From Asaia bogorensis NBRC 16594 (lineage in GTDB: Bacteria > Pseudomonadota > Alphaproteobacteria > Acetobacterales > Acetobacteraceae): a stretch of 64,000 nucleotides of DNA. Under the pieces are notes generated by a model. It made no database searches. It worked only from the letters and a program-made list of their open reading frames with translations, and was not told the DNA's origin. Every line of letters begins with the position of its first letter. Position 1 is the stretch's first letter. Positions 1 through 64,000 of this stretch are shown piece after piece. Made by a program: the position numbers and the translations under genes. The DNA is taken from positions 711,501-775,500 of the forward strand of contig NZ_AP014690.1 of assembly GCF_001547995.1 (NCBI RefSeq), in the 5' to 3' direction.

Positions 1-121
1 ATGCCGTATGCGTAGCGTTTGAGGTGGGCTGCGGTTGAGGAAAATGAACTTTATATACTTTGACACAGATCATTTCTCCGACCAGTGTGGCGGCGAATCA
101 ACAGATGGAAGCACCTTGTCC

Positions 122-1273
122 ATGAAAGCATTAGTGAAGAGCGCCGTATGTCTGGTGGCGCTTGCGGGGATAATGGACGGTGCGGCGCAGGCTGCGCCAG
201 CTGTGACGGTCCAGCCCTGGGGCAAGACTCCTGCCGGTGAGGATGTCAAAATCATCACCCTGACCAACGATCATGCGATGACGGTCCGTGTCATCACCTA
301 TGGCGGCATCATCCAGTCTGTGGAAGCACCGGACCGTGCAGGTCATGTGCAGGATCTGGTCCTGGGCTTCGGCACGCTTGAGGGCTACACGAAGGACTCG
401 GCTGAGGGCGGCCTGTTTTTCGGGGCCATGATCGGCCGTTACGCCAATCGTCTGGCTCATGGCACCTTCACCATTGATGGCAAGAGCTATCATACGGATC
501 TGACCGACCCGCCAAACGCCCTGCATGGTGGAAAAATCGGTTTCGACAAGCATGTCTGGACGCTGGTGGACACGAAAAAGAACGCCAAGGGTGCTTCGGT
601 CACGCTGCGCCTTGTCAGCCCCAATGGCGATCAGGGTTTCCCCGGCACGCTCACGACCAGCGTGACGTACACGCTGGATGAAAACAACGCGCTCAGCCTG
701 CACTATCAGGCGACAACCGATGCGCCGACCGTGCTGAACCTGACCAATCATTCCTACTGGAACCTGAATGGCGAGGGTTCGGGCTCGATCGAGAACGAGG
801 TCATGCAGATCAACGCCGAGCGTTATACCCCGACCGACGGCACCTCGATCCCGACGGGCGAGCTGGCCACAGTGGCGGGAACGCCGCTTGATTTCCGCAA
901 GCCCATGCGGATCGGTGATCATCTGCGCAGCGACTTTGCTCAGATGCTGATTGCTCGTGGCTATGACCATAACTGGATTGTCGATGGTGCCTACGGCAAA
1001 GCCCCGCGGCCTGCTGCGGTGATTTTCGATCCGGCCTCGGGTCGCACGCTCGAGGTCTCGACCAACCAGCCGGGATTGCAGGTCTACACCTCCAATTCGC
1101 TAACCGGGAAATATGCCGGTATCTCCCATCGGGCCTATCGTCAGACCGACGCGCTGGCCCTTGAAGCCGAGCATTATCCCGACAGCCCGAACCATCCGTC
1201 CTTCCCGACCACGGAACTCCGTCCGGGGCAGAAGTTCGACTACACGACCATCTTCAAGCTCGGAACCCGCTAA
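122..1273 (+). CDS. galM: Exported aldose 1-epimerase (mutarotase)
   Basis: This 383-residue protein should interconvert the alpha and beta anomers of aldoses such as glucose or galactose. The ATG at 122 is preferred over the upstream in-frame start at 35, because it begins a typical signal peptide (Lys early, hydrophobic core, cleavage after Ala-Gln-Ala), which places the enzyme in the periplasm. Visible family motifs are NALHGG and the following GFDKHVW, the NLTNHSYWNL block with the second catalytic His, and LEAEHYPDSPNH near the C-terminus, which holds the catalytic Glu. The length fits the family plus a signal peptide. It stands alone and a terminator hairpin follows. A periplasmic mutarotase fits an organism that oxidises sugars in the periplasm; that link is inference. 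Confidence 0.9.
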   Translation: MKALVKSAVCLVALAGIMDGAAQAAPAVTVQPWGKTPAGEDVKIITLTNDHAMTVRVITYGGIIQSVEAPDRAGHVQDLVLGFGTLEGYTKDSAEGGLFFGAMIGRYANRLAHGTFTIDGKSYHTDLTDPPNALHGGKIGFDKHVWTLVDTKKNAKGASVTLRLVSPNGDQGFPGTLTTSVTYTLDENNALSLHYQATTDAPTVLNLTNHSYWNLNGEGSGSIENEVMQINAERYTPTDGTSIPTGELATVAGTPLDFRKPMRIGDHLRSDFAQMLIARGYDHNWIVDGAYGKAPRPAAVIFDPASGRTLEVSTNQPGLQVYTSNSLTGKYAGISHRAYRQTDALALEAEHYPDSPNHPSFPTTELRPGQKFDYTTIFKLGTR

Positions 1274-1297
1274 GCTTCCTGCGGCCCGACCCGAAAG

Positions 1298-1332
1298 AAC
1301 CCTGCATGTCTCCGGGCGTGCGGGGTTTTTTT
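1298..1332 (+). terminator. Rho-independent terminator after the epimerase gene
   Basis: An 11-bp stem (AACCCTGCATG, 1298-1308, with CGTGCGGGGTT, 1317-1327, two G-T wobbles) closes an 8-base loop. Its 3' arm runs into seven consecutive T residues (1326-1332). It sits 25 bp after the stop codon. Confidence 0.85.
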
Positions 1333-1423
1333 ACGCCTGGTGCTACGGCCACAGGGCTTGGGAGGCACGGCGTTCACGGTCTCAGGAGCCCTGATCTGGT
1401 CCCGTCATGCCGTGGGTACGTCG

Positions 1424-1618
1424 CTATGCGTCATGCCGGTGGCGTCGATGGAAGCCGTATTCATGTTCGCCATGCAGGTCGCGCCGTGTGATGAACAGGC
1501 CACGATTGGCCGCAAGATGCAGCACCGTCAGACGCGCGCCTGAACGGCCTGTCTGCGGGTCGATCACGCTGGCCACCCGATGTTTGACCTCGAGTTCCAG
1601 AGGCCGCTCGAATTCCAC
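1424..1618 (-). CDS. Possible small ORF downstream of the TauE/SafE gene (doubtful)
   Basis: The 300-bp stretch 1333-1636 has no recognisable gene. The best candidate is this 64-codon GTG-started reading frame, which begins 18 bp after the stop of the permease gene on the same strand. It is rich in Arg and His, shows no family motif that I recognise, and lacks a clear Shine-Dalgarno sequence. It may be a degenerate remnant or chance coding in GC-rich DNA. Confidence 0.15.
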   Translation of the reverse strand: MEFERPLELEVKHRVASVIDPQTGRSGARLTVLHLAANRGLFITRRDLHGEHEYGFHRRHRHDA

Positions 1619-1636
1619 TGCCAGCCGGTGACTGCG

Positions 1637-2482
1637 TCATGTCATGGCCAGTTCCGTCTCGCCATGGGCGCGCCCGTAGCTAAGCGACATCGCATCCTTC
1701 TGAACAATCTGGTGGGCAGCACCGCTCAGCATAAGAACTCCTGCCACCGCAGCCGCAGCATGGCCGATCCGGCAAAACTGGGCGTGGGTCAGCAGAGGCA
1801 GGACCCACTGTGTCACCTTGATAGCGGCCAGCGCTGCGACACCAACGCAAACCCCAGCCAGAAAGACCCCGCGATCAAACAGGCCGAACTGCGCGTAAAG
1901 CACCAGCTTGATGGCATGAAGCAGCACCTCATTGGCTGCGCGCGTGGCAATCAGTGCCTGCTTCTGCAGGCCCAGCTTCTGGTAGAACCGGTTGAAAAGG
2001 AGGCCTGTCGCACCGGTGAATCCGGAAACGAACCCTGCCGCGAACCCTATGGCAGGCAGGTAGCGCCACTGGCGCTGATCGGTCTCTACGGGCGGGCTGC
2101 GGCGAAGGAGCAGAAAGACATTGCCGCTCAGAAACAGGCCGAGAACGAGCTCAAGATAAACCGGTGGCATGAGCCGCAGGCAGAACACGCCCAGTGCGGC
2201 AGCTGGCAGGGCGGCCGGGGTAAAAAACAGAACAACCCGCCAGTTGATGACTTGCCAGAAGGTGACGATGCGCCCGACCGTGCTGCACATGGTGCCGATG
2301 GAGAGTGCTGCCGGAATTTTGGGTGTGGCCAGCACAAGGCCCAGCACGGGCATGATCACGAGGCCAGCGCCCCCGCCTGCAACGGAGGAGATCGTGAAGG
2401 CAGCACAGGAGAGGCAGAAAAGGAGCAGAAAAACCATCATGGCCGGGAAACCGCTTCCGCAAGGCGCACCGGCAAGCAGCAT
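1637..2482 (-). CDS. TauE/SafE-family membrane permease
   Basis: A 281-residue, strongly hydrophobic protein with about eight membrane segments, in the TauE/SafE (DUF81) family of presumed anion or sulfur-compound exporters. Family signs are the N-terminal Gly-rich turn SSVAGGGAGL after the first helix, and the mirrored FVSGFTGATG motif at the start of the second half, which reflects the internal duplication. The start is uncertain: ATG 2482 gives a short polar leader, while Met15 (ATG at 2440) would begin directly at the first helix. A Fur-like palindrome lies just upstream, so iron-dependent expression is possible. The substrate cannot be told from sequence. Confidence 0.85.
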   Translation of the reverse strand: MLLAGAPCGSGFPAMMVFLLLFCLSCAAFTISSVAGGGAGLVIMPVLGLVLATPKIPAALSIGTMCSTVGRIVTFWQVINWRVVLFFTPAALPAAALGVFCLRLMPPVYLELVLGLFLSGNVFLLLRRSPPVETDQRQWRYLPAIGFAAGFVSGFTGATGLLFNRFYQKLGLQKQALIATRAANEVLLHAIKLVLYAQFGLFDRGVFLAGVCVGVAALAAIKVTQWVLPLLTHAQFCRIGHAAAAVAGVLMLSGAAHQIVQKDAMSLSYGRAHGETELAMT

Positions 2483-2511
2483 ATGCCGGGCTCATGAGGG
2501 TCTTTTCTATA

Positions 2512-2526
2512 TGAGAATTACTCTCA
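2512..2526 (-). promoter_or_regulatory. Fur-like 7-1-7 inverted repeat upstream of the permease
   Basis: TGAGAATTACTCTCA is a 7-1-7 inverted repeat with 6 of 7 positions symmetric (TGAGAAT against TGAGAGT). It resembles the classic Fur 7-1-7 pattern TGAnAATnATTnTCA. It lies 30 bp upstream of the permease start codon, a typical operator position. The assignment is from pattern resemblance only. Confidence 0.4.
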
Positions 2527-2616
2527 ACAAATTATCAAATCATGTCGGGGAGGACCGCCTGTGTCGTATCGCTTGCAACTCGACGTGAGAGGGGCAGGGT
2601 ATGACGCAGGCAGGGG

Positions 2617-3444
2617 CTACAATTTGCGGTCGCGCTTGATCCGGTCCCACGCCGCGTTGATGCGGGCGACGCGATCACCGGCCTTGGCCAGGGCATCGGG
2701 ACTGAGGTTTTTCTGACCCAGAACATCGGGGTGATGCTCCCTGATCAGCACACGCCAGCGCGTCCTGACTTCCTGATCCGTGGCGCTACGCGTGAGACCC
2801 AGTTCGACATAGGCATCATTCTCGTTGCTGGCCGAACCGGAACGACCCGTCTCGGCCCTGTCCCACGCCCCGGGCGGCAGGCCAAAAGCCGCATGGACCT
2901 TTTTCAGGAAAGCCGTTTCAGCAGGATGCAGATCGGCGCCGGGGGGAAGATCCGCCCGAGCGATGACGAAGAGCGCCATCAGCAGTTGCTCAAGCGGGGC
3001 GCGGTCCTTGGTAAAGCCCTTGCCGAGTTCGCGGGCATACATCTCGAAATCATCCGTGCGGTCACGGGCCCGATCAAACAACATGCCCACTTCACGCATG
3101 TTATCGGCCGGGAACTGGAAGAGCGAGCGAAAGGCCCTGATCTCGGCCTTGTTCACCGGACCATCGATTTTGGCCATCTTGGCGCAGAGGGCGACCAGAC
3201 CTATGGCATAAAGCTGATCGGTCTTGCCAAGCAGGGTGGACATCTTGGCGGCGGCCATGAAAGCGGCCCCATTGGGATCAGGCTGTCCCTTGGTGCGCCA
3301 GTGCTCGTGCCATCCCCCGGTTGGTGTTTCAAGCAGCGAGCCGCGATCGGCCGCATGGCCCAGCGCCGCACCCATGAGCGCGCCCATCGGTCCGCCAACA
3401 GCGAAACCGGCCACGCCACCGAACATCTTTCCCCAGAATGCCAT
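2617..3444 (-). CDS. TerB-like / DnaJ-domain co-chaperone (DjlA-like)
   Basis: This 275-residue protein resembles DjlA-type co-chaperones. It starts with a Gly/Ala-rich membrane-associating stretch (about residues 8-32), followed by a helical TerB-like region (about 70-170, with CAKMAKIDGPVNKAE matching the acidic TerB motif). A C-terminal J domain (about 210-275) contains the HPD tripeptide within REHHPDVLG, which stimulates DnaK ATPase in this family. Spacing to the downstream histidine kinase gene (33 bp from this start to that stop) suggests transcription after it on the same strand. Confidence 0.85.
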   Translation of the reverse strand: MAFWGKMFGGVAGFAVGGPMGALMGAALGHAADRGSLLETPTGGWHEHWRTKGQPDPNGAAFMAAAKMSTLLGKTDQLYAIGLVALCAKMAKIDGPVNKAEIRAFRSLFQFPADNMREVGMLFDRARDRTDDFEMYARELGKGFTKDRAPLEQLLMALFVIARADLPPGADLHPAETAFLKKVHAAFGLPPGAWDRAETGRSGSASNENDAYVELGLTRSATDQEVRTRWRVLIREHHPDVLGQKNLSPDALAKAGDRVARINAAWDRIKRDRKL

Positions 3445-3476
3445 TCACTACCGGTAGCATGAGCACAGGGGAGAGT

Positions 3477-6400
3477 TCAAACAGTGGCGGGGCGATCCTT
3501 GGCCGGAGCCGTGTCGTCAGCCGGTTGCGCCTGAGGCGAGAGGCGAGGAAGGCTACGCGATAGGGACGAAGTGAGCGTTGTGAGGTCATAGGGTTTGGAC
3601 AGCACGACGACAGACGGATCGCCCTCGACGGCATGGACATCACCTGTGGCGAAAACGACCCCGATATCCGGCCTCAGCAGGCGCGCCTGCGCAGCCAGAT
3701 CCTTCCCGGAGAGGCCCGGGAGGTTCACATCTGTCAGCAACACATCAACCGGCATGGTTTGCAGCACGATAAGGGCTTCGTCGTAATCGGCGGCCTCAAC
3801 GGTCAGGAAGCCCGATTCCTTGAGCATTTCCGAGGTAGCCTGACGGATCAGACGGTCATCCTCAACCAGAAGTACCGTCACGCAAAGCGTGCGGGCCGGG
3901 GCGTTGCCCATTCCGACGGACTCCGCCCCGGAAATGAGGGCCGCCTGTCCGGCGCTGGCAGACGAGGCTTCCGATGGGTCCGGCTGGCGCGGCGCTGTTG
4001 CCTGCACGCGTTGCTGGCGATTGGCCAGAACATGGCGGAATTTCCGCGCCAGCGCGTCGCGCGTATAGGGCTTGGAAAGCAGCTCTACCCCGGCATCCAG
4101 GCGGCCGCCATGCACGATTGAGTTCTCGGTATAGCCCGAGGTGAAAAGCACAGCGATGTCCGGCAGGCGCTCCTTGGCGCGACGGGCCAGTTCCGGGCTC
4201 TTGAGGGTTCCGGGCATGACCACGTCGGTGAACAGGATATCGATGGGCATACCGCTTTCGATCACCACCAGCGCATTGGCGGCATCGGTGGCCTTGAGAA
4301 CCTGATAGCCGAGGTCGGAAAGCATCTCGACCACGGTGGCCCGCACTTCGTCGTCATCCTCCACTACCAGCACGGTCTCGCTGCCGCCGGTGACGGGGGC
4401 CATGTGATGTTCGATCTCGACATCCTCGGCGTCCATCGCACGGGGCAGATAGAGCTTGATGGTCGTGCCTTCGCCCGGCTCGGAGTAGATGTTGATGTGG
4501 CCGCCAGACTGCTTGACGAAGCCATAGACCATCGAGAGGCCAAGCCCGGAGCCCTTGCCTTCTGCCTTCGTCGAGAAGAACGGCTCAAACACCTTGGCGA
4601 GAATGTCGGGTGTCATACCCGTGCCGGTATCGCTGACGGCCAGAAGCACATATTGCCCGGCCTTGACCTCGTCATGCTGACGAACATAGGCGTCATCGAG
4701 ATGGGTGTTGCCGAGTTCGATCGTCAGCTTGCCCTGTCCCTCCATCGCATCGCGGGCATTGATGGCGAGATTCAGAAGGGCATTTTCGATCTGTGCCGGA
4801 TCGATGAACGTGTTCCACAGACCAGCCGAAACGATGGTCTCGATCTCGATCCCCTCACCAATTGCACGGCGCAGCATTTCATCCATGCCACGCACGAAGC
4901 GGGTCACATTCACGATCTTGGGTTCGAGTGCCTGACGGCGGCCGAAGGCAAGAAGCTGGCTGGCCAGACGTGAACCACGCTGCACGCCGCCCATTGCGCT
5001 GCTGACGTGACGCTCGGCCCGGCTGTTGCCCATCACATATTTGCCGAGCAGTTGCAGATTGCCGCTGATCACCTGAAGCAGGTTGTTGAAATCATGCGCC
5101 ACGCCGCCAGTCAGTTTGCCGATGGATTCCATTTTCTGCGCCTGAGCCAGTCGGGTCTCGGCCTGACGTCGCTCCGTGATCTCCTCGATCACGCGGTTTT
5201 CGAGCGTCTCGTTCAGCTTGCGCAGCTGTTCTTCGGCCCTCTGGCGATGGCGTACCTGACGGGACAGGTCTTCCGCGTGATCGCGCAATGCAGCTTCTGC
5301 GGCGCGTTGATGGGTGATGTCGGTATGAACCCCCACCCATTCGGTGATTTCGCCTGAGTCATCGAGGATGGGCAGGGCGCGTATGGCAAAATTGCGCCAC
5401 TGCCCGTCGCGGTTGCGCACGCGATGCTCATGCACGAACATGCTGCGCGACGACACGGAGGCGTTCCATGCGACAACCGAGGCGGCGGTGTCGTCCGGAT
5501 GAACGGCATTGGCCCAGCCAAAGCCCTGATATTCCTCGCTTGTCTGGCCTGTCAGCGCAGCCCAGCCCGGCTGCTCGCCCGTCATGCGGCCATCGGCGCT
5601 GTTGGTCCACAGCACACCATGAACGGCTTCCATCGCGGTGCGGAAACGCCTGTCGCTCGCGGCGACCTCGGCGATACGCCGTGCCCGGTCCTCGATATCG
5701 ATGCCGAGGATATGCACGCCGTGCACGACCCCATCATCGTCGATATGCGGCACGTAGCGGAACTCTGTATGACGCTCTGTGCCGTCCTGATGAGGCAGGA
5801 GAGTCTCAGCGGTGAGAGACCGGCCCGAGAGCGCGGCTTCCAGATCGGGGCGCCTGTCTTCATAGACGCGCGCCCCCAGGACCTCGATGACGGGACAGTT
5901 GACGATGCGCTCAAGCGGCAGGCCAAGCCAGGATTCATAAGCGGCATTGGCAAAGCGATAGACATGCGCCTGATCGACATAGGAAACGAGCATGGGCGTC
6001 GCATCGGTGACGCGCCGTAATTCCGCTTCGCTTGAGGCCAGACGCTTCTCAGCGTGAACGCGCTCGGTATTGTTGACGATGGTGCACAAGACGCCGCCAG
6101 GCGCTTCGCCCGTTTCATAGACCGGCGTGAAATAGAAATCGAGAATCAGCGTTTCGATCTGATCCTGCCGGTTGAGCCTGATCTTGCGATTCTGAAAACT
6201 TGCGGCTTCCCCGCGCAATCCGGCTTCGAGAACGGGTCTTGTCCACGCATCGAGTTCGGGGAAGGCTTTTGCGAGCGGCGTTCCAAGTGCGCAGGGGTGG
6301 CGGTCGCCTGCGATGAGACTGAAGGCGTCGTTGTAGAACAGGATCTGCTCGGGCCCCCAAAGCAGCATCTTGGCCACGGGGGAATTGACGATATTGGTAA

Positions 6401-6674
6401 TCGTTGCCCGTAGCGGATCAGACCATCGGCATGTTGGGCCAACGGCATGCTGCGCCCAGTCCAGCCCACGGATCAGCGCACCGCATTGACCACCAGCAGG
6501 CGGAAAGGCGACTCCCTCCCGCTTGGCGGAAGTGGCCATTTTCTCACGCAGCAGGGTCAGGCCAGCTTCGATCATGGCGCGCTCACTCGCGAAGCTGCCA
6601 CGCGTGATCTCGGCTTCGATGAAGGCTTCGAGGCTGTCAGGAGAGATGGCAGTGCCAGATGGGCAAGACGTCAT
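3477..6674 (-). CDS. Hybrid PAS sensor histidine kinase with two receiver domains and a ParD-like N-terminus
   Basis: A very large sensor kinase of about 1065 residues from the ATG at 6674. In order it has: a ParD-antitoxin-like ribbon-helix-helix segment (about 8-55, LEAFIEAEITRGSFASERAM then a GLTLLREK helix); three PAS regions (about 65-190, 215-335, 337-460); a coiled-coil linker; a HisKA domain with the phospho-acceptor His in GGVAHDFNNLL (about 526); a HATPase domain with N box NLAINARDAM and G boxes GTGMTP and GSGLGL; and two receiver domains (about 765-885 and 925-1040) with TDVVMPG and TDVNLPG aspartates and SKPY lysines. Longer starts (TTG 6737, ATG 6710, ATG 6695) exist, but 6737 falls inside a palindrome and the ParD homology begins just after 6674. 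No partner regulator gene is adjacent. Confidence 0.85.
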   Translation of the reverse strand: MTSCPSGTAISPDSLEAFIEAEITRGSFASERAMIEAGLTLLREKMATSAKREGVAFPPAGGQCGALIRGLDWAQHAVGPTCRWSDPLRATITNIVNSPVAKMLLWGPEQILFYNDAFSLIAGDRHPCALGTPLAKAFPELDAWTRPVLEAGLRGEAASFQNRKIRLNRQDQIETLILDFYFTPVYETGEAPGGVLCTIVNNTERVHAEKRLASSEAELRRVTDATPMLVSYVDQAHVYRFANAAYESWLGLPLERIVNCPVIEVLGARVYEDRRPDLEAALSGRSLTAETLLPHQDGTERHTEFRYVPHIDDDGVVHGVHILGIDIEDRARRIAEVAASDRRFRTAMEAVHGVLWTNSADGRMTGEQPGWAALTGQTSEEYQGFGWANAVHPDDTAASVVAWNASVSSRSMFVHEHRVRNRDGQWRNFAIRALPILDDSGEITEWVGVHTDITHQRAAEAALRDHAEDLSRQVRHRQRAEEQLRKLNETLENRVIEEITERRQAETRLAQAQKMESIGKLTGGVAHDFNNLLQVISGNLQLLGKYVMGNSRAERHVSSAMGGVQRGSRLASQLLAFGRRQALEPKIVNVTRFVRGMDEMLRRAIGEGIEIETIVSAGLWNTFIDPAQIENALLNLAINARDAMEGQGKLTIELGNTHLDDAYVRQHDEVKAGQYVLLAVSDTGTGMTPDILAKVFEPFFSTKAEGKGSGLGLSMVYGFVKQSGGHINIYSEPGEGTTIKLYLPRAMDAEDVEIEHHMAPVTGGSETVLVVEDDDEVRATVVEMLSDLGYQVLKATDAANALVVIESGMPIDILFTDVVMPGTLKSPELARRAKERLPDIAVLFTSGYTENSIVHGGRLDAGVELLSKPYTRDALARKFRHVLANRQQRVQATAPRQPDPSEASSASAGQAALISGAESVGMGNAPARTLCVTVLLVEDDRLIRQATSEMLKESGFLTVEAADYDEALIVLQTMPVDVLLTDVNLPGLSGKDLAAQARLLRPDIGVVFATGDVHAVEGDPSVVVLSKPYDLTTLTSSLSRSLPRLSPQAQPADDTAPAKDRPATV

Positions 6675-6716
6675 GGATCGATGAAGCCCCAGCATCACGA
6701 AGGTGAGCATTATGAT

Positions 6717-6738
6717 GTTGTCGTTAAATATCGACAAC
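6717..6738. promoter_or_regulatory. Perfect palindrome upstream of the ParD-kinase gene
   Basis: GTTGTCG (6717-6723) and CGACAAC (6732-6738) form a perfect 7-bp inverted repeat around an AT-only 8-base spacer. It sits 43-64 bp upstream of the preferred kinase start and about 190 bp before the divergent DUF2778 gene. It looks like an operator for a dimeric DNA-binding protein. The kinase's own ribbon-helix-helix segment is an inferred candidate binder. Confidence 0.4.
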
Positions 6739-6925
6739 GATCGTCATTGGCTAGAGGTTTGCTCACGGTCAGGTGAGAGGCGTTGCAACAATCGTGGGAG
6801 CGCCTGAATCCTCACTGGCAGCCGCCTATGCAGAGACTTGCAGTGATGGTCCTGCATCCCGCAAAGTGTAAAAGAGATAATTACTCGAGCAGATCGCTCT
6901 GTGCCTGATATCGGAGACAACTCAC

Positions 6926-7402
6926 TTGCCCGCGCATTGCGTATTCTACCTCAACGAGAGAGACGTTTCGGTACTTACCTGCGTGGGGTTCGGCTCTTTT
7001 CCTGCCTATTCCGGGTCCGGCGACTTCACCAACCGTCCCGCGGCGGCCAGCAACAGGAACAACGGTCCTCTCCCAACGGGGCTTTACCATATCCTCGATC
7101 GGCAGTGCGGAGGTCGACTGGGTGTCGTCAGGGATCATGTCGGTGATTTCTTCGCAGGTACCCATCGTCAGGACTGGTTTGCCCTCTACCGTGATGACGG
7201 CATCATAGACGATCAGACATCGATAGACGGCATCAGGCGCGGGGCTTTCCGGCTGCATCCTGTTGGGTTCTGGGGGATCAGCAAGGGATGCATTACATTG
7301 CCTGAAACCCATGATTTCTATCGCCTGCGTGAATTCCTGCTCGCTCAATCGCCGGCCTATGTGAACGGGATGCGGTCTTACGGGACGCTGGACGTCAGAT
7401 GA
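6926..7402 (+). CDS. DUF2778 / Tlde1-like L,D-transpeptidase-fold protein
   Basis: A 158-residue protein of the DUF2778 (Tlde1) family, related to L,D-transpeptidases. In Salmonella, Tlde1 is a type VI effector that cuts and modifies peptidoglycan. Visible motifs are YSGSGDFTN, GPLPTGLYHI, WFALYRDDGIIDD and the catalytic pair RLHP...SKGCITL (His and Cys). The TTG start at 6926 is chosen because GGAG lies 9 bases upstream and no better start gives the full domain. There is no signal peptide, as for known Tlde1. Its stop overlaps the ATG of a small membrane-protein gene (ATGA), so the two are translationally coupled. No T6SS genes are in this window, so the delivery route and the toxin role are unproven. 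Confidence 0.75.
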   Translation: MPAHCVFYLNERDVSVLTCVGFGSFPAYSGSGDFTNRPAAASNRNNGPLPTGLYHILDRQCGGRLGVVRDHVGDFFAGTHRQDWFALYRDDGIIDDQTSIDGIRRGAFRLHPVGFWGISKGCITLPETHDFYRLREFLLAQSPAYVNGMRSYGTLDVR

Positions 7403-7650
7403 AAGCGCTTGTCACCCTGCCAGTCGCCATTCTGATCTATCTCGCTCTGGGTAATGCCACGCATCACTATTTTGCCTGGTCGGGTCGAAGCTGGAAGATT
7501 CTGTCACCCGTTTTTTACGTCAATGACGCTCTTGCCCTGGGTCTGAGTCAGGCCAGTATCATCATGACGACCATGATGCTTGTCAGCCTCATTCTGGCCT
7601 ATGTCATCGTGACAGGGCTGCGTGCGTTGATGAGCCGCCGCAAGGCCTGA
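7399..7650 (+). CDS. Small two-helix membrane protein, possible partner or immunity of the DUF2778 protein
   Basis: An 83-residue protein with two membrane helices (about 5-20 and 53-76) separated by a roughly 30-residue loop rich in aromatic residues (YFAWSGRSWKILSPVFYVND), with a basic C-terminal tail (SRRKA). The ATG overlaps the stop of the DUF2778 gene by the ATGA arrangement. The loop would face the periplasm if the N-terminus is cytoplasmic. I recognise no family. The coupling suggests the two proteins work together, for example as enzyme and inhibitor or anchor, which is inference. Confidence 0.6.
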   Translation: MKALVTLPVAILIYLALGNATHHYFAWSGRSWKILSPVFYVNDALALGLSQASIIMTTMMLVSLILAYVIVTGLRALMSRRKA

Positions 7651-7723
7651 ATTCCGCAGGATACAGCAGGCAGTGTTCGCAGTCGTGACAATTCGGGACG
7701 CCTTGAGCGTTACCGGATTGCGC

Positions 7724-7933
7724 TCAGGAACTGCGTAGAGAGGCCAGACAGGCTACCCGTAATGCCGAGGCGAGCGGGCGTTCCGGCGGGCGGGTTGCAT
7801 CGATACTGGCGATCAGGGACGCCAGCGAATTGCCAGCACTCATTTCCTCCAGCACGGCCCAGAATTCAGGCTCCAGAGCGATGCTGGTGCGGTGGCGCGA
7901 CAACGTGAAGCTGCGTTTGACAAGATCACTCAT
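7724..7933 (-). CDS. Ribbon-helix-helix domain protein (RHH_4 type)
   Basis: A 69-residue protein resembling the RHH_4 family: a short basic N-terminus, then RSFTLSRHRTSIALEPEFW, the typical beta-strand and first helix, followed by the region ending in SALRVACLASL. Such proteins are small dimeric DNA-binding proteins, usually uncharacterised. Its ATG lies within the last codons of queG (8-bp overlap), so it is probably the last gene of the queA-tgt-queG operon. Confidence 0.75.
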   Translation of the reverse strand: MSDLVKRSFTLSRHRTSIALEPEFWAVLEEMSAGNSLASLIASIDATRPPERPLASALRVACLASLRSS

Positions 7934-8987
7934 TGTCTTCGTTACCCAGCAACTCGGCTCGTGCCCATTCTGCCGCCTCAGCTACCATCGGGTTCTCGTC
8001 CCCGGTCAGGGTTTCGATCAGGGCCAGATGGTCAGTGTTGCGCGAATTCCCGAGCGCAATCAGAACATTGCGCACAAAGCGGTTGCGGCCGATGCGCTTG
8101 ATAGGCGAGCCGGAGAAAAAGCTGCGAAATCCGGCATCGTCCAGACGGGCCAGATCGTCCAGCCGGGGCGCCATCAGATCGGCACGGGGCTGGAGCTTCA
8201 TATGGCGCGAGGTCGCGGCAAAACGGTTCCACGGGCAGGCATTCAGGCAGTCGTCGCAGCCATAGATGCGATTGTCCATGGACTTGCGAAATTCGACTGG
8301 AATTGGCCCGTCATGCTCGATGGTGAGATAGGCGATGCAGCGTCGCGCATCGAGCGCATAAGGGCGCGGAAAAGCGTCGGTGGGGCAGGCGGTCAGGCAG
8401 CGCGTACAACTGCCGCATGACCCGGCGCGTGGTGGTGACGGGGTGAGGTCGAGTGTGGTGTAGATTTCACCCAGAAGCAGCCATGACCCATGATCGCGCG
8501 AGACGACATTGGTATGTTTGCCCTGCCAGCCAAGCTGGGCCTGCTCGGCCAGAGGCTTTTCCATAACCGGCGCCGTATCGACAAACACCTTCACCTGTGT
8601 GCCATCGCCACCGACATCCTGACGGACCACGAATTGCGCCAGATGCTTGAGCATGCCCTTGAGCACATCATGATAATCGCGATGGCGGGCATAGACCGAG
8701 ATCGTGCCGGTATCGGGTTGGTCCAGAGTTTCGGCGGGATCGGCTTTTGGTGCGTAAGACAGGCCGAGTGAGATCACGCTGCGGACCTCGGGCCAAAGGG
8801 CCTTGGGGTCGCCACGCTGGTCGATGCGCTGTTCCATCCAGCTCATGGTGCCGTGGCGCCCGTCTTCCACGAACTGGCGCAGCCGCGTGCGGGCTTCTTC
8901 GGGCAGGGTGGCGTCACAGAACCCGATCGCATCGAAGCCGAGATGCCGCGCATGGTCGGCGATGCGGTCTTCGATGCTCTTGCTCAT
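7926..8987 (-). CDS. queG: Epoxyqueuosine reductase
   Basis: QueG performs the last step of queuosine synthesis, reducing epoxyqueuosine to queuosine in tRNA with cobalamin and two 4Fe-4S clusters. The protein (353 residues from ATG 8987) shows the ferredoxin-like cluster motif CGSCTRCLTACP and the second CDDCLNACPWN, with a C-terminal HEAT-like region (RNVLIALGNS... HLALIETLTGDENPMVAEAAEWA). The longer frame to 9128 is rejected because it runs into tgt and does not match the family N-terminus (MSKSIEDRIADHARHLGFDA). It lies 13 bp after tgt on the same strand. Confidence 0.95.
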   Translation of the reverse strand: MSKSIEDRIADHARHLGFDAIGFCDATLPEEARTRLRQFVEDGRHGTMSWMEQRIDQRGDPKALWPEVRSVISLGLSYAPKADPAETLDQPDTGTISVYARHRDYHDVLKGMLKHLAQFVVRQDVGGDGTQVKVFVDTAPVMEKPLAEQAQLGWQGKHTNVVSRDHGSWLLLGEIYTTLDLTPSPPRAGSCGSCTRCLTACPTDAFPRPYALDARRCIAYLTIEHDGPIPVEFRKSMDNRIYGCDDCLNACPWNRFAATSRHMKLQPRADLMAPRLDDLARLDDAGFRSFFSGSPIKRIGRNRFVRNVLIALGNSRNTDHLALIETLTGDENPMVAEAAEWARAELLGNEDNE

Positions 8988-9000
8988 GGGGCAGAGGGCG

Positions 9001-10173
9001 TCATGGGACGGGTGGCCAGTCCGGCTGGGGAAATTCGTCCTGCGTCCAGTCTCCCGCGGCCCAGCCGGCACGCAGGGCAAGCGCTTTCTGCGGCAGAGTG
9101 CCGTCCACGATGGCCGCGCGTATCTCACGCATCAGGCGCTGGTAATAGGCGAGATTATGCCAGGTCAGCAGCATCGGGCCGAGAATTTCATTGGCGCGGA
9201 AGAGATGATGCAGATAGGCGCGGCTATGGCGCGAGCAGGCCAGACAATCGCAGTCCGGGCTGATCGGGCGATTATCCTCGGCATGGCGGGCATTGCGCAG
9301 ATTGAGCGTGCCGCGCTCGGTATAGGCGCGCGCCGTGCGGCCTGCACGTGTGGGCATGACGCAATCGAACATGTCCACACCGCGTTCCACACCGCCCAGT
9401 AGATCATCGGGGGTGCCCACGCCCATCAGATAGCGTGCATGGTCCTGCGGCAGGAGCGGGGTGGTGAAATCGAGCGTCGAGAACATGAGTTCCTGACCTT
9501 CACCCACCGCCAGACCGCCAATGGCATAACCCTCAAAACCAATATCGGTCAGCGCCTTGGCCGAGCGGGCACGCAGATCGCGTTCCGTGCCACCCTGCAC
9601 AATGCCGAACTGGCCATAGCCGGGGCGCTGCACGAAGGCCTCGCGCGAGCGCGCTGCCCAGCGCATGGATAATTCCATGGAGGATTCGAGGCGCTCCGGC
9701 GTGGCGGGCAGGGCGGGGCATTCATCGAAGCACATTGTGATGGTGGCATCTAGCGCGTGCTGGATGTCGGTGCTGCTTTCCGGCGTCAGGCGATGCTTCG
9801 AGCCATCGATATGCGAGTTGAACGTCACCCCGTCCTGATCGAGCTTGCGCAGCGCGCCGAGCGACATGACCTGAAACCCGCCTGAATCGGTCAGGATCGG
9901 GCCAGACCAGTCCATCATGCGATGCAGGCCGCCCATCTTGCGCACGCGCTCGGCGCCGGGGCGCAGCATGAGGTGGTAGGTATTGCCCAGAATGATACCC
10001 GCACCCGTCGAGCGCACGGCATCCATGGTCATGGCCTTGACCGTGCCCACCGTACCGACCGGCATGAAGGTAGGCGTCGGGATCGTGCCATGGGCGGTAT
10101 GCAGATGGCCTGCACGCGCCTGACCGCAACAGGCCTCGGCCTTCCACTGCATTTTCGTGGCGGATTCGGTCAT
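9001..10173 (-). CDS. tgt: tRNA-guanine transglycosylase
   Basis: Tgt exchanges guanine-34 for preQ1 in tRNAs with GUN anticodons. The 390-residue protein has the active-site stretch [13 protein letters not shown] and the base-recognition loop [14 protein letters not shown]. It also has the nucleophile region [11 protein letters not shown]...[12 protein letters not shown] and the C-terminal zinc site [17 protein letters not shown]. The ATG overlaps the queA stop codon (ATGA), so the two are coupled. Length and motifs are standard. Confidence 0.96.
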
Positions 10174-11207
10174 GGGGCGCGGTCCAGCAAGCAGGCATCT
10201 CCGTAGGAATAAAAGCGAAAGCCATTGGCAATCGCGTGACGATAGGCCTCGCGCATGGTCTCGGTTCCGGCCAGGGCACAGACGAGCATGAACAGGGTCG
10301 AGCGCGGCAAATGGAAATTGGTCATCAGCCGATCAACCGCTCGGAAACGATAGCCCGGCTTGATGAATATGGAGGTCTCCCCCTCCCAGGGGAGAACGAT
10401 GCCCTGCTCATCGGCGGCGCTCTCAAGCAGACGCAGGCTGGTCGTGCCGACGGCCACGATTTTCCGGCCGCTGGCGCGGGTGTCGTTGATTAGCTGTGCC
10501 GTCTGGGCGTCGATGCGGCCCCATTCGGCGTGCATCTTGTGGGTGGCAATTTCGTCACGCACGGGCAGGAAGGTGCCCGCTCCCACATGCAGGGTGAGGG
10601 TGTGGCGCTTTACGCCGCGCGCATCGAGGGCGGCCAGGACCTCGGGCGTGAAATGCAGCCCTGCCGTGGGTGCCGCAACGGCGCCCTTGTAGCGCTCGAA
10701 AATCGTGGCGTAGTCGCTGTCATCCTGCGCCGTCGGGCCGGTAGGGCGGTCGATATAAGGCGGCAGGGCAAGAACGCCAGCGCGTTTGAGGAAGTCGTCA
10801 AAGGCCTCGCCCTCGGCGGAAAAGCGCATGGAGATTGCCCCATCGCCTTCATTCTCGACCACTTCAGCGGTTACGGGATCCGTGCCGAAATGCAGTGTGT
10901 CGCCCGGCTTCAGCTTGCGGGCGTTTTTCGCCAGCGCATGCCAACTGCCATCGCTCAGAATACGATCGAGCGTGATCCCGATTTTGGCTTCACCGCGTCG
11001 TGCCGCGAGCTGGGCACGGATGACCGCCGTGTCATTGGCAATCAGCAGATCGCCGGGTTCGAGCAGGCTGGGCAGATCGCTGATACGCGTCTCGGCCAAA
11101 GGCTGACCGGCAGCAACACGCAACAGGCGGGCGCTGTCACGCGGGCGGGCGGGTTCCAGAGCGATATTCTCGCGCGGAAGATCGAAATCGAAATCGGATA
11201 TCTGCAT
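10170..11207 (-). CDS. queA: S-adenosylmethionine:tRNA ribosyltransferase-isomerase
   Basis: QueA moves the ribosyl part of S-adenosylmethionine onto preQ1 in tRNA, giving epoxyqueuosine. The 345-residue protein has the family N-terminus ([20 protein letters not shown]) and internal markers [22 protein letters not shown] and [14 protein letters not shown]. It is the first gene of the operon queA-tgt-queG-RHH, all on the minus strand with overlaps. No earlier queuosine-precursor genes (queCDEF) are in the window. Confidence 0.96.
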
Positions 11208-11287
11208 GGGCGGCTTCGTTTAGGCCAGATCCGGCCTGAAATGCCAGTGCAAATAATCCTTTCCATTCCCCGCCGGCGCATGTGTCG

Positions 11288-12301
11288 TCAGGGAAGAACC
11301 GGCTGCGTGGAGCGGCAGGCACCGGTCGTGATTTGCGGTTGAAGCCGCTCGTCGGGGTGTGTGTGATCGCTCCGGGGCAAGCCGGCACTCTCAGCCTCGG
11401 CCTGATGGCCAGGACAAAGCTTGAGGTGGTCGATCAGCCAGCGCCCCGCCGGGCCGGGCGGCTCGGCGGTTGGGTAGACAGCGGTCATGGGCATGGCCGA
11501 GCCGCCGGGGATGAAGCCGTCAATATCGAGTTCGACAAGCCTGCCGGAGTCCAGATCGGCCCTGATGCTGTGGACCGGCATGCCGCCCCAGCCAAGCCCG
11601 CCAAGCAGGAAGTGATGCTTGGCGTAGAGATCGGCCAGATGCCAGGTCGAGGGTGAGAAAATGCCACGCTCGCGCCCGGCGGAAAGGGAGGTACGATCCG
11701 TCAGCACAAGCTGCACATGCCGGGCGAGTTCCTCACGTGGAATGGGACCTTCGTGACGGGCCAGGGGGTGCTCGGCCGAGGCCACCATCATGAAACGGAT
11801 ATCGCCCAGAACTTCCGAGGAGAGCGCGTCAGGCAGATCGGGGAGGGGGCCTGCAATGCCGATACGGGCCCTTGAATCGAGGATCGGCTCGAACACGCCT
11901 CCAAGCGCCTCGACATAAAGGCGCAGCGGCGTGTGGGGAAAGGTCTCGCGAAAGCCACGTGCCACGCGTGTCATGCGATCCATGGGAAAGAACACATCGA
12001 CCACGACCGATAATTCCGGCTCGATCCCCGATGACATGCCGTAAGCGCGCGCCTTCATGTGGTCTACGCCCAGTACGATGCCGCGTGCATCCGCTAGAAG
12101 GGTCTCGCCTGCCTTTGTGAGCTGCGGGTAGCGCCCCATACGGTCAAAAAGCGCGACACCCATCTGGGATTCCAGCGTGGCGATCATCTCGCTTATGGCG
12201 GGTTGCGACCGGCGGAAGCGTCGGGCTGCGGCGGAAAAGCTGCCATCATCGGCGGCGGCAATGAAAACGCGTAGCTGATCGAGCGAGATACGGTCGAGCA
12301 T
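11288..12301 (-). CDS. LysR-family transcriptional regulator, divergent from azoR
   Basis: A 337-residue LysR-type regulator. The N-terminal winged helix-turn-helix is clear (LDQLRVFIAAADDGSFSAAA then RRSQPAISEMIATLE) and a ligand-binding domain follows. About 35 residues beyond the usual length form a polar C-terminal tail. It is transcribed away from azoR with 171 bp between the starts, which suggests that it controls azoR and itself, as LysR proteins often do with divergent neighbours. The inducer cannot be predicted. Confidence 0.9.
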   Translation of the reverse strand: MLDRISLDQLRVFIAAADDGSFSAAARRFRRSQPAISEMIATLESQMGVALFDRMGRYPQLTKAGETLLADARGIVLGVDHMKARAYGMSSGIEPELSVVVDVFFPMDRMTRVARGFRETFPHTPLRLYVEALGGVFEPILDSRARIGIAGPLPDLPDALSSEVLGDIRFMMVASAEHPLARHEGPIPREELARHVQLVLTDRTSLSAGRERGIFSPSTWHLADLYAKHHFLLGGLGWGGMPVHSIRADLDSGRLVELDIDGFIPGGSAMPMTAVYPTAEPPGPAGRWLIDHLKLCPGHQAEAESAGLPRSDHTHPDERLQPQITTGACRSTQPVLP

Positions 12302-12472
12302 TGCGCCTCTTCCCTAACTGATTATCCATAACCTGAAGCGATACTATCTATCGGAATATATCAAGTGTCCAGATGGATCAACATATGGGACGGTGCGCTC
12401 CTCACGGCAGCTGGTGAGGCTCGATACGGGCCGCCCGTCGCCTTATCGACGCTGTATTCAGGAGCGTAGCCC
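12302..12472. promoter_or_regulatory. Divergent LysR/azoR promoter region
   Basis: This intergenic region is AT-rich between about 12316 and 12395, against the GC-rich background, and must carry both divergent promoters. Short interrupted AT-rich repeats near 12340-12365 could hold a LysR box, but I cannot single out one site with confidence. Confidence 0.35.
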
Positions 12473-13084
12473 ATGAAGATTCTTCATATCGATTCCAGCA
12501 TTCTTGGTGACAACTCGGCCAGCCGGGTCCTGACGGCCGAGACGATTTCGCATCTGAAGGCGTCGCATCCCGGCGCTGAAATCACCTATCATGATCTGGC
12601 TGCGCACCCGATCCCGGTGCTCAGCGCCGGTCATGTTGCAGCGCGGTTCGGCGCTGAGGTGACCGATGAGACGATTCAGGCCGATCTGGCGCGTGGCAAT
12701 GCTCATGTGGATGAGCTGTTTGCCGCCGATGTGATCGTCATTGCCGTGCCGATGTACAACTTCACCGTCCCGGCCCAGCTCAAGAACTGGATCGATCGTG
12801 TCGTGGTGGCAGGCAAGACGTTCAGCTATGGCGAGAACGGTCCCGCCGGCCTTGTGCCGCAGGGCAAGAAGGTCGTGCTGATCTCGACGCGCGGCGGCAA
12901 TTACACACCGGGCAACCCGGCTGCCGTCATGGATCATCAGGAGCCCTATATGAGCGCGGTCCTGGGCTTTCTGGGCCTGAAAGACATCACCTGGATCCGT
13001 GCCGAAGGTCTGAGCCGCGGGCCGGAAGCTCGTGAGGCCGCCTTTAAGGCCGCCCGGGCCGAGATCGCCGCCCTCTCTCTCTGA
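12473..13084 (+). CDS. azoR: FMN-dependent NADH-azoreductase
   Basis: A 203-residue flavodoxin-fold enzyme that reduces azo compounds and quinones with NADH and FMN in the cytoplasm. Family motifs are the N-terminal phosphate-binding loop (ILHIDSSILGDNSASRVLT), PMYNFTVPAQLKNWIDRV, and the ISTRGGNY segment at the flavin site. The ATG at 12473 gives the standard AzoR N-terminus. It is followed closely by yceI, b561 and yceI genes on the same strand, and may respond to the divergent LysR regulator. A role in quinone stress defence is the usual inference. Confidence 0.93.
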   Translation: MKILHIDSSILGDNSASRVLTAETISHLKASHPGAEITYHDLAAHPIPVLSAGHVAARFGAEVTDETIQADLARGNAHVDELFAADVIVIAVPMYNFTVPAQLKNWIDRVVVAGKTFSYGENGPAGLVPQGKKVVLISTRGGNYTPGNPAAVMDHQEPYMSAVLGFLGLKDITWIRAEGLSRGPEAREAAFKAARAEIAALSL

Positions 13085-13115
13085 TCAGTCAACCCTCACG
13101 CAAGGATCATCGGTT

Positions 13116-13733
13116 GTGAACAAGTCTTTCCTCGCCGGTCTCACGCTCGTTACCTCCCTGGCGGCATTGCCGCAGGCTCATGCCCAGAAGGGCGGGACCC
13201 CCGACCCCAAGGCCGTGCAGGCCGGCACCTATGCGGTCGAGCCCTATCATACGCAGGTCGGCTTTACGCTGTTGCATATGGGGTTCACCAATTTCTCGGG
13301 GTTTTTCTCGCAGGCATCGGGGTCGCTCACGCTCGATCCGGCCCATATCGACGCGGCGAAGCTTGATGTGACCCTGCCGATCGCCTCGGTCCAGACCACG
13401 GTGGCCAAGCTGGATGGTGAACTCAAGGGCGCGGACTGGTTCGATGCCGATAAGTTCCCGACGGCGCATTTCGTTTCGACGCATATCGTACGCAATGGCG
13501 CAGGCATGGCGAGCATCAGCGGTGATCTCACCCTGCATGGCGTCACGCGTCCTGTCACCTTCAAGGCGAAGCTGATCGGTAGTGGCGTCAACCCGCTCGA
13601 CAAGAAGGATACGGTCGGGTTTGAAGGCAATGCGACCATCTCGCGTAGCGCCTTCGGTGTGTCGCGCTACGTCCCGCTGGTGGGCGATGCCGTAACCCTG
13701 CACATCGCTGCGGCTTTCGAGCGCCAGTCCTGA
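13116..13733 (+). CDS. YceI-family periplasmic lipid-binding protein (copy 1)
   Basis: YceI proteins are lipocalin-like beta barrels that bind isoprenoid or quinone-like lipids in the periplasm. The GTG at 13116 is chosen because AAGGA lies 9 bases upstream and a good signal peptide follows (MNKSFLAGLTLVTSLAALPQ then AHA). The mature part shows the family pattern YAVEPYHTQVGFTLLHMGFT, DWFDADKFPTAHFVST and GDLTLHGVTRPVTF. It is 205 residues long. The gene follows azoR by 31 bp and precedes a cytochrome b561 gene and a second yceI. Confidence 0.92.
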   Translation: MNKSFLAGLTLVTSLAALPQAHAQKGGTPDPKAVQAGTYAVEPYHTQVGFTLLHMGFTNFSGFFSQASGSLTLDPAHIDAAKLDVTLPIASVQTTVAKLDGELKGADWFDADKFPTAHFVSTHIVRNGAGMASISGDLTLHGVTRPVTFKAKLIGSGVNPLDKKDTVGFEGNATISRSAFGVSRYVPLVGDAVTLHIAAAFERQS

Positions 13734-13790
13734 GCGGGGCATAATGCCCCTCGGTCAGGCCCGGTACCCATGCCGGATAACGCGCCTGAC

Positions 13791-13815
13791 AAGGGCCCGG
13801 GACATCCGGGCCCTT
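13791..13815 (+). terminator. Perfect hairpin between yceI copy 1 and the b561 gene
   Basis: AAGGGCCCGG (13791-13800) and CCGGGCCCTT (13806-13815) form a perfect 10-bp stem with a 5-base loop. No T-run follows, so it may be a weak terminator or an mRNA-stabilising structure between the two genes. Confidence 0.45.
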
Positions 13816-13890
13816 TGGAGTGGATCGGTGCCGATCCCCGATCGGACGGCATGACGCCGGCATGGGTCAGGTCAGTTGGGTAAAAAGAAG

Positions 13891-14517
13891 ATGACTCGTC
13901 GCGACGCACCGCTAAGCACAAGCCGCCCCGCAGACGGGGCGGGGCCCATGCGGCGCTATGACCCGGTTGCCGTAACGCTTCACTGGGTCATGGCTCTTGG
14001 TATCCTCACGCTGATCGGCATCGGGCTGGTCATGGTCCATGCCACGCTCGGCCCATCCAGACTGTTTGCCCTGTATCAGCTGCATAAATCGATTGGCATC
14101 ACGATCCTGATCGCCGCCTGTCTGCGCCTGATGTGGCGGTTCGTTCGCCCGCCACCGCCTCTACCCCCGGATATGGCGCCGGGCGAGAGGCGTCTTGCAG
14201 GGCTGGCCCATCTTGCCCTGTATGCCGAGATGGTCGGGCTGCCGCTTACGGGCTGGGCTGTTGTGTCGAGTTCGGTGTTTGCCATCCCGACCGTCTTGTT
14301 TGGCGTCATCCCCTGGCCGGATCTGCCATGGCTCTCATCACTGCCTGACAAGAAGCCGGTCGAGGCTGTTTTCTCGGCGATCCATGCCTATGGGGCCTAT
14401 CTGCTGATTGCGCTCATTGTGCTGCATGGGTTTGCGGCCCTGCGCCACCATTTCGTACTGCATGATGAGGTGCTTGCCCGCATGCTGCCGAATTTTCTGC
14501 GGAGATCCCGTCGATGA
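13891..14517 (+). CDS. Cytochrome b561 family protein (YceJ-like)
   Basis: A cytochrome b561-type quinol-linked di-haem membrane protein of about 208 residues with four helices. Haem-ligand histidines are visible in VAVTLHWVMAL, LYQLHKSIGIT, SAIHAYGAYL and LIVLHGFAALRHHF. The start is uncertain: ATG 13891 gives a polar 19-residue leader, while ATG 13948 (MRRYDPVAVTLHW) matches many homologues. In E. coli the homologue yceJ is next to yceI; here the gene sits between two yceI genes and overlaps the second by ATGA. Electron transfer to or from a periplasmic lipid-soluble carrier is plausible. Confidence 0.9.
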   Translation: MTRRDAPLSTSRPADGAGPMRRYDPVAVTLHWVMALGILTLIGIGLVMVHATLGPSRLFALYQLHKSIGITILIAACLRLMWRFVRPPPPLPPDMAPGERRLAGLAHLALYAEMVGLPLTGWAVVSSSVFAIPTVLFGVIPWPDLPWLSSLPDKKPVEAVFSAIHAYGAYLLIALIVLHGFAALRHHFVLHDEVLARMLPNFLRRSRR

Positions 14518-15140
14518 ATGTTCAGTTTCGCGCCTTGCCTGTGCGGCAGATGATTGCCCTGTTTTCATTTCTTGTGCCCATGGCGGGGGCGACGCTCGCC
14601 AGTGCGCAGGATATCACCGGCCCCTCTGCGAAGGGGCTGCCCACAAGCTGGGTGGTGGACAAGGCGCATAGCCGGTTCGGTTTTACCGGAACCCAGACCG
14701 GGACGCCGTTTGCGGGAAGTTTCACGCAGTATGAGCCCCAGATCGCGCTCGACCCTGCCCACCCTGAGACAGGGCAGATCGACATGACAATCGATCTGGC
14801 CAGTGCACAAACCGGCGATAGGCAACGTGACACGGCCCTGCCCGGATCGGACTGGTTCGACACAGCGACGTTCCCGAAAGCCCATTTTGTATCGAACGCA
14901 ATCCGCCGTGTTCAGGGCGATCAGTATCAGGCCAGCGGCACACTCACCCTGCGCGGTGTCACGCAACCCGTGACGCTGGACTTCACCCTGGAGGTCACAG
15001 GGGAGACCGCCCATGCGAAAGGCCATGTCGATCTGCTGCGCAGTCGCTTCGGCGTGGGGCAGGGGCCGTGGTCAACAGGGCAGTGGGTGGCGCTCGAGGT
15101 GTCGGTGGTTTTCGATCTGACAGCGCATCGCGCGGGCTGA
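14514..15140 (+). CDS. YceI-family periplasmic lipid-binding protein (copy 2)
   Basis: A 208-residue second YceI protein, coupled to the b561 gene by an ATGA overlap. An N-terminal signal peptide ends near Ala-Ser-Ala-Gln. The barrel has WVVDKAHSRFGFTGTQTGTP, DWFDTATFPKAHFVSNAI and GTLTLRGVTQPVTLDF. It is clearly diverged from copy 1, so the two may carry different ligands or form a pair around the cytochrome. Confidence 0.9.
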   Translation: MNVQFRALPVRQMIALFSFLVPMAGATLASAQDITGPSAKGLPTSWVVDKAHSRFGFTGTQTGTPFAGSFTQYEPQIALDPAHPETGQIDMTIDLASAQTGDRQRDTALPGSDWFDTATFPKAHFVSNAIRRVQGDQYQASGTLTLRGVTQPVTLDFTLEVTGETAHAKGHVDLLRSRFGVGQGPWSTGQWVALEVSVVFDLTAHRAG

Positions 15141-15216
15141 TGTCGCGGTACCTCTAAACGGGTTGCTGCTGCCCGCGTCAGACGCGATGTCCTTCCCGCT
15201 AGGTCAGCGTGGAAAA

Positions 15217-15238
15217 CCACCCCCGTATCGGGGGGTGG
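15217..15238 (+). terminator. GC-rich hairpin after the second yceI
   Basis: CCACCCCC and GGGGGTGG arms form an 8-bp stem around a short loop 77 bp after the stop codon. No T-run follows directly. It probably marks the end of the azoR-yceI-b561-yceI transcript. Confidence 0.4.
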
Positions 15239-15291
15239 AGTGATGGCTGTTTTCCGCTAGATTGGCGGAACGTTTCTTACGGAGGTAAACC

Positions 15292-15516
15292 ATGTCCTAT
15301 GCTGCTCTCGATGCCGCGCGTGTCGCCAAGGCGTCCAAATCCGCCCTCACTGCGCTGGGTCAGGTGAAGGAACAGTCCGAAACCCATGTCCGCAAGACGA
15401 TCATGGTCGAGCGTATCGAAGCGCTGGCCAGCGCCGCTGCCGAGACCAGCCTGCCGGGTGGTGGGCTTGTGACCCTTACCTCGGAAGAGTTCTGGCTGAT
15501 CAGCAAGAACTGGTAA
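15292..15516 (+). CDS. Small uncharacterised protein with a strong ribosome binding site
   Basis: A 74-residue protein. The start is well supported by ACGGAGGTAAACCATG, a near-perfect Shine-Dalgarno at ideal spacing, which suggests high expression. The sequence is mostly helical, rich in Ala, Lys and Glu in the first 55 residues, then a short tail ending LTSEEFWLISKNW. There is no signal peptide or membrane helix and no family that I recognise. Neighbours give no functional hint. Confidence 0.65.
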   Translation: MSYAALDAARVAKASKSALTALGQVKEQSETHVRKTIMVERIEALASAAAETSLPGGGLVTLTSEEFWLISKNW

Positions 15517-15597
15517 GGCACGCCTCACGGGTCAGGGCGTGGTCGATAATGGCCAGTGCCCGGACGTGTGGTCGTGATCCGAGAGAAGGGTAACGCC

Positions 15598-15990
15598 TTA
15601 CCCCTGATAGGAAGCGATTTCGATCAGGTTCCTGTCAGGATCATGAATATAGACAGACGTGATGGGCCCAAGGGCGCCGATACGGGTAACAGGTCCCTCA
15701 ATGACGGCCACACCGCATTTATCCAGATGACGGATGATGTTTTCCGAGTCGATGGCGGTGGTGAAGCACAGATCGCTGACACCCGGGGCAGCGGATTCCG
15801 CTGTCGTCCAGCCTTCTGAATCGATAGGGCGCAGGTTGATCTTCTGGCCACCGAAGCTCAGGGAGACACGGTTATTGCGACCGTATTCCTCGATTTCCAT
15901 CCCAAGGACACGCTGATACCAGTTGGCGGAGAGTGCACGGTCACGAACCGTAAGAACGATATGGTCTAGACGATCAACAGTGAAGCGCAT
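15598..15990 (-). CDS. VOC / glyoxalase-fold family protein
   Basis: A 130-residue single vicinal-oxygen-chelate domain. It begins with the typical strand DHIVLTVRD followed by ANWYQRVLGMEIEEY, and ends with SVYIHDPDRNLIEIASY. His10 and the late Glu in NLIEIASY are the expected metal ligands of one half-site. Such proteins range from dioxygenases to resistance proteins and binding proteins, so no substrate can be named. It is a single gene between a small ORF and the AbrB permease. Confidence 0.88.
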   Translation of the reverse strand: MRFTVDRLDHIVLTVRDRALSANWYQRVLGMEIEEYGRNNRVSLSFGGQKINLRPIDSEGWTTAESAAPGVSDLCFTTAIDSENIIRHLDKCGVAVIEGPVTRIGALGPITSVYIHDPDRNLIEIASYQG

Positions 15991-16023
15991 GAAGGATCGA
16001 ACCTCGGCTGGCGGGGGCGTATA

Positions 16024-17163
16024 TCAAGCACTATCAGTGTTCCGGGCCGTCTGACTAGAGACAGCATCGGGGTCACGGGGCAGAAACCGGGCCAGTGTTG
16101 TTGCAATGCGCGGCGCAATCACCAGCAGAGACAGAAAGCGCGCCACCTGCATGGCCATGACGAAGGGCATGTTGATGGGTGTCGAGGCTGCGATAATGGC
16201 AATCGAGTCAGCGCCGCCGGGGCTCGTCGCCAGATAGGCGCTCAGCACATCCACATGGGCAATATGGGCAAGGGGCCAGGAGAGCAGGGCGCAACCGCCA
16301 ATCAGGATGAGCGTCGAAAGCGTGACAGCGGGCAGGGTGCGCCAGACATGGTGCATGACATCGCGGGTGAAGCGTCGCCCGACCATCCAGCCAATCACCA
16401 TATAGCTCGGGACGAGCAGGAAATGGGGCAGGGCGTAATGCACGCCGAAACCAGCCTGAAAGATAACCCCGCCCGCCATGCTCAGCAGCAAAGGCGCGGC
16501 ACCATGACGGACGAAACGCGCCAGCAGAACCGCGCAGGCAATGACGGCGAGGCAGGGCCACAGCGTTGCGGCTTCATGGCCGATCAGGTGAAGGGCTGTT
16601 TCCGGCATCCCGGCCTGACTGGTCAGGCTGGCGTGAGAGGTGCTGGCATCATGCGGCATAGGGCGGTGCGAACCGGTGATATGGGCAATGATCGATGTGG
16701 TGAGCGTTACCAGCAACACGCGCAGATACACCATGAAGGCCACAAGCCTCTGATCGGCACCGTAGGCCTCGCAAAGCAGCAGCATGGCCGTGGCAGCCCC
16801 CGGAGAGGCACCCCACAGGGCCGTACTGCCGGGCATGACGCGCAAGCGCGCCAGCACCCAGCCGAGGGCAAAGCTCATGACGATGACCGAGAACACCCCG
16901 CCCAGGAAGATACTCCATTGCGACAGGATCTCGCGCAGAACGCCAAGGGTCAGGCTATGCGCCATGAGCTGCCCGATGACCGCCTGAGCGACAACAGGCA
17001 GCGTGCGGTGCAACGGGATGACACGGCCCGAAACGGCCACAGCAATGGCCGCGACCATCGCGCCGATCAGCAGGGCAGCAGGCAGGCCCAGCAGGGTGAG
17101 CCCGCCACCCAGCAAAGCGGAAAGGGCAATCAGCCCCAGCCAGAGCGACGCCCTATCTTTCAT
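16024..17163 (-). CDS. AbrB-family (AidB regulator-like) membrane protein
   Basis: A 379-residue polytopic membrane protein of the AbrB family (Pfam 'AbrB', sometimes misannotated as ammonia monooxygenase), unrelated to the DNA-binding AbrB. It has about ten helices in two similar halves; typical stretches are GLPAALLIGAMVAA and WGASPGAATAMLLL, mirrored later by LATSPGGADSIAIIAA. The start at ATG 17163 overlaps the stop of the upstream isochorismatase-like gene (ATGA), so the two are one operon. The function is not established; small-molecule transport is the common guess. Confidence 0.85.
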   Translation of the reverse strand: MKDRASLWLGLIALSALLGGGLTLLGLPAALLIGAMVAAIAVAVSGRVIPLHRTLPVVAQAVIGQLMAHSLTLGVLREILSQWSIFLGGVFSVIVMSFALGWVLARLRVMPGSTALWGASPGAATAMLLLCEAYGADQRLVAFMVYLRVLLVTLTTSIIAHITGSHRPMPHDASTSHASLTSQAGMPETALHLIGHEAATLWPCLAVIACAVLLARFVRHGAAPLLLSMAGGVIFQAGFGVHYALPHFLLVPSYMVIGWMVGRRFTRDVMHHVWRTLPAVTLSTLILIGGCALLSWPLAHIAHVDVLSAYLATSPGGADSIAIIAASTPINMPFVMAMQVARFLSLLVIAPRIATTLARFLPRDPDAVSSQTARNTDSA

Positions 17164-17726
17164 GCGTCGAACGCGATCTCGTCGCTGCGTGTGACCTGGC
17201 ACAGGCGCGGAAAGACATGGGTTACCGCCATGCTGTGCAGATCGGCATTGAGCGAGGTGCAGGCATCCTCGGGCACGACCACATCATAGTCGAGTTCCCA
17301 GGCGTGACGCAGGGTCGATTCCACGCCAAAATTCGTGGCGATACCGGCCAGAATGATCGTCCGGATGCCCCGGCGGCGGAGTTGCAGATCCAGATCGGTT
17401 CCTGTGAAGGCGCCCCATTGCTTCTTGAGCACGACAAGATCATCGGGCTGCTGGAGGTCCGGGGCAAAGTCGCTCCAGTCTGCGGGTAGGGGGCTGGAGG
17501 AGGCGAGAGGCTTATCCACGTTTTGGGGCGGCGCATCGGCAAAATCCGGGGCGAAGCCGACATGCACCAGAATGACCGGGGCACCGGCCTGACGGGCCTG
17601 CTCCGCAAGTTTCATGTTGCGCGACAGAACCTCTTGGCCCGTATGGGGGGTGACGGGCATACTTAATATGCCTTTCTGAAGATCGATCAGCACGAGCGCC
17701 GTTGTCTTGGGATCGAGAGCAAGCAT
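17160..17726 (-). CDS. Isochorismatase-like hydrolase without the usual nucleophilic Cys
   Basis: A 188-residue isochorismatase-fold protein. Asp in ALVLIDLQKG and Lys in VVLKKQWGAF are two residues of the usual catalytic triad. The expected Cys position reads Gly in GIATNFGVEST, as in true isochorismatases (EntB, PhzD) and unlike the cysteine hydrolases of the family. The ATG at 17726 is chosen over 17756 because AAGGG lies about 10 bases upstream and the longer form would overlap the TetR start region. It is first in an operon with the AbrB-type permease and is divergent from a TetR gene only 17 bp away. Confidence 0.88.
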   Translation of the reverse strand: MLALDPKTTALVLIDLQKGILSMPVTPHTGQEVLSRNMKLAEQARQAGAPVILVHVGFAPDFADAPPQNVDKPLASSSPLPADWSDFAPDLQQPDDLVVLKKQWGAFTGTDLDLQLRRRGIRTIILAGIATNFGVESTLRHAWELDYDVVVPEDACTSLNADLHSMAVTHVFPRLCQVTRSDEIAFDA

Positions 17727-17743
17727 GGGAGAACCCTTCTCTG

Positions 17744-18361
17744 ATGGAAACGTCACCCGCTACTTATGCGAGGGAATCCTCGCATAAGTCAAACGCAATT
17801 GCGCCCAAGAGGCAGCGCGGGCGCGAGAGAGTGGCGCGTATCCTTGATGCTGCCGGGGCGGTTTTTGCCGAAAAAGGGGTCGATGGGACGACCATGACCG
17901 AGATCGCCGCGCGCTCGGGCACGGCCATCGGGTCGCTCTACCGGTTCTTTCCCACCAAGGAGAGTATTGCCGCGACGCTTCTTGAGCGGTTCATCCATGA
18001 CCGCCTTGCCGTGCTCGACCGGCTTGGCGAGACCGTCCGGCCCGGAGCGGGGGAAGAACTGGCCCGTGCGCTGCTCGATGTCTGGCTGGATAAGCGCGAA
18101 GAGCGCGATTACACGACACTGCTTCTGGCAGCCCGACCCGACGCCGAGCACCACACGGCGCAGTGGCGTGCCCAGTTCCAGGGCCGCGTGGTGCGTATTC
18201 TGGAGAAGGCAGAACCCGAAGCGCAAGCCAGCGCCCCTGCACGTGGTGTCGTGCTGCTGCACCTCCTCAAACTCGCCCCTCAACTGGTCAGGAGCGAGGC
18301 CGACAAGGATGTCAGGATGGAAATGGAAAAGCTCGTTCTGGGGCTTGTGAACGCGGCTTGA
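17744..18361 (+). CDS. TetR-family transcriptional regulator
   Basis: A 205-residue TetR regulator. The helix-turn-helix is clear: RVARILDAAGAVFAEKGVDG, then TTMTEIAARSGTAIGSLYRF and FPTKESIAATLL. The C-terminal ligand domain is helical. The ATG at 17744 gives an unusually long polar leader before the DNA-binding domain, and a 28-bp perfect palindrome falls inside that leader's coding sequence. No in-frame ATG, GTG or TTG exists between the palindrome and helix 1. It very probably represses the divergent isochorismatase/AbrB operon and itself. Confidence 0.9.
   Translation: METSPATYARESSHKSNAIAPKRQRGRERVARILDAAGAVFAEKGVDGTTMTEIAARSGTAIGSLYRFFPTKESIAATLLERFIHDRLAVLDRLGETVRPGAGEELARALLDVWLDKREERDYTTLLLAARPDAEHHTAQWRAQFQGRVVRILEKAEPEAQASAPARGVVLLHLLKLAPQLVRSEADKDVRMEMEKLVLGLVNAA
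17762..17789. promoter_or_regulatory. 28-bp perfect palindrome, probable TetR operator
   Basis: ACTTATGCGAGG (17762-17773) and CCTCGCATAAGT (17778-17789) are perfect 12-bp inverted repeats around GAAT. The site lies 36-63 bp upstream of the divergent hydrolase start and within codons 7-16 of the TetR gene. Size and symmetry fit a TetR dimer or double-dimer operator. Confidence 0.75.
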
Positions 18362-18408
18362 AGGACAAGCCGGGTTTGCCGCCGTGCCGGCCAAAACGAC
18401 TGGGAAAC

Positions 18409-18435
18409 AAAAGGACGCCGCGAGGGCGCCCTTTT
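18409..18435. terminator. Hairpin terminator between tetR and sspB (convergent)
   Basis: AAAAGG-A-CGCC pairs with GGCG-C-CCTTTT, with one mismatch. The flanking A and T runs make it usable from both strands. It lies between two genes that converge. Confidence 0.65.
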
Positions 18436-18468
18436 GGGGGTGGTGTCGTCAGAGTGCGGTAGCCGCGT

Positions 18469-18993
18469 TCAGTGAGGGCGCTTGCGGAAGGCGTCGAGAC
18501 TGACAACCTGGCCATCCTCGCTGGCCGCCCGATGGGTGGCTTCGGCCTCCTCGGGCTCGGCCTCGGGTTCTTCGGTTTCAGCGGCCATTTCGCCCGGTGC
18601 AACCGTGAAGCGCAGGGCCATACGGATATGCGGGTCGGCGAAGGCCGTGATGGCGGCGAACGGAATGACCAGAACGCTGCCGATCCCCCCGAAGGAGAGG
18701 CCGACGGATACCGTCATGGCATCGCGATCTACCTTGAGATCCCAGAACTGGTGTTGCAGCACGATTGTCATGTCATGCGGGTATTGAGCACGCAGACGAT
18801 CGGGAATGATGACGCCCGGATAATCGGTCAGAAAGGTGAGATAGAAATGATGCTCGCCCGGCAGCCCTTCGGCGCCCGCGTAATCGAGAGCACGCAGCAT
18901 GACTTCGCGATAGGCGTCTTCAACCCACTCATCGTAAGGCAGCAGGCTTTCTGGCAGTTCGTGATCCATGCCGTCACCCTGATCATCATTCAT
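18469..18993 (-). CDS. sspB: SspB-family ClpXP adaptor (alphaproteobacterial type)
   Basis: SspB tethers ssrA-tagged proteins to ClpX and so speeds their degradation. The 174-residue protein has the conserved core LPYDEWVEDAYREVMLRALD, GLPGEHHFYLTFLTDYPGV and MTIVLQHQFWDLKV, an acidic flexible linker, and the C-terminal ClpX-binding tail VVSLDAFRKRP. The true start may be Met9 (MDHELPESLLPYDEW). It lies next to the tmRNA gene whose tag it would recognise, a pleasing functional neighbourhood in this window. Confidence 0.93.
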   Translation of the reverse strand: MNDDQGDGMDHELPESLLPYDEWVEDAYREVMLRALDYAGAEGLPGEHHFYLTFLTDYPGVIIPDRLRAQYPHDMTIVLQHQFWDLKVDRDAMTVSVGLSFGGIGSVLVIPFAAITAFADPHIRMALRFTVAPGEMAAETEEPEAEPEEAEATHRAASEDGQVVSLDAFRKRPH

Positions 18994-19164
18994 TCTGGAA
19001 GATCCATCTTGCGAAAACTGATCACGCAGGGATGCGACGTTTCATGCGGGATGGCAAGGCCTTGCGGGGAGACGTGGTATTTCACCCATGCTCAGGCTGA
19101 ACCCGCCCCGACTGCATGGTGTGGCCCTGTCGCATCATAGGACGCTTCCTGCGGGAGCGCGCGA

Positions 19165-19537
19165 CACCCGAAAGCCCGAACGACGACAGCTCAGGCAAAG
19201 CTGGCCTCGGGATTTGCCGTGTGGAATTCATATTGGTTTGAAAAGTGGGAGGGCTTCTGTTGCCCGGTGCCCTCCCGAACCGCGCTTATCGCTTATGCAG
19301 CGACAGCGAGCACCTTTGTGTTATCATTGGCACTTGTGATTTAGCCCGATAACGGCGGTACAATGCCGGGCAAAAGATAAGTCTTTACCACGCACGTCGA
19401 GCCTGTTTCGTCCCCTAACTTTCCGTCGGGCAAAGCCCTCGGGAAGGAATGGTGGAGACGCCGGGCACTGCCCCCGGGTCCGTAACGATTATTCCACTTA
19501 CCGTTTATCGCCATAGCCAAGGGCAAGCCCTCCGGCA
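19165..19537 (-). ncRNA. ssrA: Transfer-messenger RNA, circularly permuted two-piece form
   Basis: The tag reading frame is at 19293-19331 on the minus strand and encodes ANDNTKVLAVAA followed by TAA, a typical alphaproteobacterial tag. The acceptor piece comes first: a T-arm-like GGGGGCAGTGCCCGG and the 3' end GGCGTCTCCACCA, whose CCA is at 19450-19452. After a spacer of about 34 nt the coding piece starts at 19415 with GGGGACGAAACAGGCTCGAC, whose GGGGACG pairs with CGTCTCC of the acceptor. This order (acceptor then coding) is the permuted arrangement of alphaproteobacteria, matured into two RNAs. The outer ends are approximate. It rescues stalled ribosomes. Confidence 0.93.
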
Positions 19538-19543
19538 CCGATG

Positions 19544-19572
19544 CATATAGGGTGTTGCTGTGCGCCCGGCAA
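19544..19572 (-). promoter_or_regulatory. Sigma70-type promoter of ssrA
   Basis: On the minus strand TTGCCG (19567-19572) and TATATG (19544-19549) are separated by exactly 17 bases. Transcription would then start near 19537, just before the acceptor piece. Confidence 0.6.
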
Positions 19573-19747
19573 GGGGTGGTTTGCCGCCGCATTCCGCGCG
19601 TCACACCAAGCCGGTTGAATCGTGATGAACCATGAGTGCCCGTTTCCTGATGGCGCCTGATATGTAGGGGTGTCGGAAGCGGACAAATTGTCTCGCAAGG
19701 CGAAGTGCTGGTGTCTAAGCCGGTATTCCTGTGGTAAGCCTCGGCCT

Positions 19748-20656
19748 ATGCCACTGACACCAGAACAACGCGCCGAGATCGACGCCTCCCGCCTTACGCC
19801 CTCTCAGACGAGCCGGCCGACCGTGCCTGCCCTAGAGGCGATTCTCTTCAATCCGATCGAGCTGCTCGACCATGGTTTCGTTCGTGTGGTCGATTACATG
19901 GGCGATGATGGCGCGGTGGTACAGGCTGCGCGCGTGTCCTATGGGCGCGGCACCAAGAAGGTGTCCGAGGATACCGGGTTGATCCGGTATCTGATGCGTC
20001 ATCGTCATTCGACGCCGTTCGAGATGTGCGAGATCAAGTTCCACGTGAAGCTGCCGGTATTCGTGGCGCGCCAGTGGATTCGCCATCGTATGGCGAACGT
20101 GAACGAATATTCGGCGCGTTATTCAATTCTCGACCGCGAGTTCTATCTGCCCGATCCCGAGCAGGTTTCGGCCCAGAGCGTTTCCAACCGTCAGGGTCGT
20201 GCCGAGGCGCTTTCGCCCGACAAGGCCGCCGAGGTGCTGGACCTGCTGCGTCAGGACGCCTCGCGCTGCTACGACAATTACGAGACGATGCTCGACCCCG
20301 AGGGCTATGGTCTGGCGCGTGAGCTTGCGCGCATGAACCTCACGCTCAACACCTACACGCAGTGGTACTGGAAGATCGACCTCCACAATCTGCTGCACTT
20401 CCTGAGCCTGCGTGCTGACAGCCACGCGCAGTATGAGATCCGGGTCTATGCCGAGGCGATGCTCGATATCCTGCGTGCCTGGGTGCCCATCACGGCATCG
20501 GCCTTCGAGGACTACCGACTGGGTGCGTTCACCTTCTCGGCAGGCATGATTGCCGTGCTGCAGCGCCAGCTGGCCGGTGAGACTGTGACACAGGCCGATT
20601 CAGGGCTGAGCAAGCGCGAATGGGACGAAATGCAGGCCGTTCTGGTGAAGGGCTGA
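19748..20656 (+). CDS. thyX: Flavin-dependent thymidylate synthase
   Basis: ThyX makes dTMP from dUMP using FAD, NADPH and methylene-tetrahydrofolate. The 302-residue protein carries the signature [11 protein letters not shown] (RHRx7S), a preceding [10 protein letters not shown] segment and the C-terminal region [23 protein letters not shown] 19748 is chosen; the longer frame from 19670 lacks family similarity and overlaps only non-coding DNA after ssrA. No thyA is seen in the window. A small membrane-protein gene follows after 4 bp. Confidence 0.95.
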
Positions 20657-20660
20657 CCCG

Positions 20661-20906
20661 GTGAATGATCTGCATCGCATCATGAAGGACGGGGTGCCTG
20701 ACCCCGATCCGCCGCGCAAACTCCCCTCGATCATGCCCTGGGCAATCGTTGCGCTTGTTCTGGTGCTGATCTCGCTTGGCATTAGGCTGTTCTGGCCCAT
20801 TCCCGCCGCTGAGAAACTGCCGCTCTGCGATCCTTCTGCAAAGGCGCAGACGGCTTGTGTGCGTACCAATCCCGTACCGGCGCCAGCGGGTAGCCCGACG
20901 CACTGA
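20661..20906 (+). CDS. Small single-pass membrane protein downstream of thyX
   Basis: An 81-residue protein with GTG at 20661 (or ATG at 20682), 4 bp after the thyX stop. It has a Pro-rich cytoplasmic start (VPDPDPPRKLPS), one membrane helix (about 26-45) and a short periplasmic tail with two Cys (LCDPSAKAQTACVRT) that could form a disulfide. I recognise no family. Spacing implies co-transcription with thyX. Confidence 0.55.
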   Translation: MNDLHRIMKDGVPDPDPPRKLPSIMPWAIVALVLVLISLGIRLFWPIPAAEKLPLCDPSAKAQTACVRTNPVPAPAGSPTH

Positions 20907-21009
20907 GTTTATTCCGGCCACCGGGCTACGCGCCTGCCGATGGCTGGACAATCTCATGATCCCTGCGCGGAATGAACGTCCCACTCTGACTGCGTCGGCA
21001 CGGCGTCAA

Positions 21010-21396
21010 TCAGGAATTGAGCCCCATCCAGCCGGGATGACGATGCTCGATCCAGGCGAGAAGTCTGCCGCTCCATCGACGCAGAAGAGGGATATCTTCC
21101 GCCAGCAGAAAAAAGCCCAGAGGCAACATCCAGACGCCAAGGACGGGCAGGAAAGCCAGGCAGCCACCGACCATGAAGAGAAGCCCCGCCGGTATACGGA
21201 TCCAGATCCGGGACGGCGCGAGCAGCCAGCGCACGGTTTTGGCGAGGCGTGCGGGTAACCGGTCGATCAGCAGCCCGAGCCGACGTTGCCGCTCGGCTTC
21301 ATCGCGCTCGGCCTTGCTCTTCTGGCCTTCAGAATGAACGGTGTCATGGGCGGAGGCTGGGTTCGTGGAAGCAGGGTCTCTGGTCATGGTTTTCAT
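21010..21396 (-). CDS. Conserved small membrane protein (PGPGW-like)
   Basis: A 128-residue protein with a charged N-terminal half, then a hydrophobic hairpin. The stretch WIRIPAGLLFMVGGCLAFLP followed by VLGVWMLPLGFFLLAEDIPL is characteristic of a conserved but uncharacterised bacterial inner-membrane family. The end, WIEHRHPGW, is also typical. It is convergent with the small thyX-linked gene and has no informative partner. Confidence 0.75.
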   Translation of the reverse strand: MKTMTRDPASTNPASAHDTVHSEGQKSKAERDEAERQRRLGLLIDRLPARLAKTVRWLLAPSRIWIRIPAGLLFMVGGCLAFLPVLGVWMLPLGFFLLAEDIPLLRRWSGRLLAWIEHRHPGWMGLNS

Positions 21397-21565
21397 TACT
21401 GCTCAAGGGTGGCGTGCGACGATCCCCCTATGTGACGCTGTCGGAAAAGTGAGGGATTCCGCAGAGGGTCTGACCGAAACCCCGAAGCCTGCTGCTGGTT
21501 CTGCATCCAAACCGGAAAACAATACCGGGGATGAACAAGAAGGCTCGATAAGGAGGCAAAATCCC

Positions 21566-21778
21566 ATGATGTATCCGACACTGGACAGCCTGTACGAGGC
21601 AATCAAGACGGGCGCGGTTGGCCTGACATCCTCGCTTCCCACCTATGGCGGCGAGGAGCCCCGAAACGCCCCTGAAATCTGGTCCTGGGACGCTGATCGC
21701 TACATGGTGGGAAGCTGCGCCGCTGATCTCTCGCTCATCCCCCGTGATGAATGGCGCGGCGTCACGACGGAGCGCTGA
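21566..21778 (+). CDS. Small uncharacterised protein with a strong ribosome binding site
   Basis: A 70-residue protein. The start at 21566 is well supported by AAGGAGG ending 9 bases upstream. The sequence is soluble and tryptophan-rich in the middle (APEIWSWDADRYMVGSC) and ends in a basic DEWRGVTTER tail. A longer in-frame extension to 21341 is unlikely given this site. I recognise no family. The first part (YPTLDSLYEAIKTGAVG) looks helical. Confidence 0.5.
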   Translation: MMYPTLDSLYEAIKTGAVGLTSSLPTYGGEEPRNAPEIWSWDADRYMVGSCAADLSLIPRDEWRGVTTER

Positions 21779-21982
21779 ACCGCTGAGTGAGCCTCCCGGC
21801 TTCTCGGCTCAGACTGATCGGGAAGCAGTGGTTCGTTGTCGAGGCAGATGCGAAGGTCAGGCCTCATACTTCAGATCCCAGAACCCGAACCTCAGCGTAA
21901 GGAGGCGGATGGTTTCGCCGCGTCATGAAGATGGACAGGGCGTTGAAGCTCCTGATGTCGTCGGTCAGGGCAGGGGCTTTGC

Positions 21983-22228
21983 TTAGGAGGTATCAAATCT
22001 CTCTGGGTTTCTCCCGCCCGAGATGAGGCTTTCCAGCTGCTCTGCTTTGGCTTCGCGGCTTGCTGCCATACGTTCTAGGAGATCAGACATTGCTGCACGC
22101 CTGTTCTTGAGCCCGGTCCAGTTCACGAGATCACGAGGGGGGGCCGCCGCCGCCCCATTCGACCCGTTACCTGATACGATAGTAAGGGGCTTAAGTCTCT
22201 GCGTTGTATGAGGGAGTGTCAGGGCCAT
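21983..22228 (-). CDS. Possible small hypothetical protein
   Basis: An 81-residue frame from ATG 22228, with GGAGAG about 12 bases upstream. The first 40 residues are low-complexity (Ser, Gly, Ala, Pro); the rest is a charged helix (SDLLERMAASREAKAEQLES). No family is recognised. The neighbouring stretches 21779-21982 and 22259-22395 hold nothing that I can name. Confidence 0.3.
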   Translation of the reverse strand: MALTLPHTTQRLKPLTIVSGNGSNGAAAAPPRDLVNWTGLKNRRAAMSDLLERMAASREAKAEQLESLISGGRNPERFDTS

Positions 22229-22395
22229 CGGGTTAGCATCTCTCCAAGGGCACTGCACGGCACCGGACGATTCCGCCGATGGTGCTGTGCCAGCCGATCA
22301 ACCATAAGCCCGACATAATTTGTGCTATGAGATGAGTGCCCGGACGGCATGTCGGGGCGTGGTGTGGCAACAGGTTCCGAGGGGTGGTGTCGATC

Positions 22396-23025
22396 TTGTC
22401 GTCCAGAAAATCGGTGAGGCGTCTTGGCCTCGCAGGCGGTTGCCTCGTGCCCTTGGGCCTCGCTGCCTGTACGCCCGCGCCGCCCGCTCATCCTGATGAT
22501 ATCTGCTCGGTCTTTCACGAAAAGCGGGGCTGGTATCATGCGGCGCTGCGTCAGGAGAAGAAATGGAATGTGCCATTCTCCGTTCCGATGGCGATCATGT
22601 ATCAGGAATCCGGGTACCACAGTAACCTGCATACGAAGCGCACCTACATTCTGTGGTTCATCCCCTGGGGCTACGTCACCACGGCTTACGGGTACCCGCA
22701 GGCCAAGACGGATATCTGGCAGGACTATCAGAAGGCGACCGATACCAGCGCCAGTCGTGAGAATTTCGCCGACTCGCTCGATTTCATCAACTGGTACATA
22801 ACCAACACCCGCAAGCAGAACCGCGTGCCCGTGACGGATGGGATGCGGCAATATCTGGCCTATCACGAGGGCTGGGGCGGGTACCGCAAGCGATCCTATG
22901 CCAGCAAGGGGTGGCTCATGACCGTCGCGCGCAAGGTAGGTGCACGGGCCAACGTCTATGCCGCGCAATATGCCAGCTGTGAGAACGACCTCAAGGACAA
23001 GGGATTCTGGAGCTGGCTTTTCTAG
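22396..23025 (+). CDS. Lipoprotein with SLT-type transglycosylase-like domain
   Basis: The TTG at 22396 is chosen because GAGGGG lies 11 bases upstream and it yields a good lipoprotein signal (basic start, hydrophobic core, lipobox LGLAAC with Cys25). The 209-residue precursor has the lysozyme-like pattern FSVPMAIMYQESGYHSN with the presumed catalytic Glu, then YGYPQAKTDIWQDYQ and YLAYHEGWGGY. It should be a membrane-anchored periplasmic enzyme that cuts peptidoglycan glycan strands. It is a single gene, convergent with oxyR. Confidence 0.8.
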   Translation: MSSRKSVRRLGLAGGCLVPLGLAACTPAPPAHPDDICSVFHEKRGWYHAALRQEKKWNVPFSVPMAIMYQESGYHSNLHTKRTYILWFIPWGYVTTAYGYPQAKTDIWQDYQKATDTSASRENFADSLDFINWYITNTRKQNRVPVTDGMRQYLAYHEGWGGYRKRSYASKGWLMTVARKVGARANVYAAQYASCENDLKDKGFWSWLF

Positions 23026-23073
23026 GCCGAGCCAAGGTCACCGAGAGTAACGACCTCATCGTGCTCGATGCCT

Positions 23074-23091
23074 TGCCGCCGGAAGGCGGCA
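23074..23091. terminator. Hairpin between the lipoprotein gene and oxyR (convergent)
   Basis: TGCCGCC and GGCGGCA arms form a perfect 7-bp stem with a GGAA tetraloop. No T-run follows. The position between convergent genes supports a terminator role. Confidence 0.45.
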
Positions 23092-23136
23092 GACCTTACA
23101 CTCTCCAAAACATATCATGCCGTTTCACGGACCGTC

Positions 23137-24084
23137 TCAGGCAGCGCCAATCTGACGGCAGCCTTCGGGGATATGATGGCTGAGGAAGGACGCAAATTCG
23201 CGAAAAGCCGGGCCACGCGGGTCTGAACTGCGCCAGACGAGACCGATCTGACGGCTGGCCGAGGGAAGCGCGCGCGTGACCACAAGTTCGTCCCATTCGG
23301 CACGGTTGCGCAGGGCAAGTTGCGGAATGAGCGAATAGCCCTCGCCGGCACCGATCATGTGCCAGAGCATTTCCAGACTGGTGGCAAGGCGCTGCTGGTC
23401 GCGCATGGGCATCATGCCGCAGACAGCCAGCGCCTGGTCGCGCAGACAATGGCCATCTTCGAGCAGTAGCAAGCCGTTCTCGCCATGATCACCCGCGAGA
23501 TCCTGCATGCCGAGTGTTTCGCGCTCTGCCAATGGGTGCGTGCGAGGGAACACGGCCAGAAAGGGCTCCTCAAACAGAGGCGCGGTCTCGAAGCTCTCTC
23601 CCGAAACGGGCAAGGCTGCAAAGACGAGATCGAGCTCGTTCTGGCGCAGGCGGGCCAGCATTGTGTTGGTCAGACTTTCGGTCAGCTGCAATTTCAGTTC
23701 CGGATAGGACCGACGCAACAGGGGCAGAAGGCTCGGCACATAATAAGGGCCCAGGGTTGCGATGACGCCAATGCGCAGCAATCCCTCCAGCGGACCTGTG
23801 CGGGCTCGGGCGGCCTCGATCATGGCGCGTGCAGACGCCAGAACTTCGCGGCCCATGGCGATGAGCCGGATACCATCGGGCGTAGGGGCTACATGGCGGC
23901 GTGAGCGCTCGAAAAGTGTGACATCGAGCAGCATTTCAAGCTTGCGGACCTGCTCCGACAATCCGGCCTGGCTGACACCGCATCGTTCGGCGGCACGCGA
24001 GAAATTGCGAAGATCATCGACAGCCACCACATACTCGATGTCACGCAGGGAAAGCCCGGAAAGAGGAATATAGGTCATGTTCAT
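23137..24084 (-). CDS. oxyR: OxyR hydrogen-peroxide sensing LysR regulator
   Basis: A LysR-type regulator of 315 residues from ATG 24084 (ATG 24078 also possible). The redox motif GHCLRDQALAVCG carries both cysteines that form the activating disulfide in E. coli OxyR (C199 and C208 equivalents). The N-terminal helix-turn-helix is NFSRAAERCGVSQAGLSEQV. It is divergent from ahpC-ahpF with 137 bp between starts, the expected arrangement for OxyR control of the peroxidase. Confidence 0.95.
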   Translation of the reverse strand: MNMTYIPLSGLSLRDIEYVVAVDDLRNFSRAAERCGVSQAGLSEQVRKLEMLLDVTLFERSRRHVAPTPDGIRLIAMGREVLASARAMIEAARARTGPLEGLLRIGVIATLGPYYVPSLLPLLRRSYPELKLQLTESLTNTMLARLRQNELDLVFAALPVSGESFETAPLFEEPFLAVFPRTHPLAERETLGMQDLAGDHGENGLLLLEDGHCLRDQALAVCGMMPMRDQQRLATSLEMLWHMIGAGEGYSLIPQLALRNRAEWDELVVTRALPSASRQIGLVWRSSDPRGPAFREFASFLSHHIPEGCRQIGAA

Positions 24085-24221
24085 AGATAGGACCAATGCG
24101 ACCGGTTTGTGAAAGCGGTTTTGCCTATATCTGCCATTGACAGAAACGATTTCCGGGGCGTTCGTGTTCGTGGGACAACGAGCCCGTCATCAAACAGAGA
24201 TGTGAAAAGGGAGCATATCGC
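24085..24221. promoter_or_regulatory. oxyR-ahpC divergent promoter region
   Basis: This short region must hold the OxyR site. ATAG repeats (24083-24090) and CTAT (24125-24128) are present, but their spacing does not fit the four-element OxyR pattern exactly. TTGACA at 24137-24142 could be the -35 box of ahpC, although no convincing -10 follows. Confidence 0.35.
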
Positions 24222-24785
24222 ATGCCACGCATCAATTCGACCGTGAAGCCTTTCGAGACCGACGCCTATCATGATGGCAAGTTCATCAAGGTGTCTGAAG
24301 CTGATGTGAAGGGGAAGTGGTCTGTCTTCTTCTTCTACCCCGCTGACTTCACCTTCGTCTGCCCGACCGAACTTGAAGACCTCGCCGAGAATTACGAGAC
24401 CTTCAAGCAGCTTGGCGTCGAGATCTACTCGGTCTCCACCGACAAGCACTTCACACACAAGGCATGGCACGACACGTCGCCGGCTATCGGCAAGATCAAG
24501 TATGTGATGCTGGCCGACCCGACGGGTACGATCAGCCGCAACTTCGATGTCATGATCGAGGAAGCCGGAATGGCCGATCGCGGCACGTTCCTGATCGATC
24601 CGGAAGGCAAGATCCAGTACATCGAGGTCACTTCGGGTGGCGTCGGTCGCTCGGCTGCCGAGCTGATCGAGAAGATCCGCGCAGCCCAGTATGTGGCGTC
24701 GCATCCGGGCGAAGTCTGCCCTGCGAAGTGGAAAGAGGGTGAAGCCACCCTGTCCCCGTCGCTCGACCTGATCGGCAAGATCTGA
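24222..24785 (+). CDS. ahpC: Alkyl hydroperoxide reductase peroxiredoxin subunit
   Basis: A typical 2-Cys peroxiredoxin of 187 residues that reduces peroxides in the cytoplasm. The peroxidatic Cys is in [20 protein letters not shown] (about residue 47) and the resolving Cys is in GEVCPAKW (about 166). It lies 83 bp before ahpF, which re-reduces it, and faces oxyR. Confidence 0.97.
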
Positions 24786-24868
24786 GGTCGTCTGGCCCGG
24801 CTTTCATGCCGGGCCAACCCCGCCGGAATCATCCGGTGCAGTTTTTCGGAAAGAGCAGGATCAGCCTG

Positions 24869-26428
24869 ATGTTGCAGGACCCCATCAAGTCACAGCTTTC
24901 GACCTATCTCGCCAATCTGGGCCACCCGGTCGTGCTTGAAGCGTCCCTCGACGGGAGCGCGAAAGCGCGGGAGATGGGTGAACTCCTTCAGGAAGTTGCT
25001 GCCCTTTCCGATAAAGTGACCTATTCGGAAGACGGTGTCAGCGAGCGTCGTCCGTCCTTCCTGATCCGTCGTGGCGACAGCCGACATGGCGTGAATTTTG
25101 CGGCCATCCCGATGGGGCATGAATTCACTTCCTTCGTGCTGGCATTGCTTCAGGCGGGTGGCCATCCGCCCAAGATCGAGCCGGCAATTGCCGAGCAGAT
25201 CAAGGGGCTTGCAGGCGAGTTCCGCTTCGAGATCTTCGTCTCGCTCTCGTGCCAGAACTGCCCTGATGTGGTGCAGGCCCTGAACGCCATGAGCGTGATC
25301 AACCCGGCCATCAACGTCACGACCATCGACGGTGCCCTGTTCCAGGAGGAAGTGGCATCGAAGAACATCATGACTGTGCCGCAGGTCTATCTGAATGGCA
25401 TGGCCTTCGGCTCTGGCCGCATGGATGTGAACCAGATCCTTGCCAAGCTGGATGACGACGCCCCGCGTCGTGCGGCAGAGCGTCTGAAGGACATGCCCGC
25501 CTTCGATGTGCTGATCATCGGCAGCGGCCCTGCCGGCGCCTCCGCCGCCATTTACGCGGCACGCAAGGGACTGCGAACGGGGCTTGTGGCTGACCGCTTC
25601 GGTGGTCAGGTCATGGACACGGCCGGAATCGAGAACTTCATCTCGATCAAGGAAACCGAGGGACCCAAGCTCTCCGCCCAACTCGAAGCCCATGTGCGCA
25701 GCTATGATGTGGAGATCATCTCCGGTCAGCGTGCCAAGGAACTCTTCCCCGCTGCGCGACCGGGTGGGCTTCATGGCATCGCGCTTGAGAGCGGTGCGAT
25801 CCTGCACAGCCGCACGGTCATTCTGACCACAGGGGCTCACTGGCGTCAGCTGGGTGTGCCGGGTGAGGAGCAGTATCGCACCAAGGGTGTGGCCTATTGC
25901 CCGCATTGCGATGGCCCGTTCTACAAGGGCAAGCGTGTTGCCGTGGCTGGCGGCGGCAATAGTGGTGTCGAGGCGGCCATCGATCTGGCGGGTATCGTCG
26001 GTCATGTCACGTTGTTGCAGCGCAGCTCCAAGCTCAAGGCCGACAAGGTGTTGCAGGACAAGCTGCGCAGCCTGCCCAATGTGACGGTTCTGACCGAGGC
26101 GCTGACGAGCCGCATTGAGGGTGACGGTAACAAGGTGAACGGCCTGACCTATCGCGGTGGCGATGGCAAGGACCACAGGATCGAGCTGGAAGGCGTGTTC
26201 GTCCAGATCGGGCTGCTGCCCAATACTGAGTGGCTGCGCAATACGCTGGCACTGAACGATTTCGGCGAGATCAAGGTCGATGATCACGGCGCAACCTCTG
26301 TTCCGGGCGTATTTGCCGCAGGCGATGCGACGACGACGCCCTACAAGCAGATCGTGATTGCCGTGGGCGAGGGAGCGAAGAGCGCCCTTTCCGCCTTCGA
26401 CTATCTGATCCGTCTGCCTGCCGAGTAA
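24869..26428 (+). CDS. ahpF: Alkyl hydroperoxide reductase flavoprotein subunit
   Basis: AhpF passes electrons from NADH to AhpC. The 519-residue protein has an N-terminal double thioredoxin-fold domain with the dithiol CQNC, the FAD-binding [19 protein letters not shown], the redox pair CPHC in [12 protein letters not shown], and NAD-binding [17 protein letters not shown] 24869 is chosen because AGGA lies about 8 bases upstream and the family starts with a similar MLD/LQ sequence. It forms an operon with ahpC, closed by a strong terminator. Confidence 0.96.
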
Positions 26429-26473
26429 CGTCTGCGGGGACAATCGGGCACGGGTCAGGCCGTGCCCTTGCAA

Positions 26474-26516
26474 GACAGGGGCAGGAGGGGGAACCCTCCT
26501 GCCCCTGTCGCGCTTT
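26474..26516 (+). terminator. Strong terminator after ahpF
   Basis: A perfect 16-bp stem (26474-26489 with 26494-26509) and a GGAA tetraloop are followed by GCGCTTTT. It lies 45 bp after the ahpF stop. Confidence 0.9.
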
Positions 26517-26567
26517 TCTCCACCCATGCACGGGGACTAACCCGTGCGAAGCGGGAGAATGGGCGCC

Positions 26568-27680
26568 ATGCAAAGTCAGACAACAGCGAGTGCCGAGCAA
26601 GAGGCGCGCCAACATGCCCGGTCCGCTCGCCTGACCTATGTGGACCGCTCCGGCCCCGGTATCACCCGCCACCGCGCGGGTAAGGGGTTTTTCTATCGCG
26701 ACCCTTCGGGAGATCGTATCACCGCCCCGGAAGAACTCACACGCATCAAGGGGCTCGCAATTCCTCCTGCCTATCGGGACGTATGGATTTGCGCCAACCC
26801 GAAGGGCCATCTGCAGGCGGTGGGCAAGGATAGCCGGAACCGGCTGCAATATCGCTACCACCCCAGATGGCGCCTGATCCGTGACGAGGACAAATTTGCG
26901 CGTATGCTGGTCTTTGGCGACAAGCTGCCTCTGATACGACAGCGCGTGGATGACGACCTCAGACATCCCAGCCTCAACCGGGCGCGCGTGCTGGCTGCCG
27001 TGGTGCGCCTTATGGAACGCACGATGGCGCGTATCGGCAACGAGACCTACGCCCGGGATAATCGCAGCTTTGGCCTGACGACACTCAGGCACAGGCATGC
27101 GCATATCGAGGGAGGAAAGCTGGCGCTGGACTTCAGGGGCAAACACGGGATCGAGGCACATCTTGACGTGCGCGACCCCAAACTCGTCCGCGTGATTTCA
27201 CGGCTGCAGGATCTGCCCGGGCAAAAGCTGTTTCAGTATCTCGATGATGAGGGCGAACCGCACGAGATCCACTCTCAGGACGTAAACGCCTATCTGCAGG
27301 AAATCAGCGGAGAGGATATCACTGCCAAGGATTTCCGGACCTGGGCGGCGACCCATCTGGCAGCGCTGACGCTGTCCAGCCTCGAGGCAAGCGACAGCCG
27401 GGCCAGGGCCAAGAAAAACATCCTGCGCACGATCGAGCATGTCGCGTCCCAACTGGGGAACACCCCTTCCGTGTGCCGCAAATGTTATATCCATCCGCAG
27501 ATTTTGACCGGCTATCTTGATGGGAGCCTGCGCGAAGCCTTTGCCCGTCAGGCTGAGACCCTGCTGGAACAGGAGAGCGCACGCACGAGCCTGAGCGCCG
27601 ATGAGGCGCTCATGGTGGGGTATCTGAGCCGCTTGCTCGACAAACCTGCCAAAAGACCATCGTCTCGCAAGAAACCCTGA
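26568..27680 (+). CDS. DNA topoisomerase IB (poxvirus-like)
   Basis: A 370-residue bacterial type IB topoisomerase that relaxes supercoils through a 3'-phosphotyrosyl link. The catalytic Tyr lies in CRKCYIHPQIL. The N-terminal domain shows GPGITRHRAGKGFFY and PPAYRDVWICANPKGHLQA, and the core has RIGNETYARDNRSFGLTTLR and KDFRTWAATHLAA. ATG 26568 is chosen because GGAG lies 10 bases upstream. The basic C-terminus (KRPSSRKKP) fits DNA binding. It stands alone. Confidence 0.94.
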   Translation: MQSQTTASAEQEARQHARSARLTYVDRSGPGITRHRAGKGFFYRDPSGDRITAPEELTRIKGLAIPPAYRDVWICANPKGHLQAVGKDSRNRLQYRYHPRWRLIRDEDKFARMLVFGDKLPLIRQRVDDDLRHPSLNRARVLAAVVRLMERTMARIGNETYARDNRSFGLTTLRHRHAHIEGGKLALDFRGKHGIEAHLDVRDPKLVRVISRLQDLPGQKLFQYLDDEGEPHEIHSQDVNAYLQEISGEDITAKDFRTWAATHLAALTLSSLEASDSRARAKKNILRTIEHVASQLGNTPSVCRKCYIHPQILTGYLDGSLREAFARQAETLLEQESARTSLSADEALMVGYLSRLLDKPAKRPSSRKKP

Positions 27681-27726
27681 CCCGCGCCCCGCTTTGTGTC
27701 TGCCGGATTGGAAGTTTTGCAGGTAA

Positions 27727-28722
<996 letters not shown>

Positions 28723-28847
28723 ACAAACGCGCGCCCGCCCTGCGTGACGGACAGGGCAGGGTGGGTGATCGGTAATCGTTCACGCGTCCCGTCGTCGTTG
28801 GCAGGCGATGACGTGGAGCCGTCCTCCGGTCGTCAGCCGGGGTTGGA

Positions 28848-30278
28848 TTAGCTGATATCGAGGCTGCTGGCTTTCAGATCGGTTACACCCATGAAGGTCA
28901 CCTTCATGTTGTTATCAAGCATGATGGCGGTGTTGCCTCCTGACACTGTGGCCGTGGCCAGCAACTCCTTCGCAGCAGCCTCGGCATCCGCCGGCTTGTA
29001 ATTATACATAAAGAATTTGTTGCCACTGACAGCCGAGAAATCTGTGATCGTGATGTCACCTGCCGTGTGGCCGGCCAGCACGCCAAAGGTGTTTGCCGCC
29101 ACATTGCCGCCTGTCACCGTGGCGTAGGTCTCGCCCTCATTGCCGCTGTAACGGGTGCCGAACACGAAATGATCCGAGGCCTCGCTGCCAATGATCGTCT
29201 GTTGCCCTGCGCCGGTCCAGGCCTCGAACGATCCCTTCGATGACGAAGCGTTGATCATCTCGGCGCTGCTGCTGCCGGACTGGTTACCGGTCCAGAGCGA
29301 TGTCTTGTTCACGTCAATATTGGCGTTCAGACCATCGGCACCCCATAGCGTGGCCTGATCGGCAGTGATCCGGGTTGCGCCAGTACCTGCAATGAACTGG
29401 AGTGCGCCGTTCACGCTGAGGGTCTGCGCGCTACCGTTTAGGGCCGTGAGATTGCCGAGCGCCGAGACCGTATCGTTATGCACCCCGGAGATTGTGCCAT
29501 TCTTGCCTGAAAAGACAATGGTCGAGCCTTGGCCCGCCTGGACAGTGCTGTCATCACCTATCGTGATATGGCTGCCAATCGTCGCCTCGTCGCTCACGAA
29601 GCTGTTGCTGCCCAGAGTGACCAGGGCGTTGCCGCCAGTCAGCGTCAGAACGGTTCTGCCGCCTTCCTGACCTGTTATCGTGTCCTGCCCTTCGGAGGCG
29701 ACATAGTTCGTGCCCTGCTGAAGCTGGATAACGTTGCGGCCGGTTCCGGCATCGATGGTGTTTATGCCGTTGGTCGCGAGGATGGTATCGTTGCCGGCGC
29801 CGGTAAGGATGGTCCAGCTGGCGCTCTGGCTGTTTCCGTTAAAATAGTTGTCGCCGGAGAGGCCGAGGAAGCTGCCGTTGCCGCTGCCAGCCTCATAGGT
29901 CAGGCCTGCCGTGCTACCGCCCAGGACCGAGAGGGTCGTCGTTGGCGTCACACCGCTACCGTCTATCGTCACACGCTCATTCAGCAATGTCTCGCCTGAC
30001 TGGGTGCCGTTCCCGGCCCATCCACCCACACCGATGAAATCGTAGGTGCCAAGAGGCGCAAAGCTGCCACCGGTAGTGACGAAGCCTTCAAGCAGCGTAT
30101 TGCCCGTGGTGATTGTTCGGGCGGTAGAGTCGGTCACGAGAACTGTTTTGAGATCGTTACGTTTATAAACATCGGACATCTGCTGGGCATAAGTCTGAGC
30201 GAGGGTCTGTGCCTTGCCGCCCCCGACAGTGACCTGAATAGCTGTACCTGATGTGCCAACAATCGTGACAATGCTCAA
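28848..30278 (-). CDS. RTX-like repetitive, probably secreted protein
   Basis: A 476-residue protein rich in Gly, Thr, Ser and Asn and almost free of Cys, with beta-helix-like repeats. Stretches such as GAGNDTILATNGINTIDAGT and SEGQDTITGQEGGRTVLTL resemble degenerate calcium-binding RTX repeats. There is no N-terminal signal peptide, and the end (TDLKASSLDIS) could be a type I secretion signal. The TTG start at 30278 has GAGGG about 10 bases upstream. Composition differs from neighbouring genes and the upstream DNA is AT-rich. No type I secretion genes lie nearby. Function unknown; adhesin or surface protein is a guess. Confidence 0.65.
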   Translation of the reverse strand: MSIVTIVGTSGTAIQVTVGGGKAQTLAQTYAQQMSDVYKRNDLKTVLVTDSTARTITTGNTLLEGFVTTGGSFAPLGTYDFIGVGGWAGNGTQSGETLLNERVTIDGSGVTPTTTLSVLGGSTAGLTYEAGSGNGSFLGLSGDNYFNGNSQSASWTILTGAGNDTILATNGINTIDAGTGRNVIQLQQGTNYVASEGQDTITGQEGGRTVLTLTGGNALVTLGSNSFVSDEATIGSHITIGDDSTVQAGQGSTIVFSGKNGTISGVHNDTVSALGNLTALNGSAQTLSVNGALQFIAGTGATRITADQATLWGADGLNANIDVNKTSLWTGNQSGSSSAEMINASSSKGSFEAWTGAGQQTIIGSEASDHFVFGTRYSGNEGETYATVTGGNVAANTFGVLAGHTAGDITITDFSAVSGNKFFMYNYKPADAEAAAKELLATATVSGGNTAIMLDNNMKVTFMGVTDLKASSLDIS

Positions 30279-30505
30279 AACGGTTCACCCTCTATGAAAA
30301 GCCCGGGGGCGCTAGAAGGGTTGTGCCGTTAAAGATTGCTAGATGACTATGCCAGTTACGTTATTTTAAGATTTTTCTTAGTAAGAAACTCGATATAACC
30401 GTTAAATCTTATAAAACGATAAAATAACGGTTGGTCTCCGATCGATAATCGCTGTGTTCACAGCAGCATAAGGCGGATTCTGTCTCGAATCTGACTGATC
30501 AGTCA
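30279..30505. promoter_or_regulatory. AT-rich intergenic region with inverted repeats upstream of the RTX-like gene
   Basis: The stretch 30325-30430 is far more AT-rich than the window. It holds the perfect 7-1-7 palindrome TTTCTTAGTAAGAAA (30374-30388) and an 8-bp inverted repeat AACCGTTA (30397-30404) / TAACGGTT (30425-30432). The motif CCGTTAAA also occurs twice. These are likely operator or silencer-binding elements; no binder is known. Confidence 0.4.
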
Positions 30506-30540
30506 TGAAAAAGCCCCATCGTAGCGCTTACGATGGGGCT
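30506..30540 (-). terminator. Rho-independent terminator of dps
   Basis: A perfect 12-bp stem (AGCCCCATCGTA / TACGATGGGGCT, 5-base loop) is followed on the minus strand by TTTTT. It lies just after the dps stop. Confidence 0.9.
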
Positions 30541-30576
30541 CTTATCATTTCTTCCTGTCAGGAAGACAGGCAGGAC

Positions 30577-31113
30577 TTATCGTGCGCCCTTATGGTCGCC
30601 ATCGCGCATCTCGCCCGTCGGCTCCTGCGTATGGGCTTCGAGGAACCACAGATGCTTGTCGAGCGCACGCGACGCTTCTGTGAAAAGATCAGCCGTGTCG
30701 GCATCGCCGGCTTCGTCCGTCACGTCGATGGACTCGCGCACATTGTTTGCAACCGTTGCGTAGCGGTCGATCAGGGCGGAGATATGATCGGCGATCTTGT
30801 AAACGTCAGTGGGGTAGGGTGTGCAGGCCGAATTCTTCGAGACGTCCTGCACTGTGCCATAGGCAGTGCCACCGAGCTGCACGGCGCGTTCGGCAACCTT
30901 GTCCACGAGATCGTCAACGCTGTCACGGAAGCCGTCGAGCATTTCGTGAACGCCGATGAACTGCGGCCCCTTGAGGTTCCAGTGTGCCTGCTTCGTGATC
31001 AGCGCCAGATCGATCAGATCGGCAAGGCGGGCATTGAGCGTTTCAATCGACACGGTCTTGGCGTTGGACTTCAGAGCATTCTGGGTCGTATGCATCGCGT
31101 GTTTCGTGGTCAT
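30577..31113 (-). CDS. dps: Dps-family DNA-protecting ferritin
   Basis: A 178-residue Dps protein, which forms dodecamers that oxidise and store iron and shield DNA under starvation or peroxide stress. The ferroxidase-site pattern is clear: KQAHWNLKGPQFIGVHEMLD with the His, then DSVDDLVDKVAERAVQLGG. A Lys- and Asn-rich N-terminal tail could bind DNA. It is monocistronic with its own terminator. I saw no clear OxyR or Fur site upstream. Confidence 0.95.
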   Translation of the reverse strand: MTTKHAMHTTQNALKSNAKTVSIETLNARLADLIDLALITKQAHWNLKGPQFIGVHEMLDGFRDSVDDLVDKVAERAVQLGGTAYGTVQDVSKNSACTPYPTDVYKIADHISALIDRYATVANNVRESIDVTDEAGDADTADLFTEASRALDKHLWFLEAHTQEPTGEMRDGDHKGAR

Positions 31114-31344
31114 TGATCTACCCTAACAAGTTTGATGTCGGACATTCGCGCAAAGCGATGATCTCCAAACGTGCCTGAGGGGAGCCGGTTGCGCTAAAGC
31201 CTCGTCAAACTGGGGCTCTTATTCATGTCGAATAGTTCATCATGGTGTGAGGGACGCGGTCTTCAGTCACGGTCATCCCTGTTGCTTTCTGAACAAGGCC
31301 CCGTCTCTCATACCTCGAATACTCAATGCTGTGACGCAGGCCGG

Positions 31345-31722
31345 TCACGCGAGAAACGAGACATGCGCGACAATGACCTTCCACGCCGCGTCCTGCCTGA
31401 TCCAGGTCTGGCTTTGGCGACCGATGCGCCCGTTATGCAGATTGCGAAACAGGATGGTGACACAACCGGCATCGGCACCGAGAGAAATGATGTCGCGGCG
31501 CAGGCGTTCACGGGGGGGAGCGCCATCTGTGCGTTCACGGCGGAACGCAGCGATTTCTTCTGGTCCGAAAAGGTTTTCAGTCGCGCCGAGGCGGATCACG
31601 TTCGGTTGATTGCTGAACAACGCATCAAGGGCGGTGACATCATTTTGCGCCAGAGCCTCTTCGTATTGGTCCGAAGCTAGGGTAAGGGCAGAAATCGTCT
31701 CGGGGTATGCGGTAAGGTCCAT
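31345..31722 (-). CDS. AtzH/HpxZ-like (DUF3225) small protein
   Basis: A 125-residue protein of the cystatin/NTF2-like AtzH-HpxZ family, often found with amidases of oxalurate or cyanurate breakdown. Its core reads EALAQNDVTALDALFSNQPN, IRLGATENLFGPEEIAAFR and SQTWIRQDAAWKVIVAHVSF. ATG 31722 is preferred to 31749 because AAGGG lies 9 bases upstream. No amidase gene is adjacent here, so the role is open. The 230-bp gap before dps (31114-31344) holds no gene that I can see. Confidence 0.8.
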   Translation of the reverse strand: MDLTAYPETISALTLASDQYEEALAQNDVTALDALFSNQPNVIRLGATENLFGPEEIAAFRRERTDGAPPRERLRRDIISLGADAGCVTILFRNLHNGRIGRQSQTWIRQDAAWKVIVAHVSFLA

Positions 31723-31772
31723 GGGCGCGCCCTTATTCACGGGAATCATTCTTCATACTGGCTGAGGGTGGC

Positions 31773-32984
31773 ATGAGCAGCTTGGGATCTGGCGATCTGG
31801 CTCGGTCGATGCGCGACATTCGCATCATATTTTTTAGTCTTGGGCTCGGGGCCTTTGCAATCGGCACGGCAGAATTTGCCGCCATGAGCCTCGTGCCCAT
31901 GATTGCCCACAGCTTTGGGGTGACCGATCCCGAAGCGGGTCATGCCATCGTGCTCTATGCGGCAGGTGTGTGCGTCGGGGCACCGACCATTGCCCTTTTC
32001 AGCGCCGGGATCAGCCGACGCACCATGTTGATCAGCATGATGCTGCTTTACATGATCGGTAATGGTGTCAGTGCGATCGCACCGAACTATCTGCTGTTTC
32101 TGGCCTGCCGGTTTATCAGTGGTCTGCCGCATGGCGCCTATTTCGGCATTGCCGGCATTCTGGCTTCATCACTCGTGCCGCCTAACAAGCGCTCCCAGGC
32201 TGTGGGCCGTGTCATTCTGGGCCTGACCATTGCCACCATCGGTGGTGTGCCGCTGGCGAATGGTATCGGTCAGATTGTCGGCTGGCGCTGGGCTTTCGCC
32301 CTCATTGCCTTTCTGGCGCTGTGCACTGCCGTTCTGCTGAGTATCTTTGCTCCCAAGGATGCGCCGCGCAAGGACGCCAGTATTCTCAACGAATTCACGG
32401 CGCTCAAGCTGCGACAGGTCTGGCTGACGCTTGCCATCGGTGCGGTGGGCTTCGGCAGCGTGTTCTGCGTCTATACCTATCTCGCCTCAATCATGATCAA
32501 CGTCACGCAGGTGCCGGAATCCTATGTGCCGATCATGCTGGCGGTTTTCGGTGTGGGCATGACAATCGGCACGCTGGTCTGTGCCTGGCTTGCCGATCAC
32601 AAGATGATGCCAACCCTTGCGGGTGTGCTGCTCATGGGGGCGGCATCGATGGCGGGCTTTCCTGAGGCTGCGCATAAATTCGTGCCTCTGGCCATCAACG
32701 TGTTCATGATCGGTGCCAGCGGCGGTCTTGCCACTGTGGTACAGGCGCGCTTGCTGACTGTGGCGGTTGGCGCGGAAGGCCTCGCCGCCGCACTGAACCA
32801 GAGTGCTTTCAACATCGCCAACGCAGTCGGCCCCTGGCTGGGTGGACTTGCCATCTCAGCTGGGCTTGGCTGGACGTCAGTCGGCTGGGTGGGGCTCGCG
32901 CTTTCGCTTGGCGGGTTTGGCATCTATGTGCTGAGCATTGCCGACGAATTCAGAACCAAGAAGAACAACATACCCCGCGTGTGA
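31773..32984 (+). CDS. MFS exporter (AraJ/YdhP-like DHA1 family)
   Basis: A 403-residue 12-helix transporter of the major facilitator superfamily. The N-terminal helix FAIGTAEFAAMSLVPMIA, the loop FISGLPHGAYFGIAG and the sequence SRRTMLISMMLL (motif A-like) match the AraJ/YdhP group of drug or sugar efflux pumps. The C-terminus is basic (FRTKKNNIPRV). It is divergent from the AtzH-like gene with about 50 bp between starts. The substrate is unknown. Confidence 0.92.
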   Translation: MSSLGSGDLARSMRDIRIIFFSLGLGAFAIGTAEFAAMSLVPMIAHSFGVTDPEAGHAIVLYAAGVCVGAPTIALFSAGISRRTMLISMMLLYMIGNGVSAIAPNYLLFLACRFISGLPHGAYFGIAGILASSLVPPNKRSQAVGRVILGLTIATIGGVPLANGIGQIVGWRWAFALIAFLALCTAVLLSIFAPKDAPRKDASILNEFTALKLRQVWLTLAIGAVGFGSVFCVYTYLASIMINVTQVPESYVPIMLAVFGVGMTIGTLVCAWLADHKMMPTLAGVLLMGAASMAGFPEAAHKFVPLAINVFMIGASGGLATVVQARLLTVAVGAEGLAAALNQSAFNIANAVGPWLGGLAISAGLGWTSVGWVGLALSLGGFGIYVLSIADEFRTKKNNIPRV

Positions 32985-32990
32985 GCCGGG

Positions 32991-33017
32991 GCGGGAGAGG
33001 GGAACACCCTCTCTCGC
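32991..33017. terminator. Hairpin terminator between MFS and glycosyltransferase genes (convergent)
   Basis: An 11-bp stem (GCGGGAGAGGG with CCCTCTCTCGC, one G-T) and a 5-base loop lie 7 bp after the MFS stop. There is no T-run; a bidirectional role is likely. Confidence 0.55.
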
Positions 33018-33066
33018 GGGCAAGCGCCTTGTCACGGGCGCGAGCCCTTCATGCGGGTAGTCCCGA

Positions 33067-35571
33067 TCAGGTGCGCTGGGGATCGACCAGATCGAAGAAG
33101 GGCTGGAGATCGACGGTGAAGAAGCGCGGATAGGCGGGGTCGCGTTCATAGAGTGGGTGTCCGGCCCAGCGCTGCTGCATGACCTGCCCTTCCTCGAAGA
33201 AGCGCGCTTCCTGCTCCGGCACATCATCCGAGCCGCGTGAGATGCTCTCATGGTGCCAGGCCAGTGCCTCGGCACAATAGATGATGCGATGACCGGCCGC
33301 CCGGATCCTGAGGCAAAGATCGACATCGTTATAGGCGATCTTCAGATGGGTCTCGTCGAACTGCCCGACCTCCTCGAAAACCGAGCGCTTCACGAGCATG
33401 CAGGCGGCGGTGACCGCCGTGACCTCATGGCTAAGCAGGATACGACCGATATAGCCGTAATCCTCAGGGCCGCAGCCGCGATGGGCATGGGCCCCGACAC
33501 CAGCAGGGCCAACCACGACACCGGCATGTTGTATGGTCTGGTTGGGATAGAGCAGGCGCGCCCCAACGGCGGCGACGCCCGTATCGGCCAGCGCTTCATT
33601 CATCATCAGGCGCAGCCAGTTGGGGTGTTCGACGAACACATCATTGTTCATGAACACAAGATAGTCGGACCGGCATCCGGCCGCGGCAAGGTTGTTGAGC
33701 CTCGAATAGTTGAAAGGCTCTTCCACTGTCAGAAAGCGGATATTGGGTTGGTCATCGAACTCACGCATGAAGGCATGTGCCTCGGGCGTGACTGACCAGT
33801 TATTGATCAGGACAATCTCGAAATCCGGATAATCCGTGCGTTCCAGCAGGGTTTCCAGGCAGCGGCGCGTAATGTCGATCTGATCCTTGAACGGGATGAT
33901 GATCGAGACACTGGGGGCGGCATCGAGCCGCCAGTCCACCCGGTAAAGGGTAAGGCCATTGATGGACGAGACATCGGCCGAGAAGCCCCGACGTGTCAGA
34001 TGGTCCGAGACGGCCTTCACCCCGGCGGCGATCGCGTAATTCTTGTTGCCCACCGTCACCGCGGTCGAATTGGGCGTCATGCGCCAGTGATAGAGCAGCT
34101 CTGACACATGGGCGATGCGATCATGAGGAACGGTTTCACAGGCACGCAGCATGAAATCGTGATCCTGCGCACCATCATATTCGGCGCGCAGCGGGCCAAT
34201 GGCGCGCATGGTCGCGGTTTCAACCATCGTGAGATGGCAGATATAGTTGCAGCCCAGCAGATAGCGGTAGTTGAAATCAGGCTTGAAATTGGGGGATTGC
34301 CAGTTATTGGCCAGATCAACCTTGTCCTCATCTGAATAGATGATGAGCGCATTGCTCTCCTGTGCCTTGCGCAGCATGACTTCAAGCGCGACATCGACCA
34401 GCATGTCGTCATGGTCGAAAAACACTGTGTAGGCGCCCCTGGCAGCTTCCATGCCAGCATTGGTAGCGCCGGAAATTCCCTGGTTTTCCGCAAGCGGGAG
34501 AACGCGGATACGGCTGTCCTTGGCGGCATATTCCTCCATCAGCGCTGTCGTCTGGGGGCAGACCATGCCGTCATCAATCAGGAGAAGTTCCCAGTTGCGA
34601 TAGGTCTGGTTCAGGACCGAGTTGATGGCGGTGACATAGTCTGCCTTCAGAGGCTTGTAAGTGGGACAAAGGATGCTGATCAGCGGTTCATCTGCAAGCG
34701 GGGCCTTGACGCGCAGGAGCGCTGTGCGCTCGCGCAGGGCCGGATAATAGAGCGAGGCCCAGCGGTCATAATTGCCAAGATTATATCCTGCCTGGGGGAT
34801 GGCAGCGCGTATCTCGGTGCGCAGCTTGGTCAGCTCGCGGTGCAGGCGGTCGATTGTCTCGGCAATATCGAGAAGACGCGTTTCAAGCGCGTCATCGGCA
34901 ATCGAGCTTGTGAACGGGCTGCCCATGAGGTGTTCCCCCTCAGGCATGACTTTGACCGAAAAGCTTCTTGGCGAAGAGCCGCGAAAGCGCTGCGGGATGG
35001 GAATTTCGAACCCGCAATTCGGATTGCAGCCCACAGCGGCAGCAACGTCGCCACGATAGCGATCGGCACGCACCTGGGCGACCAGGACATTATTGGCTGT
35101 TACCGAAACAATGCAGTCACCGCGCCAGTCTGCGTCTGTCGGCATCTTTTGCAGGATCCAGCCCTTGAGAGAGCCTTGCTTGATGCCATCGACGCAGCTT
35201 GTGTATTCAGGTCTGGATTCCAGAGTAAATCTATAGACTAAATCCCTTCCTTCAGGTAAAGAATCGTTCTTTATCGGTAAAGAAGTTCGGTCCTGGAGGC
35301 GAATGGACAAATCATGCTGCGCGCCGTCCATGAATTTTGCAGGAATGGAGAAGGTGAAACCCAGTCTGTCGTGAGGTGTCCGCAGAGCATTCTGAACGTC
35401 GCTGCGGGACTGGTCGGCCAGGATCTGCGTGATTTCCTGCCCGTCGATCAGGATATGAAGACGCACCGGCGTTGAAGGATCAAGCCGGTTGACGGCCCAA
35501 CCAATCAGGGTCTCCTTCTGGAGCCCTTCGCAATAACCAATAAAGGGGCTGTTGGCTGGGGCAGTTTTCAT
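33067..35571 (-). CDS. Large glycosyltransferase with two GT2 domains
   Basis: An 834-residue protein. Residues 1-240 hold two tandem beta-rich modules, each with a GW motif, AD..R.DV and GF.IP pattern (LIGWAVNR... LGFTFSIP and LKGWILQK... CGFEIPIP). A first GT2 domain (about 295-500) has ISILCPTYKP and the metal-binding FFDHDD. A second GT2 domain (about 550-790) has VSIIIPFKDQIDITRRCLET, a FMNNDV motif and NDVDLCLR with the acceptor-site HHE. It probably builds a surface polysaccharide or protein glycan. No polysaccharide-assembly genes surround it, except the second glycosyltransferase in divergent orientation. Confidence 0.9.
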   Translation of the reverse strand: MKTAPANSPFIGYCEGLQKETLIGWAVNRLDPSTPVRLHILIDGQEITQILADQSRSDVQNALRTPHDRLGFTFSIPAKFMDGAQHDLSIRLQDRTSLPIKNDSLPEGRDLVYRFTLESRPEYTSCVDGIKQGSLKGWILQKMPTDADWRGDCIVSVTANNVLVAQVRADRYRGDVAAAVGCNPNCGFEIPIPQRFRGSSPRSFSVKVMPEGEHLMGSPFTSSIADDALETRLLDIAETIDRLHRELTKLRTEIRAAIPQAGYNLGNYDRWASLYYPALRERTALLRVKAPLADEPLISILCPTYKPLKADYVTAINSVLNQTYRNWELLLIDDGMVCPQTTALMEEYAAKDSRIRVLPLAENQGISGATNAGMEAARGAYTVFFDHDDMLVDVALEVMLRKAQESNALIIYSDEDKVDLANNWQSPNFKPDFNYRYLLGCNYICHLTMVETATMRAIGPLRAEYDGAQDHDFMLRACETVPHDRIAHVSELLYHWRMTPNSTAVTVGNKNYAIAAGVKAVSDHLTRRGFSADVSSINGLTLYRVDWRLDAAPSVSIIIPFKDQIDITRRCLETLLERTDYPDFEIVLINNWSVTPEAHAFMREFDDQPNIRFLTVEEPFNYSRLNNLAAAGCRSDYLVFMNNDVFVEHPNWLRLMMNEALADTGVAAVGARLLYPNQTIQHAGVVVGPAGVGAHAHRGCGPEDYGYIGRILLSHEVTAVTAACMLVKRSVFEEVGQFDETHLKIAYNDVDLCLRIRAAGHRIIYCAEALAWHHESISRGSDDVPEQEARFFEEGQVMQQRWAGHPLYERDPAYPRFFTVDLQPFFDLVDPQRT

Positions 35572-35721
35572 GATCTGTTTCTCTTGCCAGTCGCATCGTT
35601 GACCTTATCCCGGTCGTTGGCGTCAGCAATGCCGCAGATACGGCGTTATGGCTAGGTAAATGCCCCGCTTTGTCCGTCCAGGAGATATTTCATTACATTC
35701 GCTCCAAGAATTCGCGTCCTG

Positions 35722-36660
35722 ATGATGCAGCGTGACGAAGGCGCCATGCTTATGGCGTGGCTGTCCTATTACGGGCGGGTGTTTGGGTTTTCCAACCTCA
35801 CGATCTTCGATAACGGGTCGCGTGACCCCTTGACCCTTCATCTGCTGACGCAGGCTGAACGATGTGGTGTCACGGTACGACGCGACTGCGATGACCCGGG
35901 TGATTTCCACGGCAAGGGTCTGCATTTCGCCGAACAGATACGCGAGTGGGACCGTGGCGCGCCTTATGACTTCGCGCTTCCCGTCGATTGCGACGAGTTT
36001 CTTGCCGTGGTGGGGAATGAGGGGCTCTCCACAGAACCTTCAGTCATCCAGCGTGAGTTTGCGTATCATCTTGGCGAGACGCGTGCCCTCCGTATTGCTA
36101 CATCGCTGTTCAATGTGCCGGCGCGTAGCGGGTGGTTTGCTGTCGATACGGGATTCTACAAGGGGTTTTTGCCGTCACGCAGCGTTGGTGTCGTCGATAA
36201 CGGCCAGCACAACCCGACATCGATGCGCGCACCGGGCTTTGCGCTCACACGCTTTACCTATCTGCACTGGCATAATCACGATTATGGAGAGATGCAGCGT
36301 CGCGCTCGTCTCAAGCTCTCGAATTCACTTCTCGATCCGGATGACCGACCGGCTCTGATGCGGTACGCCGCGACCCCAAATTTGCCGGGGCGTCATCTTA
36401 TCGGTGTTCTTCTGGAGGATGAGCGGCATTTTCTGTCCCGGTATGACGGGTTGCTCCAGGCGTATGTTCCATGGGCGAAATCGGCGTCCTCGCTGCCAAC
36501 GCATGTCGAAAATGGGCCGATCCTGTTTCAGGATGCAAGCATGACCCGCCCCTGGTCAGCCGCTGCCTATGAAGACGCCCAGCCCGACGTGCGGGGTTGG
36601 GCACCCGGCCCGTTGATGCATTATCTGCTTCACGGCTGGGCTGAGGGGCGCAGCTTCTGA
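35722..36660 (+). CDS. Glycosyltransferase (GT92 / Glyco_tranf_2_4-like)
   Basis: A GT-A-fold glycosyltransferase. It opens with MMQRDEGAMLMAWLSYYGRV then FSNLTIFDNGSRD, the nucleotide-binding start typical of GT92-like enzymes, and has the metal motif LPVDCDEFL (DCDEF). Later HWHNHDYGEMQRR is also family-like. The in-frame ATG at 35722 removes the start of the first beta strand. Upstream codons (PRIRVL) and AGGAGA six bases before an ATT at 35692 suggest a rare ATT start. It is divergent from the large glycosyltransferase; the two may serve the same glycan. Confidence 0.85.
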   Translation: MMQRDEGAMLMAWLSYYGRVFGFSNLTIFDNGSRDPLTLHLLTQAERCGVTVRRDCDDPGDFHGKGLHFAEQIREWDRGAPYDFALPVDCDEFLAVVGNEGLSTEPSVIQREFAYHLGETRALRIATSLFNVPARSGWFAVDTGFYKGFLPSRSVGVVDNGQHNPTSMRAPGFALTRFTYLHWHNHDYGEMQRRARLKLSNSLLDPDDRPALMRYAATPNLPGRHLIGVLLEDERHFLSRYDGLLQAYVPWAKSASSLPTHVENGPILFQDASMTRPWSAAAYEDAQPDVRGWAPGPLMHYLLHGWAEGRSF

Positions 36661-36662
36661 CT

Positions 36663-36691
36663 CTGTCATGAAATATTCACAGGCCTGCCAT
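36663..36691 (+). promoter_or_regulatory. Pho box with three 11-bp-spaced repeats upstream of pstC
   Basis: CTGTCAT (36663-36669), TATTCAC (36674-36680) and CTGCCAT (36685-36691) are spaced exactly 11 bp apart, the direct-repeat pattern recognised by PhoB. The first unit matches the consensus perfectly. It lies about 107 bp before the likely pstC start and argues that the operon is phosphate-starvation induced. Confidence 0.7.
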
Positions 36692-36797
36692 GAACAGGCT
36701 TGTTGTCTCACAGGGGCTGGAAAGCTACACGACAGACTGGCAGAAGATGCCTTTGACCTCTGTCACCGCCTTGTTTGAGCCAGGACGCAACGACCGT

Positions 36798-37772
36798 ATG
36801 ACTAGTGCTGCCGCGCCGCGGACCCAGCCTGCACCGCTCCAGGAAGCCCGGAAAACCCCGTTCTGGAAGGGCGATCGTCTCTTCCGGCTGCTGGTGGGGG
36901 CGTGCGCCCTGCTGGTGCTCGTATCGTTGGGCGGGCTTGTTCTGACCATGGCTATGGGAGGCAGCAAGGCCTTCAGCACCTTCGGTGCAGGCTTTGCCTT
37001 TCACGATGTATGGAACCCCGTCACCAATGAATACGGTGCCCTGGCTCCTGTATTCGGCACGATCGGCTCGACGCTTATCGCCATCCTGATCGGTGTGCCG
37101 CTGGCCTTCGGGGCAGCATTCTGGCTGACCAATATTGCCCCGCCCATGGTGGCCGGTGTGGTCGGGACTGCCGTGCAGCTTCTCGCCGCGGTGCCCTCGA
37201 TCATCTTCGGCATGTGGGGCTTCTTCATTGTCGTGCCCTTCATGGCGCAGCATGTGCAGCCTTTCTTCCGGCATCATTTCGGCCATGTGCCTGGCATACG
37301 CTGGCTCGTGCATGGCGCACCGTTCGGTTATGGCCTGCTGACGGGCGGGCTCGTTCTGGCTGTCATGATCACACCCTTCGTGACGGCCGTGATGCGTGAC
37401 GTGTTTGCGGTCATGCCGCCCATGCTCAAGGAAAGCGCCTACGGGCTGGGCGCCACACGCTGGGAGGTCATGCGCCGGGTGATCGTGCCCTGGTCGCGCG
37501 CCGGTATGATTGGTGGTGTGGTGCTCGGCATGGGGCGAGCCCTCGGTGAGACCATGGCGGTCACCTTCGTCATCGGCAATGCCAATACGATTGGCTGGTC
37601 ACTGTTTGCACCACGCAATACGGTGGCCTCTCTTGTCGCGCTCGAATTCCCTGAGAGTGCGGCAGGCAGCCTCAAGCTCTCCTCGCTTCTGGCTCTGGGT
37701 TTCATCCTGATGCTGCTGTCCTTCACCACGCTTGCCATTGCACGCTGGCTGCTGCGGGAGAAACGGGCATGA
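36798..37772 (+). CDS. pstC: Phosphate ABC transporter permease
   Basis: PstC is one of the two membrane subunits of the high-affinity phosphate importer. The 324-residue protein has six helices and the permease motif ESAYGLGATRWEVMRRVIVP for contact with PstB, plus GRALGETMAV. ATG 36798 is chosen because the first ATG of the frame (36690) lies inside the Pho box. It is the first gene of pstC-pstA-pstB-phoU-phoB-phoR. Confidence 0.95.
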   Translation: MTSAAAPRTQPAPLQEARKTPFWKGDRLFRLLVGACALLVLVSLGGLVLTMAMGGSKAFSTFGAGFAFHDVWNPVTNEYGALAPVFGTIGSTLIAILIGVPLAFGAAFWLTNIAPPMVAGVVGTAVQLLAAVPSIIFGMWGFFIVVPFMAQHVQPFFRHHFGHVPGIRWLVHGAPFGYGLLTGGLVLAVMITPFVTAVMRDVFAVMPPMLKESAYGLGATRWEVMRRVIVPWSRAGMIGGVVLGMGRALGETMAVTFVIGNANTIGWSLFAPRNTVASLVALEFPESAAGSLKLSSLLALGFILMLLSFTTLAIARWLLREKRA

Positions 37773-38638
37773 GCAAGACTATGGGAGCGGGATGGCGCAA
37801 GGACCCGCGCGCTACACAGCGCCTCGTGATGGACCGTCTGGCGACTGTCATGAGTCTTGCCGCAACGGGCATACTCGTGCTGGCGCTGGTTTCCATTCTC
37901 TGGACTTTGCTCTGGAACGGTCTTGCAGGGCTGTCTCTGGCGGCATTGCTTCATCCCATGGGGCCGCCGGGCAGCAATGGCGGTCTGGCCAATGCCATTC
38001 TCGGCAGCCTGATTCAGACAGCAGTGGCGCTCATCATCGCAACACCCGTCGGTCTTGGCTGCGGGATCTATCTTTCAGAGTTCGGCAGCGGCTCGAAATT
38101 CGCGATGTCGGTGCGCTTCGTCTCCGACGTTCTGCTTTCGGCGCCGTCCATTCTGATCGGGCTGTTCGTCTATCTCGTACTTGTGGCCCCTTTCGGCCAC
38201 TTCTCCGGGCTCGCCGGATCGGTGGCGCTGGCCATTCTGGCTGTGCCGATCATCGTGCGCACGACCGAGGATATGTTGCGCCTCGTGCCCGTGGCCATGC
38301 GTGAGGCTGGCTCGGCCCTTGGGGCGGCTCATTGGCGCGTTGTGCTCTTCCTGTGCCTGCGTTCGGCAGCACCGGGCGTTCTGACGGGCATCCTGCTTGC
38401 GCTTGCCCGCGTGAGCGGTGAGACCGCGCCCCTTCTTTTCACTTCGCTTGGTAACCAGAACTGGTCGTTCAGTCTCAACAAGCCCATGGCGAGCCTTCCC
38501 ATCGCCATCTACCAGTATGCTGGCGCATCCTATGATGACTGGGTCCGTCTGGCTTGGACGGGAGCGCTTCTGGTGACGCTTGGCGTTCTGGGTATCAATA
38601 TCATCGTGCGGTTCGGCTTCCGCAGTAAACAGTCATAA
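37769..38638 (+). CDS. pstA: Phosphate ABC transporter permease
   Basis: PstA is the second phosphate permease subunit, 289 residues with six helices. It has [14 protein letters not shown], the EAA-like loop [20 protein letters not shown] and [20 protein letters not shown]. Its ATG overlaps the pstC stop (ATGA), showing tight coupling. Confidence 0.95.
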
Positions 38639-38657
38639 GCAAGAGGACGACACGCTC

Positions 38658-39464
38658 ATGAGCGAAGCCCTGCAGGATTTCCCCCATACATCGTCCGCTC
38701 CGGCCACACCGGAGGCGGCTCTGGCCGTGCGCGAACTCGATTTTTACTACGGCGAGAAACAGGCCCTGAAATCCATCACGATGGATTTTCGCAAGCAGAA
38801 CGTAACGGCCATGATCGGCCCTTCCGGCTGCGGCAAGTCCACGCTGCTGCGTATCTTCAACCGGATGTACGATCTGTATCCGGGGCAGAAGGCAACAGGA
38901 TCGGTCCTGTTCGATGGAGCCGATATTCTCGATCCGGCGCTCGACCTGAACATGCTGCGCTCGCGTATCGGCATGGTGTTTCAGAAGCCCACCCCGTTTC
39001 CGATGTCGATCTATGACAACATCGCTTTCGGTGTGCGCCTGCATGAGAAGCTCTCGCGCACGGAAATGGATGCGCGTGTTGAGGACGTGCTGACGCGCGT
39101 GGCCTTGTGGAAGGAAGTGCGCGATCGTCTGAAAGAGCCCGCAGCGGGCATGTCGGGTGGGCAGCAGCAGCGTCTGTGCATTGCCCGCAGCATTGCGACC
39201 AAACCCGAAGTGCTATTGCTCGATGAGCCGACTTCGGCGCTGGACCCGATTTCGACCGCGCGTATCGAGGAGCTTCTTGACGAGCTCAAGCAGGATTTCA
39301 CCATCGCTATCGTGACGCATAACATGCAGCAGGCGGCACGCTGCGCGGATCAGGTCGCGTTCTTCTATCTCGGCTCCCTGATCGAGATGGACAGCGCTGA
39401 CCGGATGTTCACCAATCCGCGTCAGAAGCAGACTCAGGATTATATCACCGGGCGTTTCGGTTAA
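38658..39464 (+). CDS. pstB: Phosphate ABC transporter ATPase
   Basis: A 268-residue ATPase that powers phosphate uptake. Walker A is GPSGCGKST, the signature is MSGGQQQRL, and Walker B is [12 protein letters not shown], followed by the switch His in [12 protein letters not shown] 38658 is chosen over the far upstream in-frame start inside pstA because GAGG lies about 11 bases upstream. It is followed by phoU after 31 bp. Confidence 0.97.
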
Positions 39465-39495
39465 GTTTTCCCCAAGCGGGTAGGGATACGCAATT

Positions 39496-40212
39496 ATGCC
39501 AGCGGACAGCCTTCACACAGTCAAGAGCTACGAGCAGGAACTGGACCGGATGCGCGCCATGATGGCGCGTATGGGCGGTATTGTCGAAAGTCAGGTTGCG
39601 CAGGCCGTAGCGGCCGTGACCGAGCACGATGAGGACGCCGCTCAGGCGGCCCCTGCGCAGGACCCGCAGGTAGATATGCTCGAGCGCGATGTCGAGGCCC
39701 TGGCGATCCGCCTTCTGGCGCTGCGCAGCCCGATGGCGGGTGATCTGCGCGAGATCGTGGCCGCTCTCAAGATCACCGGCGACCTTGAGCGTATTGGCGA
39801 TTACGCTGCCTCGATCGCCCGTCGCAGTCAGCGCTTCGATCTGGTCGATCGCCAGATCTCGCTTTCGGGTCTGCGCAGCATGGGGCGACTGGTGCAGGAG
39901 AACCTGCGCCGTGTGATCGATGCCGTGACCCAGCAGGACGCCGACCGCGCAACCGAAGTCTGGCAGGCCGATCGTGAGGTGGACGAGTATTACACCGCCA
40001 TGTTCCGCGAACTCGTCACCTACATGATGGAGGACCCGCGCAACATCAGCCCGTGCACCCATCTGCTGTTCATTGCCAAGAATTTTGAACGCATCGGTGA
40101 TCACACCACTAATATCGCCGAGCGCGTCTATTACGCCGTGACGGGGGAGAACCTGCCTTCGGTGCGCCCGCGCGGTGGTCTGGCAGCTGGGGATGATCTG
40201 GTTTCGCGATGA
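39496..40212 (+). CDS. phoU: Phosphate signalling regulator PhoU
   Basis: PhoU links the Pst transporter to PhoR and holds the regulon off when phosphate is sufficient. The 238-residue protein consists of two three-helix repeats with the metal-binding patterns DLERIGDYAASIAR and NFERIGDHTTNIAERVYY. It lies between pstB and phoB and overlaps phoB by ATGA. Confidence 0.96.
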   Translation: MPADSLHTVKSYEQELDRMRAMMARMGGIVESQVAQAVAAVTEHDEDAAQAAPAQDPQVDMLERDVEALAIRLLALRSPMAGDLREIVAALKITGDLERIGDYAASIARRSQRFDLVDRQISLSGLRSMGRLVQENLRRVIDAVTQQDADRATEVWQADREVDEYYTAMFRELVTYMMEDPRNISPCTHLLFIAKNFERIGDHTTNIAERVYYAVTGENLPSVRPRGGLAAGDDLVSR

Positions 40213-40904
40213 GTGGCTCTCTGGTGAAAATCGTTGTGGTTGAGGATGATCCCTCCCTGCAACTCATGATCCGCTATAACCTCGATAAGCTCGGTTATGA
40301 CGTCTCGGCTTTCCCCGAGGCCGAGCAGGCCTGGGAGTTCATCTCCCGCTCCCGTCCGGATGCGATGGTGCTGGACTGGATGCTGCCGGGTATGTCGGGC
40401 ATCGATCTGTGCCGCCGCATCAGGGGCACAGCCTCGCTGCATGATCTGCCTGTGCTCATGCTGACGGCGCGCGCCGACGAGCAGGACAGTATTCGCGGAC
40501 TCGACAGCGGTGCTGATGACTATATTGCCAAGCCCTGCAGCATCGAGGCGCTCGACGCCCGCTTGCGCGCCCTGTTGCGCCGTACGCAGCCCGTCAAGCA
40601 GAATGTCCTGAGCTTTGCCGATCTGACGCTCGATCTGCAGACCCATCGTGCCGAGCGCAATGGCCGCGCCCTGACCCTCGGCCCGACCGAATTCCGCCTG
40701 CTGGAATTTCTGATGCGTCATCCGCGCCGGGTGTTTTCACGCGAGGATCTGCTTCAGAAAGTATGGGGCTCCAACGTGCATGTGGAACTGCGCACCATCG
40801 ATGTGCATATCCGCAGGTTGCGTCGGGCGCTCAATCTCGACACGGAACTCGATTACGTCAGGACCGTGCGTTCTGCCGGTTATGCCCTTGACGATCAGGC
40901 CTGA
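40209..40904 (+). CDS. phoB: Phosphate regulon response regulator PhoB
   Basis: A 231-residue OmpR-class response regulator. The receiver domain has the acidic pair VEDD, phospho-acceptor Asp in MVLDWMLPGMSG and Lys in YIAKPCS. The C-terminal winged helix has LGPTEFRLLEFLMRHPRRVF and VDVHIRRLR-type recognition (IDVHIRRLRRAL). It should bind the Pho box upstream of pstC and so control its own operon. Its stop is in the same frame as the following phoR. Confidence 0.96.
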   Translation: MSGSLVKIVVVEDDPSLQLMIRYNLDKLGYDVSAFPEAEQAWEFISRSRPDAMVLDWMLPGMSGIDLCRRIRGTASLHDLPVLMLTARADEQDSIRGLDSGADDYIAKPCSIEALDARLRALLRRTQPVKQNVLSFADLTLDLQTHRAERNGRALTLGPTEFRLLEFLMRHPRRVFSREDLLQKVWGSNVHVELRTIDVHIRRLRRALNLDTELDYVRTVRSAGYALDDQA

Positions 40905-40916
40905 GAGACCACGACC

Positions 40917-42062
40917 CTGACGGCTCTGCTTGCAATCCTTCTTGGTTGTTCATGTCTCGGGTGGGGGCTTACATGGCGACAGTCACGTTTGCGCCTTGCC
41001 CGCCTGCCGCCCCCTGTCGCGCTGGTGAACACCCAGCCGGGGGAGGCGCCCAAGGCCCCGGTCTTTTGCGAACTTCTGCCTATTCCCGCTGTGTTGCTTG
41101 GCGCAGGCGGGCGCATTTTTCATGCCAATCGTGTGGCACATGCTGTCTTTGGTGATGCGCTCGGGGCAGTCATCCGGCACCCTGCGGTGCAATCTGTTCT
41201 TGCAACGTTGACCCCCGAAACGGGTGTCGTCACGCGTGTCGAACTTGACGTGCCGGTGCGTCGGATCGTGCAGGTGACCTTTCGGAAATGGCCGGAGCGC
41301 TTTGCTAGCGCCATAGGCTGGGAAGAGGGCGTGCTCGCTGTTCTGGAAGACTGTTCGGAGTTCGAGGTCGTGGATCGGATGCGCGCCGATTTCGTGGCCT
41401 ATGCGAGCCATGAACTGCGCACCCCTCTGGCATCGCTCATCGGGTTCATCGAAACGCTTCAGGGTCCTGCGGCCGATGATCCTGCGGCACAGCAGCAATT
41501 TCTGGCGATCATGGCGGCGCAGGCTGCGCGTATGGAGCGGCTGATCGAGCGCCTGCTTTATCTGTCGCGTGTTCAGCGCCTCGAACATATGCGGCCTCAT
41601 GACATGGTGTCCGCACAGGACCTTATGGATCGCCTGCTGGAAGACAGTCAGATCCTGATACGGTCATCCGATGCCAGACTGATCCTCCTGCCGACCGAAG
41701 ATGACCTTTTCTTCCCGGCTGATGAGGACCAGATCGTTCAGGTGTTGCTCAATCTGGTTGAAAACGCTCTCAAATATGGCGGCCCCGCCATCGAGATACG
41801 GGTCGGGATCACCGCAGAGAACGGTAAGGGTATCGAGATTACCGTTGCGGATAATGGCCGCGGTGTGGATAGCCAGCATGTGCCACGCCTGACCGAGCGC
41901 TTCTATCGTGTCGAGGGGCGCGCCACCGCCTCTCAGTCGGGTACAGGGCTCGGGCTGGCAATCGTCAAGCATATCGTGGATCGGCATGGCGGCCGCCTGC
42001 GTATCGAGAGCGCACCGGGCAAGGGCATGACCTGCCGCATCTGGCTGCCCCGAACGAGCTGA
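40917..42062 (+). CDS. phoR: Phosphate regulon sensor kinase PhoR
   Basis: PhoR phosphorylates PhoB. A PAS-like region (about 55-150) precedes the H box FVAYASHELRTPLASLIGFI, the N box LLNLVENALKYGG and the G boxes DNGRGVD and GTGLGLAIVKHIVDRHGG. The first ATG/GTG/TTG in frame is TTG 40989, which removes a membrane helix. The codons just before it (40917-40985) read LTALLAILLGCSCLGWGLTW, an evident transmembrane segment. The only usable upstream start is CTG (40917 or 40926), since a TGA, the stop of phoB in the same frame, precedes it. I therefore give 40917 as the probable start, with doubt. Confidence 0.85.
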   Translation: MTALLAILLGCSCLGWGLTWRQSRLRLARLPPPVALVNTQPGEAPKAPVFCELLPIPAVLLGAGGRIFHANRVAHAVFGDALGAVIRHPAVQSVLATLTPETGVVTRVELDVPVRRIVQVTFRKWPERFASAIGWEEGVLAVLEDCSEFEVVDRMRADFVAYASHELRTPLASLIGFIETLQGPAADDPAAQQQFLAIMAAQAARMERLIERLLYLSRVQRLEHMRPHDMVSAQDLMDRLLEDSQILIRSSDARLILLPTEDDLFFPADEDQIVQVLLNLVENALKYGGPAIEIRVGITAENGKGIEITVADNGRGVDSQHVPRLTERFYRVEGRATASQSGTGLGLAIVKHIVDRHGGRLRIESAPGKGMTCRIWLPRTS

Positions 42063-42332
42063 GCGGCAACGAGCTGGTTTAGGCCCGGTCAGGTTCACGG
42101 TGAAGGGCGGAAAATCTGGCGCAATGGCTGAGGCTGCTCGGTTCAGATACCGGAAAGCGCGTCGTTGGCAGGGGCGAGGGGAGGCGATCTCGAAACCTCA
42201 CCGGGGCACGGCACCGCGATACGGGTTCCTCATTAACTGATGCGGGCGAGCCGCGAGGTGAGGCCTGCCTTCCTCTAGGGTAGAAAGGCAGGGGGCGTCT
42301 GCGCCATCATAAACGGCCTTGCGGCCGCGATC
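42063..42332. other. Gene-free stretch with two hairpins
   Basis: No coding region is supported here. An 8-bp inverted repeat CCTGCCTT / AAGGCAGG (42264-42292, 13-base loop) and a GC hairpin near 42313-42326 (CGGCC-TTGC-GGCCG) lie between the convergent phoR and DUF4870-like genes and are probable transcript ends. The rest shows nothing that I can name. Confidence 0.5.
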
Positions 42333-42704
42333 TCAGAACCAACCGCGCGGATTGCGCATCGGTGCTTCGTCAACTAGCGCGACGATGGGGCGGATGACCC
42401 GGACCAGCCACCAGACAAAAAGCAGACCAAGCAGGACATAACCGATCATCACGAGGCAGAGCAGCCCTGCCACGATGGCCCCCAGGAGCCCGAGCCAGAA
42501 TGTGCGGATGGCGTAGATGAAATGGCTCTCATAGATCGTCCCCACCGCGTCACCGCGTTTGAGATAGGCAACAATCACACCGGGTATGCTGGTGATGCCG
42601 AAAAAGAACGAGGCGATGAAAAGGATATGAACGATCCAGGCCCAGCGTCTTGCACGGTCGCTTCGGGGCGAAGCAGGCCAGGTTTGTGTAAAGCTCGGTT
42701 GCAT
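42333..42704 (-). CDS. DUF4870-like small membrane protein
   Basis: A 123-residue protein from ATG 42704 with three membrane helices. The order is a polar start, WAWIVHILFIASFFFGITSI, the loop KRGDAVGTIYESHFIYAIRT, then WLGLLGAIVAGLLCLVMIG and a last helix. This pattern is common in DUF4870 proteins, which have no known function. The longer frame to 42779 overlaps the pstS upstream region and is less likely. It is divergent from pstS with 138 bp between starts. Confidence 0.8.
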   Translation of the reverse strand: MQPSFTQTWPASPRSDRARRWAWIVHILFIASFFFGITSIPGVIVAYLKRGDAVGTIYESHFIYAIRTFWLGLLGAIVAGLLCLVMIGYVLLGLLFVWWLVRVIRPIVALVDEAPMRNPRGWF

Positions 42705-42842
42705 GGAAGGAGTCGCTCCTGAAATCCTGTCGGGCCGATGCGGTATTAGGCCTGTTGGCGGGATATGGTATCGTATCATCAGCCCGCTCGTTCAGGCTAT
42801 CCTGAAGAGCAACATTGTGGTTACAGAAAATCGATCGGTGTC

Positions 42843-43835
42843 ATGATTTCGCTTTCTCGCTCCCTTCTGCTTTTCGGTCTGGCAGCCGTCATTTCCGCTC
42901 CCGCCGCACACGCCCAGAGCGTGACCGGTGCCGGGTCGAGTTTTGCAGCACCGCTTTATGAAAGCTGGGGCGAAATCGCCAAGGCAAAGGCGGGGCTCGG
43001 GGTGAATTATCAGAGCGTGGGTTCGGGCGCGGGGCTCAATCAGGTCGTGGCCGGTACGGTCGATTTCGGCGCGTCGGACAAACCGGCAGCGACTGCCCTG
43101 CTCGATGCCCATCACCTTTACCAGTTTCCCACGGCGCTTGGGGCGATTGTGGTCATCGTGAATGTTCCCGGTATCCCGGCCGGGGCGCTGCAACTCGATG
43201 GGTCGACCCTAGCTGCCCTTTATGACGGGCGCATCACCGAATGGAATGACCCGAAAATCCAGGCACAGAATCCCGGGCTGAATTTGCCAGATGCGGATGT
43301 GGCACCGATCCATCGAGCCGACGCCTCGGGAACGAGCTTCGTCTTTACCTCCTATCTCTCCCATGTCTCGCCTGAATGGAAAGCTCATATTGGCGCGGGA
43401 ACCTCTGTGGCATGGCGTGATGGCGCAGGCGCTCGGGGCAATGATGGTGTTGCGGCCAGCGTCAAGGAGACCGTGGGGGGGATCGGATATGTGGAATATG
43501 CCTATGCCAGCCACAACCACATTCCAATGGCGCGTATGAAAAGCCATGACGGGGCCTATGTCACGGCCTCGCCTAAAAGCTTCATGGCCGCCGCTTCGCA
43601 GGCCGACTGGGCCCATGCCAGCCACCATGTGGTGGATTTGCTCGACAGTGCGGGTGACAATGCTTGGCCGATCATGAGCGCGACCTACGCCATCGTGCCG
43701 ATTGGGGTGAAGCCGGAGACGAAGCGTTTCTTCGAGATCGGCCTGCGCGAGGGTGAGCAGGAAGCGCGAAAGCTCGACTTCATCACTGTGCCCGAGGCGG
43801 TGCGCGACGATATTCTGGCTGGCTGGCCGCACTGA
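42843..43835 (+). CDS. pstS: Periplasmic phosphate-binding protein
   Basis: PstS captures phosphate for PstCAB. The 330-residue precursor has a signal peptide (hydrophobic core then AAHAQ) and the ligand-binding stretches GAGSSFAAPLYESW, SVGSGAGLNQ, VDFGASDKP and HRADASGTSFVFTSYL. ATG 42843 is chosen; the frame upstream to 42765 gives no signal peptide. It is unusual in standing apart from the pst operon, behind a DUF4870-like gene in opposite orientation. I could not find a convincing Pho box before it. Confidence 0.95.
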   Translation: MISLSRSLLLFGLAAVISAPAAHAQSVTGAGSSFAAPLYESWGEIAKAKAGLGVNYQSVGSGAGLNQVVAGTVDFGASDKPAATALLDAHHLYQFPTALGAIVVIVNVPGIPAGALQLDGSTLAALYDGRITEWNDPKIQAQNPGLNLPDADVAPIHRADASGTSFVFTSYLSHVSPEWKAHIGAGTSVAWRDGAGARGNDGVAASVKETVGGIGYVEYAYASHNHIPMARMKSHDGAYVTASPKSFMAAASQADWAHASHHVVDLLDSAGDNAWPIMSATYAIVPIGVKPETKRFFEIGLREGEQEARKLDFITVPEAVRDDILAGWPH

Positions 43836-44073
43836 ACCCGGCTGCCGGAACGTTGCACGAGCCGACACGACTGGCGCGGATTTCCTGAAAGGGTCTCTCT
43901 GACGCCTGATAGGGCCGGGGGCTGAAAGTTCCCTTGCCAGGCAGTAGCAAAGTCTTGATAGGCCATGGCATTTCCAAGCGTCACGGGCGGTCTATTCTGG
44001 CTCAGATCCTTCCGATGCCGGTAAGTAATACCCGGTTTCGGAACGGCACCAGAGATTCTGCGGGAATGATTCT

Positions 44074-44541
44074 ATGCCTTTGCCTTCCTTTCTTTTTGTC
44101 TGCACGGGCAATATTTGCCGCTCTCCCCTTGCCGAGGCGGCCATGCGCGCCGAGGCGGCCCGTCGGGGTTTGACTCTGGATATTGACTCGGCGGCGACCG
44201 GTGTCTGGCATGTGGGCGAAGCCCCGGACAGCCGTGCGCGGCGCGTTGCCAAGAAACACGGGCTCGATATCGATACCTATGTCGCAAGGCAGGTCCAGGA
44301 AGACGATTTCACGCGTTTCGATCATATCATCGCGCTCGATTTAGGGCATTTGCGTGCCCTGCGTCGCCTTGCCCCGGAGGCGGAACAGGAGCGTATCCGC
44401 CTGCTGATGGATTATGTGCCAGAGCGCGCTGGTGAGGAAATCTCTGATCCTTTCTATGGCAAGGACATCGATTTCGAGACAGCGTGGCAGGAAATTGCTC
44501 TAGGCTGCGCGCATCTGGCCAGTTTCACGCTGGATTCCTGA
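44074..44541 (+). CDS. Low-molecular-weight protein tyrosine phosphatase
   Basis: A 155-residue phosphatase with the P-loop CTGNICRSP at the N-terminus (FVCTGNICRSPLAE) and the general-acid loop ISDPFYGKD. Relatives act on protein phosphotyrosine, and human LMW-PTP-A also dephosphorylates ribulosamine-5-phosphates. The next gene is a broken fructosamine kinase, 15 bp away, so a role in protein deglycation is possible. The 238-bp gap before it (43836-44073) shows no gene. Confidence 0.93.
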   Translation: MPLPSFLFVCTGNICRSPLAEAAMRAEAARRGLTLDIDSAATGVWHVGEAPDSRARRVAKKHGLDIDTYVARQVQEDDFTRFDHIIALDLGHLRALRRLAPEAEQERIRLLMDYVPERAGEEISDPFYGKDIDFETAWQEIALGCAHLASFTLDS

Positions 44542-44556
44542 AAAGGGGCTCCCCTG

Positions 44557-45280
44557 ATGTCCGCTCACCCCCCTCAACAGGCCTCGTCCCGATTTGCGCA
44601 GATTGCGGCCCTGGTCGGGGAAGAGGGGGCCTTCGAGGTGCGATCCCTCGGTGGGGGCGATCTGTCAGACATCTGGCAGCTCGATTTCGCGTCCGGGCGT
44701 CGTGTCATCGTCAAGAATGGCCCTCATGTCGCCACTGAGGCGGCCATGCTCGATGCGCTGCCTGCATGAGGTGAAGCAGCCTCCGCGTTATGGGTGGGAC
44801 GAGGATTACGCTTTCGGCACGGTGCCTATCATTAATGACTGGACGCTCGACTGGCGTGATTTCTGGCGGGATTGCCGGTTAAGGCCCTTCCTCGATAGCC
44901 TCCCCAGGGAAGTGGCGGCACGGGTCAATCACCTGTCGCAAACTCTCGATCGTTTTCTGCCCTCGGCCCCGCGCCCCACACTCTTGCATGGTGATCTCTG
45001 GACCGGCAATTTCATCACCTCGCCCGCGCCTGAGGGCGGGATATGCGCCGTATTGATCGATCCTGCCTGTTATATCGGCGATGCGAGTGCGGATTTCGCC
45101 ATACTGACGCTTTTTGCGACGCCGCCAGAGGCGTTTTGGCGCAGTTACGGTCCGTTGCCGGAGGGGTATGAACGCAGCATCAATGTCTATCGTCTCTGGC
45201 CTGCACTGGTGCATTACCGTCTGTTCGGGGCCACCTATCTGGGTCTTGTACAGAGCCTGCTCGATACATTGGAGCTTTGA
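44557..45280 (+). pseudogene. Fructosamine kinase pseudogene with internal deletion and frameshift
   Basis: Frame 1 (44557-44769) encodes the start of a fructosamine-3-kinase-like enzyme: LGGGDLSDIWQLDFASGRRV with IVKNGP and TEAAMLDALPA, then a stop. Frame 2 from about 44770 continues at LHEVKQPPRYGWDEDYAFGT, then TLLHGDLWTGNF (catalytic loop) and VLIDPACYIGDASADFAIL (metal-binding), to the normal C-terminus. About 55-65 residues between the glycine-rich loop region and LHE are missing and the frame is shifted. CTGC occurs twice at the junction, consistent with a deletion between short repeats. The kinase should be inactive. Confidence 0.85.
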
Positions 45281-45326
45281 GGCCGCTGACTAAGCGCAGG
45301 CGGTAGAGTTTTAAACCTTCGCTGAT

Positions 45327-46694
45327 TCACAGGTGCTGTTCTCCGGGCATGAGCAGATCCATGACCGATGGCGTCCAGCCCAAGGCACGGGCGGCGAGGA
45401 GCGCAGCGCTTGCTGCAGTCAGCTCTGGCTCGCGGACGATCCTGAAAGGCTGCGATCCAAGTTGGCGCTTGATGGCTACCCAGCCGGGCGCACGCGACCA
45501 TCCGCCCGACAGATAGAAGTCGGGTTGCGTGGTCCCGACATCGGGCTGAGCAGGATTTGCCTGCCATGATGCGGCACGGAGCTGGTTGATTCTCTCAATT
45601 GCGGTTTCTCCGGCACGCGCCAGCGCGCCCACAACAGCAGAGGCCCGGGAGAGGGGGGCGAGCGGCGCATCGTCTGTAAAGGCGGGGGTATGTCCCCCAT
45701 GAGAGCCGGGAATGAAACAGCCGCTCTCCAGGAATGAATCCGGCTTGCTGGCACCAGAGAACAATGCCGCAATCATTGCGCCGGTCGCGCTGTCCCGAGA
45801 CGCCCAGGCGAGGTTGCGGGCGAGCTCTTCTACGCAAAGCAGCGCTGCGCCCTGCGACAGGATGCCCGGTGCGACATCGATGCCTGCCGGGAAGGGCACA
45901 GGATACGGCGCGTTCTGCGTGACGACGACTTCCGCTGTACCCATGGAATCTAGAATGGCCGCAGGGCTCAGCTGTGTGATGCCCCATCCGCCTATCGGGT
46001 GATCGTGCCCCCCTGCCACTACGAGGGCGTCGGGGGCGAAAACCGGATTCGCCGAGCCCGTGCGGGTGACGGGGCCGACAACATGCCCCGTCCGGACGAC
46101 AGGGGGCAGGAGACCGCGTTTACCAAGGGTGGCTGTCACGCGGGCGTCGTCCCATGCGCCGGATTGTGGGAGGTAGGCCGCTGTGCGGGCGGCCAGTGAG
46201 TCACTCATGAAAGCAGACTGGCACCACTGGGCCGCTGCGTAATCCGACAGGGCCAGCCAGGCATAGGCACGCTCATGCCCTTCCTGTCTGGCCGCCCAGT
46301 ACCAGCCTGTCAGGGTGCGAAACGGATCAGGGTCGATTCCTGTCAGGGGTGAGGGCGCCAGCGAAGGAGACAACATCTCGAAAAGCGCCTGTCGCTCGGG
46401 GGCAAACCAGGGAAGAGCGGCAGAGAGCGGCCGTAGCCGTGCGTCCACAAGCGTGCCATCCTCGCCAATGCCTGCCGTGCTGATGGCCCGTATGCGGTAA
46501 CGGCTGCCACACAGCCTGTTCAGCAGGCCACTCACCTCGCTAAACAGACATGTGGCATCAATCATCTGGTCGTCGGGGCGTCTGGGTGTGGGAACCGAGG
46601 CGCGGCCCACGACCATCCCCTCAGGGGTGATGATGATGGCTTTGAGATTGGTGCTGCCGATATCGATACCGGCAGCCACTTGATCGAAACCCAT
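45327..46694 (-). CDS. FGGY-family carbohydrate kinase
   Basis: A 455-residue FGGY sugar kinase. The N-terminal phosphate-binding loop is AGIDIGSTNLKAIII and the ATP-site regions in the C-terminal half include GGHDHPIGGWG, LDSMGTAEVV and FYLSGGWSRAPGW. It resembles xylulokinase- and glycerol-kinase-type proteins but cannot be assigned to one sugar. It follows the aldolase gene on the same strand by 47 bp, so the pair is likely to phosphorylate a ketose and then cleave it. Confidence 0.88.
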   Translation of the reverse strand: MGFDQVAAGIDIGSTNLKAIIITPEGMVVGRASVPTPRRPDDQMIDATCLFSEVSGLLNRLCGSRYRIRAISTAGIGEDGTLVDARLRPLSAALPWFAPERQALFEMLSPSLAPSPLTGIDPDPFRTLTGWYWAARQEGHERAYAWLALSDYAAAQWCQSAFMSDSLAARTAAYLPQSGAWDDARVTATLGKRGLLPPVVRTGHVVGPVTRTGSANPVFAPDALVVAGGHDHPIGGWGITQLSPAAILDSMGTAEVVVTQNAPYPVPFPAGIDVAPGILSQGAALLCVEELARNLAWASRDSATGAMIAALFSGASKPDSFLESGCFIPGSHGGHTPAFTDDAPLAPLSRASAVVGALARAGETAIERINQLRAASWQANPAQPDVGTTQPDFYLSGGWSRAPGWVAIKRQLGSQPFRIVREPELTAASAALLAARALGWTPSVMDLLMPGEQHL

Positions 46695-46741
46695 GACGAT
46701 CTTTCCGTCGCTGGAAGGCCATCCACGCTACCGCGATACAC

Positions 46742-47524
46742 TCAGTCGGCAAAGCGCACTGAGCGGCTCAGGGCATCGAGCTGCCCGAGCAGATCAACGG
46801 CAGTCTTTTCGTCGCGCTGCCAGATATTGCGCCCGACGATGACGCCGCGTGCGCCCGCACGTATCGTCTGATCAACGGCATCGAGCGTATCAGCCGGGCT
46901 GCCAGCAAGAGGGCCGCCGGCTATGACGAGGGGAACGCGCAGTTCCTCGACCAGTCGCCTGGTACGGGCTTCGCCGGGGAAGGCGATCTTGATCACATGC
47001 GCGCCAAGGTCATAGGCGATACGGGCGATCTTCTCCTCTTCGATGATGACCTCTTCCGTGCGGGGGGCACCGATCAGGACAGGTTCGAGCACCAGCGGGA
47101 TATCCCACCGGTCGCAGGCAGAAATCACCTTGCCGACACGATGGCAGAGCGCCACGCGTTCCCTGTTCGACATGTTCCACGGGAAGAGCATCTTTACGGC
47201 GTCGACGCCCATCCGGACGGCGTCCTCAACGGTGGTGATCAGGTCATGCGAGCCGGCGCCATCGAGTTGACGATAATCGTAATAGGTATCGATGGTCAGA
47301 ACGCGCGTGAGCTCGGGATGTGCTGCAAAGAAGCTCTCGGTCTGGCGCACCTGCCCCGGCGTGAGCATGAAACCCGTTACCCCTTTGCCTGCCCAGCGAG
47401 CGAAAGGCGATGAGGGTGTTTCGAGGCCTTCGATGCGGTCGAAAATCAGACCATGATCGACAGGCATGATGATGGCAGCGCGATGGCTCGGCAAAGTGCG
47501 GCGCAGGCGATAGGTCATGGACAT
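46742..47524 (-). CDS. DhnA/LsrF-type class I aldolase
   Basis: A 260-residue TIM-barrel aldolase of the DhnA (class I fructose-bisphosphate aldolase / LsrF) family. The N-terminal motif IIMPVDHGLIFD, the presumed Schiff-base Lys in AHVIKIAFPGEAR, and the phosphate-binding VIAGGPLAGSP and GARGVIVGRNIWQ are visible. ATG 47524 is chosen because GGAG lies 9 bases upstream; TTG 47530 is the frame's first codon. It should split a phosphorylated ketose into dihydroxyacetone phosphate and an aldehyde, which is inference. Confidence 0.88.
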   Translation of the reverse strand: MSMTYRLRRTLPSHRAAIIMPVDHGLIFDRIEGLETPSSPFARWAGKGVTGFMLTPGQVRQTESFFAAHPELTRVLTIDTYYDYRQLDGAGSHDLITTVEDAVRMGVDAVKMLFPWNMSNRERVALCHRVGKVISACDRWDIPLVLEPVLIGAPRTEEVIIEEEKIARIAYDLGAHVIKIAFPGEARTRRLVEELRVPLVIAGGPLAGSPADTLDAVDQTIRAGARGVIVGRNIWQRDEKTAVDLLGQLDALSRSVRFAD

Positions 47525-47590
47525 GAACAAGAACTCCGTTGGGATCTCTCCGGAACGAGGAGAGATAGGATAGTCAGGAGATGTACGGTC

Positions 47591-47600
47591 TGTACGTACA
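47591..47600. promoter_or_regulatory. TGTACGTACA palindrome 1, candidate GntR operator
   Basis: TGTACGTACA is a perfect 10-bp palindrome, 67 bp before the aldolase start. It is flanked by a perfect 9-bp inverted repeat GATAGTCAG (47569-47577) / CTGACTATC (47605-47613). The same palindrome recurs at 47735-47744, on the side of the divergent dehydrogenase. Confidence 0.65.
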
Positions 47601-47733
47601 ATAACTGACTATCTTGCAGAAAACCCGTCAACCCTATCCTATGGTCATTCAACCTTCGTCACGGTGTGTAGGCAGAGAAAACAACGGTAAATCTGGGCTG
47701 AGCGCAGCTATCACAAAACGATGATCGAGCGGA

Positions 47734-47745
47734 CTGTACGTACAG
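47734..47745. promoter_or_regulatory. CTGTACGTACAG palindrome 2, candidate GntR operator
   Basis: CTGTACGTACAG is a perfect 12-bp palindrome containing the same TGTACGTACA core as palindrome 1. It lies 87 bp before the zinc dehydrogenase start. One copy for each divergent promoter suggests a shared repressor, most simply the GntR protein encoded at 48933. Confidence 0.65.
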
Positions 47746-47831
47746 ACAGACTCGATACGACTATGGCGCTATGGGTTTTTTACCCTGCCGTCGTTCCGGC
47801 GTCGGGATTGCGTCTACCTAGAGGATTCTCC

Positions 47832-48836
47832 ATGCGCGCACTTGTATTCGATGGACAGGGTGGAATGTCATTGCAGAGCAGGGCAGAGCCCTCTCTTGGC
47901 GATGATTCCGTGCTTATAGCGCCGTCACGTGTCGGTATTTGCGGCACCGATCTGCATCTTCTGACCGGCGATTATCCTCTCGGCCGTTTTCCACGCATAG
48001 CCGGCCATGAATTCGCGGGCCGGGTTGTTGCTGTCGGGGCCACGGTCTCGTGCTTTGCGCCGGGGGATCGGGTATGCGTCGATCCCAATATCAGCTGCGG
48101 TCAATGCGCGATGTGCCGTGCCGGCGCGCCCAATCTGTGCAGCCATCTCGTGCCGGTGGGCGTCACGATTGACGGGGCCTTTGCCGAGCGTGTCGCCGTA
48201 CCTGAAAAGATCGTGCACAGATTGCCGGCTCATCTCGATATGGCGTCGGGTGCGCTGATCGAGCCGCTTGCCTGCGTTGTCCACGCATTGGAGCGTGAGC
48301 CCGACCTGCGAGGTGGATCGGTCCTGATCTATGGCGCGGGGAGCATTGGATTGATGGCAATCGCTCTCGCCCGGCATCATGGGGCTGCGCGTGTCGAGGT
48401 GGTCGAGCCGAGTGCCACGCGCCGCGATGCGGCACTCGATCTGGGGGCGGATGGCGTGTTTGCGCCGGGCGCGCGGCGTATTGCGCGTGATATCGGTTTC
48501 GTCATCGAAGCGAGCGGCCATCCTCTGGCTGTAGCGGACGCTCTGGAACAACTTGCACCAAGGGGCGTGCTGATCCAGATGGGCGTCTGTTCTCCCGAGG
48601 CGACCATTGCGTTTCATCCGTTCGACCTGTTCGATCGGGAACTGACAATCATCGGTTCGCAATCCCTGTCAGGAGCCTATGAGCGGGCGATCGGCATTAC
48701 GGCTGCGCTGCCTGATCTTGCAAAGAAGATCGTCAGTCATGTGTATGATCTGGAGGAGGCGCCCGAGGCTTTCGCGATGGCGCGTTCCGAAACAGCAAGA
48801 AAAGTGCAGATCCGCTGCGATGCAGCCGGGATCTGA
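47832..48836 (+). CDS. Zinc-dependent medium-chain alcohol/polyol dehydrogenase
   Basis: A 334-residue MDR-family dehydrogenase, similar to sorbitol and threonine dehydrogenases. Catalytic zinc ligands are in VGICGTDLHLL and AGHEFAGRV, the structural zinc has four Cys in CGQCAMCRAGAPNLC, and the NAD fold is VLIYGAGSIGLMAIALARHH. ATG 47832 is chosen because GAGG lies 8 bases upstream, although the frame extends to 47721 across palindrome 2. It probably oxidises a polyol to the ketose used by the kinase and aldolase. Confidence 0.92.
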   Translation: MRALVFDGQGGMSLQSRAEPSLGDDSVLIAPSRVGICGTDLHLLTGDYPLGRFPRIAGHEFAGRVVAVGATVSCFAPGDRVCVDPNISCGQCAMCRAGAPNLCSHLVPVGVTIDGAFAERVAVPEKIVHRLPAHLDMASGALIEPLACVVHALEREPDLRGGSVLIYGAGSIGLMAIALARHHGAARVEVVEPSATRRDAALDLGADGVFAPGARRIARDIGFVIEASGHPLAVADALEQLAPRGVLIQMGVCSPEATIAFHPFDLFDRELTIIGSQSLSGAYERAIGITAALPDLAKKIVSHVYDLEEAPEAFAMARSETARKVQIRCDAAGI

Positions 48837-48932
48837 GGGCACACGGGAAAGGCGGCGGCTGTCAGCAGGATCGTGGCGTGCTAGTAAGGTCGGAAGCCGT
48901 GTCCTCGCTGAGGGAAGGAAGACGATCCGAGC

Positions 48933-49751
48933 ATGAAGAAGCCTGAGATGCCCTCGCGTACAGCTGCCTCTGCACCTGCCTCGGCGGGTGACGGGCAGGC
49001 CGGTTTCATCATCGATCGTCTGTCAACGACTCCTTACTATGCCCAGCTTGCCGACCATCTGGAGGCTGAAATCCGCAAGGGGGTGCGCAAACCCGGCGCC
49101 CGCCTCGCCAGCGAGAACGAGTTGTGCACGCGTTACGATCTCTCGCGTGCAACCGTTCGGCAGACCCTGCAGACGCTCGAAAGCCGGGGGCTTGTCGAGC
49201 GCATTGCCGGACGAGGGGCCTTTGTCAGTGCAGGTGATGCCGTGCAGGGCTGGATGATCCAGGGACGCAAGGGCTTCCTCGAAACAGCGCTTGGTCATGG
49301 GCATCTCGATGTGACGACAGCGGTGCTGAGGGCAGGGGTTGTGACCCTGCCTGATACGATCTGCGCGCTGCTCGACATTCCTGCGGCGAGCGAAGGCTTC
49401 GAACTGGTGCGTCTCCGTTCCCTGCGGGGGCTGCCGGCGCTGTACAGCATCAATTACAGCCCGCCGGACCTGATGGATGTGATTGGGCGGGGGCAGGATG
49501 TTCTAGAGGGGCGTTCGTCCCTCAGCGCCCTTCTGACAGAGGCAGGCTTTGCCCTTCAGGGGGCGCATCGTTCAATCGTCGCTATGGCCGCGCCGCGCGA
49601 TATTGCGGCGCATCTGGACATACGGACGGGCTCACCCCTGTTGCGGGTGCGCTCGGTGTCCTGGCGCCGCGATAACATGCGATTTGATGTGTATGAGGCC
49701 TGGGTACGCAGCGACCTTATACCGCTTGAAGTGGATGTCAGCGCCATCTGA
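48933..49751 (+). CDS. GntR-family regulator with UTRA sensor domain
   Basis: A 272-residue GntR/HutC-type regulator. The winged helix is YAQLADHLEAEIRKGVRKPG then SENELCTRYDLSRATVRQTL and GLVERIAGRGAFV. The C-terminal UTRA domain (about 120-265) senses a small molecule, often a sugar phosphate. About 25 residues before the DNA-binding domain are low-complexity. It lies 96 bp after the dehydrogenase and most likely controls the locus through the TGTACGTACA palindromes. Confidence 0.92.
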   Translation: MKKPEMPSRTAASAPASAGDGQAGFIIDRLSTTPYYAQLADHLEAEIRKGVRKPGARLASENELCTRYDLSRATVRQTLQTLESRGLVERIAGRGAFVSAGDAVQGWMIQGRKGFLETALGHGHLDVTTAVLRAGVVTLPDTICALLDIPAASEGFELVRLRSLRGLPALYSINYSPPDLMDVIGRGQDVLEGRSSLSALLTEAGFALQGAHRSIVAMAAPRDIAAHLDIRTGSPLLRVRSVSWRRDNMRFDVYEAWVRSDLIPLEVDVSAI

Positions 49752-49783
49752 GCGCGACTCATTGACCCACTTCTTCGCTTCTG

Positions 49784-49827
49784 CCCCCTGTCCCGTTCAC
49801 GGGGATGACCCGGGATGGAACAGGGGG
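49784..49827. terminator. Hairpin between gntR and the dihydroxyacetone kinase gene (convergent)
   Basis: CCCCCTGT (49784-49791) pairs with ACAGGGGG (49820-49827), with further inner pairing between CCCG and CGGG. It sits between convergent genes. There is no T-run, so strength is uncertain. Confidence 0.5.
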
Positions 49828-49835
49828 GTGAGTTT

Positions 49836-51473
49836 TCAGGCTGATGCCGCCAGGGCTTTGAAGAGCACAGCGATGGCCTCGGCACCGGGGTCGGGGATAT
49901 TGGCCAGCTGCTCGGGCGGGATATAGGAAGCGCGGCCGGCACGCGCTTTCATGCTTCGTGTCGCGTCGGCCCCCTTGCGCGCTGCGACCGCCGCCTGCGC
50001 GAGTGACTGACCGGATTGCAACGCAGCGATGGCGGGAAGAAGCGCATCGAGCATGGTGCGGTCACCTGGCTTCGCGCCGCCATAGGCCTGCATGCGCGCG
50101 GCGCCGTTATGCAAACCTTCGCGCCAGTTTTCATCATGCCCCGCTGTGGTCATGAGAATGGACAGCAGAACGCCGCTCGACCCACCGCTGTGACGGGCCA
50201 GAAGGCGTCCGATTGTGGCCATGAGCGCCTGCGGCGAGGCGAGGGGAAGGCGGTCGATGGCGCGCAGAACCTGTCGCGCGGCCTCGGCAAATGTCGAGCC
50301 TGCATCACCATCACCGCATTTGGCATCGAGCGTATTGAGGGCGGCTTCGTGCCCGATCAGCGCGTTTGCGCCGCTAGTGATGAGGTGCCTGAGCAACGGA
50401 TTGTCAGAGGGCGCATCCGTAAACGTTTCGGGCAGCGCGGGCACAGGCAGGGTCGCGACCGGGCCGAAAGCGGCCAGATCGGGCCATGCGTGAGGCTCGG
50501 CTGGTGCAGCAAGCGCCTCGATAAAGGCGGGTTCTGCAGGGAGCGTCGTCAGGGAGAAGCCGTTCATGTCGAGCGCCGTCATGACCGGGGATGGACCGGC
50601 AATCCATGCTGTCCGGGCGGCCAGTGACGTGCGGGAGAAACCGTCAAGCAGTGCAAGAGCTTCAAGGGGCGGCACACTGCCCAGCATGTTGAGAAGGACA
50701 ATCTGCCTGGTCGTGCCGTTGGCATCGCTCTCTGGCAGGGATGACAGGAGCCGGTCCGCTGCGAGCGCAACCAGTTTGTCGAGAGGGGCCATCGGAATAC
50801 GTTCGACGCCAGCTTCGCCGTGAATGCCGAGCCCGAGTTCGGCCTCGTTTTCGCCAAGGCGGGGCGGCTGGTCGGGCGTATAGACATTGCAGTCGCTCAG
50901 GGCGAGGCCGATGGAACGAAGCGCACCCGCAGCATTGCGCGCCTGCGCGGCGACCTCTGCAAGCGGGCGGCCAGTCTCGGCAGCGTAGCCAGCGATCTTG
51001 TGAACCAGAACGGTGCCGGCAATGCCGCGTGCCTTGGCCGTGTGGCCAAGGGCAATGTCGTCGCCTACGATGACGAGTTCGACATCAAGCCCGAGCGCCT
51101 TTGCCTGTTCGGCTGCGATGCCGAAATTGAGCCGGTCTCCAGTATAGTTCTTGACGATAAGAAGGCATCCGGCCGGACCGGTCACGGCGCGTATGGCCGC
51201 AAGAATGGCATCGACACCCGGCGAGGCGAAAAGCTGACCGCAAACCGCTGCCGTGAGCATGCCTTTTCCCACAAAGCCAGCATGGGCGGGCTCATGTCCA
51301 GAACCACCGCCAGAAATGATGGCCACGCGATCTATCGCCCAGTTTTTGCGCAGGACGACATGGATATCGTCGGCACCTTCAAGCCGACACAGATGGCTTC
51401 CCGCTGAGGAGCGCAGCAGCCCCTCAATGCCTTCGGCTACGATTGTGTCACGGGAGTTGAAAAAGCGCTTCAT
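49836..51473 (-). CDS. ATP-dependent dihydroxyacetone kinase (DhaK-DhaL fusion)
   Basis: A 545-residue single-chain dihydroxyacetone kinase. The DhaK half has SGGGSGHEPAHAGFVGKGML and the substrate-binding His in GLGIHGEAGVERI. The DhaL half has the metal-binding CGDGDAGSTF and HSGGSSGVLLSILM. It makes dihydroxyacetone phosphate in the cytoplasm. Its ATG has GGAG 9 bases upstream. It closes the carbohydrate locus and would feed products of the dehydrogenase or aldolase into glycolysis. Confidence 0.94.
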   Translation of the reverse strand: MKRFFNSRDTIVAEGIEGLLRSSAGSHLCRLEGADDIHVVLRKNWAIDRVAIISGGGSGHEPAHAGFVGKGMLTAAVCGQLFASPGVDAILAAIRAVTGPAGCLLIVKNYTGDRLNFGIAAEQAKALGLDVELVIVGDDIALGHTAKARGIAGTVLVHKIAGYAAETGRPLAEVAAQARNAAGALRSIGLALSDCNVYTPDQPPRLGENEAELGLGIHGEAGVERIPMAPLDKLVALAADRLLSSLPESDANGTTRQIVLLNMLGSVPPLEALALLDGFSRTSLAARTAWIAGPSPVMTALDMNGFSLTTLPAEPAFIEALAAPAEPHAWPDLAAFGPVATLPVPALPETFTDAPSDNPLLRHLITSGANALIGHEAALNTLDAKCGDGDAGSTFAEAARQVLRAIDRLPLASPQALMATIGRLLARHSGGSSGVLLSILMTTAGHDENWREGLHNGAARMQAYGGAKPGDRTMLDALLPAIAALQSGQSLAQAAVAARKGADATRSMKARAGRASYIPPEQLANIPDPGAEAIAVLFKALAASA

Positions 51474-51939
51474 GGACGAACTCCGCCTTGATCGCGGGGC
51501 TGTGGCGGCCCCTGTTATCGCTCGGTTGGGTCAGGCTAGAATCGTCAACGGTCGGAGGACATGACATTTCTATGTGAAAAGAGACACATTGATGTGACGT
51601 TGATCGCATTCCTGCGAGATCGGGCGTGATTTAACCGCATGCGGGTGGCAGGGATCGCGCCTCTGCGTTGCTGTTCGGGCGGTATGGGTCCTTTGGCCGC
51701 ATCGGATCAGTGCCAACGACCCCTTTGTTATCTTTCAGGCTCAACAGGTTGTGAAGAAGTGCCGACTGCCGCACTCGGTCACCTGAATATGGGCAATGAC
51801 TTGACACAACCGGTGCGCTGCCGTGCATTTCCGAATTGTTGCATCCGGTTCGGAGGCTGATCGAAACGATTGGCAGAGGTCCGGGAATTCGTTACGATTA
51901 GACAAGAATTTTCGTCAACAGGGTCAGGATTACAGAGTT
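51474..51939 (+). promoter_or_regulatory. Gene-free 466-bp region with a candidate promoter for the permease
   Basis: No gene is supported here. TTGACA at 51801-51806 followed by a 17-base spacer and TGCATT (51824-51829) is a candidate promoter for the amino-acid permease. The region just before the permease (51880-51925) is AT-rich. The part next to the kinase gene must hold its promoter, but I see no clear motif. Confidence 0.3.
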
Positions 51940-53346
51940 TTGGACATTCCATCCAAGTCGCATCTTCATCCCCCGCCGCAAGTCGACGAGGGCTATCATA
52001 AGGATCTCGGGCGCCGTCAGGTCCAGATGATCGCCATCGGCGGGGCTATCGGCACGGGGCTTTTCCTTGGTGCCGGCTCGCGGTTACAGCAGGCGGGCCC
52101 GGCTCTCGCGCTCGATTACCTCGTTTGCGGTATGTTCTGCTTTCTCATCCTTCGCGCGCTTGGCGAACTGGTGATGTACCGCCCCAGCGCTGGCAGCTTC
52201 GTTTCCTATGCCCGTGAGTTTCTGGGCGAGAAGGCAGCCTATGCGGCCGGGTGGCTCTCCTTTCTGAACTGGGCCATGACCGGTATCGTCGATATTACGG
52301 CTGTTGCGCTTTACATGCATTTCTGGGGCACATTCGAGCACGTGCCACAATGGGTGTTTGCGCTGGTGGCGTTGGGCATTGTCGGCACCATGAACATGAT
52401 TGGTGTGCGCTATTTTGGCGAGCTGGAGTTCTGGTTCTCGCTTATCAAGGTCATCGCGCTCGCCCTTTTCCTGATTTTCGGTTGCGTCGTTCTAGGCCTC
52501 AAGATGCCGGTGGCAGGCACTGTGCCCGGTTTTCATCTGATCTCCGAGAATGGTGGCATCTTCCCCCACGGCATCATGCCGGCCCTGTTCCTGATGCAGG
52601 GCGTCGTGTTCGCCTATTCGGCCATCGAACTGGTGGGAACGGCGGCAGGTGAGTGCGCCAACCCGCGTGAAATCATTCCGCGTGCCATCAACAGCGTGAT
52701 CTGGCGTATCGGCCTGTTCTATGTCGGGTCAGTGATTCTGCTGGTCTGTCTGCTGCCCTGGAATGCCTACCACAAGGGCGTCAGCCCGTTTGTGACCTTC
52801 TTCCAGGCCCTTGGCGTGCCTCATGTCGATACGGTCATGAACATCGTGGTGCTCACCGCGGCCCTGTCGAGCCTGAATTCGGGCCTGTACTCGACCGGGC
52901 GTATTCTGCGTGCCCTTGCCATGGGGGGCTCGGCGCCGCGCGCCCTGGCGCGGATGAACAAGCAGTCGGTCCCTTATGTCGGGATTCTGACAACCGTTGC
53001 GGTCTATCTGGTTGGGGTGGGTCTCAACTATCTCATTCCATCCCGCGTGTTCGAGATTGTGCTCAATGTGGCAGCTCTGGGTATCATCAGCACCTGGAGC
53101 TTCATTCTGATCTGCCAGATACGCCTGCGCCAGCTGGTTAATCGTGGCGAGGTCGAAAGCGCCGGGTTCCGTATGCCGGGTGCGCCGTTCACTTCGTGGC
53201 TGACGCTGGGTTTTCTCGGCTTTGTGGTTGTCATGATGGGTCTGGATTATCCCGAGGGCACCTATACGGTGTTTGCCATTCCGTTCATTGCGGTGCTTCT
53301 CGCCGGTGGCTGGGGATTGATCCTCCTGAGCCGCAAGAAAGCCTGA
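51940..53346 (+). CDS. Amino-acid permease (APC superfamily, AAT type)
   Basis: A 468-residue, 12-helix proton-coupled amino-acid permease resembling CycA, AnsP and GabP. The hallmark start GRRQVQMIAIGGAIGTGLFL then GAGSRLQQAGPAL is present, with the later GELVMYRPSAGSFVSYAREF and SAIELVGTAAGECANPREII. TTG 51940 is chosen because AGGA lies about 10 bases upstream; the frame to 51823 adds unrelated residues. The exact substrate is not clear. Confidence 0.9.
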   Translation: MDIPSKSHLHPPPQVDEGYHKDLGRRQVQMIAIGGAIGTGLFLGAGSRLQQAGPALALDYLVCGMFCFLILRALGELVMYRPSAGSFVSYAREFLGEKAAYAAGWLSFLNWAMTGIVDITAVALYMHFWGTFEHVPQWVFALVALGIVGTMNMIGVRYFGELEFWFSLIKVIALALFLIFGCVVLGLKMPVAGTVPGFHLISENGGIFPHGIMPALFLMQGVVFAYSAIELVGTAAGECANPREIIPRAINSVIWRIGLFYVGSVILLVCLLPWNAYHKGVSPFVTFFQALGVPHVDTVMNIVVLTAALSSLNSGLYSTGRILRALAMGGSAPRALARMNKQSVPYVGILTTVAVYLVGVGLNYLIPSRVFEIVLNVAALGIISTWSFILICQIRLRQLVNRGEVESAGFRMPGAPFTSWLTLGFLGFVVVMMGLDYPEGTYTVFAIPFIAVLLAGGWGLILLSRKKA

Positions 53347-53364
53347 CCAAACAAGACGGCCTGC

Positions 53365-54612
53365 TCAGTCCCGTCGGGGCTGGGCAGGTTCTGCCGGCAA
53401 CTGCCCTTCCCATTTGGCCACCACAGCCGTCGCCAGGGAGTTGCCGACGACATTCGTGGCCGAACGGCCCATATCCAGAAAAGTATCGACGCCAAGGATC
53501 AGCAGAACGCCCTCTTCAGGGAGTTTGAACTGGCTGAGCGTTGCCGCGATCACGACCAGTGACGCGCGGGGAATGCCTGCAACGCCCTTGCTGGTCAGCA
53601 TAAGGGTAAGCAGCATGATGATCTGCGTGCTCCAGGGCAGGCTGATATCATAGGCCTGAGCAATGAAGATGCTGGCGAAGGTGCAGTACATCATCGTGCC
53701 GTCGAGATTGAACGAGTAGCCCAGCGGCAGGACGAATGACGAGATGCGGCGTGAAATGGGAAACCGCGAAAGCTGGTCGAGCATCAGCGGATAGGCGGCT
53801 TCCGAGCTTGCTGTCGAAAAGGCCAGAAGGAACGGCTCGCGCATGAGTCGGATCAGACGGCGCGCCGGACGGCCGAGAATGGCGAAGGCCGCTGCAATCA
53901 GGGAGCACCAGAGCAGGAAGAGCGCGATATAGAACTCGCCCATGAACTTGCCGTAATTGATGAGCACGCCAAGGCCATTGGTGGTGATGGTCGCAGCCAT
54001 GGCGCAGAACACGGCCAGCGGGGCCAGGAGCATCACATAGCCCGTTACCTTGAGGATGATCTGTGACAGGCTCTCTGTCCACTCCATGATCACCCTGGCC
54101 TTCTCAGGCATGGAGGCGCAGGCGACGCCGAAAAAGACCGAGAACACGACAATCTGCAGGATCTCGTTATCCGTCATGGCGCGGAAGACGGAATCCGGAA
54201 CGATGTGTTTGACGAAGCTGTCGAGCGACATGCCATCGGTGGCGATGGGGGATGTTGTGATGCCGTGTAGGCGATGCATCCCGACACCGGGGCCAAAAAG
54301 ATTGACCAGAATCATGCCGAGCGTCAGCGAAAACAGCGAGGCCAGCACGAACCAGATCATGGCCTTTGCGCCAACACGACCAACCGAAGCCGCGTCCGAC
54401 ATATGACCAATACCCACCACGAGGGTGGAGAAAACCAGCGGGGCGATGATCATCTTGATCAGGCGCAGAAAGACTGTCGAGCCGATGGAGATGTAATGGG
54501 CGAAATGCTGCTGCTGCACGGAATCGGCGATCCAGGCATGGGCGAGGCCACCCACCGTAATGCCAAGCAGCATCGCGATGATGATGAGTGTGGTCATGCT
54601 CATGCGCTTCAT
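53365..54612 (-). CDS. Dicarboxylate/amino acid:cation symporter (DAACS family)
   Basis: A 415-residue transporter of the GltP/DctA family. Typical features are LRLIKMIIAPLVFSTLVVGI, the serine-rich loop AFSTASSEAAYPLML, LGYSFNLDGTMMYCTFASIF (NMDGT-like motif with Leu in place of Met) and GVDTFLDMGRSATNVVGNSL near the end. ATG 54612 has GGAG 8 bases upstream. Substrate may be glutamate, aspartate or C4-dicarboxylates. It is convergent with the amino-acid permease. Confidence 0.93.
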   Translation of the reverse strand: MKRMSMTTLIIIAMLLGITVGGLAHAWIADSVQQQHFAHYISIGSTVFLRLIKMIIAPLVFSTLVVGIGHMSDAASVGRVGAKAMIWFVLASLFSLTLGMILVNLFGPGVGMHRLHGITTSPIATDGMSLDSFVKHIVPDSVFRAMTDNEILQIVVFSVFFGVACASMPEKARVIMEWTESLSQIILKVTGYVMLLAPLAVFCAMAATITTNGLGVLINYGKFMGEFYIALFLLWCSLIAAAFAILGRPARRLIRLMREPFLLAFSTASSEAAYPLMLDQLSRFPISRRISSFVLPLGYSFNLDGTMMYCTFASIFIAQAYDISLPWSTQIIMLLTLMLTSKGVAGIPRASLVVIAATLSQFKLPEEGVLLILGVDTFLDMGRSATNVVGNSLATAVVAKWEGQLPAEPAQPRRD

Positions 54613-54901
54613 TGGGGCAGCTCCAAAACGGCGGGGAAGCCCGGGTCTAGGCCATAACACCCTGTCATATCAAATCTGGAACAGTCACCCCGGGTCATGA
54701 GCGCCATGCAAGACCCTGTCGGCTGGTGTCGATGTTGCGACGCAATGCGATCCTGCGTCGTCTTGCGGCGTTGTCGCGCGATATGATCTCGGTCATATGA
54801 TTCGCATCGCATGCAGCGATGGCAGGGTCTGGTATGGGCAGCTTCGTGTGCCATGCCAGCTCGAGATGCCTGACCTTGCGGCGTTCCGGGGGAAAAGAAG
54901 C

Positions 54902-55186
54902 GTGATTCAGAGTGCTATTGCGGTGATACTTGGCCTGATTATCGGCCTGTTTTCCCTTATTGTGTCGATCATTGCCGTTATTGAGGAGGCCGCCCGCAGA
55001 GGGTTGCAGGCACTTGGTGTCCCGCATCAGGTGCAGACGTCGCTACTGGCGCTGCTGCTGCTGCTGCTGGTTGTTGTCTCCTTCCGTCTGTTCGGGAAGC
55101 TGTTCGGTTTGCTGATTGCGATTGTGCTGCTGGCCCTGCTTTTGCATGCCCTGTTCGCGCCGGAAATGACGGGCGTCACGATCTAG
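54902..55186 (+). CDS. Small membrane protein with two to three helices
   Basis: A 94-residue hydrophobic protein. GTG 54902 is favoured because GGGGGAAAAG lies just upstream and the frame's first residues from 54797 look non-coding. Helices are at about 5-27 (AIAVILGLIIGLFSLIVSII) and 46-90 (LLALLLLLLVVVSFRLFGKL and beyond). I recognise no family. It is a single gene upstream of, and convergent with, the split tRNA. Confidence 0.5.
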   Translation: MIQSAIAVILGLIIGLFSLIVSIIAVIEEAARRGLQALGVPHQVQTSLLALLLLLLVVVSFRLFGKLFGLLIAIVLLALLLHALFAPEMTGVTI

Positions 55187-55372
55187 GGCCTGAAGGTGAA
55201 AATTGGGCACTTACATGTGTACGGGCTTCCCTTGTGCCAACTTGGGACGTGAGCAGCCGGAGCAGGAGAGCGCGACGCGGGTTTGGCCCGGGAATAGGGC
55301 TACAAGAGAGTCTGACCCGCAGAGGAGGCCGGGTAGGGGCTGTGCAAGGTCGGTCTTGTTGCGTGATTGCGA

Positions 55373-55681
55373 TGGTGTCCGCGGCGGGATTCGAACCCAC
55401 GGCCCCAGGATTCATACCACTTCGGCTTTCACCGCCGGCGCACAGAGCGCACCGTTCGTGGTCTGGACTGTCTCTTCACCATAGCCCGGACAACCGGACG
55501 ACAGGCGCTGCCCGTACAGTCTCTACACCTCCATGCTACCTTGCGGACGCATATTTGGCTCGGGATTGGCACGGCTAGACACCAGAGCGTTCCCCGAATT
55601 TGAGCAGATCCACCATGATGTTTCCAAGCATGGCGCCCAATTTTAGGAATCCTGTGCTCTATCCTGCTGAGCTACGCGGAC
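55373..55681 (-). tRNA. tRNA-Arg(CCU) interrupted by a group I intron
   Basis: The 5' exon (55645-55681) has the acceptor GTCCGCG, D arm GCTC...GAGC, anticodon stem CAGGA and loop start TTCCT. The 3' exon (55373-55412) has AATCCTG, variable loop GGGCC, T arm GTGGG-TTCGAAT-CCCGC, acceptor CGCGGAC and an encoded ACCA end. Joined, they make a normal cloverleaf with anticodon CCU. A 232-nt group I intron lies directly after U36. Without allowing for the intron, only half-tRNAs would be detected. Confidence 0.92.
55413..55644 (-). ncRNA. Group I intron (IC3-like) in tRNA-Arg(CCU)
   Basis: The intron is 232 nt. The preceding exon ends in U and the intron ends in G, as required. Core elements resemble those of the Azoarcus tRNA-Ile intron: CAAATTCGGGGAA (within 55590-55603), CCGAGCCAAA (55554-55563), GTGTAGAGACTGTACGGG (55511-55528) and AAGAGACAGTCC (55465-55476). 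GACTGT and ACAGTC of the last two form P7. There is no room for a homing endonuclease. Self-splicing is expected from the family but not shown; I did not resolve P1 fully. Confidence 0.9.
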
Positions 55682-56018
55682 CATCGTTTCCATTCTAGTT
55701 CTGCTCCGCGAAGCAGGCAAGAGGGCGGGTTTCAATTTTTTCTGTACCCTGTGATCGGTTGCAATACTCGCAAGTCATTCTAAGATTGCTTTTGTTAGTA
55801 AGTCCGTATGTGTGCGCGCATGGAGAAGATTAAACTCTTTTATGCTGGCATGTTGAAAGATTTACTTTAGTTCTTTCCCTAAGGGCACCAGCGGCAGTCA
55901 CGTTCTCGGCATATTCGTTTTCCTTCAACTACGCGCGATGCCGAGTGGAGAATACGTTTCGTAAAAAAACCGAGATAGGGATGTGATATAAGGCTCTGAG
56001 AAAAGAAAGCGTGAAGTA
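55682..56018. other. AT-rich gene-free region between the tRNA and the BTAD regulator
   Basis: This 337-bp region is clearly more AT-rich than the window. It must hold the tRNA promoter (minus strand) and the promoter of the regulator (plus strand). GATATAA near 55984-55990 may be a -10 element for the latter. I see no further gene or repeat. Confidence 0.35.
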
Positions 56019-58130
56019 ATGTTCGATCTGGCCCTTCGTGGTGTTGCAAAAACCGATTCCACTCTGCTGCGTCTGCGACTGATTGGTCGTATGGAAGCAA
56101 CGACGTTGACGGGTGAAAGCGTGCTTCCTGTAGGCGGGAAGACGAAGGGATTACTTGCCATTCTTGCGCTATCCGATCGCAAGCCTGTTGCACGCTCTCA
56201 TCTTGCCGAACTGTTGTGGAGCCGTCGTCCGGACGATCTCGCCCGCGCATCGCTGCGTCAGGAGATTCATCGTCTGCTTGACGCCCTCAGTCCGCTGGGT
56301 GTCGACGTCATCGATGTTCAGCGCCACACGCTTGCGCTCAAGCCTGCCCTGACGTCGGTCGACGTGGAGCGTATACTCAATGGTGGCAAATCCATCCTGC
56401 GTGAGTTGCCGCCACCGAGTGAAGTGCTGCTTGGCGAGCTTAATGGCATCGACCCGGCGTTCAATGAATGGATCGAGGGGCAGCGTACGCGCCTTAACCG
56501 TCATATCTACCAGCTTTTTGAAAGCGCATTGCGCACGCAGGTCGATCCTGACGCCATTCTCGACACGGCTGACCATCTGCTGGTCCGTGACGGGCTGAAT
56601 GAGGCAGCGTGGCGCGCACGCATCCAAGCCTGGGTGACGAAGGGCGAATATGCGCAGGCTGCGGCGCTTGGCGATCAGGTTGTACAGCTTTTCCAGGACC
56701 AGCTGGGCACCGTTCCCGGCCCCGCAACAATGGGGCTCGTGCGTAGTCTGCAGGAGCGGATTGCCTTTGATTCCTATGCCAAAGCGCATCACGGTGGTTC
56801 AGTCGAGATGGACCCGGCGCTTGTCCATACGGATATGCAGGCCGAAGGTGGGAAGATTTTCCCACCCGTGAATGGCGATGTCGCCTTTCTTGCCTCGCCG
56901 GTCTCTACCCGTACGCTGGGCTCCATTGCCGTCGCACCGCTCAAGGCGGTTGGCGGTGCCCATGCCGAGACGCTCGCGGCTGAGCTGACCGAGCGCCTGG
57001 AAGTCAAGCTGGTTGGGTTGCAGACCTTCACGGTCGTGCCTTTCCCTGAAACGCCGCAGGCTGACACTGGTCCATTGTTGGGCAATACGCACAATCCCGG
57101 TACCGATTATGTGATTTCGGGTCTGGTGCGCGCGAACACGGAACACGGCGAGAGCAGCGAAGGGTATGTGATCATCCGCCTTCTCAGTCTGCGGCAGGAA
57201 GGCAGCGTTGTATGGGCCGATCGGTTCGAATTGCCCAAGGATACGCGGGCCCAGCGTGCATTGCTTTTCTATGTCATGAAGTCGCTGCAATGGTCGCTGT
57301 TTGTTTCGGAAGGGCAGCGCATGATGTCGCGCCCGATTGCCGAGCTTTCAGCTTTCCAGATGGCCGTGCGCGCCCTGACGCTTCTTCTGCGCTGTGATGT
57401 CACCTTGTCCACCGAGCTGCGTGATCTGGTCGAGCGCGCCTATCAGTCCGACCAGGAATCGGTCTTCGTGCTGTATGTGCGCTCGCTGATCCGCTTTTTC
57501 CTTTATCAGGAGAACTGGTCTTCTTCGTCGCAGGAAGAGATCGAGGATATTGCCTCGGCGGCAGGCTATGTTGCCATTCAGCTGCGGGCTAATCCGCTTG
57601 GCGTATGGTTGTCGATGATGACACGTACCTTCACGCCCGGTCAGCTTGATGAAGCAAAGGCGCTCACGGCAGAATATACCGGCGCTGCCGGTGTGTTTCC
57701 TGCCATTGCCATCTCGCCGTCCATTCATGCGCTCAAGGCCGCTCAGGCTCTGTTGTCCGAAGAGAAAGCGGTCGCGCTTGAGGAAATCCAGCAATTCCGG
57801 GCCTTGCGGGCCTCACAGCCTCTGGCCGTTCTCTCGGAGCCGTTCAGCATTTTCGTGCTCGAGGCGTCGGGCAATAACGAGGAAGCCCGTCAGGCTGGTG
57901 CAGCGTTCGTAAGCCTTTATCCCCGCAGTGCGGCGGGAGTGCTCTACTATCTCGTGGCGCTGGCCTCACACGGCATGGGCGAGGAAACAGAACGCGTCAA
58001 ACGCCATCTCCTGCGTCTCGTCCCTGATGTCACCATCTCTGGCGTGCTCTCCCGCCATGATTTTCTGCCAGAATCGATGAAGCTCTGGCTGCGCGAAATG
58101 CTCACCCGTGTGAGCCTCCCGCAAGGATAA
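56019..58130 (+). CDS. BTAD/SARP-like regulator with TPR-like C-terminus
   Basis: A 703-residue protein. Residues about 15-110 resemble an OmpR-like winged helix of SARP type (LRLIGRMEATTLTGES, then GGKTKGLLAILALSDRKPV, ARSHLAELLWSRRPDDLARA and SLRQEIHRLL). Residues about 110-250 fit a bacterial transcriptional activator domain with helical repeats. A middle part (about 305-420) with TLGSIAVAPLKAVGG and TDYVISGLV resembles the TolB/adenylate-cyclase-associated region seen in such regulators, followed by TPR-like helices. There is no membrane segment. It is probably a cytoplasmic transcription factor; targets are unknown. Confidence 0.75.
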   Translation: MFDLALRGVAKTDSTLLRLRLIGRMEATTLTGESVLPVGGKTKGLLAILALSDRKPVARSHLAELLWSRRPDDLARASLRQEIHRLLDALSPLGVDVIDVQRHTLALKPALTSVDVERILNGGKSILRELPPPSEVLLGELNGIDPAFNEWIEGQRTRLNRHIYQLFESALRTQVDPDAILDTADHLLVRDGLNEAAWRARIQAWVTKGEYAQAAALGDQVVQLFQDQLGTVPGPATMGLVRSLQERIAFDSYAKAHHGGSVEMDPALVHTDMQAEGGKIFPPVNGDVAFLASPVSTRTLGSIAVAPLKAVGGAHAETLAAELTERLEVKLVGLQTFTVVPFPETPQADTGPLLGNTHNPGTDYVISGLVRANTEHGESSEGYVIIRLLSLRQEGSVVWADRFELPKDTRAQRALLFYVMKSLQWSLFVSEGQRMMSRPIAELSAFQMAVRALTLLLRCDVTLSTELRDLVERAYQSDQESVFVLYVRSLIRFFLYQENWSSSSQEEIEDIASAAGYVAIQLRANPLGVWLSMMTRTFTPGQLDEAKALTAEYTGAAGVFPAIAISPSIHALKAAQALLSEEKAVALEEIQQFRALRASQPLAVLSEPFSIFVLEASGNNEEARQAGAAFVSLYPRSAAGVLYYLVALASHGMGEETERVKRHLLRLVPDVTISGVLSRHDFLPESMKLWLREMLTRVSLPQG

Positions 58131-58248
58131 ATTGTTGCCCCGCTTGGCGGGACCGGGCGGGCGCGATATGAACCGATGTTGAAGCCGGACGCGGGTACCG
58201 CGATCGGGGATTTCGACACGCGGCCAGTGCCAGTCTAATAGGGACAAC

Positions 58249-58782
58249 ATGACACCTCGTTTGCAGCCGATCGCCCCTCTCAACGCGCCCACAAAGGCGT
58301 TGTCATTCAAGGGACGGTTCCTCCCCGTTCTGCCGCTTTGCGCCCTTATGGCGCTGAGCGCCTGTGGTGGTGGGCGTGATCCCGACAGCCTGACACAGCC
58401 CCGCAACCATCTGCTTGGCGTCGACCGTGGCGCGACCGGTGGAGACGACCAGCTTCAGGGTGGGGTCAATGCCTATCTCTGGCGTGGTGCTATCGACACC
58501 CTGTCGTTCATGCCGTTCGCTTCTGCCGATGCCAATGGCGGCGTGATCCTGACGGACTGGTACCAGCCGCCTGCCAGCACCAATGAGCGCTTCAAGATCG
58601 CTGCCTATATCCTTGATCGCCGTCTGCGTTCGGATGCGTTGCGCGTTTCCGTGTTCCGTCAGGAAAAGCAGGGAAGCGAATGGGTTGATACCCCCGTTGC
58701 GGCCAATACCACGTCAGACATTACCACGCGTATTCTAGCCCGTGCGCGCCAGCTTCGTGCCGATAATGGCAACCGGGACTGA
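58249..58782 (+). CDS. DUF3576 lipoprotein
   Basis: A 177-residue lipoprotein precursor with lipobox ALSACGGG (Cys about residue 39) after a long N-terminal region. The mature domain reads NAYLWRGAIDTLSFMPFASA, GGVILTDWYQPP and ERFKIAAYILDRRLRSDALR, the DUF3576 pattern. This family is found in alphaproteobacteria next to leuS, as here. It presumably acts at the outer membrane; function is unknown. Confidence 0.88.
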   Translation: MTPRLQPIAPLNAPTKALSFKGRFLPVLPLCALMALSACGGGRDPDSLTQPRNHLLGVDRGATGGDDQLQGGVNAYLWRGAIDTLSFMPFASADANGGVILTDWYQPPASTNERFKIAAYILDRRLRSDALRVSVFRQEKQGSEWVDTPVAANTTSDITTRILARARQLRADNGNRD

Positions 58783-58829
58783 TACCCCCGCTCTGAAGAT
58801 CACGTGACACGAACAGACGACAGAAGATC

Positions 58830-61427
58830 ATGACGGAACAAGAGACACTCGGCTACGATTTCGGCAAGGCTGAGCCCAAATGGCAGGCAAAATGGGACGG
58901 CGTGCGTGCATTCGCCGCTGATGACCATCCCGCTGCCGACAAGCCGAAATATTACGTGCTCGAGATGTTTCCGTATCCGTCGGGTCAGCTCCATATGGGC
59001 CACGTGCGTAACTATGCGCTGGGCGATGTGGTGGCGCGCTACAAGCGCGCGCGTGGTTTCTCGGTCCTGCATCCCATGGGCTGGGACGCGTTCGGCCTCC
59101 CGGCAGAAAATGCAGCGCGTGAGCGCGGTGTGCATCCGGGGCAGTGGACCCTGGACAACATTGCAGCCATGCGCGGCACGCTGCAGCGCCTCGGTTTCTC
59201 ACTGGACTGGGAGCGTGAAATCGCCACCTGCCTGCCGGAATATTACGGGCATCAGCAGAAGCTGTTTCTGGATATGTGGCGCAAGGGGCTGGTCGAGCGT
59301 CGTGAATCCTCAGTCAACTGGGACCCTGTGGACAACACGGTGCTCGCCAATGAGCAGGTGGTTGACGGGCGTGGCTGGCGTTCGGGTGCGCTGATCGAGA
59401 AAAAGCGTCTGTCGCAGTGGTTCCTCAAGATTACGGATTTTGCAGCACCTCTGCTTGAAGGCCTCGACAAGCTGGATCGCTGGCCGGCACGTGTGCGCGT
59501 CATGCAGGAGCGCTGGATCGGCCGCTCGGAAGGCGCTCGCGTCCGCTTTGCGCTTCACGCGCCTCCGGCGGGCTTCGACACGGATTTGGATTCGGTCGAG
59601 GTGTTTACCACCCGTCCGGATACGCTGTTCGGTATGAGCTTCGTCGCCATCGCTGCTGATCATCCGCTGGCTGCAAAGGTTGGTCAGGATAACGAAGCCG
59701 TACGCAGCTTCATTGAAGAATGTCAGCGTCTCGGTACGTCCGAGGAAGCAATCGAGGCAGCCGAAAAGCGCGGCATCGATACCGGATTGCGTGTCAGCAA
59801 CCCGTTTGCGCCTGACGAGACCGTGCCGGTCTGGATCGCCAATTTTGTTCTCATGGAATATGGCACAGGCGCTGTGTTCGGTTGCCCCTGTGGCGATCAG
59901 CGCGATCTTGATTTTGCCCGCAAATATGACCTTCCGGTGCGTCCGGTCATTCTGCCGACAGGCGAGCAGCAGGCCGGTTTTACGGTGGGCAAGACCGCCG
60001 TCACGGGTGAGGGCACGCTCATCAATTCCGGCTTCCTCGATGGGTTGGACATCGTCGAAGGTAAGCGCAAGGCCATCGAGCGTCTCGAGGGTATGGGGAT
60101 CGGCCGTGGTATCGTGAACTGGCGCCTGCGCGACTGGGGAATCTCGCGCCAGCGTTACTGGGGCTGTCCGATACCGGTTATCCATTGCGACAGCTGTGGT
60201 GCAGTGCCTGTGCCGGACGACCAGTTGCCGCTGAAGCTGCCCGAGGATGTCACCTTCGACCGCCCCGGTAATCCGCTCGATCACCATCCGAGCTGGAAGC
60301 ACGTGGACTGCCCGCAATGCGGTGCCAAGGCACGTCGCGAGACTGACACATTCGATACATTCGTCGATAGCTCATGGTATTTCGCGCGCTTTACGGCGCC
60401 CCATGCCAGTACCCCGACTGACCCGATTGCGGCAAATAGCTGGCTGCCGGTCGATCAGTATATCGGCGGTATCGAACACGCGATCCTGCATCTGCTTTAT
60501 GCACGATTCTTCACGCGTGCCATGCATGAGACGGGTCATCTGAATGTCGATGAGCCGTTCGATGGTCTCTTCACCCAGGGCATGATCACCCATGAGAGCT
60601 ACCGCGATGAGAGCGGCTGGCTCGCGCCTGAGGACGTGGTGCGTTCGGGCGAAGGCTATGTGCGTCGTGACAATGGCCAGCCCGTGCAGCTCGGTCGTCT
60701 GGAGAAGATGTCGAAATCCAAGCGCAATACGGTTTCGCCTACGGCGATTATCGAGCGCTTTGGTGCAGATACGGCACGCTGGTTTGTTCTGTCCGACAGC
60801 CCGCCAGAGCGTGATATGGAATGGACCGAGTCCGGCGTTGCCGCTTCAGCCCGTTTTGGTCAGCGTCTCTATCGTCTGGTGCAGAATGTCGCGGCGCAGG
60901 TGCCACCGGGAGCGCCCTTCACGGAGGGCGGCCGCAGCCTGCGTCAGGCCACGCATCGCACGATCAAGGCCGTGACCGAGGCGCTTGAGGGCTTCACACC
61001 CAATGTCGCCGTGGCGCGTCTGCACGAATTGAGCGCTGCCCTGTCGGAGGCCGAGAAATCGACCGAGGACGGTATTGGCGCAGCGCGTCGCGAGGCCGCT
61101 CTCTCACTTGCCTTGCTTGTCGCACCCATGATGCCGCATCTGGCGGAAGAGATGGTGGCCCTGCTGGAGCCTGAGGGGGCCATGGTCGTCGAGCGCGCCT
61201 GGCCGGAGGCGCTGGACGAGTTCCTCACGCGTGACAGCATCACGCTGGGCGTGCAGATCATGGGTAAGCTGCGTGGCACAATCGAGGTGCCACCCGACGC
61301 GCCGTCAGACATGGTGCTTCCGCTGGCCGAGGCCGAGCCGAACGTGGCGCGGATGCTGGAAGGCAAGCGTATCGTCAAGCGCATTCACGTGCCCAACCGT
61401 ATCGTCAATTTCGTAGTGGCAGGCTGA
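58830..61427 (+). CDS. leuS: Leucyl-tRNA synthetase
   Basis: An 865-residue class I synthetase that attaches leucine to tRNA-Leu. The HIGH-like motif is HMGH in [16 protein letters not shown], and the KMSKS loop is [13 protein letters not shown]. The editing domain shows [13 protein letters not shown] and the [15 protein letters not shown] region. Length and order are standard. It is followed after 4 bp by lptE, then holA. Confidence 0.98.
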
Positions 61428-61431
61428 ACCG

Positions 61432-62082
61432 ATGCGCCGTCTTATCCTGCTTGCTTCTCTGGCTCTGAGCGGTTGCGGGTTTCAGCCGCTTTATGGGAGC
61501 AATGGAGATGGCGGCGCTCGTGTGACGCATGAGATGCAGCGCATCTATGTCTCCAACATCCCCGAGCGCCAGGGGCAGGAATTGCGGCTTGCGCTTCAGG
61601 AGCAGCTGGGTAGCGGCAGCACCAAGGCGCCAGACGGGTACACGCTCAATGTGAGCTACGGCGTCAATGCATCGGTCATTGATATTCATAGCGATAATAC
61701 TGCCGGCCGTTATCGCGAACTGGGGACAGCGCATTGGCGCCTCTATACTGTCGAGCCATCCCCAAGATTTCTGGCTGGGGGCGATGTGAATGAACTCGAT
61801 GGCTTCAATGCGACCTTCGAGCAGTATCTCGCGCAGACCCTGAATGACGAGACTGTGCGGGCCCGTATCGCCCAGACCCTTGCGGGATCGATCCGTCAGC
61901 AGATTGCCATCTGGTTCAAGACCCAGATCAAGCCATCGCGTAACAATGCAGCGGATCTGCCGTCCTATTTTGATCCGAACGCCATGCCGACCCAGAATGG
62001 TCAGCCTTACGAGAAGGCGGGTCCTGATGGCTTCCCGGCTGCGGCAACGGGGCGTACGGATCTCAATAGCACGGATAACTGA
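61432..62082 (+). CDS. lptE: LPS-assembly lipoprotein LptE
   Basis: LptE forms the plug of the LptD translocon that inserts lipopolysaccharide in the outer membrane. The 216-residue protein has a lipobox LALSGCGFQPLYG with Cys at about residue 18, and the GFQPLYG motif is typical. The middle has YVSNIPERQGQELRLALQEQ. It lies between leuS and holA, the usual alphaproteobacterial order. The C-terminal 40 residues are low-complexity. Confidence 0.93.
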   Translation: MRRLILLASLALSGCGFQPLYGSNGDGGARVTHEMQRIYVSNIPERQGQELRLALQEQLGSGSTKAPDGYTLNVSYGVNASVIDIHSDNTAGRYRELGTAHWRLYTVEPSPRFLAGGDVNELDGFNATFEQYLAQTLNDETVRARIAQTLAGSIRQQIAIWFKTQIKPSRNNAADLPSYFDPNAMPTQNGQPYEKAGPDGFPAAATGRTDLNSTDN

Positions 62083-62088
62083 TCGCGC

Positions 62089-63099
62089 ATGAAGATCGAT
62101 GCCCGCTCGACTTCCCGCACACTCGCTGAAATTGGCAAGTGGCGCGGGGTCCTGCTCTATGGTGATGATCTCGGCCTGATACGCGAGCGGGCCGCCCAGT
62201 GCGTCAAGCTGGTGGCGGAGTCTCTGGATGACCCGTTCCGTGTCGCAGTGCTCGATCAGGAGCAGCATGGCCGCCTCGAAGAGGAGATGGGCGCGCTTTC
62301 GCTGATCGGGGGGCGTCGTGCCATATGGGTGCGCGATGCACAGGACGCGTTGTTGCCCAGAGTTATGGCGGCGCTTGCGATCAACAGCGATACGGTTCTG
62401 GTCATCGAAGCACCGGGGCTTGCCTCACGCGCGAAGCTGCGAACCTCGCTTGAAGCCCATGCCTCGATTGCCTCCATCGGTTGCTACCCCGAGGAGGGTA
62501 AGACCCTTATTGCCTCACTGGCGGATCTCTTTCGTGAGGCCTCAGTCACGATCGACCGCGACGCCCTGTTCTGGCTTTCTTCCGTCATGGGAGCCGACCG
62601 GGCAGCCATACGAAGCGAAGTCGAAAAGCTTGTTCTTTTTGCCGGGAAAGGTGGCCGTCTGACCCTTGATGACTGTCAGGAATGTATCGGTGATGCTGCC
62701 AGTGCTACGCTGGATGATGCGACAAGTGCTGCGATGGCTGGTGATCGAGCCATTGCTGACATTGCGCTGGAGCGTGCGCTCGCCGATGGTTTGTCTCCCA
62801 TCGCTCTGGCGCGTGCCTGCCTGTCACTCATGAACCGGTTGCTGCGGGTGCTGGACTGGATGGATGAGGGCAAGTCGCGTCAGGAAGCCATGAAAATGCT
62901 TCGCCCCCCGGTGTTTTTCAAGAAAACCGAGAGCTTCACCAAAGCCCTTGAGCGCTGGGATCGCACAGGTCTCAGGAGAGCCTGCGATGCCGTGCAAGGT
63001 TTCGAACTGGCCTGCAAGCAGACGGGCAGCCCCGATCTGGCACTGTCACGTCGTCTGATTGCACAGCTTTGTCTCGGCCCGAGATCATTCCAGCGTTGA
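62089..63099 (+). CDS. holA: DNA polymerase III delta subunit
   Basis: The delta subunit opens the beta clamp in the clamp loader. The 336-residue protein has the typical start GVLLYGDDLGLIRERAAQCV, the middle SLIGGRRAIWVRDAQDALLP and the end region RPPVFFKKTESFTKALERWD. The ATG is 6 bp after the lptE stop, so it is co-transcribed. Confidence 0.95.
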   Translation: MKIDARSTSRTLAEIGKWRGVLLYGDDLGLIRERAAQCVKLVAESLDDPFRVAVLDQEQHGRLEEEMGALSLIGGRRAIWVRDAQDALLPRVMAALAINSDTVLVIEAPGLASRAKLRTSLEAHASIASIGCYPEEGKTLIASLADLFREASVTIDRDALFWLSSVMGADRAAIRSEVEKLVLFAGKGGRLTLDDCQECIGDAASATLDDATSAAMAGDRAIADIALERALADGLSPIALARACLSLMNRLLRVLDWMDEGKSRQEAMKMLRPPVFFKKTESFTKALERWDRTGLRRACDAVQGFELACKQTGSPDLALSRRLIAQLCLGPRSFQR

Positions 63100-63131
63100 A
63101 ATCATCGCATCGTTTTGCCACGATCGGTGCG

Positions 63132-63254
63132 ATGAAGATTTCGCCCCGCGACCCAGAAGCGATTATGGTGATCGGCGCGTTGCCGGCCAACCCGTCGATG
63201 GCTCTCGCGGGGCAGGTCATTCCGCCGCCGCATGCGCGCTTGCACAACCGATGA
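63132..63254 (+). CDS. Possible short ORF before the ABC permease (doubtful)
   Basis: A 40-residue frame (start MKISPRDPEAIMVIGA) ends with its TGA overlapping the permease ATG (ATGA). It could be a leader peptide or the remnant of a longer gene. No family is recognised and there is no clear ribosome binding site. Confidence 0.2.
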   Translation: MKISPRDPEAIMVIGALPANPSMALAGQVIPPPHARLHNR

Positions 63255-64000
63255 GAAACACGAGACGCTCAGCCCTGTGGCACGGGAACATTGCGGTGTT
63301 GCTGGCAATCGGTGCCTTGCTTCTTCTGATGCTTGGCGCGGTCGCTGCGCCGCTCTATGCGCGCGCAGTTGGGGTCGATGCAATGGCTTCCAATCTGGCC
63401 GGCACCGTCATGCGCAACGGCCATGCGCAGGATATCATGCAGGCCAATGACAACCCGCTCCATCTGGGGCTCTCTCCCATTGGCCCGTCATGGCGCTGGG
63501 GGCCTTATGCCCTTGGGGCCGATTCACAGGGGCGCGACATTGCTGCGAGACTGCTTTACGGGGCGCGATCCTCGCTGGTCATCGCTTTTTCAGCCGCTTG
63601 TCTGTGCCTGATTGCCGCAACGTTTTGCGGTCTGGCGGCCGGATATTGTGGGGGGTGGGTCGATCTGATCCTGTCACGCGCGCTCGACATTCTCTGGGCA
63701 GTGCCGGTTTATCTGTTCGCCATCAGCCTCAGCGTGGTGACAATCGGCCATGATCTCTCCTATGGCCCGATCCACTTGCGGGCGGACTCACTGCTTCTGC
63801 CCATTCTGATCATTGCGCTCATCTATGTGCCCTATGCGGCGCGGCCCATACGAGCCCGGACGAAAAGCCTGCAGAATGCCGGCTTCGTTCTGGCAGCGCG
63901 TGGGCTGGGGGCGTCGTCACTGCGCATCATCCTGCGCGAAATCCTGCCTCTTCTGGCGGAAACCGTCTTTGTGCTGGCACCGCTCATTATGGCGCTTTGC
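63251..64000 (+). CDS. DppC/OppC-type ABC transporter permease (truncated by the window end)
   Basis: The first 250 residues of a peptide/nickel-type ABC permease. The N-terminal helix (ALLLLMLGAVAAPL), the LGADSQGRDIAARLLYGARS segment typical of DppC proteins and the cytoplasmic EAA loop AARGLGASSLRIILREILP are visible. The reading frame is open to base 64000, so the end lies outside. No DppB-type partner precedes it in the window. Confidence 0.88.
   Translation, partial: MRNTRRSALWHGNIAVLLAIGALLLLMLGAVAAPLYARAVGVDAMASNLAGTVMRNGHAQDIMQANDNPLHLGLSPIGPSWRWGPYALGADSQGRDIAARLLYGARSSLVIAFSAACLCLIAATFCGLAAGYCGGWVDLILSRALDILWAVPVYLFAISLSVVTIGHDLSYGPIHLRADSLLLPILIIALIYVPYAARPIRARTKSLQNAGFVLAARGLGASSLRIILREILPLLAETVFVLAPLIMALC

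What the first reader, a model, noticed from the sequence alone, without database searches (positions are those of the whole stretch)
55373..55681. Group I intron splitting tRNA-Arg(CCU)
The two halves of a tRNA-Arg(CCU) lie 232 bp apart in the right order, and the insert has group I intron core elements with P7 pairing and the U/G splice-site bases. Introns at this position in tRNA-Arg(CCU) are known from Agrobacterium, and the core resembles the Azoarcus tRNA-Ile intron. Annotation pipelines could miss this tRNA. The only CCU-reading tRNA seen in the window would depend on splicing.
Basis: partly seen in the sequence, partly recalled or inferred. Interest (0 to 1): 0.75.

Follow-up and report, generated by a model that had tools for sequence, protein, structure and literature searches.

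The report
Self-splicing intron inside an arginine tRNA
A small self-removing RNA segment interrupts what seems to be the only gene for one arginine tRNA in the flower bacterium Asaia bogorensis; it is real but was already noted when this genome was published, and its wider interest is that its relatives sit in several other tRNA genes, each with a guide that fits its own target.

Summary
On the minus strand, tRNA-Arg(CCU) exons 55645-55681 and 55373-55412 flank a 232-nt group I intron (55413-55644) inserted after the anticodon. Rfam RF00028 matches at E = 6.7e-8, below its gathering score. Thirty related introns support the fold: 40 of 66 pairs change on both sides. The joined exons form a good tRNA, and no intact CCU tRNA was found elsewhere in the genome (tRNA-Arg(UCU) may also read AGG).

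It is not new. [quoted passage not shown] The same family self-splices in Bartonella bacilliformis (PMC7717549).

The added value is comparative. Introns with the same core sit in tRNA-Leu(UAA), Leu(CAA), Thr(GGU), Thr(CGU), Lys(UUU), Lys(CUU) and Arg(UCU) of other alphaproteobacteria, and the three-base guide fits each target. This suggests movement between tRNA genes by reverse splicing, but the tree is too weak to count moves. In passing: a copy in tRNA-Leu(UAA) lies near aac(3)-IId; the split gene occurs in 635 of 5426 complete E. coli genomes.

The parts
55645..55681 (-). 5' exon of tRNA-Arg(CCU), positions 1-36, ends in the anticodon CCU
   Evidence: sequence; ARAGORN on joined exons; identical in 12 of 13 relatives compared
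55413..55644 (-). group I intron, 232 nt, no homing endonuclease gene (too short to hold one)
   Evidence: RF00028 36.9 bits, E = 6.7e-8; covariation; boundaries from the tRNA and the aligned relatives
55373..55412 (-). 3' exon of tRNA-Arg(CCU), positions 37-73 plus encoded CCA
55636..55638 (-). internal guide GGG (intron nt 7-9): pairs with CCU of the anticodon, U-G at the splice site
   Evidence: sequence; guide fits target in 90 of 94 introns at a fixed distance from the P2 loop
55639..55641 (-). P10 strand AUU (intron nt 4-6), complementary to the first three bases AAU of the 3' exon
   Evidence: sequence; same bases precede the guide in 109 of 128 typed Arg introns
55611..55635 (-). P2 hairpin with GAAA loop
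   Evidence: 8 of 9 pairs change on both sides; 83.7% of cells paired
55508..55607 (-). P3 (55607-55602 with 55513-55508) enclosing P4, P5, P6
   Evidence: P3: 4 of 6 pairs change on both sides, 99.4% paired; P4 and P6 never vary
55466..55521 (-). P7 (55521-55517 with 55470-55466), crossing P3, and P8 between
   Evidence: P7 100% paired; outer pair G-C 23, A-U 6, U-A 1 of 30
55417..55461 (-). P9 region with a hairpin closed by a GAAA loop (55434-55423)
   Evidence: GAAA-hairpin pairs 100% paired, all 4 with changes on both sides
55692..55720 (-). promoter-like site TTGCCT-17-TAGAAT just upstream of the tRNA
   Evidence: 9 of 12 consensus bases; 1 found, 0.2 expected; not evidence of function

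Best explanation
[quoted passage not shown] In the precursor, the anticodon CCU pairs with the guide GGG to form P1 (U-G at the splice site). An external guanosine bound in P7 attacks after the U, and the freed 5' exon then attacks after the last intron G, joining the exons into tRNA-Arg(CCU), which reads AGG. Shown: gene structure, conserved core, covariation, guide-target fit, absence of another CCU tRNA. Inferred: splicing in Asaia, from homology and from the shown self-splicing of the Bartonella relative.
For: RF00028 E = 6.7e-8; 40 of 66 pairs with two-sided changes; joined exons are tRNA-Arg(cct); none of 47 other tRNAs is CCU; exons identical in 12 of 13 relatives while the intron differs; none of the 131 genomes typed with the Arg intron is among the 73 of 297 family genomes holding the intact 15-base anticodon arm (123 of the 125 family genomes with the intron were in that search); gene with intron 238 of 297 aligned bases identical to Bartonella sp. 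A05; B. bacilliformis intron at this site splices in vivo and in vitro (PMC7717549); genome paper notes a tRNA(Arg) split by a group I intron-like sequence.
Against: Score below Rfam's gathering cut-off. Whole-gene fold not clearly more stable than shuffles. No terminator-like site found within 55250-55800. No splicing data for Asaia seen here. The tRNA list is incomplete (47 plus this one, against 58 published; the missing ten are probably Ile(GAU) and Ala(UGC) of the five rRNA operons, an inference).
Confidence: 0.96

Rival explanations
1. The gene is a relic: the intron no longer splices and AGG is read by tRNA-Arg(UCU).
For: tRNA-Arg(tct) is present and could probably read AGG by wobble (general knowledge). 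AGG is rare: 48 of 13,877 codons in 32 long ORFs of the window.
Against: All 77 exon bases unchanged in 12 of 13 relatives, although the intron differs at many positions; core pairs kept by compensating changes; a promoter-like site in place.
Confidence: 0.03
2. An insert of another kind (group II intron, enzyme-spliced tRNA intron, or a mobile element) that only resembles a group I intron.
For: Rfam score below the gathering cut-off; whole-gene fold energy not remarkable.
Against: P3-P9 covariation; full-length RF00028 alignment; guide and terminal G fit in relatives; the gathering scan with all Rfam families finds only tmRNA in the window.
Confidence: 0.01
3. For the wider family: the likeness of introns in different tRNAs reflects descent in place and transfer of whole tRNA genes, not movement of introns between tRNA genes.
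For: Host sites cluster on the tree (21 changes, shuffled mean 53.4), and one clade per site is not rejected for R_CCU, L_UAA, T_GGU, K_UUU35 or all Lys (p-AU 0.31 to 0.49). Whole split tRNA genes travel on phages and plasmids.
Against: One core lineage is found at ten host/site classes, so at least nine changes of site are needed on any tree, and transfer of whole tRNA genes cannot change the site.
Confidence: 0.2

Closest known systems
Split tRNA(Arg) of Asaia bogorensis NBRC 16594 and other acetic acid bacteria (PMC4596401, Table 1 note)
   Different: The part read (section 3.1) gives no coordinates, anticodon, boundaries or structure.
BbgpI, group I intron of tRNA-Arg(CCU), Bartonella bacilliformis (PMC7717549, passages)
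   Same: Same host tRNA; [quoted passage not shown] A relative, Bartonella sp. A05, is 238 of 297 aligned bases identical to the window gene.
   Different: B. bacilliformis sequence itself not compared; peripheral loops differ.
Agrobacterium tRNA-Arg(CCU) intron and relatives (Paquin et al. 1999, known here by its title in a reference list only)
   Same: Same host tRNA; the title claims sporadic distribution, horizontal transmission and transposition.
   Different: Paper not held; sequence not compared.
Azoarcus tRNA-Ile(CAU) intron
   Same: By recall: small tRNA intron with a near-identical core and GAAA loops in P2 and P9.
   Different: Host tRNA and guide differ; not compared with its sequence here.
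Cyanobacterial and plastid tRNA-Leu(UAA) intron
   Same: Some alphaproteobacterial relatives sit in tRNA-Leu(UAA) between 34 and 35, by recall the cyanobacterial position.
   Different: Host tRNA of the window differs; sequences not compared.

Membership tests
Group I introns | Conserved core P3-P7 crossing P3-P8 with P4-P6 | tested here: met
   All helices present in the window; 93.9% of cells paired over 30 introns, P3, P5, P7, P8 with two-sided changes
Group I introns | U at the end of the 5' exon facing G of a guide in P1 | tested here: met
   CCU with GGG, U-G at the junction
Group I introns | G as last base of the intron | tested here: met
   intron ends GUAUG
Group I introns | Significant match to the family covariance model (RF00028) | tested here: met
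   E = 6.7e-8 over the whole model; note 36.9 bits is below the gathering score of 50
Group I introns | Guanosine-dependent self-splicing | not testable with these tools
   no wet experiment; shown for the B. bacilliformis relative (PMC7717549)
Subgroup IC3 | Subgroup-specific periphery (no P5abc, short P5) | tested here: inconclusive
   P5 carries one short hairpin; no subgroup model was run; PMC11835236 passage says P5(a-d) is absent from IC3
Alphaproteobacterial tRNA-Arg(CCU) intron family | Insertion in tRNA-Arg(CCU) directly after CCU | tested here: met
   same site in 128 loci and 142 of 201 typed loci
Alphaproteobacterial tRNA-Arg(CCU) intron family | Sequence kinship to a named member | tested here: met
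   238 of 297 aligned bases identical to Bartonella sp. A05
tRNA-Arg(CCU) | Complete cloverleaf after removal of the insert, anticodon CCU | tested here: met
   ARAGORN on the joined exons

The most novel reading that the evidence does not exclude
The Asaia intron belongs to one lineage of endonuclease-free tRNA introns that has moved repeatedly between tRNA genes of alphaproteobacteria: Arg(CCU), Arg(UCU), Leu(UAA), Leu(CAA), Thr(GGU), Thr(CGU), Lys(UUU) at two sites, Lys(CUU) and an odd Leu-like tRNA. Each time the three-base guide changed to fit the new anticodon loop. A guide of only three bases would make such jumps easy, which would make this a natural set for testing spread of group I introns by reverse splicing.
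Probability: 0.5. Interest if true: 0.6.

Novelty: already known. Interest (0 to 1): 0.3.

Why it matters
For Asaia: a tRNA that common gene finders miss depends on a ribozyme, so anticodon counts made from such annotation are off by one. For the field: the relatives make the question of how endonuclease-free group I introns spread testable, because many tRNA sites, their intron-free versions and matching guides are available in related genomes.

Tried and rejected
Promoting the locus as new: rejected after finding the genome paper.

Automatic splice-site choice by tRNA fold alone was ambiguous (several candidates for most loci). The rules demand a fitting guide, so that call is no evidence for guide-target fit; one search tests this at fixed distances, with host labels already assigned, leaving out the 5 Leu-like loci and 1 without the loop motif.

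Counting independent moves by tree: 140 columns for 100 rows leave 53 of 97 inner branches unresolved; AU tests reject no single-clade model.

Donor of the plasmid tRNA-Leu segment: 299 family and 385 class genomes searched; best matches 86% identical and confined to the tRNA and intron, so no donor found.

Papers: no paper seen that describes this intron family in tRNA-Thr or tRNA-Lys, or the aac(3)-IId neighbour (search listings only; Paquin 1999 could not be read).

Full report
What is there. On the minus strand the window reads, 5' to 3': 37 bases of a tRNA ending in the anticodon CCU (55681-55645), 232 bases of insert (55644-55413), and 40 bases completing the tRNA including CCA (55412-55373). 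ARAGORN sees no tRNA in the window as it stands, only a permuted tmRNA, but types the joined exons as tRNA-Arg(cct).

What the insert is. cmscan with a permissive threshold aligns it to the full length of Rfam's group I intron model at 36.9 bits, E = 6.7e-8; in the whole 3,198,265-base genome it is the only such match at E <= 0.001. The score is below the gathering score of 50, so a default scan is silent. The minimum-energy fold of the whole split gene is not remarkable (z = -1.44). I therefore drew the group I core on the window intron and counted pairs on an alignment of 30 related introns: 93.9% of 1877 cells paired, 40 of 66 pairs with changes on both sides, 0 of 500 shuffles as good; sliding one strand by 1 to 3 columns drops pairing to at most 42.6%. 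P7, for example, has G-C, A-U and U-A at one pair. The alignment was made without the structure, but the structure was drawn on one of its rows, which favours it somewhat. The weakest helix of the set is a two-pair end of the P9.1 stem (55.6% paired).

How it works (inferred from general group I chemistry). The anticodon CCU pairs with guide bases GGG (55638-55636), leaving a U-G pair at the junction; the bases just before the guide (AUU) can pair with the start of the 3' exon (AAU). The intron ends in G. These are the features expected for two-step, guanosine-started splicing. Splicing was not tested here. [quoted passage not shown] The split gene of Bartonella sp. A05 is identical to the window gene in 238 of 297 aligned bases (record found).

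Does the cell depend on it? RF00005 finds 47 tRNAs in the genome; ARAGORN types them all and none is CCU. The published count is 58; 47 plus this one leaves ten, probably the Ile and Ala tRNAs of the five rRNA operons, neither of which is in my list (inference). The intact anticodon arm AGGATTCCTAATCCT is absent from the genome. So this seems to be the only tRNA-Arg(CCU). But tRNA-Arg(UCU) is present and may read AGG too (general knowledge); AGG makes up 48 of 13,877 codons in 32 long ORFs of the window. 'Depends' is therefore fair for the tRNA, less certain for growth.

Is it alive? In 13 relatives compared, all 77 exon bases are the same in 12 and 75 in one, while introns share 167 to 221 identical columns of 232 to 259. 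All nine genomes of the genus searched have it. Nine of the ten named records share contig lengths with these relatives and are Asaia (eight) or Swaminathania (one); the tenth is Bartonella sp. A05.

Distribution. A covariance model of the core (built from the 30 introns, the window among them) matches 149 of 297 genomes of the family at E <= 0.001 and 49 of 387 of the class, six of those 49 being of the own family. The intact 15-base anticodon arm occurs in 73 of the same 297 family genomes. Of 125 family genomes with a typed Arg(CCU) intron, 123 were in that search and none has the intact arm. Seven genomes with the intact arm carry the intron in tRNA-Leu(UAA), and two more (G230, G302) in the Leu-like tRNA. 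Genomes with neither exact signal exist; the 15-mer is strict.

Other hosts. Host tRNAs of fetched introns were typed from the anticodon arm: of 215 loci, 201 typed: Arg(CCU) 142, Leu(UAA) 35, Thr(GGU) 8, Lys(UUU) between 35 and 36 6, Thr(CGU) 4, Lys(UUU) between 34 and 35 2, Lys(CUU) 2, Arg(UCU) 1, Leu(CAA) 1. Loci include repeats of the same place from different searches. ARAGORN agrees on a subset of 12 loci tested by hand: Leu 8, Thr 2, Lys 1, and one with a four-base anticodon reading. Eleven genomes hold introns at two different tRNAs. The guide fits the host: at 13 to 15 bases before the P2 loop GAAA the triplet pairs with the intron's own exon in 90 of 94 introns; with exons of other classes it does so in 13 of 564 (distance 13), 85 of 564 (distance 14) and 10 of 564 (distance 15) trials, wobble allowed. 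The four misses found the loop motif in the wrong place.

Moves or inheritance? On a tree of 100 introns (140 columns) the ten host classes need 21 changes; 9 is the least possible, and shuffled labels need 53.4 on average. So host is mostly inherited, with changes in between. AU tests do not reject one clade per class (p 0.31 to 0.49), and most branches are weakly supported. At least nine changes of site are required if all share one origin; more cannot be claimed. Movement by reverse splicing is the natural mechanism, since none of the typed introns (205-288 nt for the Arg class) has room for an ordinary endonuclease gene, but it is not shown.

Known or new? [quoted passage not shown] The finding is thus already known. 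Group I introns of tRNA-Arg(CCU) in alphaproteobacteria are a described family (PMC7717549), and a 1999 paper known here only by title claims their transposition. What I did not find described, within the searches listed under Tried and rejected, is the range of other tRNA hosts.

Noticed in passing
L380:3934-4231 (plasmid pCTX-M3, NC_004464.2); L391, L392: An apparently whole tRNA-Leu(UAA) gene split by an intron of this family lies about 650 bp from the resistance gene aac(3)-IId in the four records looked at. Matches to it: 1280 of 72,556 plasmid records, 1257 over at least 80% of it, and 635 of 5426 complete E. coli genomes, 81 places on chromosomes and 589 on plasmids. No feature is annotated there in the two RefSeq records read or the ten rows shown; the plasmid table holds no RNA genes. 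It hints that the resistance segment came from a bacterium with such a tRNA; no donor found.
   Followed up: partly
L089, L239, L225, L233, L237: Introns of one well-supported clade sit in a Leu-like tRNA with a long variable arm whose anticodon loop, after removal of the intron, seems to have an abnormal length; ARAGORN reads a four-base anticodon for L089. Host and splice site unresolved.
   Followed up: partly
L286-L379; L382: 94 stretches of viral contigs carry the core pattern. Best automatic guesses of the host (not curated): Leu(UAA) 43, Arg(CCU) 5, Met(CAU) 3, Arg(UCU) 2, Lys(UUU) 1, rest unclear or untyped. Gordonia phage Daredevil has one in a tRNA-Lys(UUU) near its integrase gene. 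Phages may carry whole split tRNA genes.
   Followed up: partly
L282 (Bartonella sp. A05) and L190: The Bartonella intron groups with one from an Acetobacteraceae genome in a FastTree tree (0.97) but this is not resolved in the IQ-TREE tree; possible horizontal transfer.
   Followed up: no
L272: Genome G044 has a second, visibly decayed copy of a tRNA-Leu with intron besides an intact one (L086).
   Followed up: no
window 19244-19576: Two-piece (permuted) alphaproteobacterial tmRNA, 235.3 bits; ordinary for the group.
   Followed up: no
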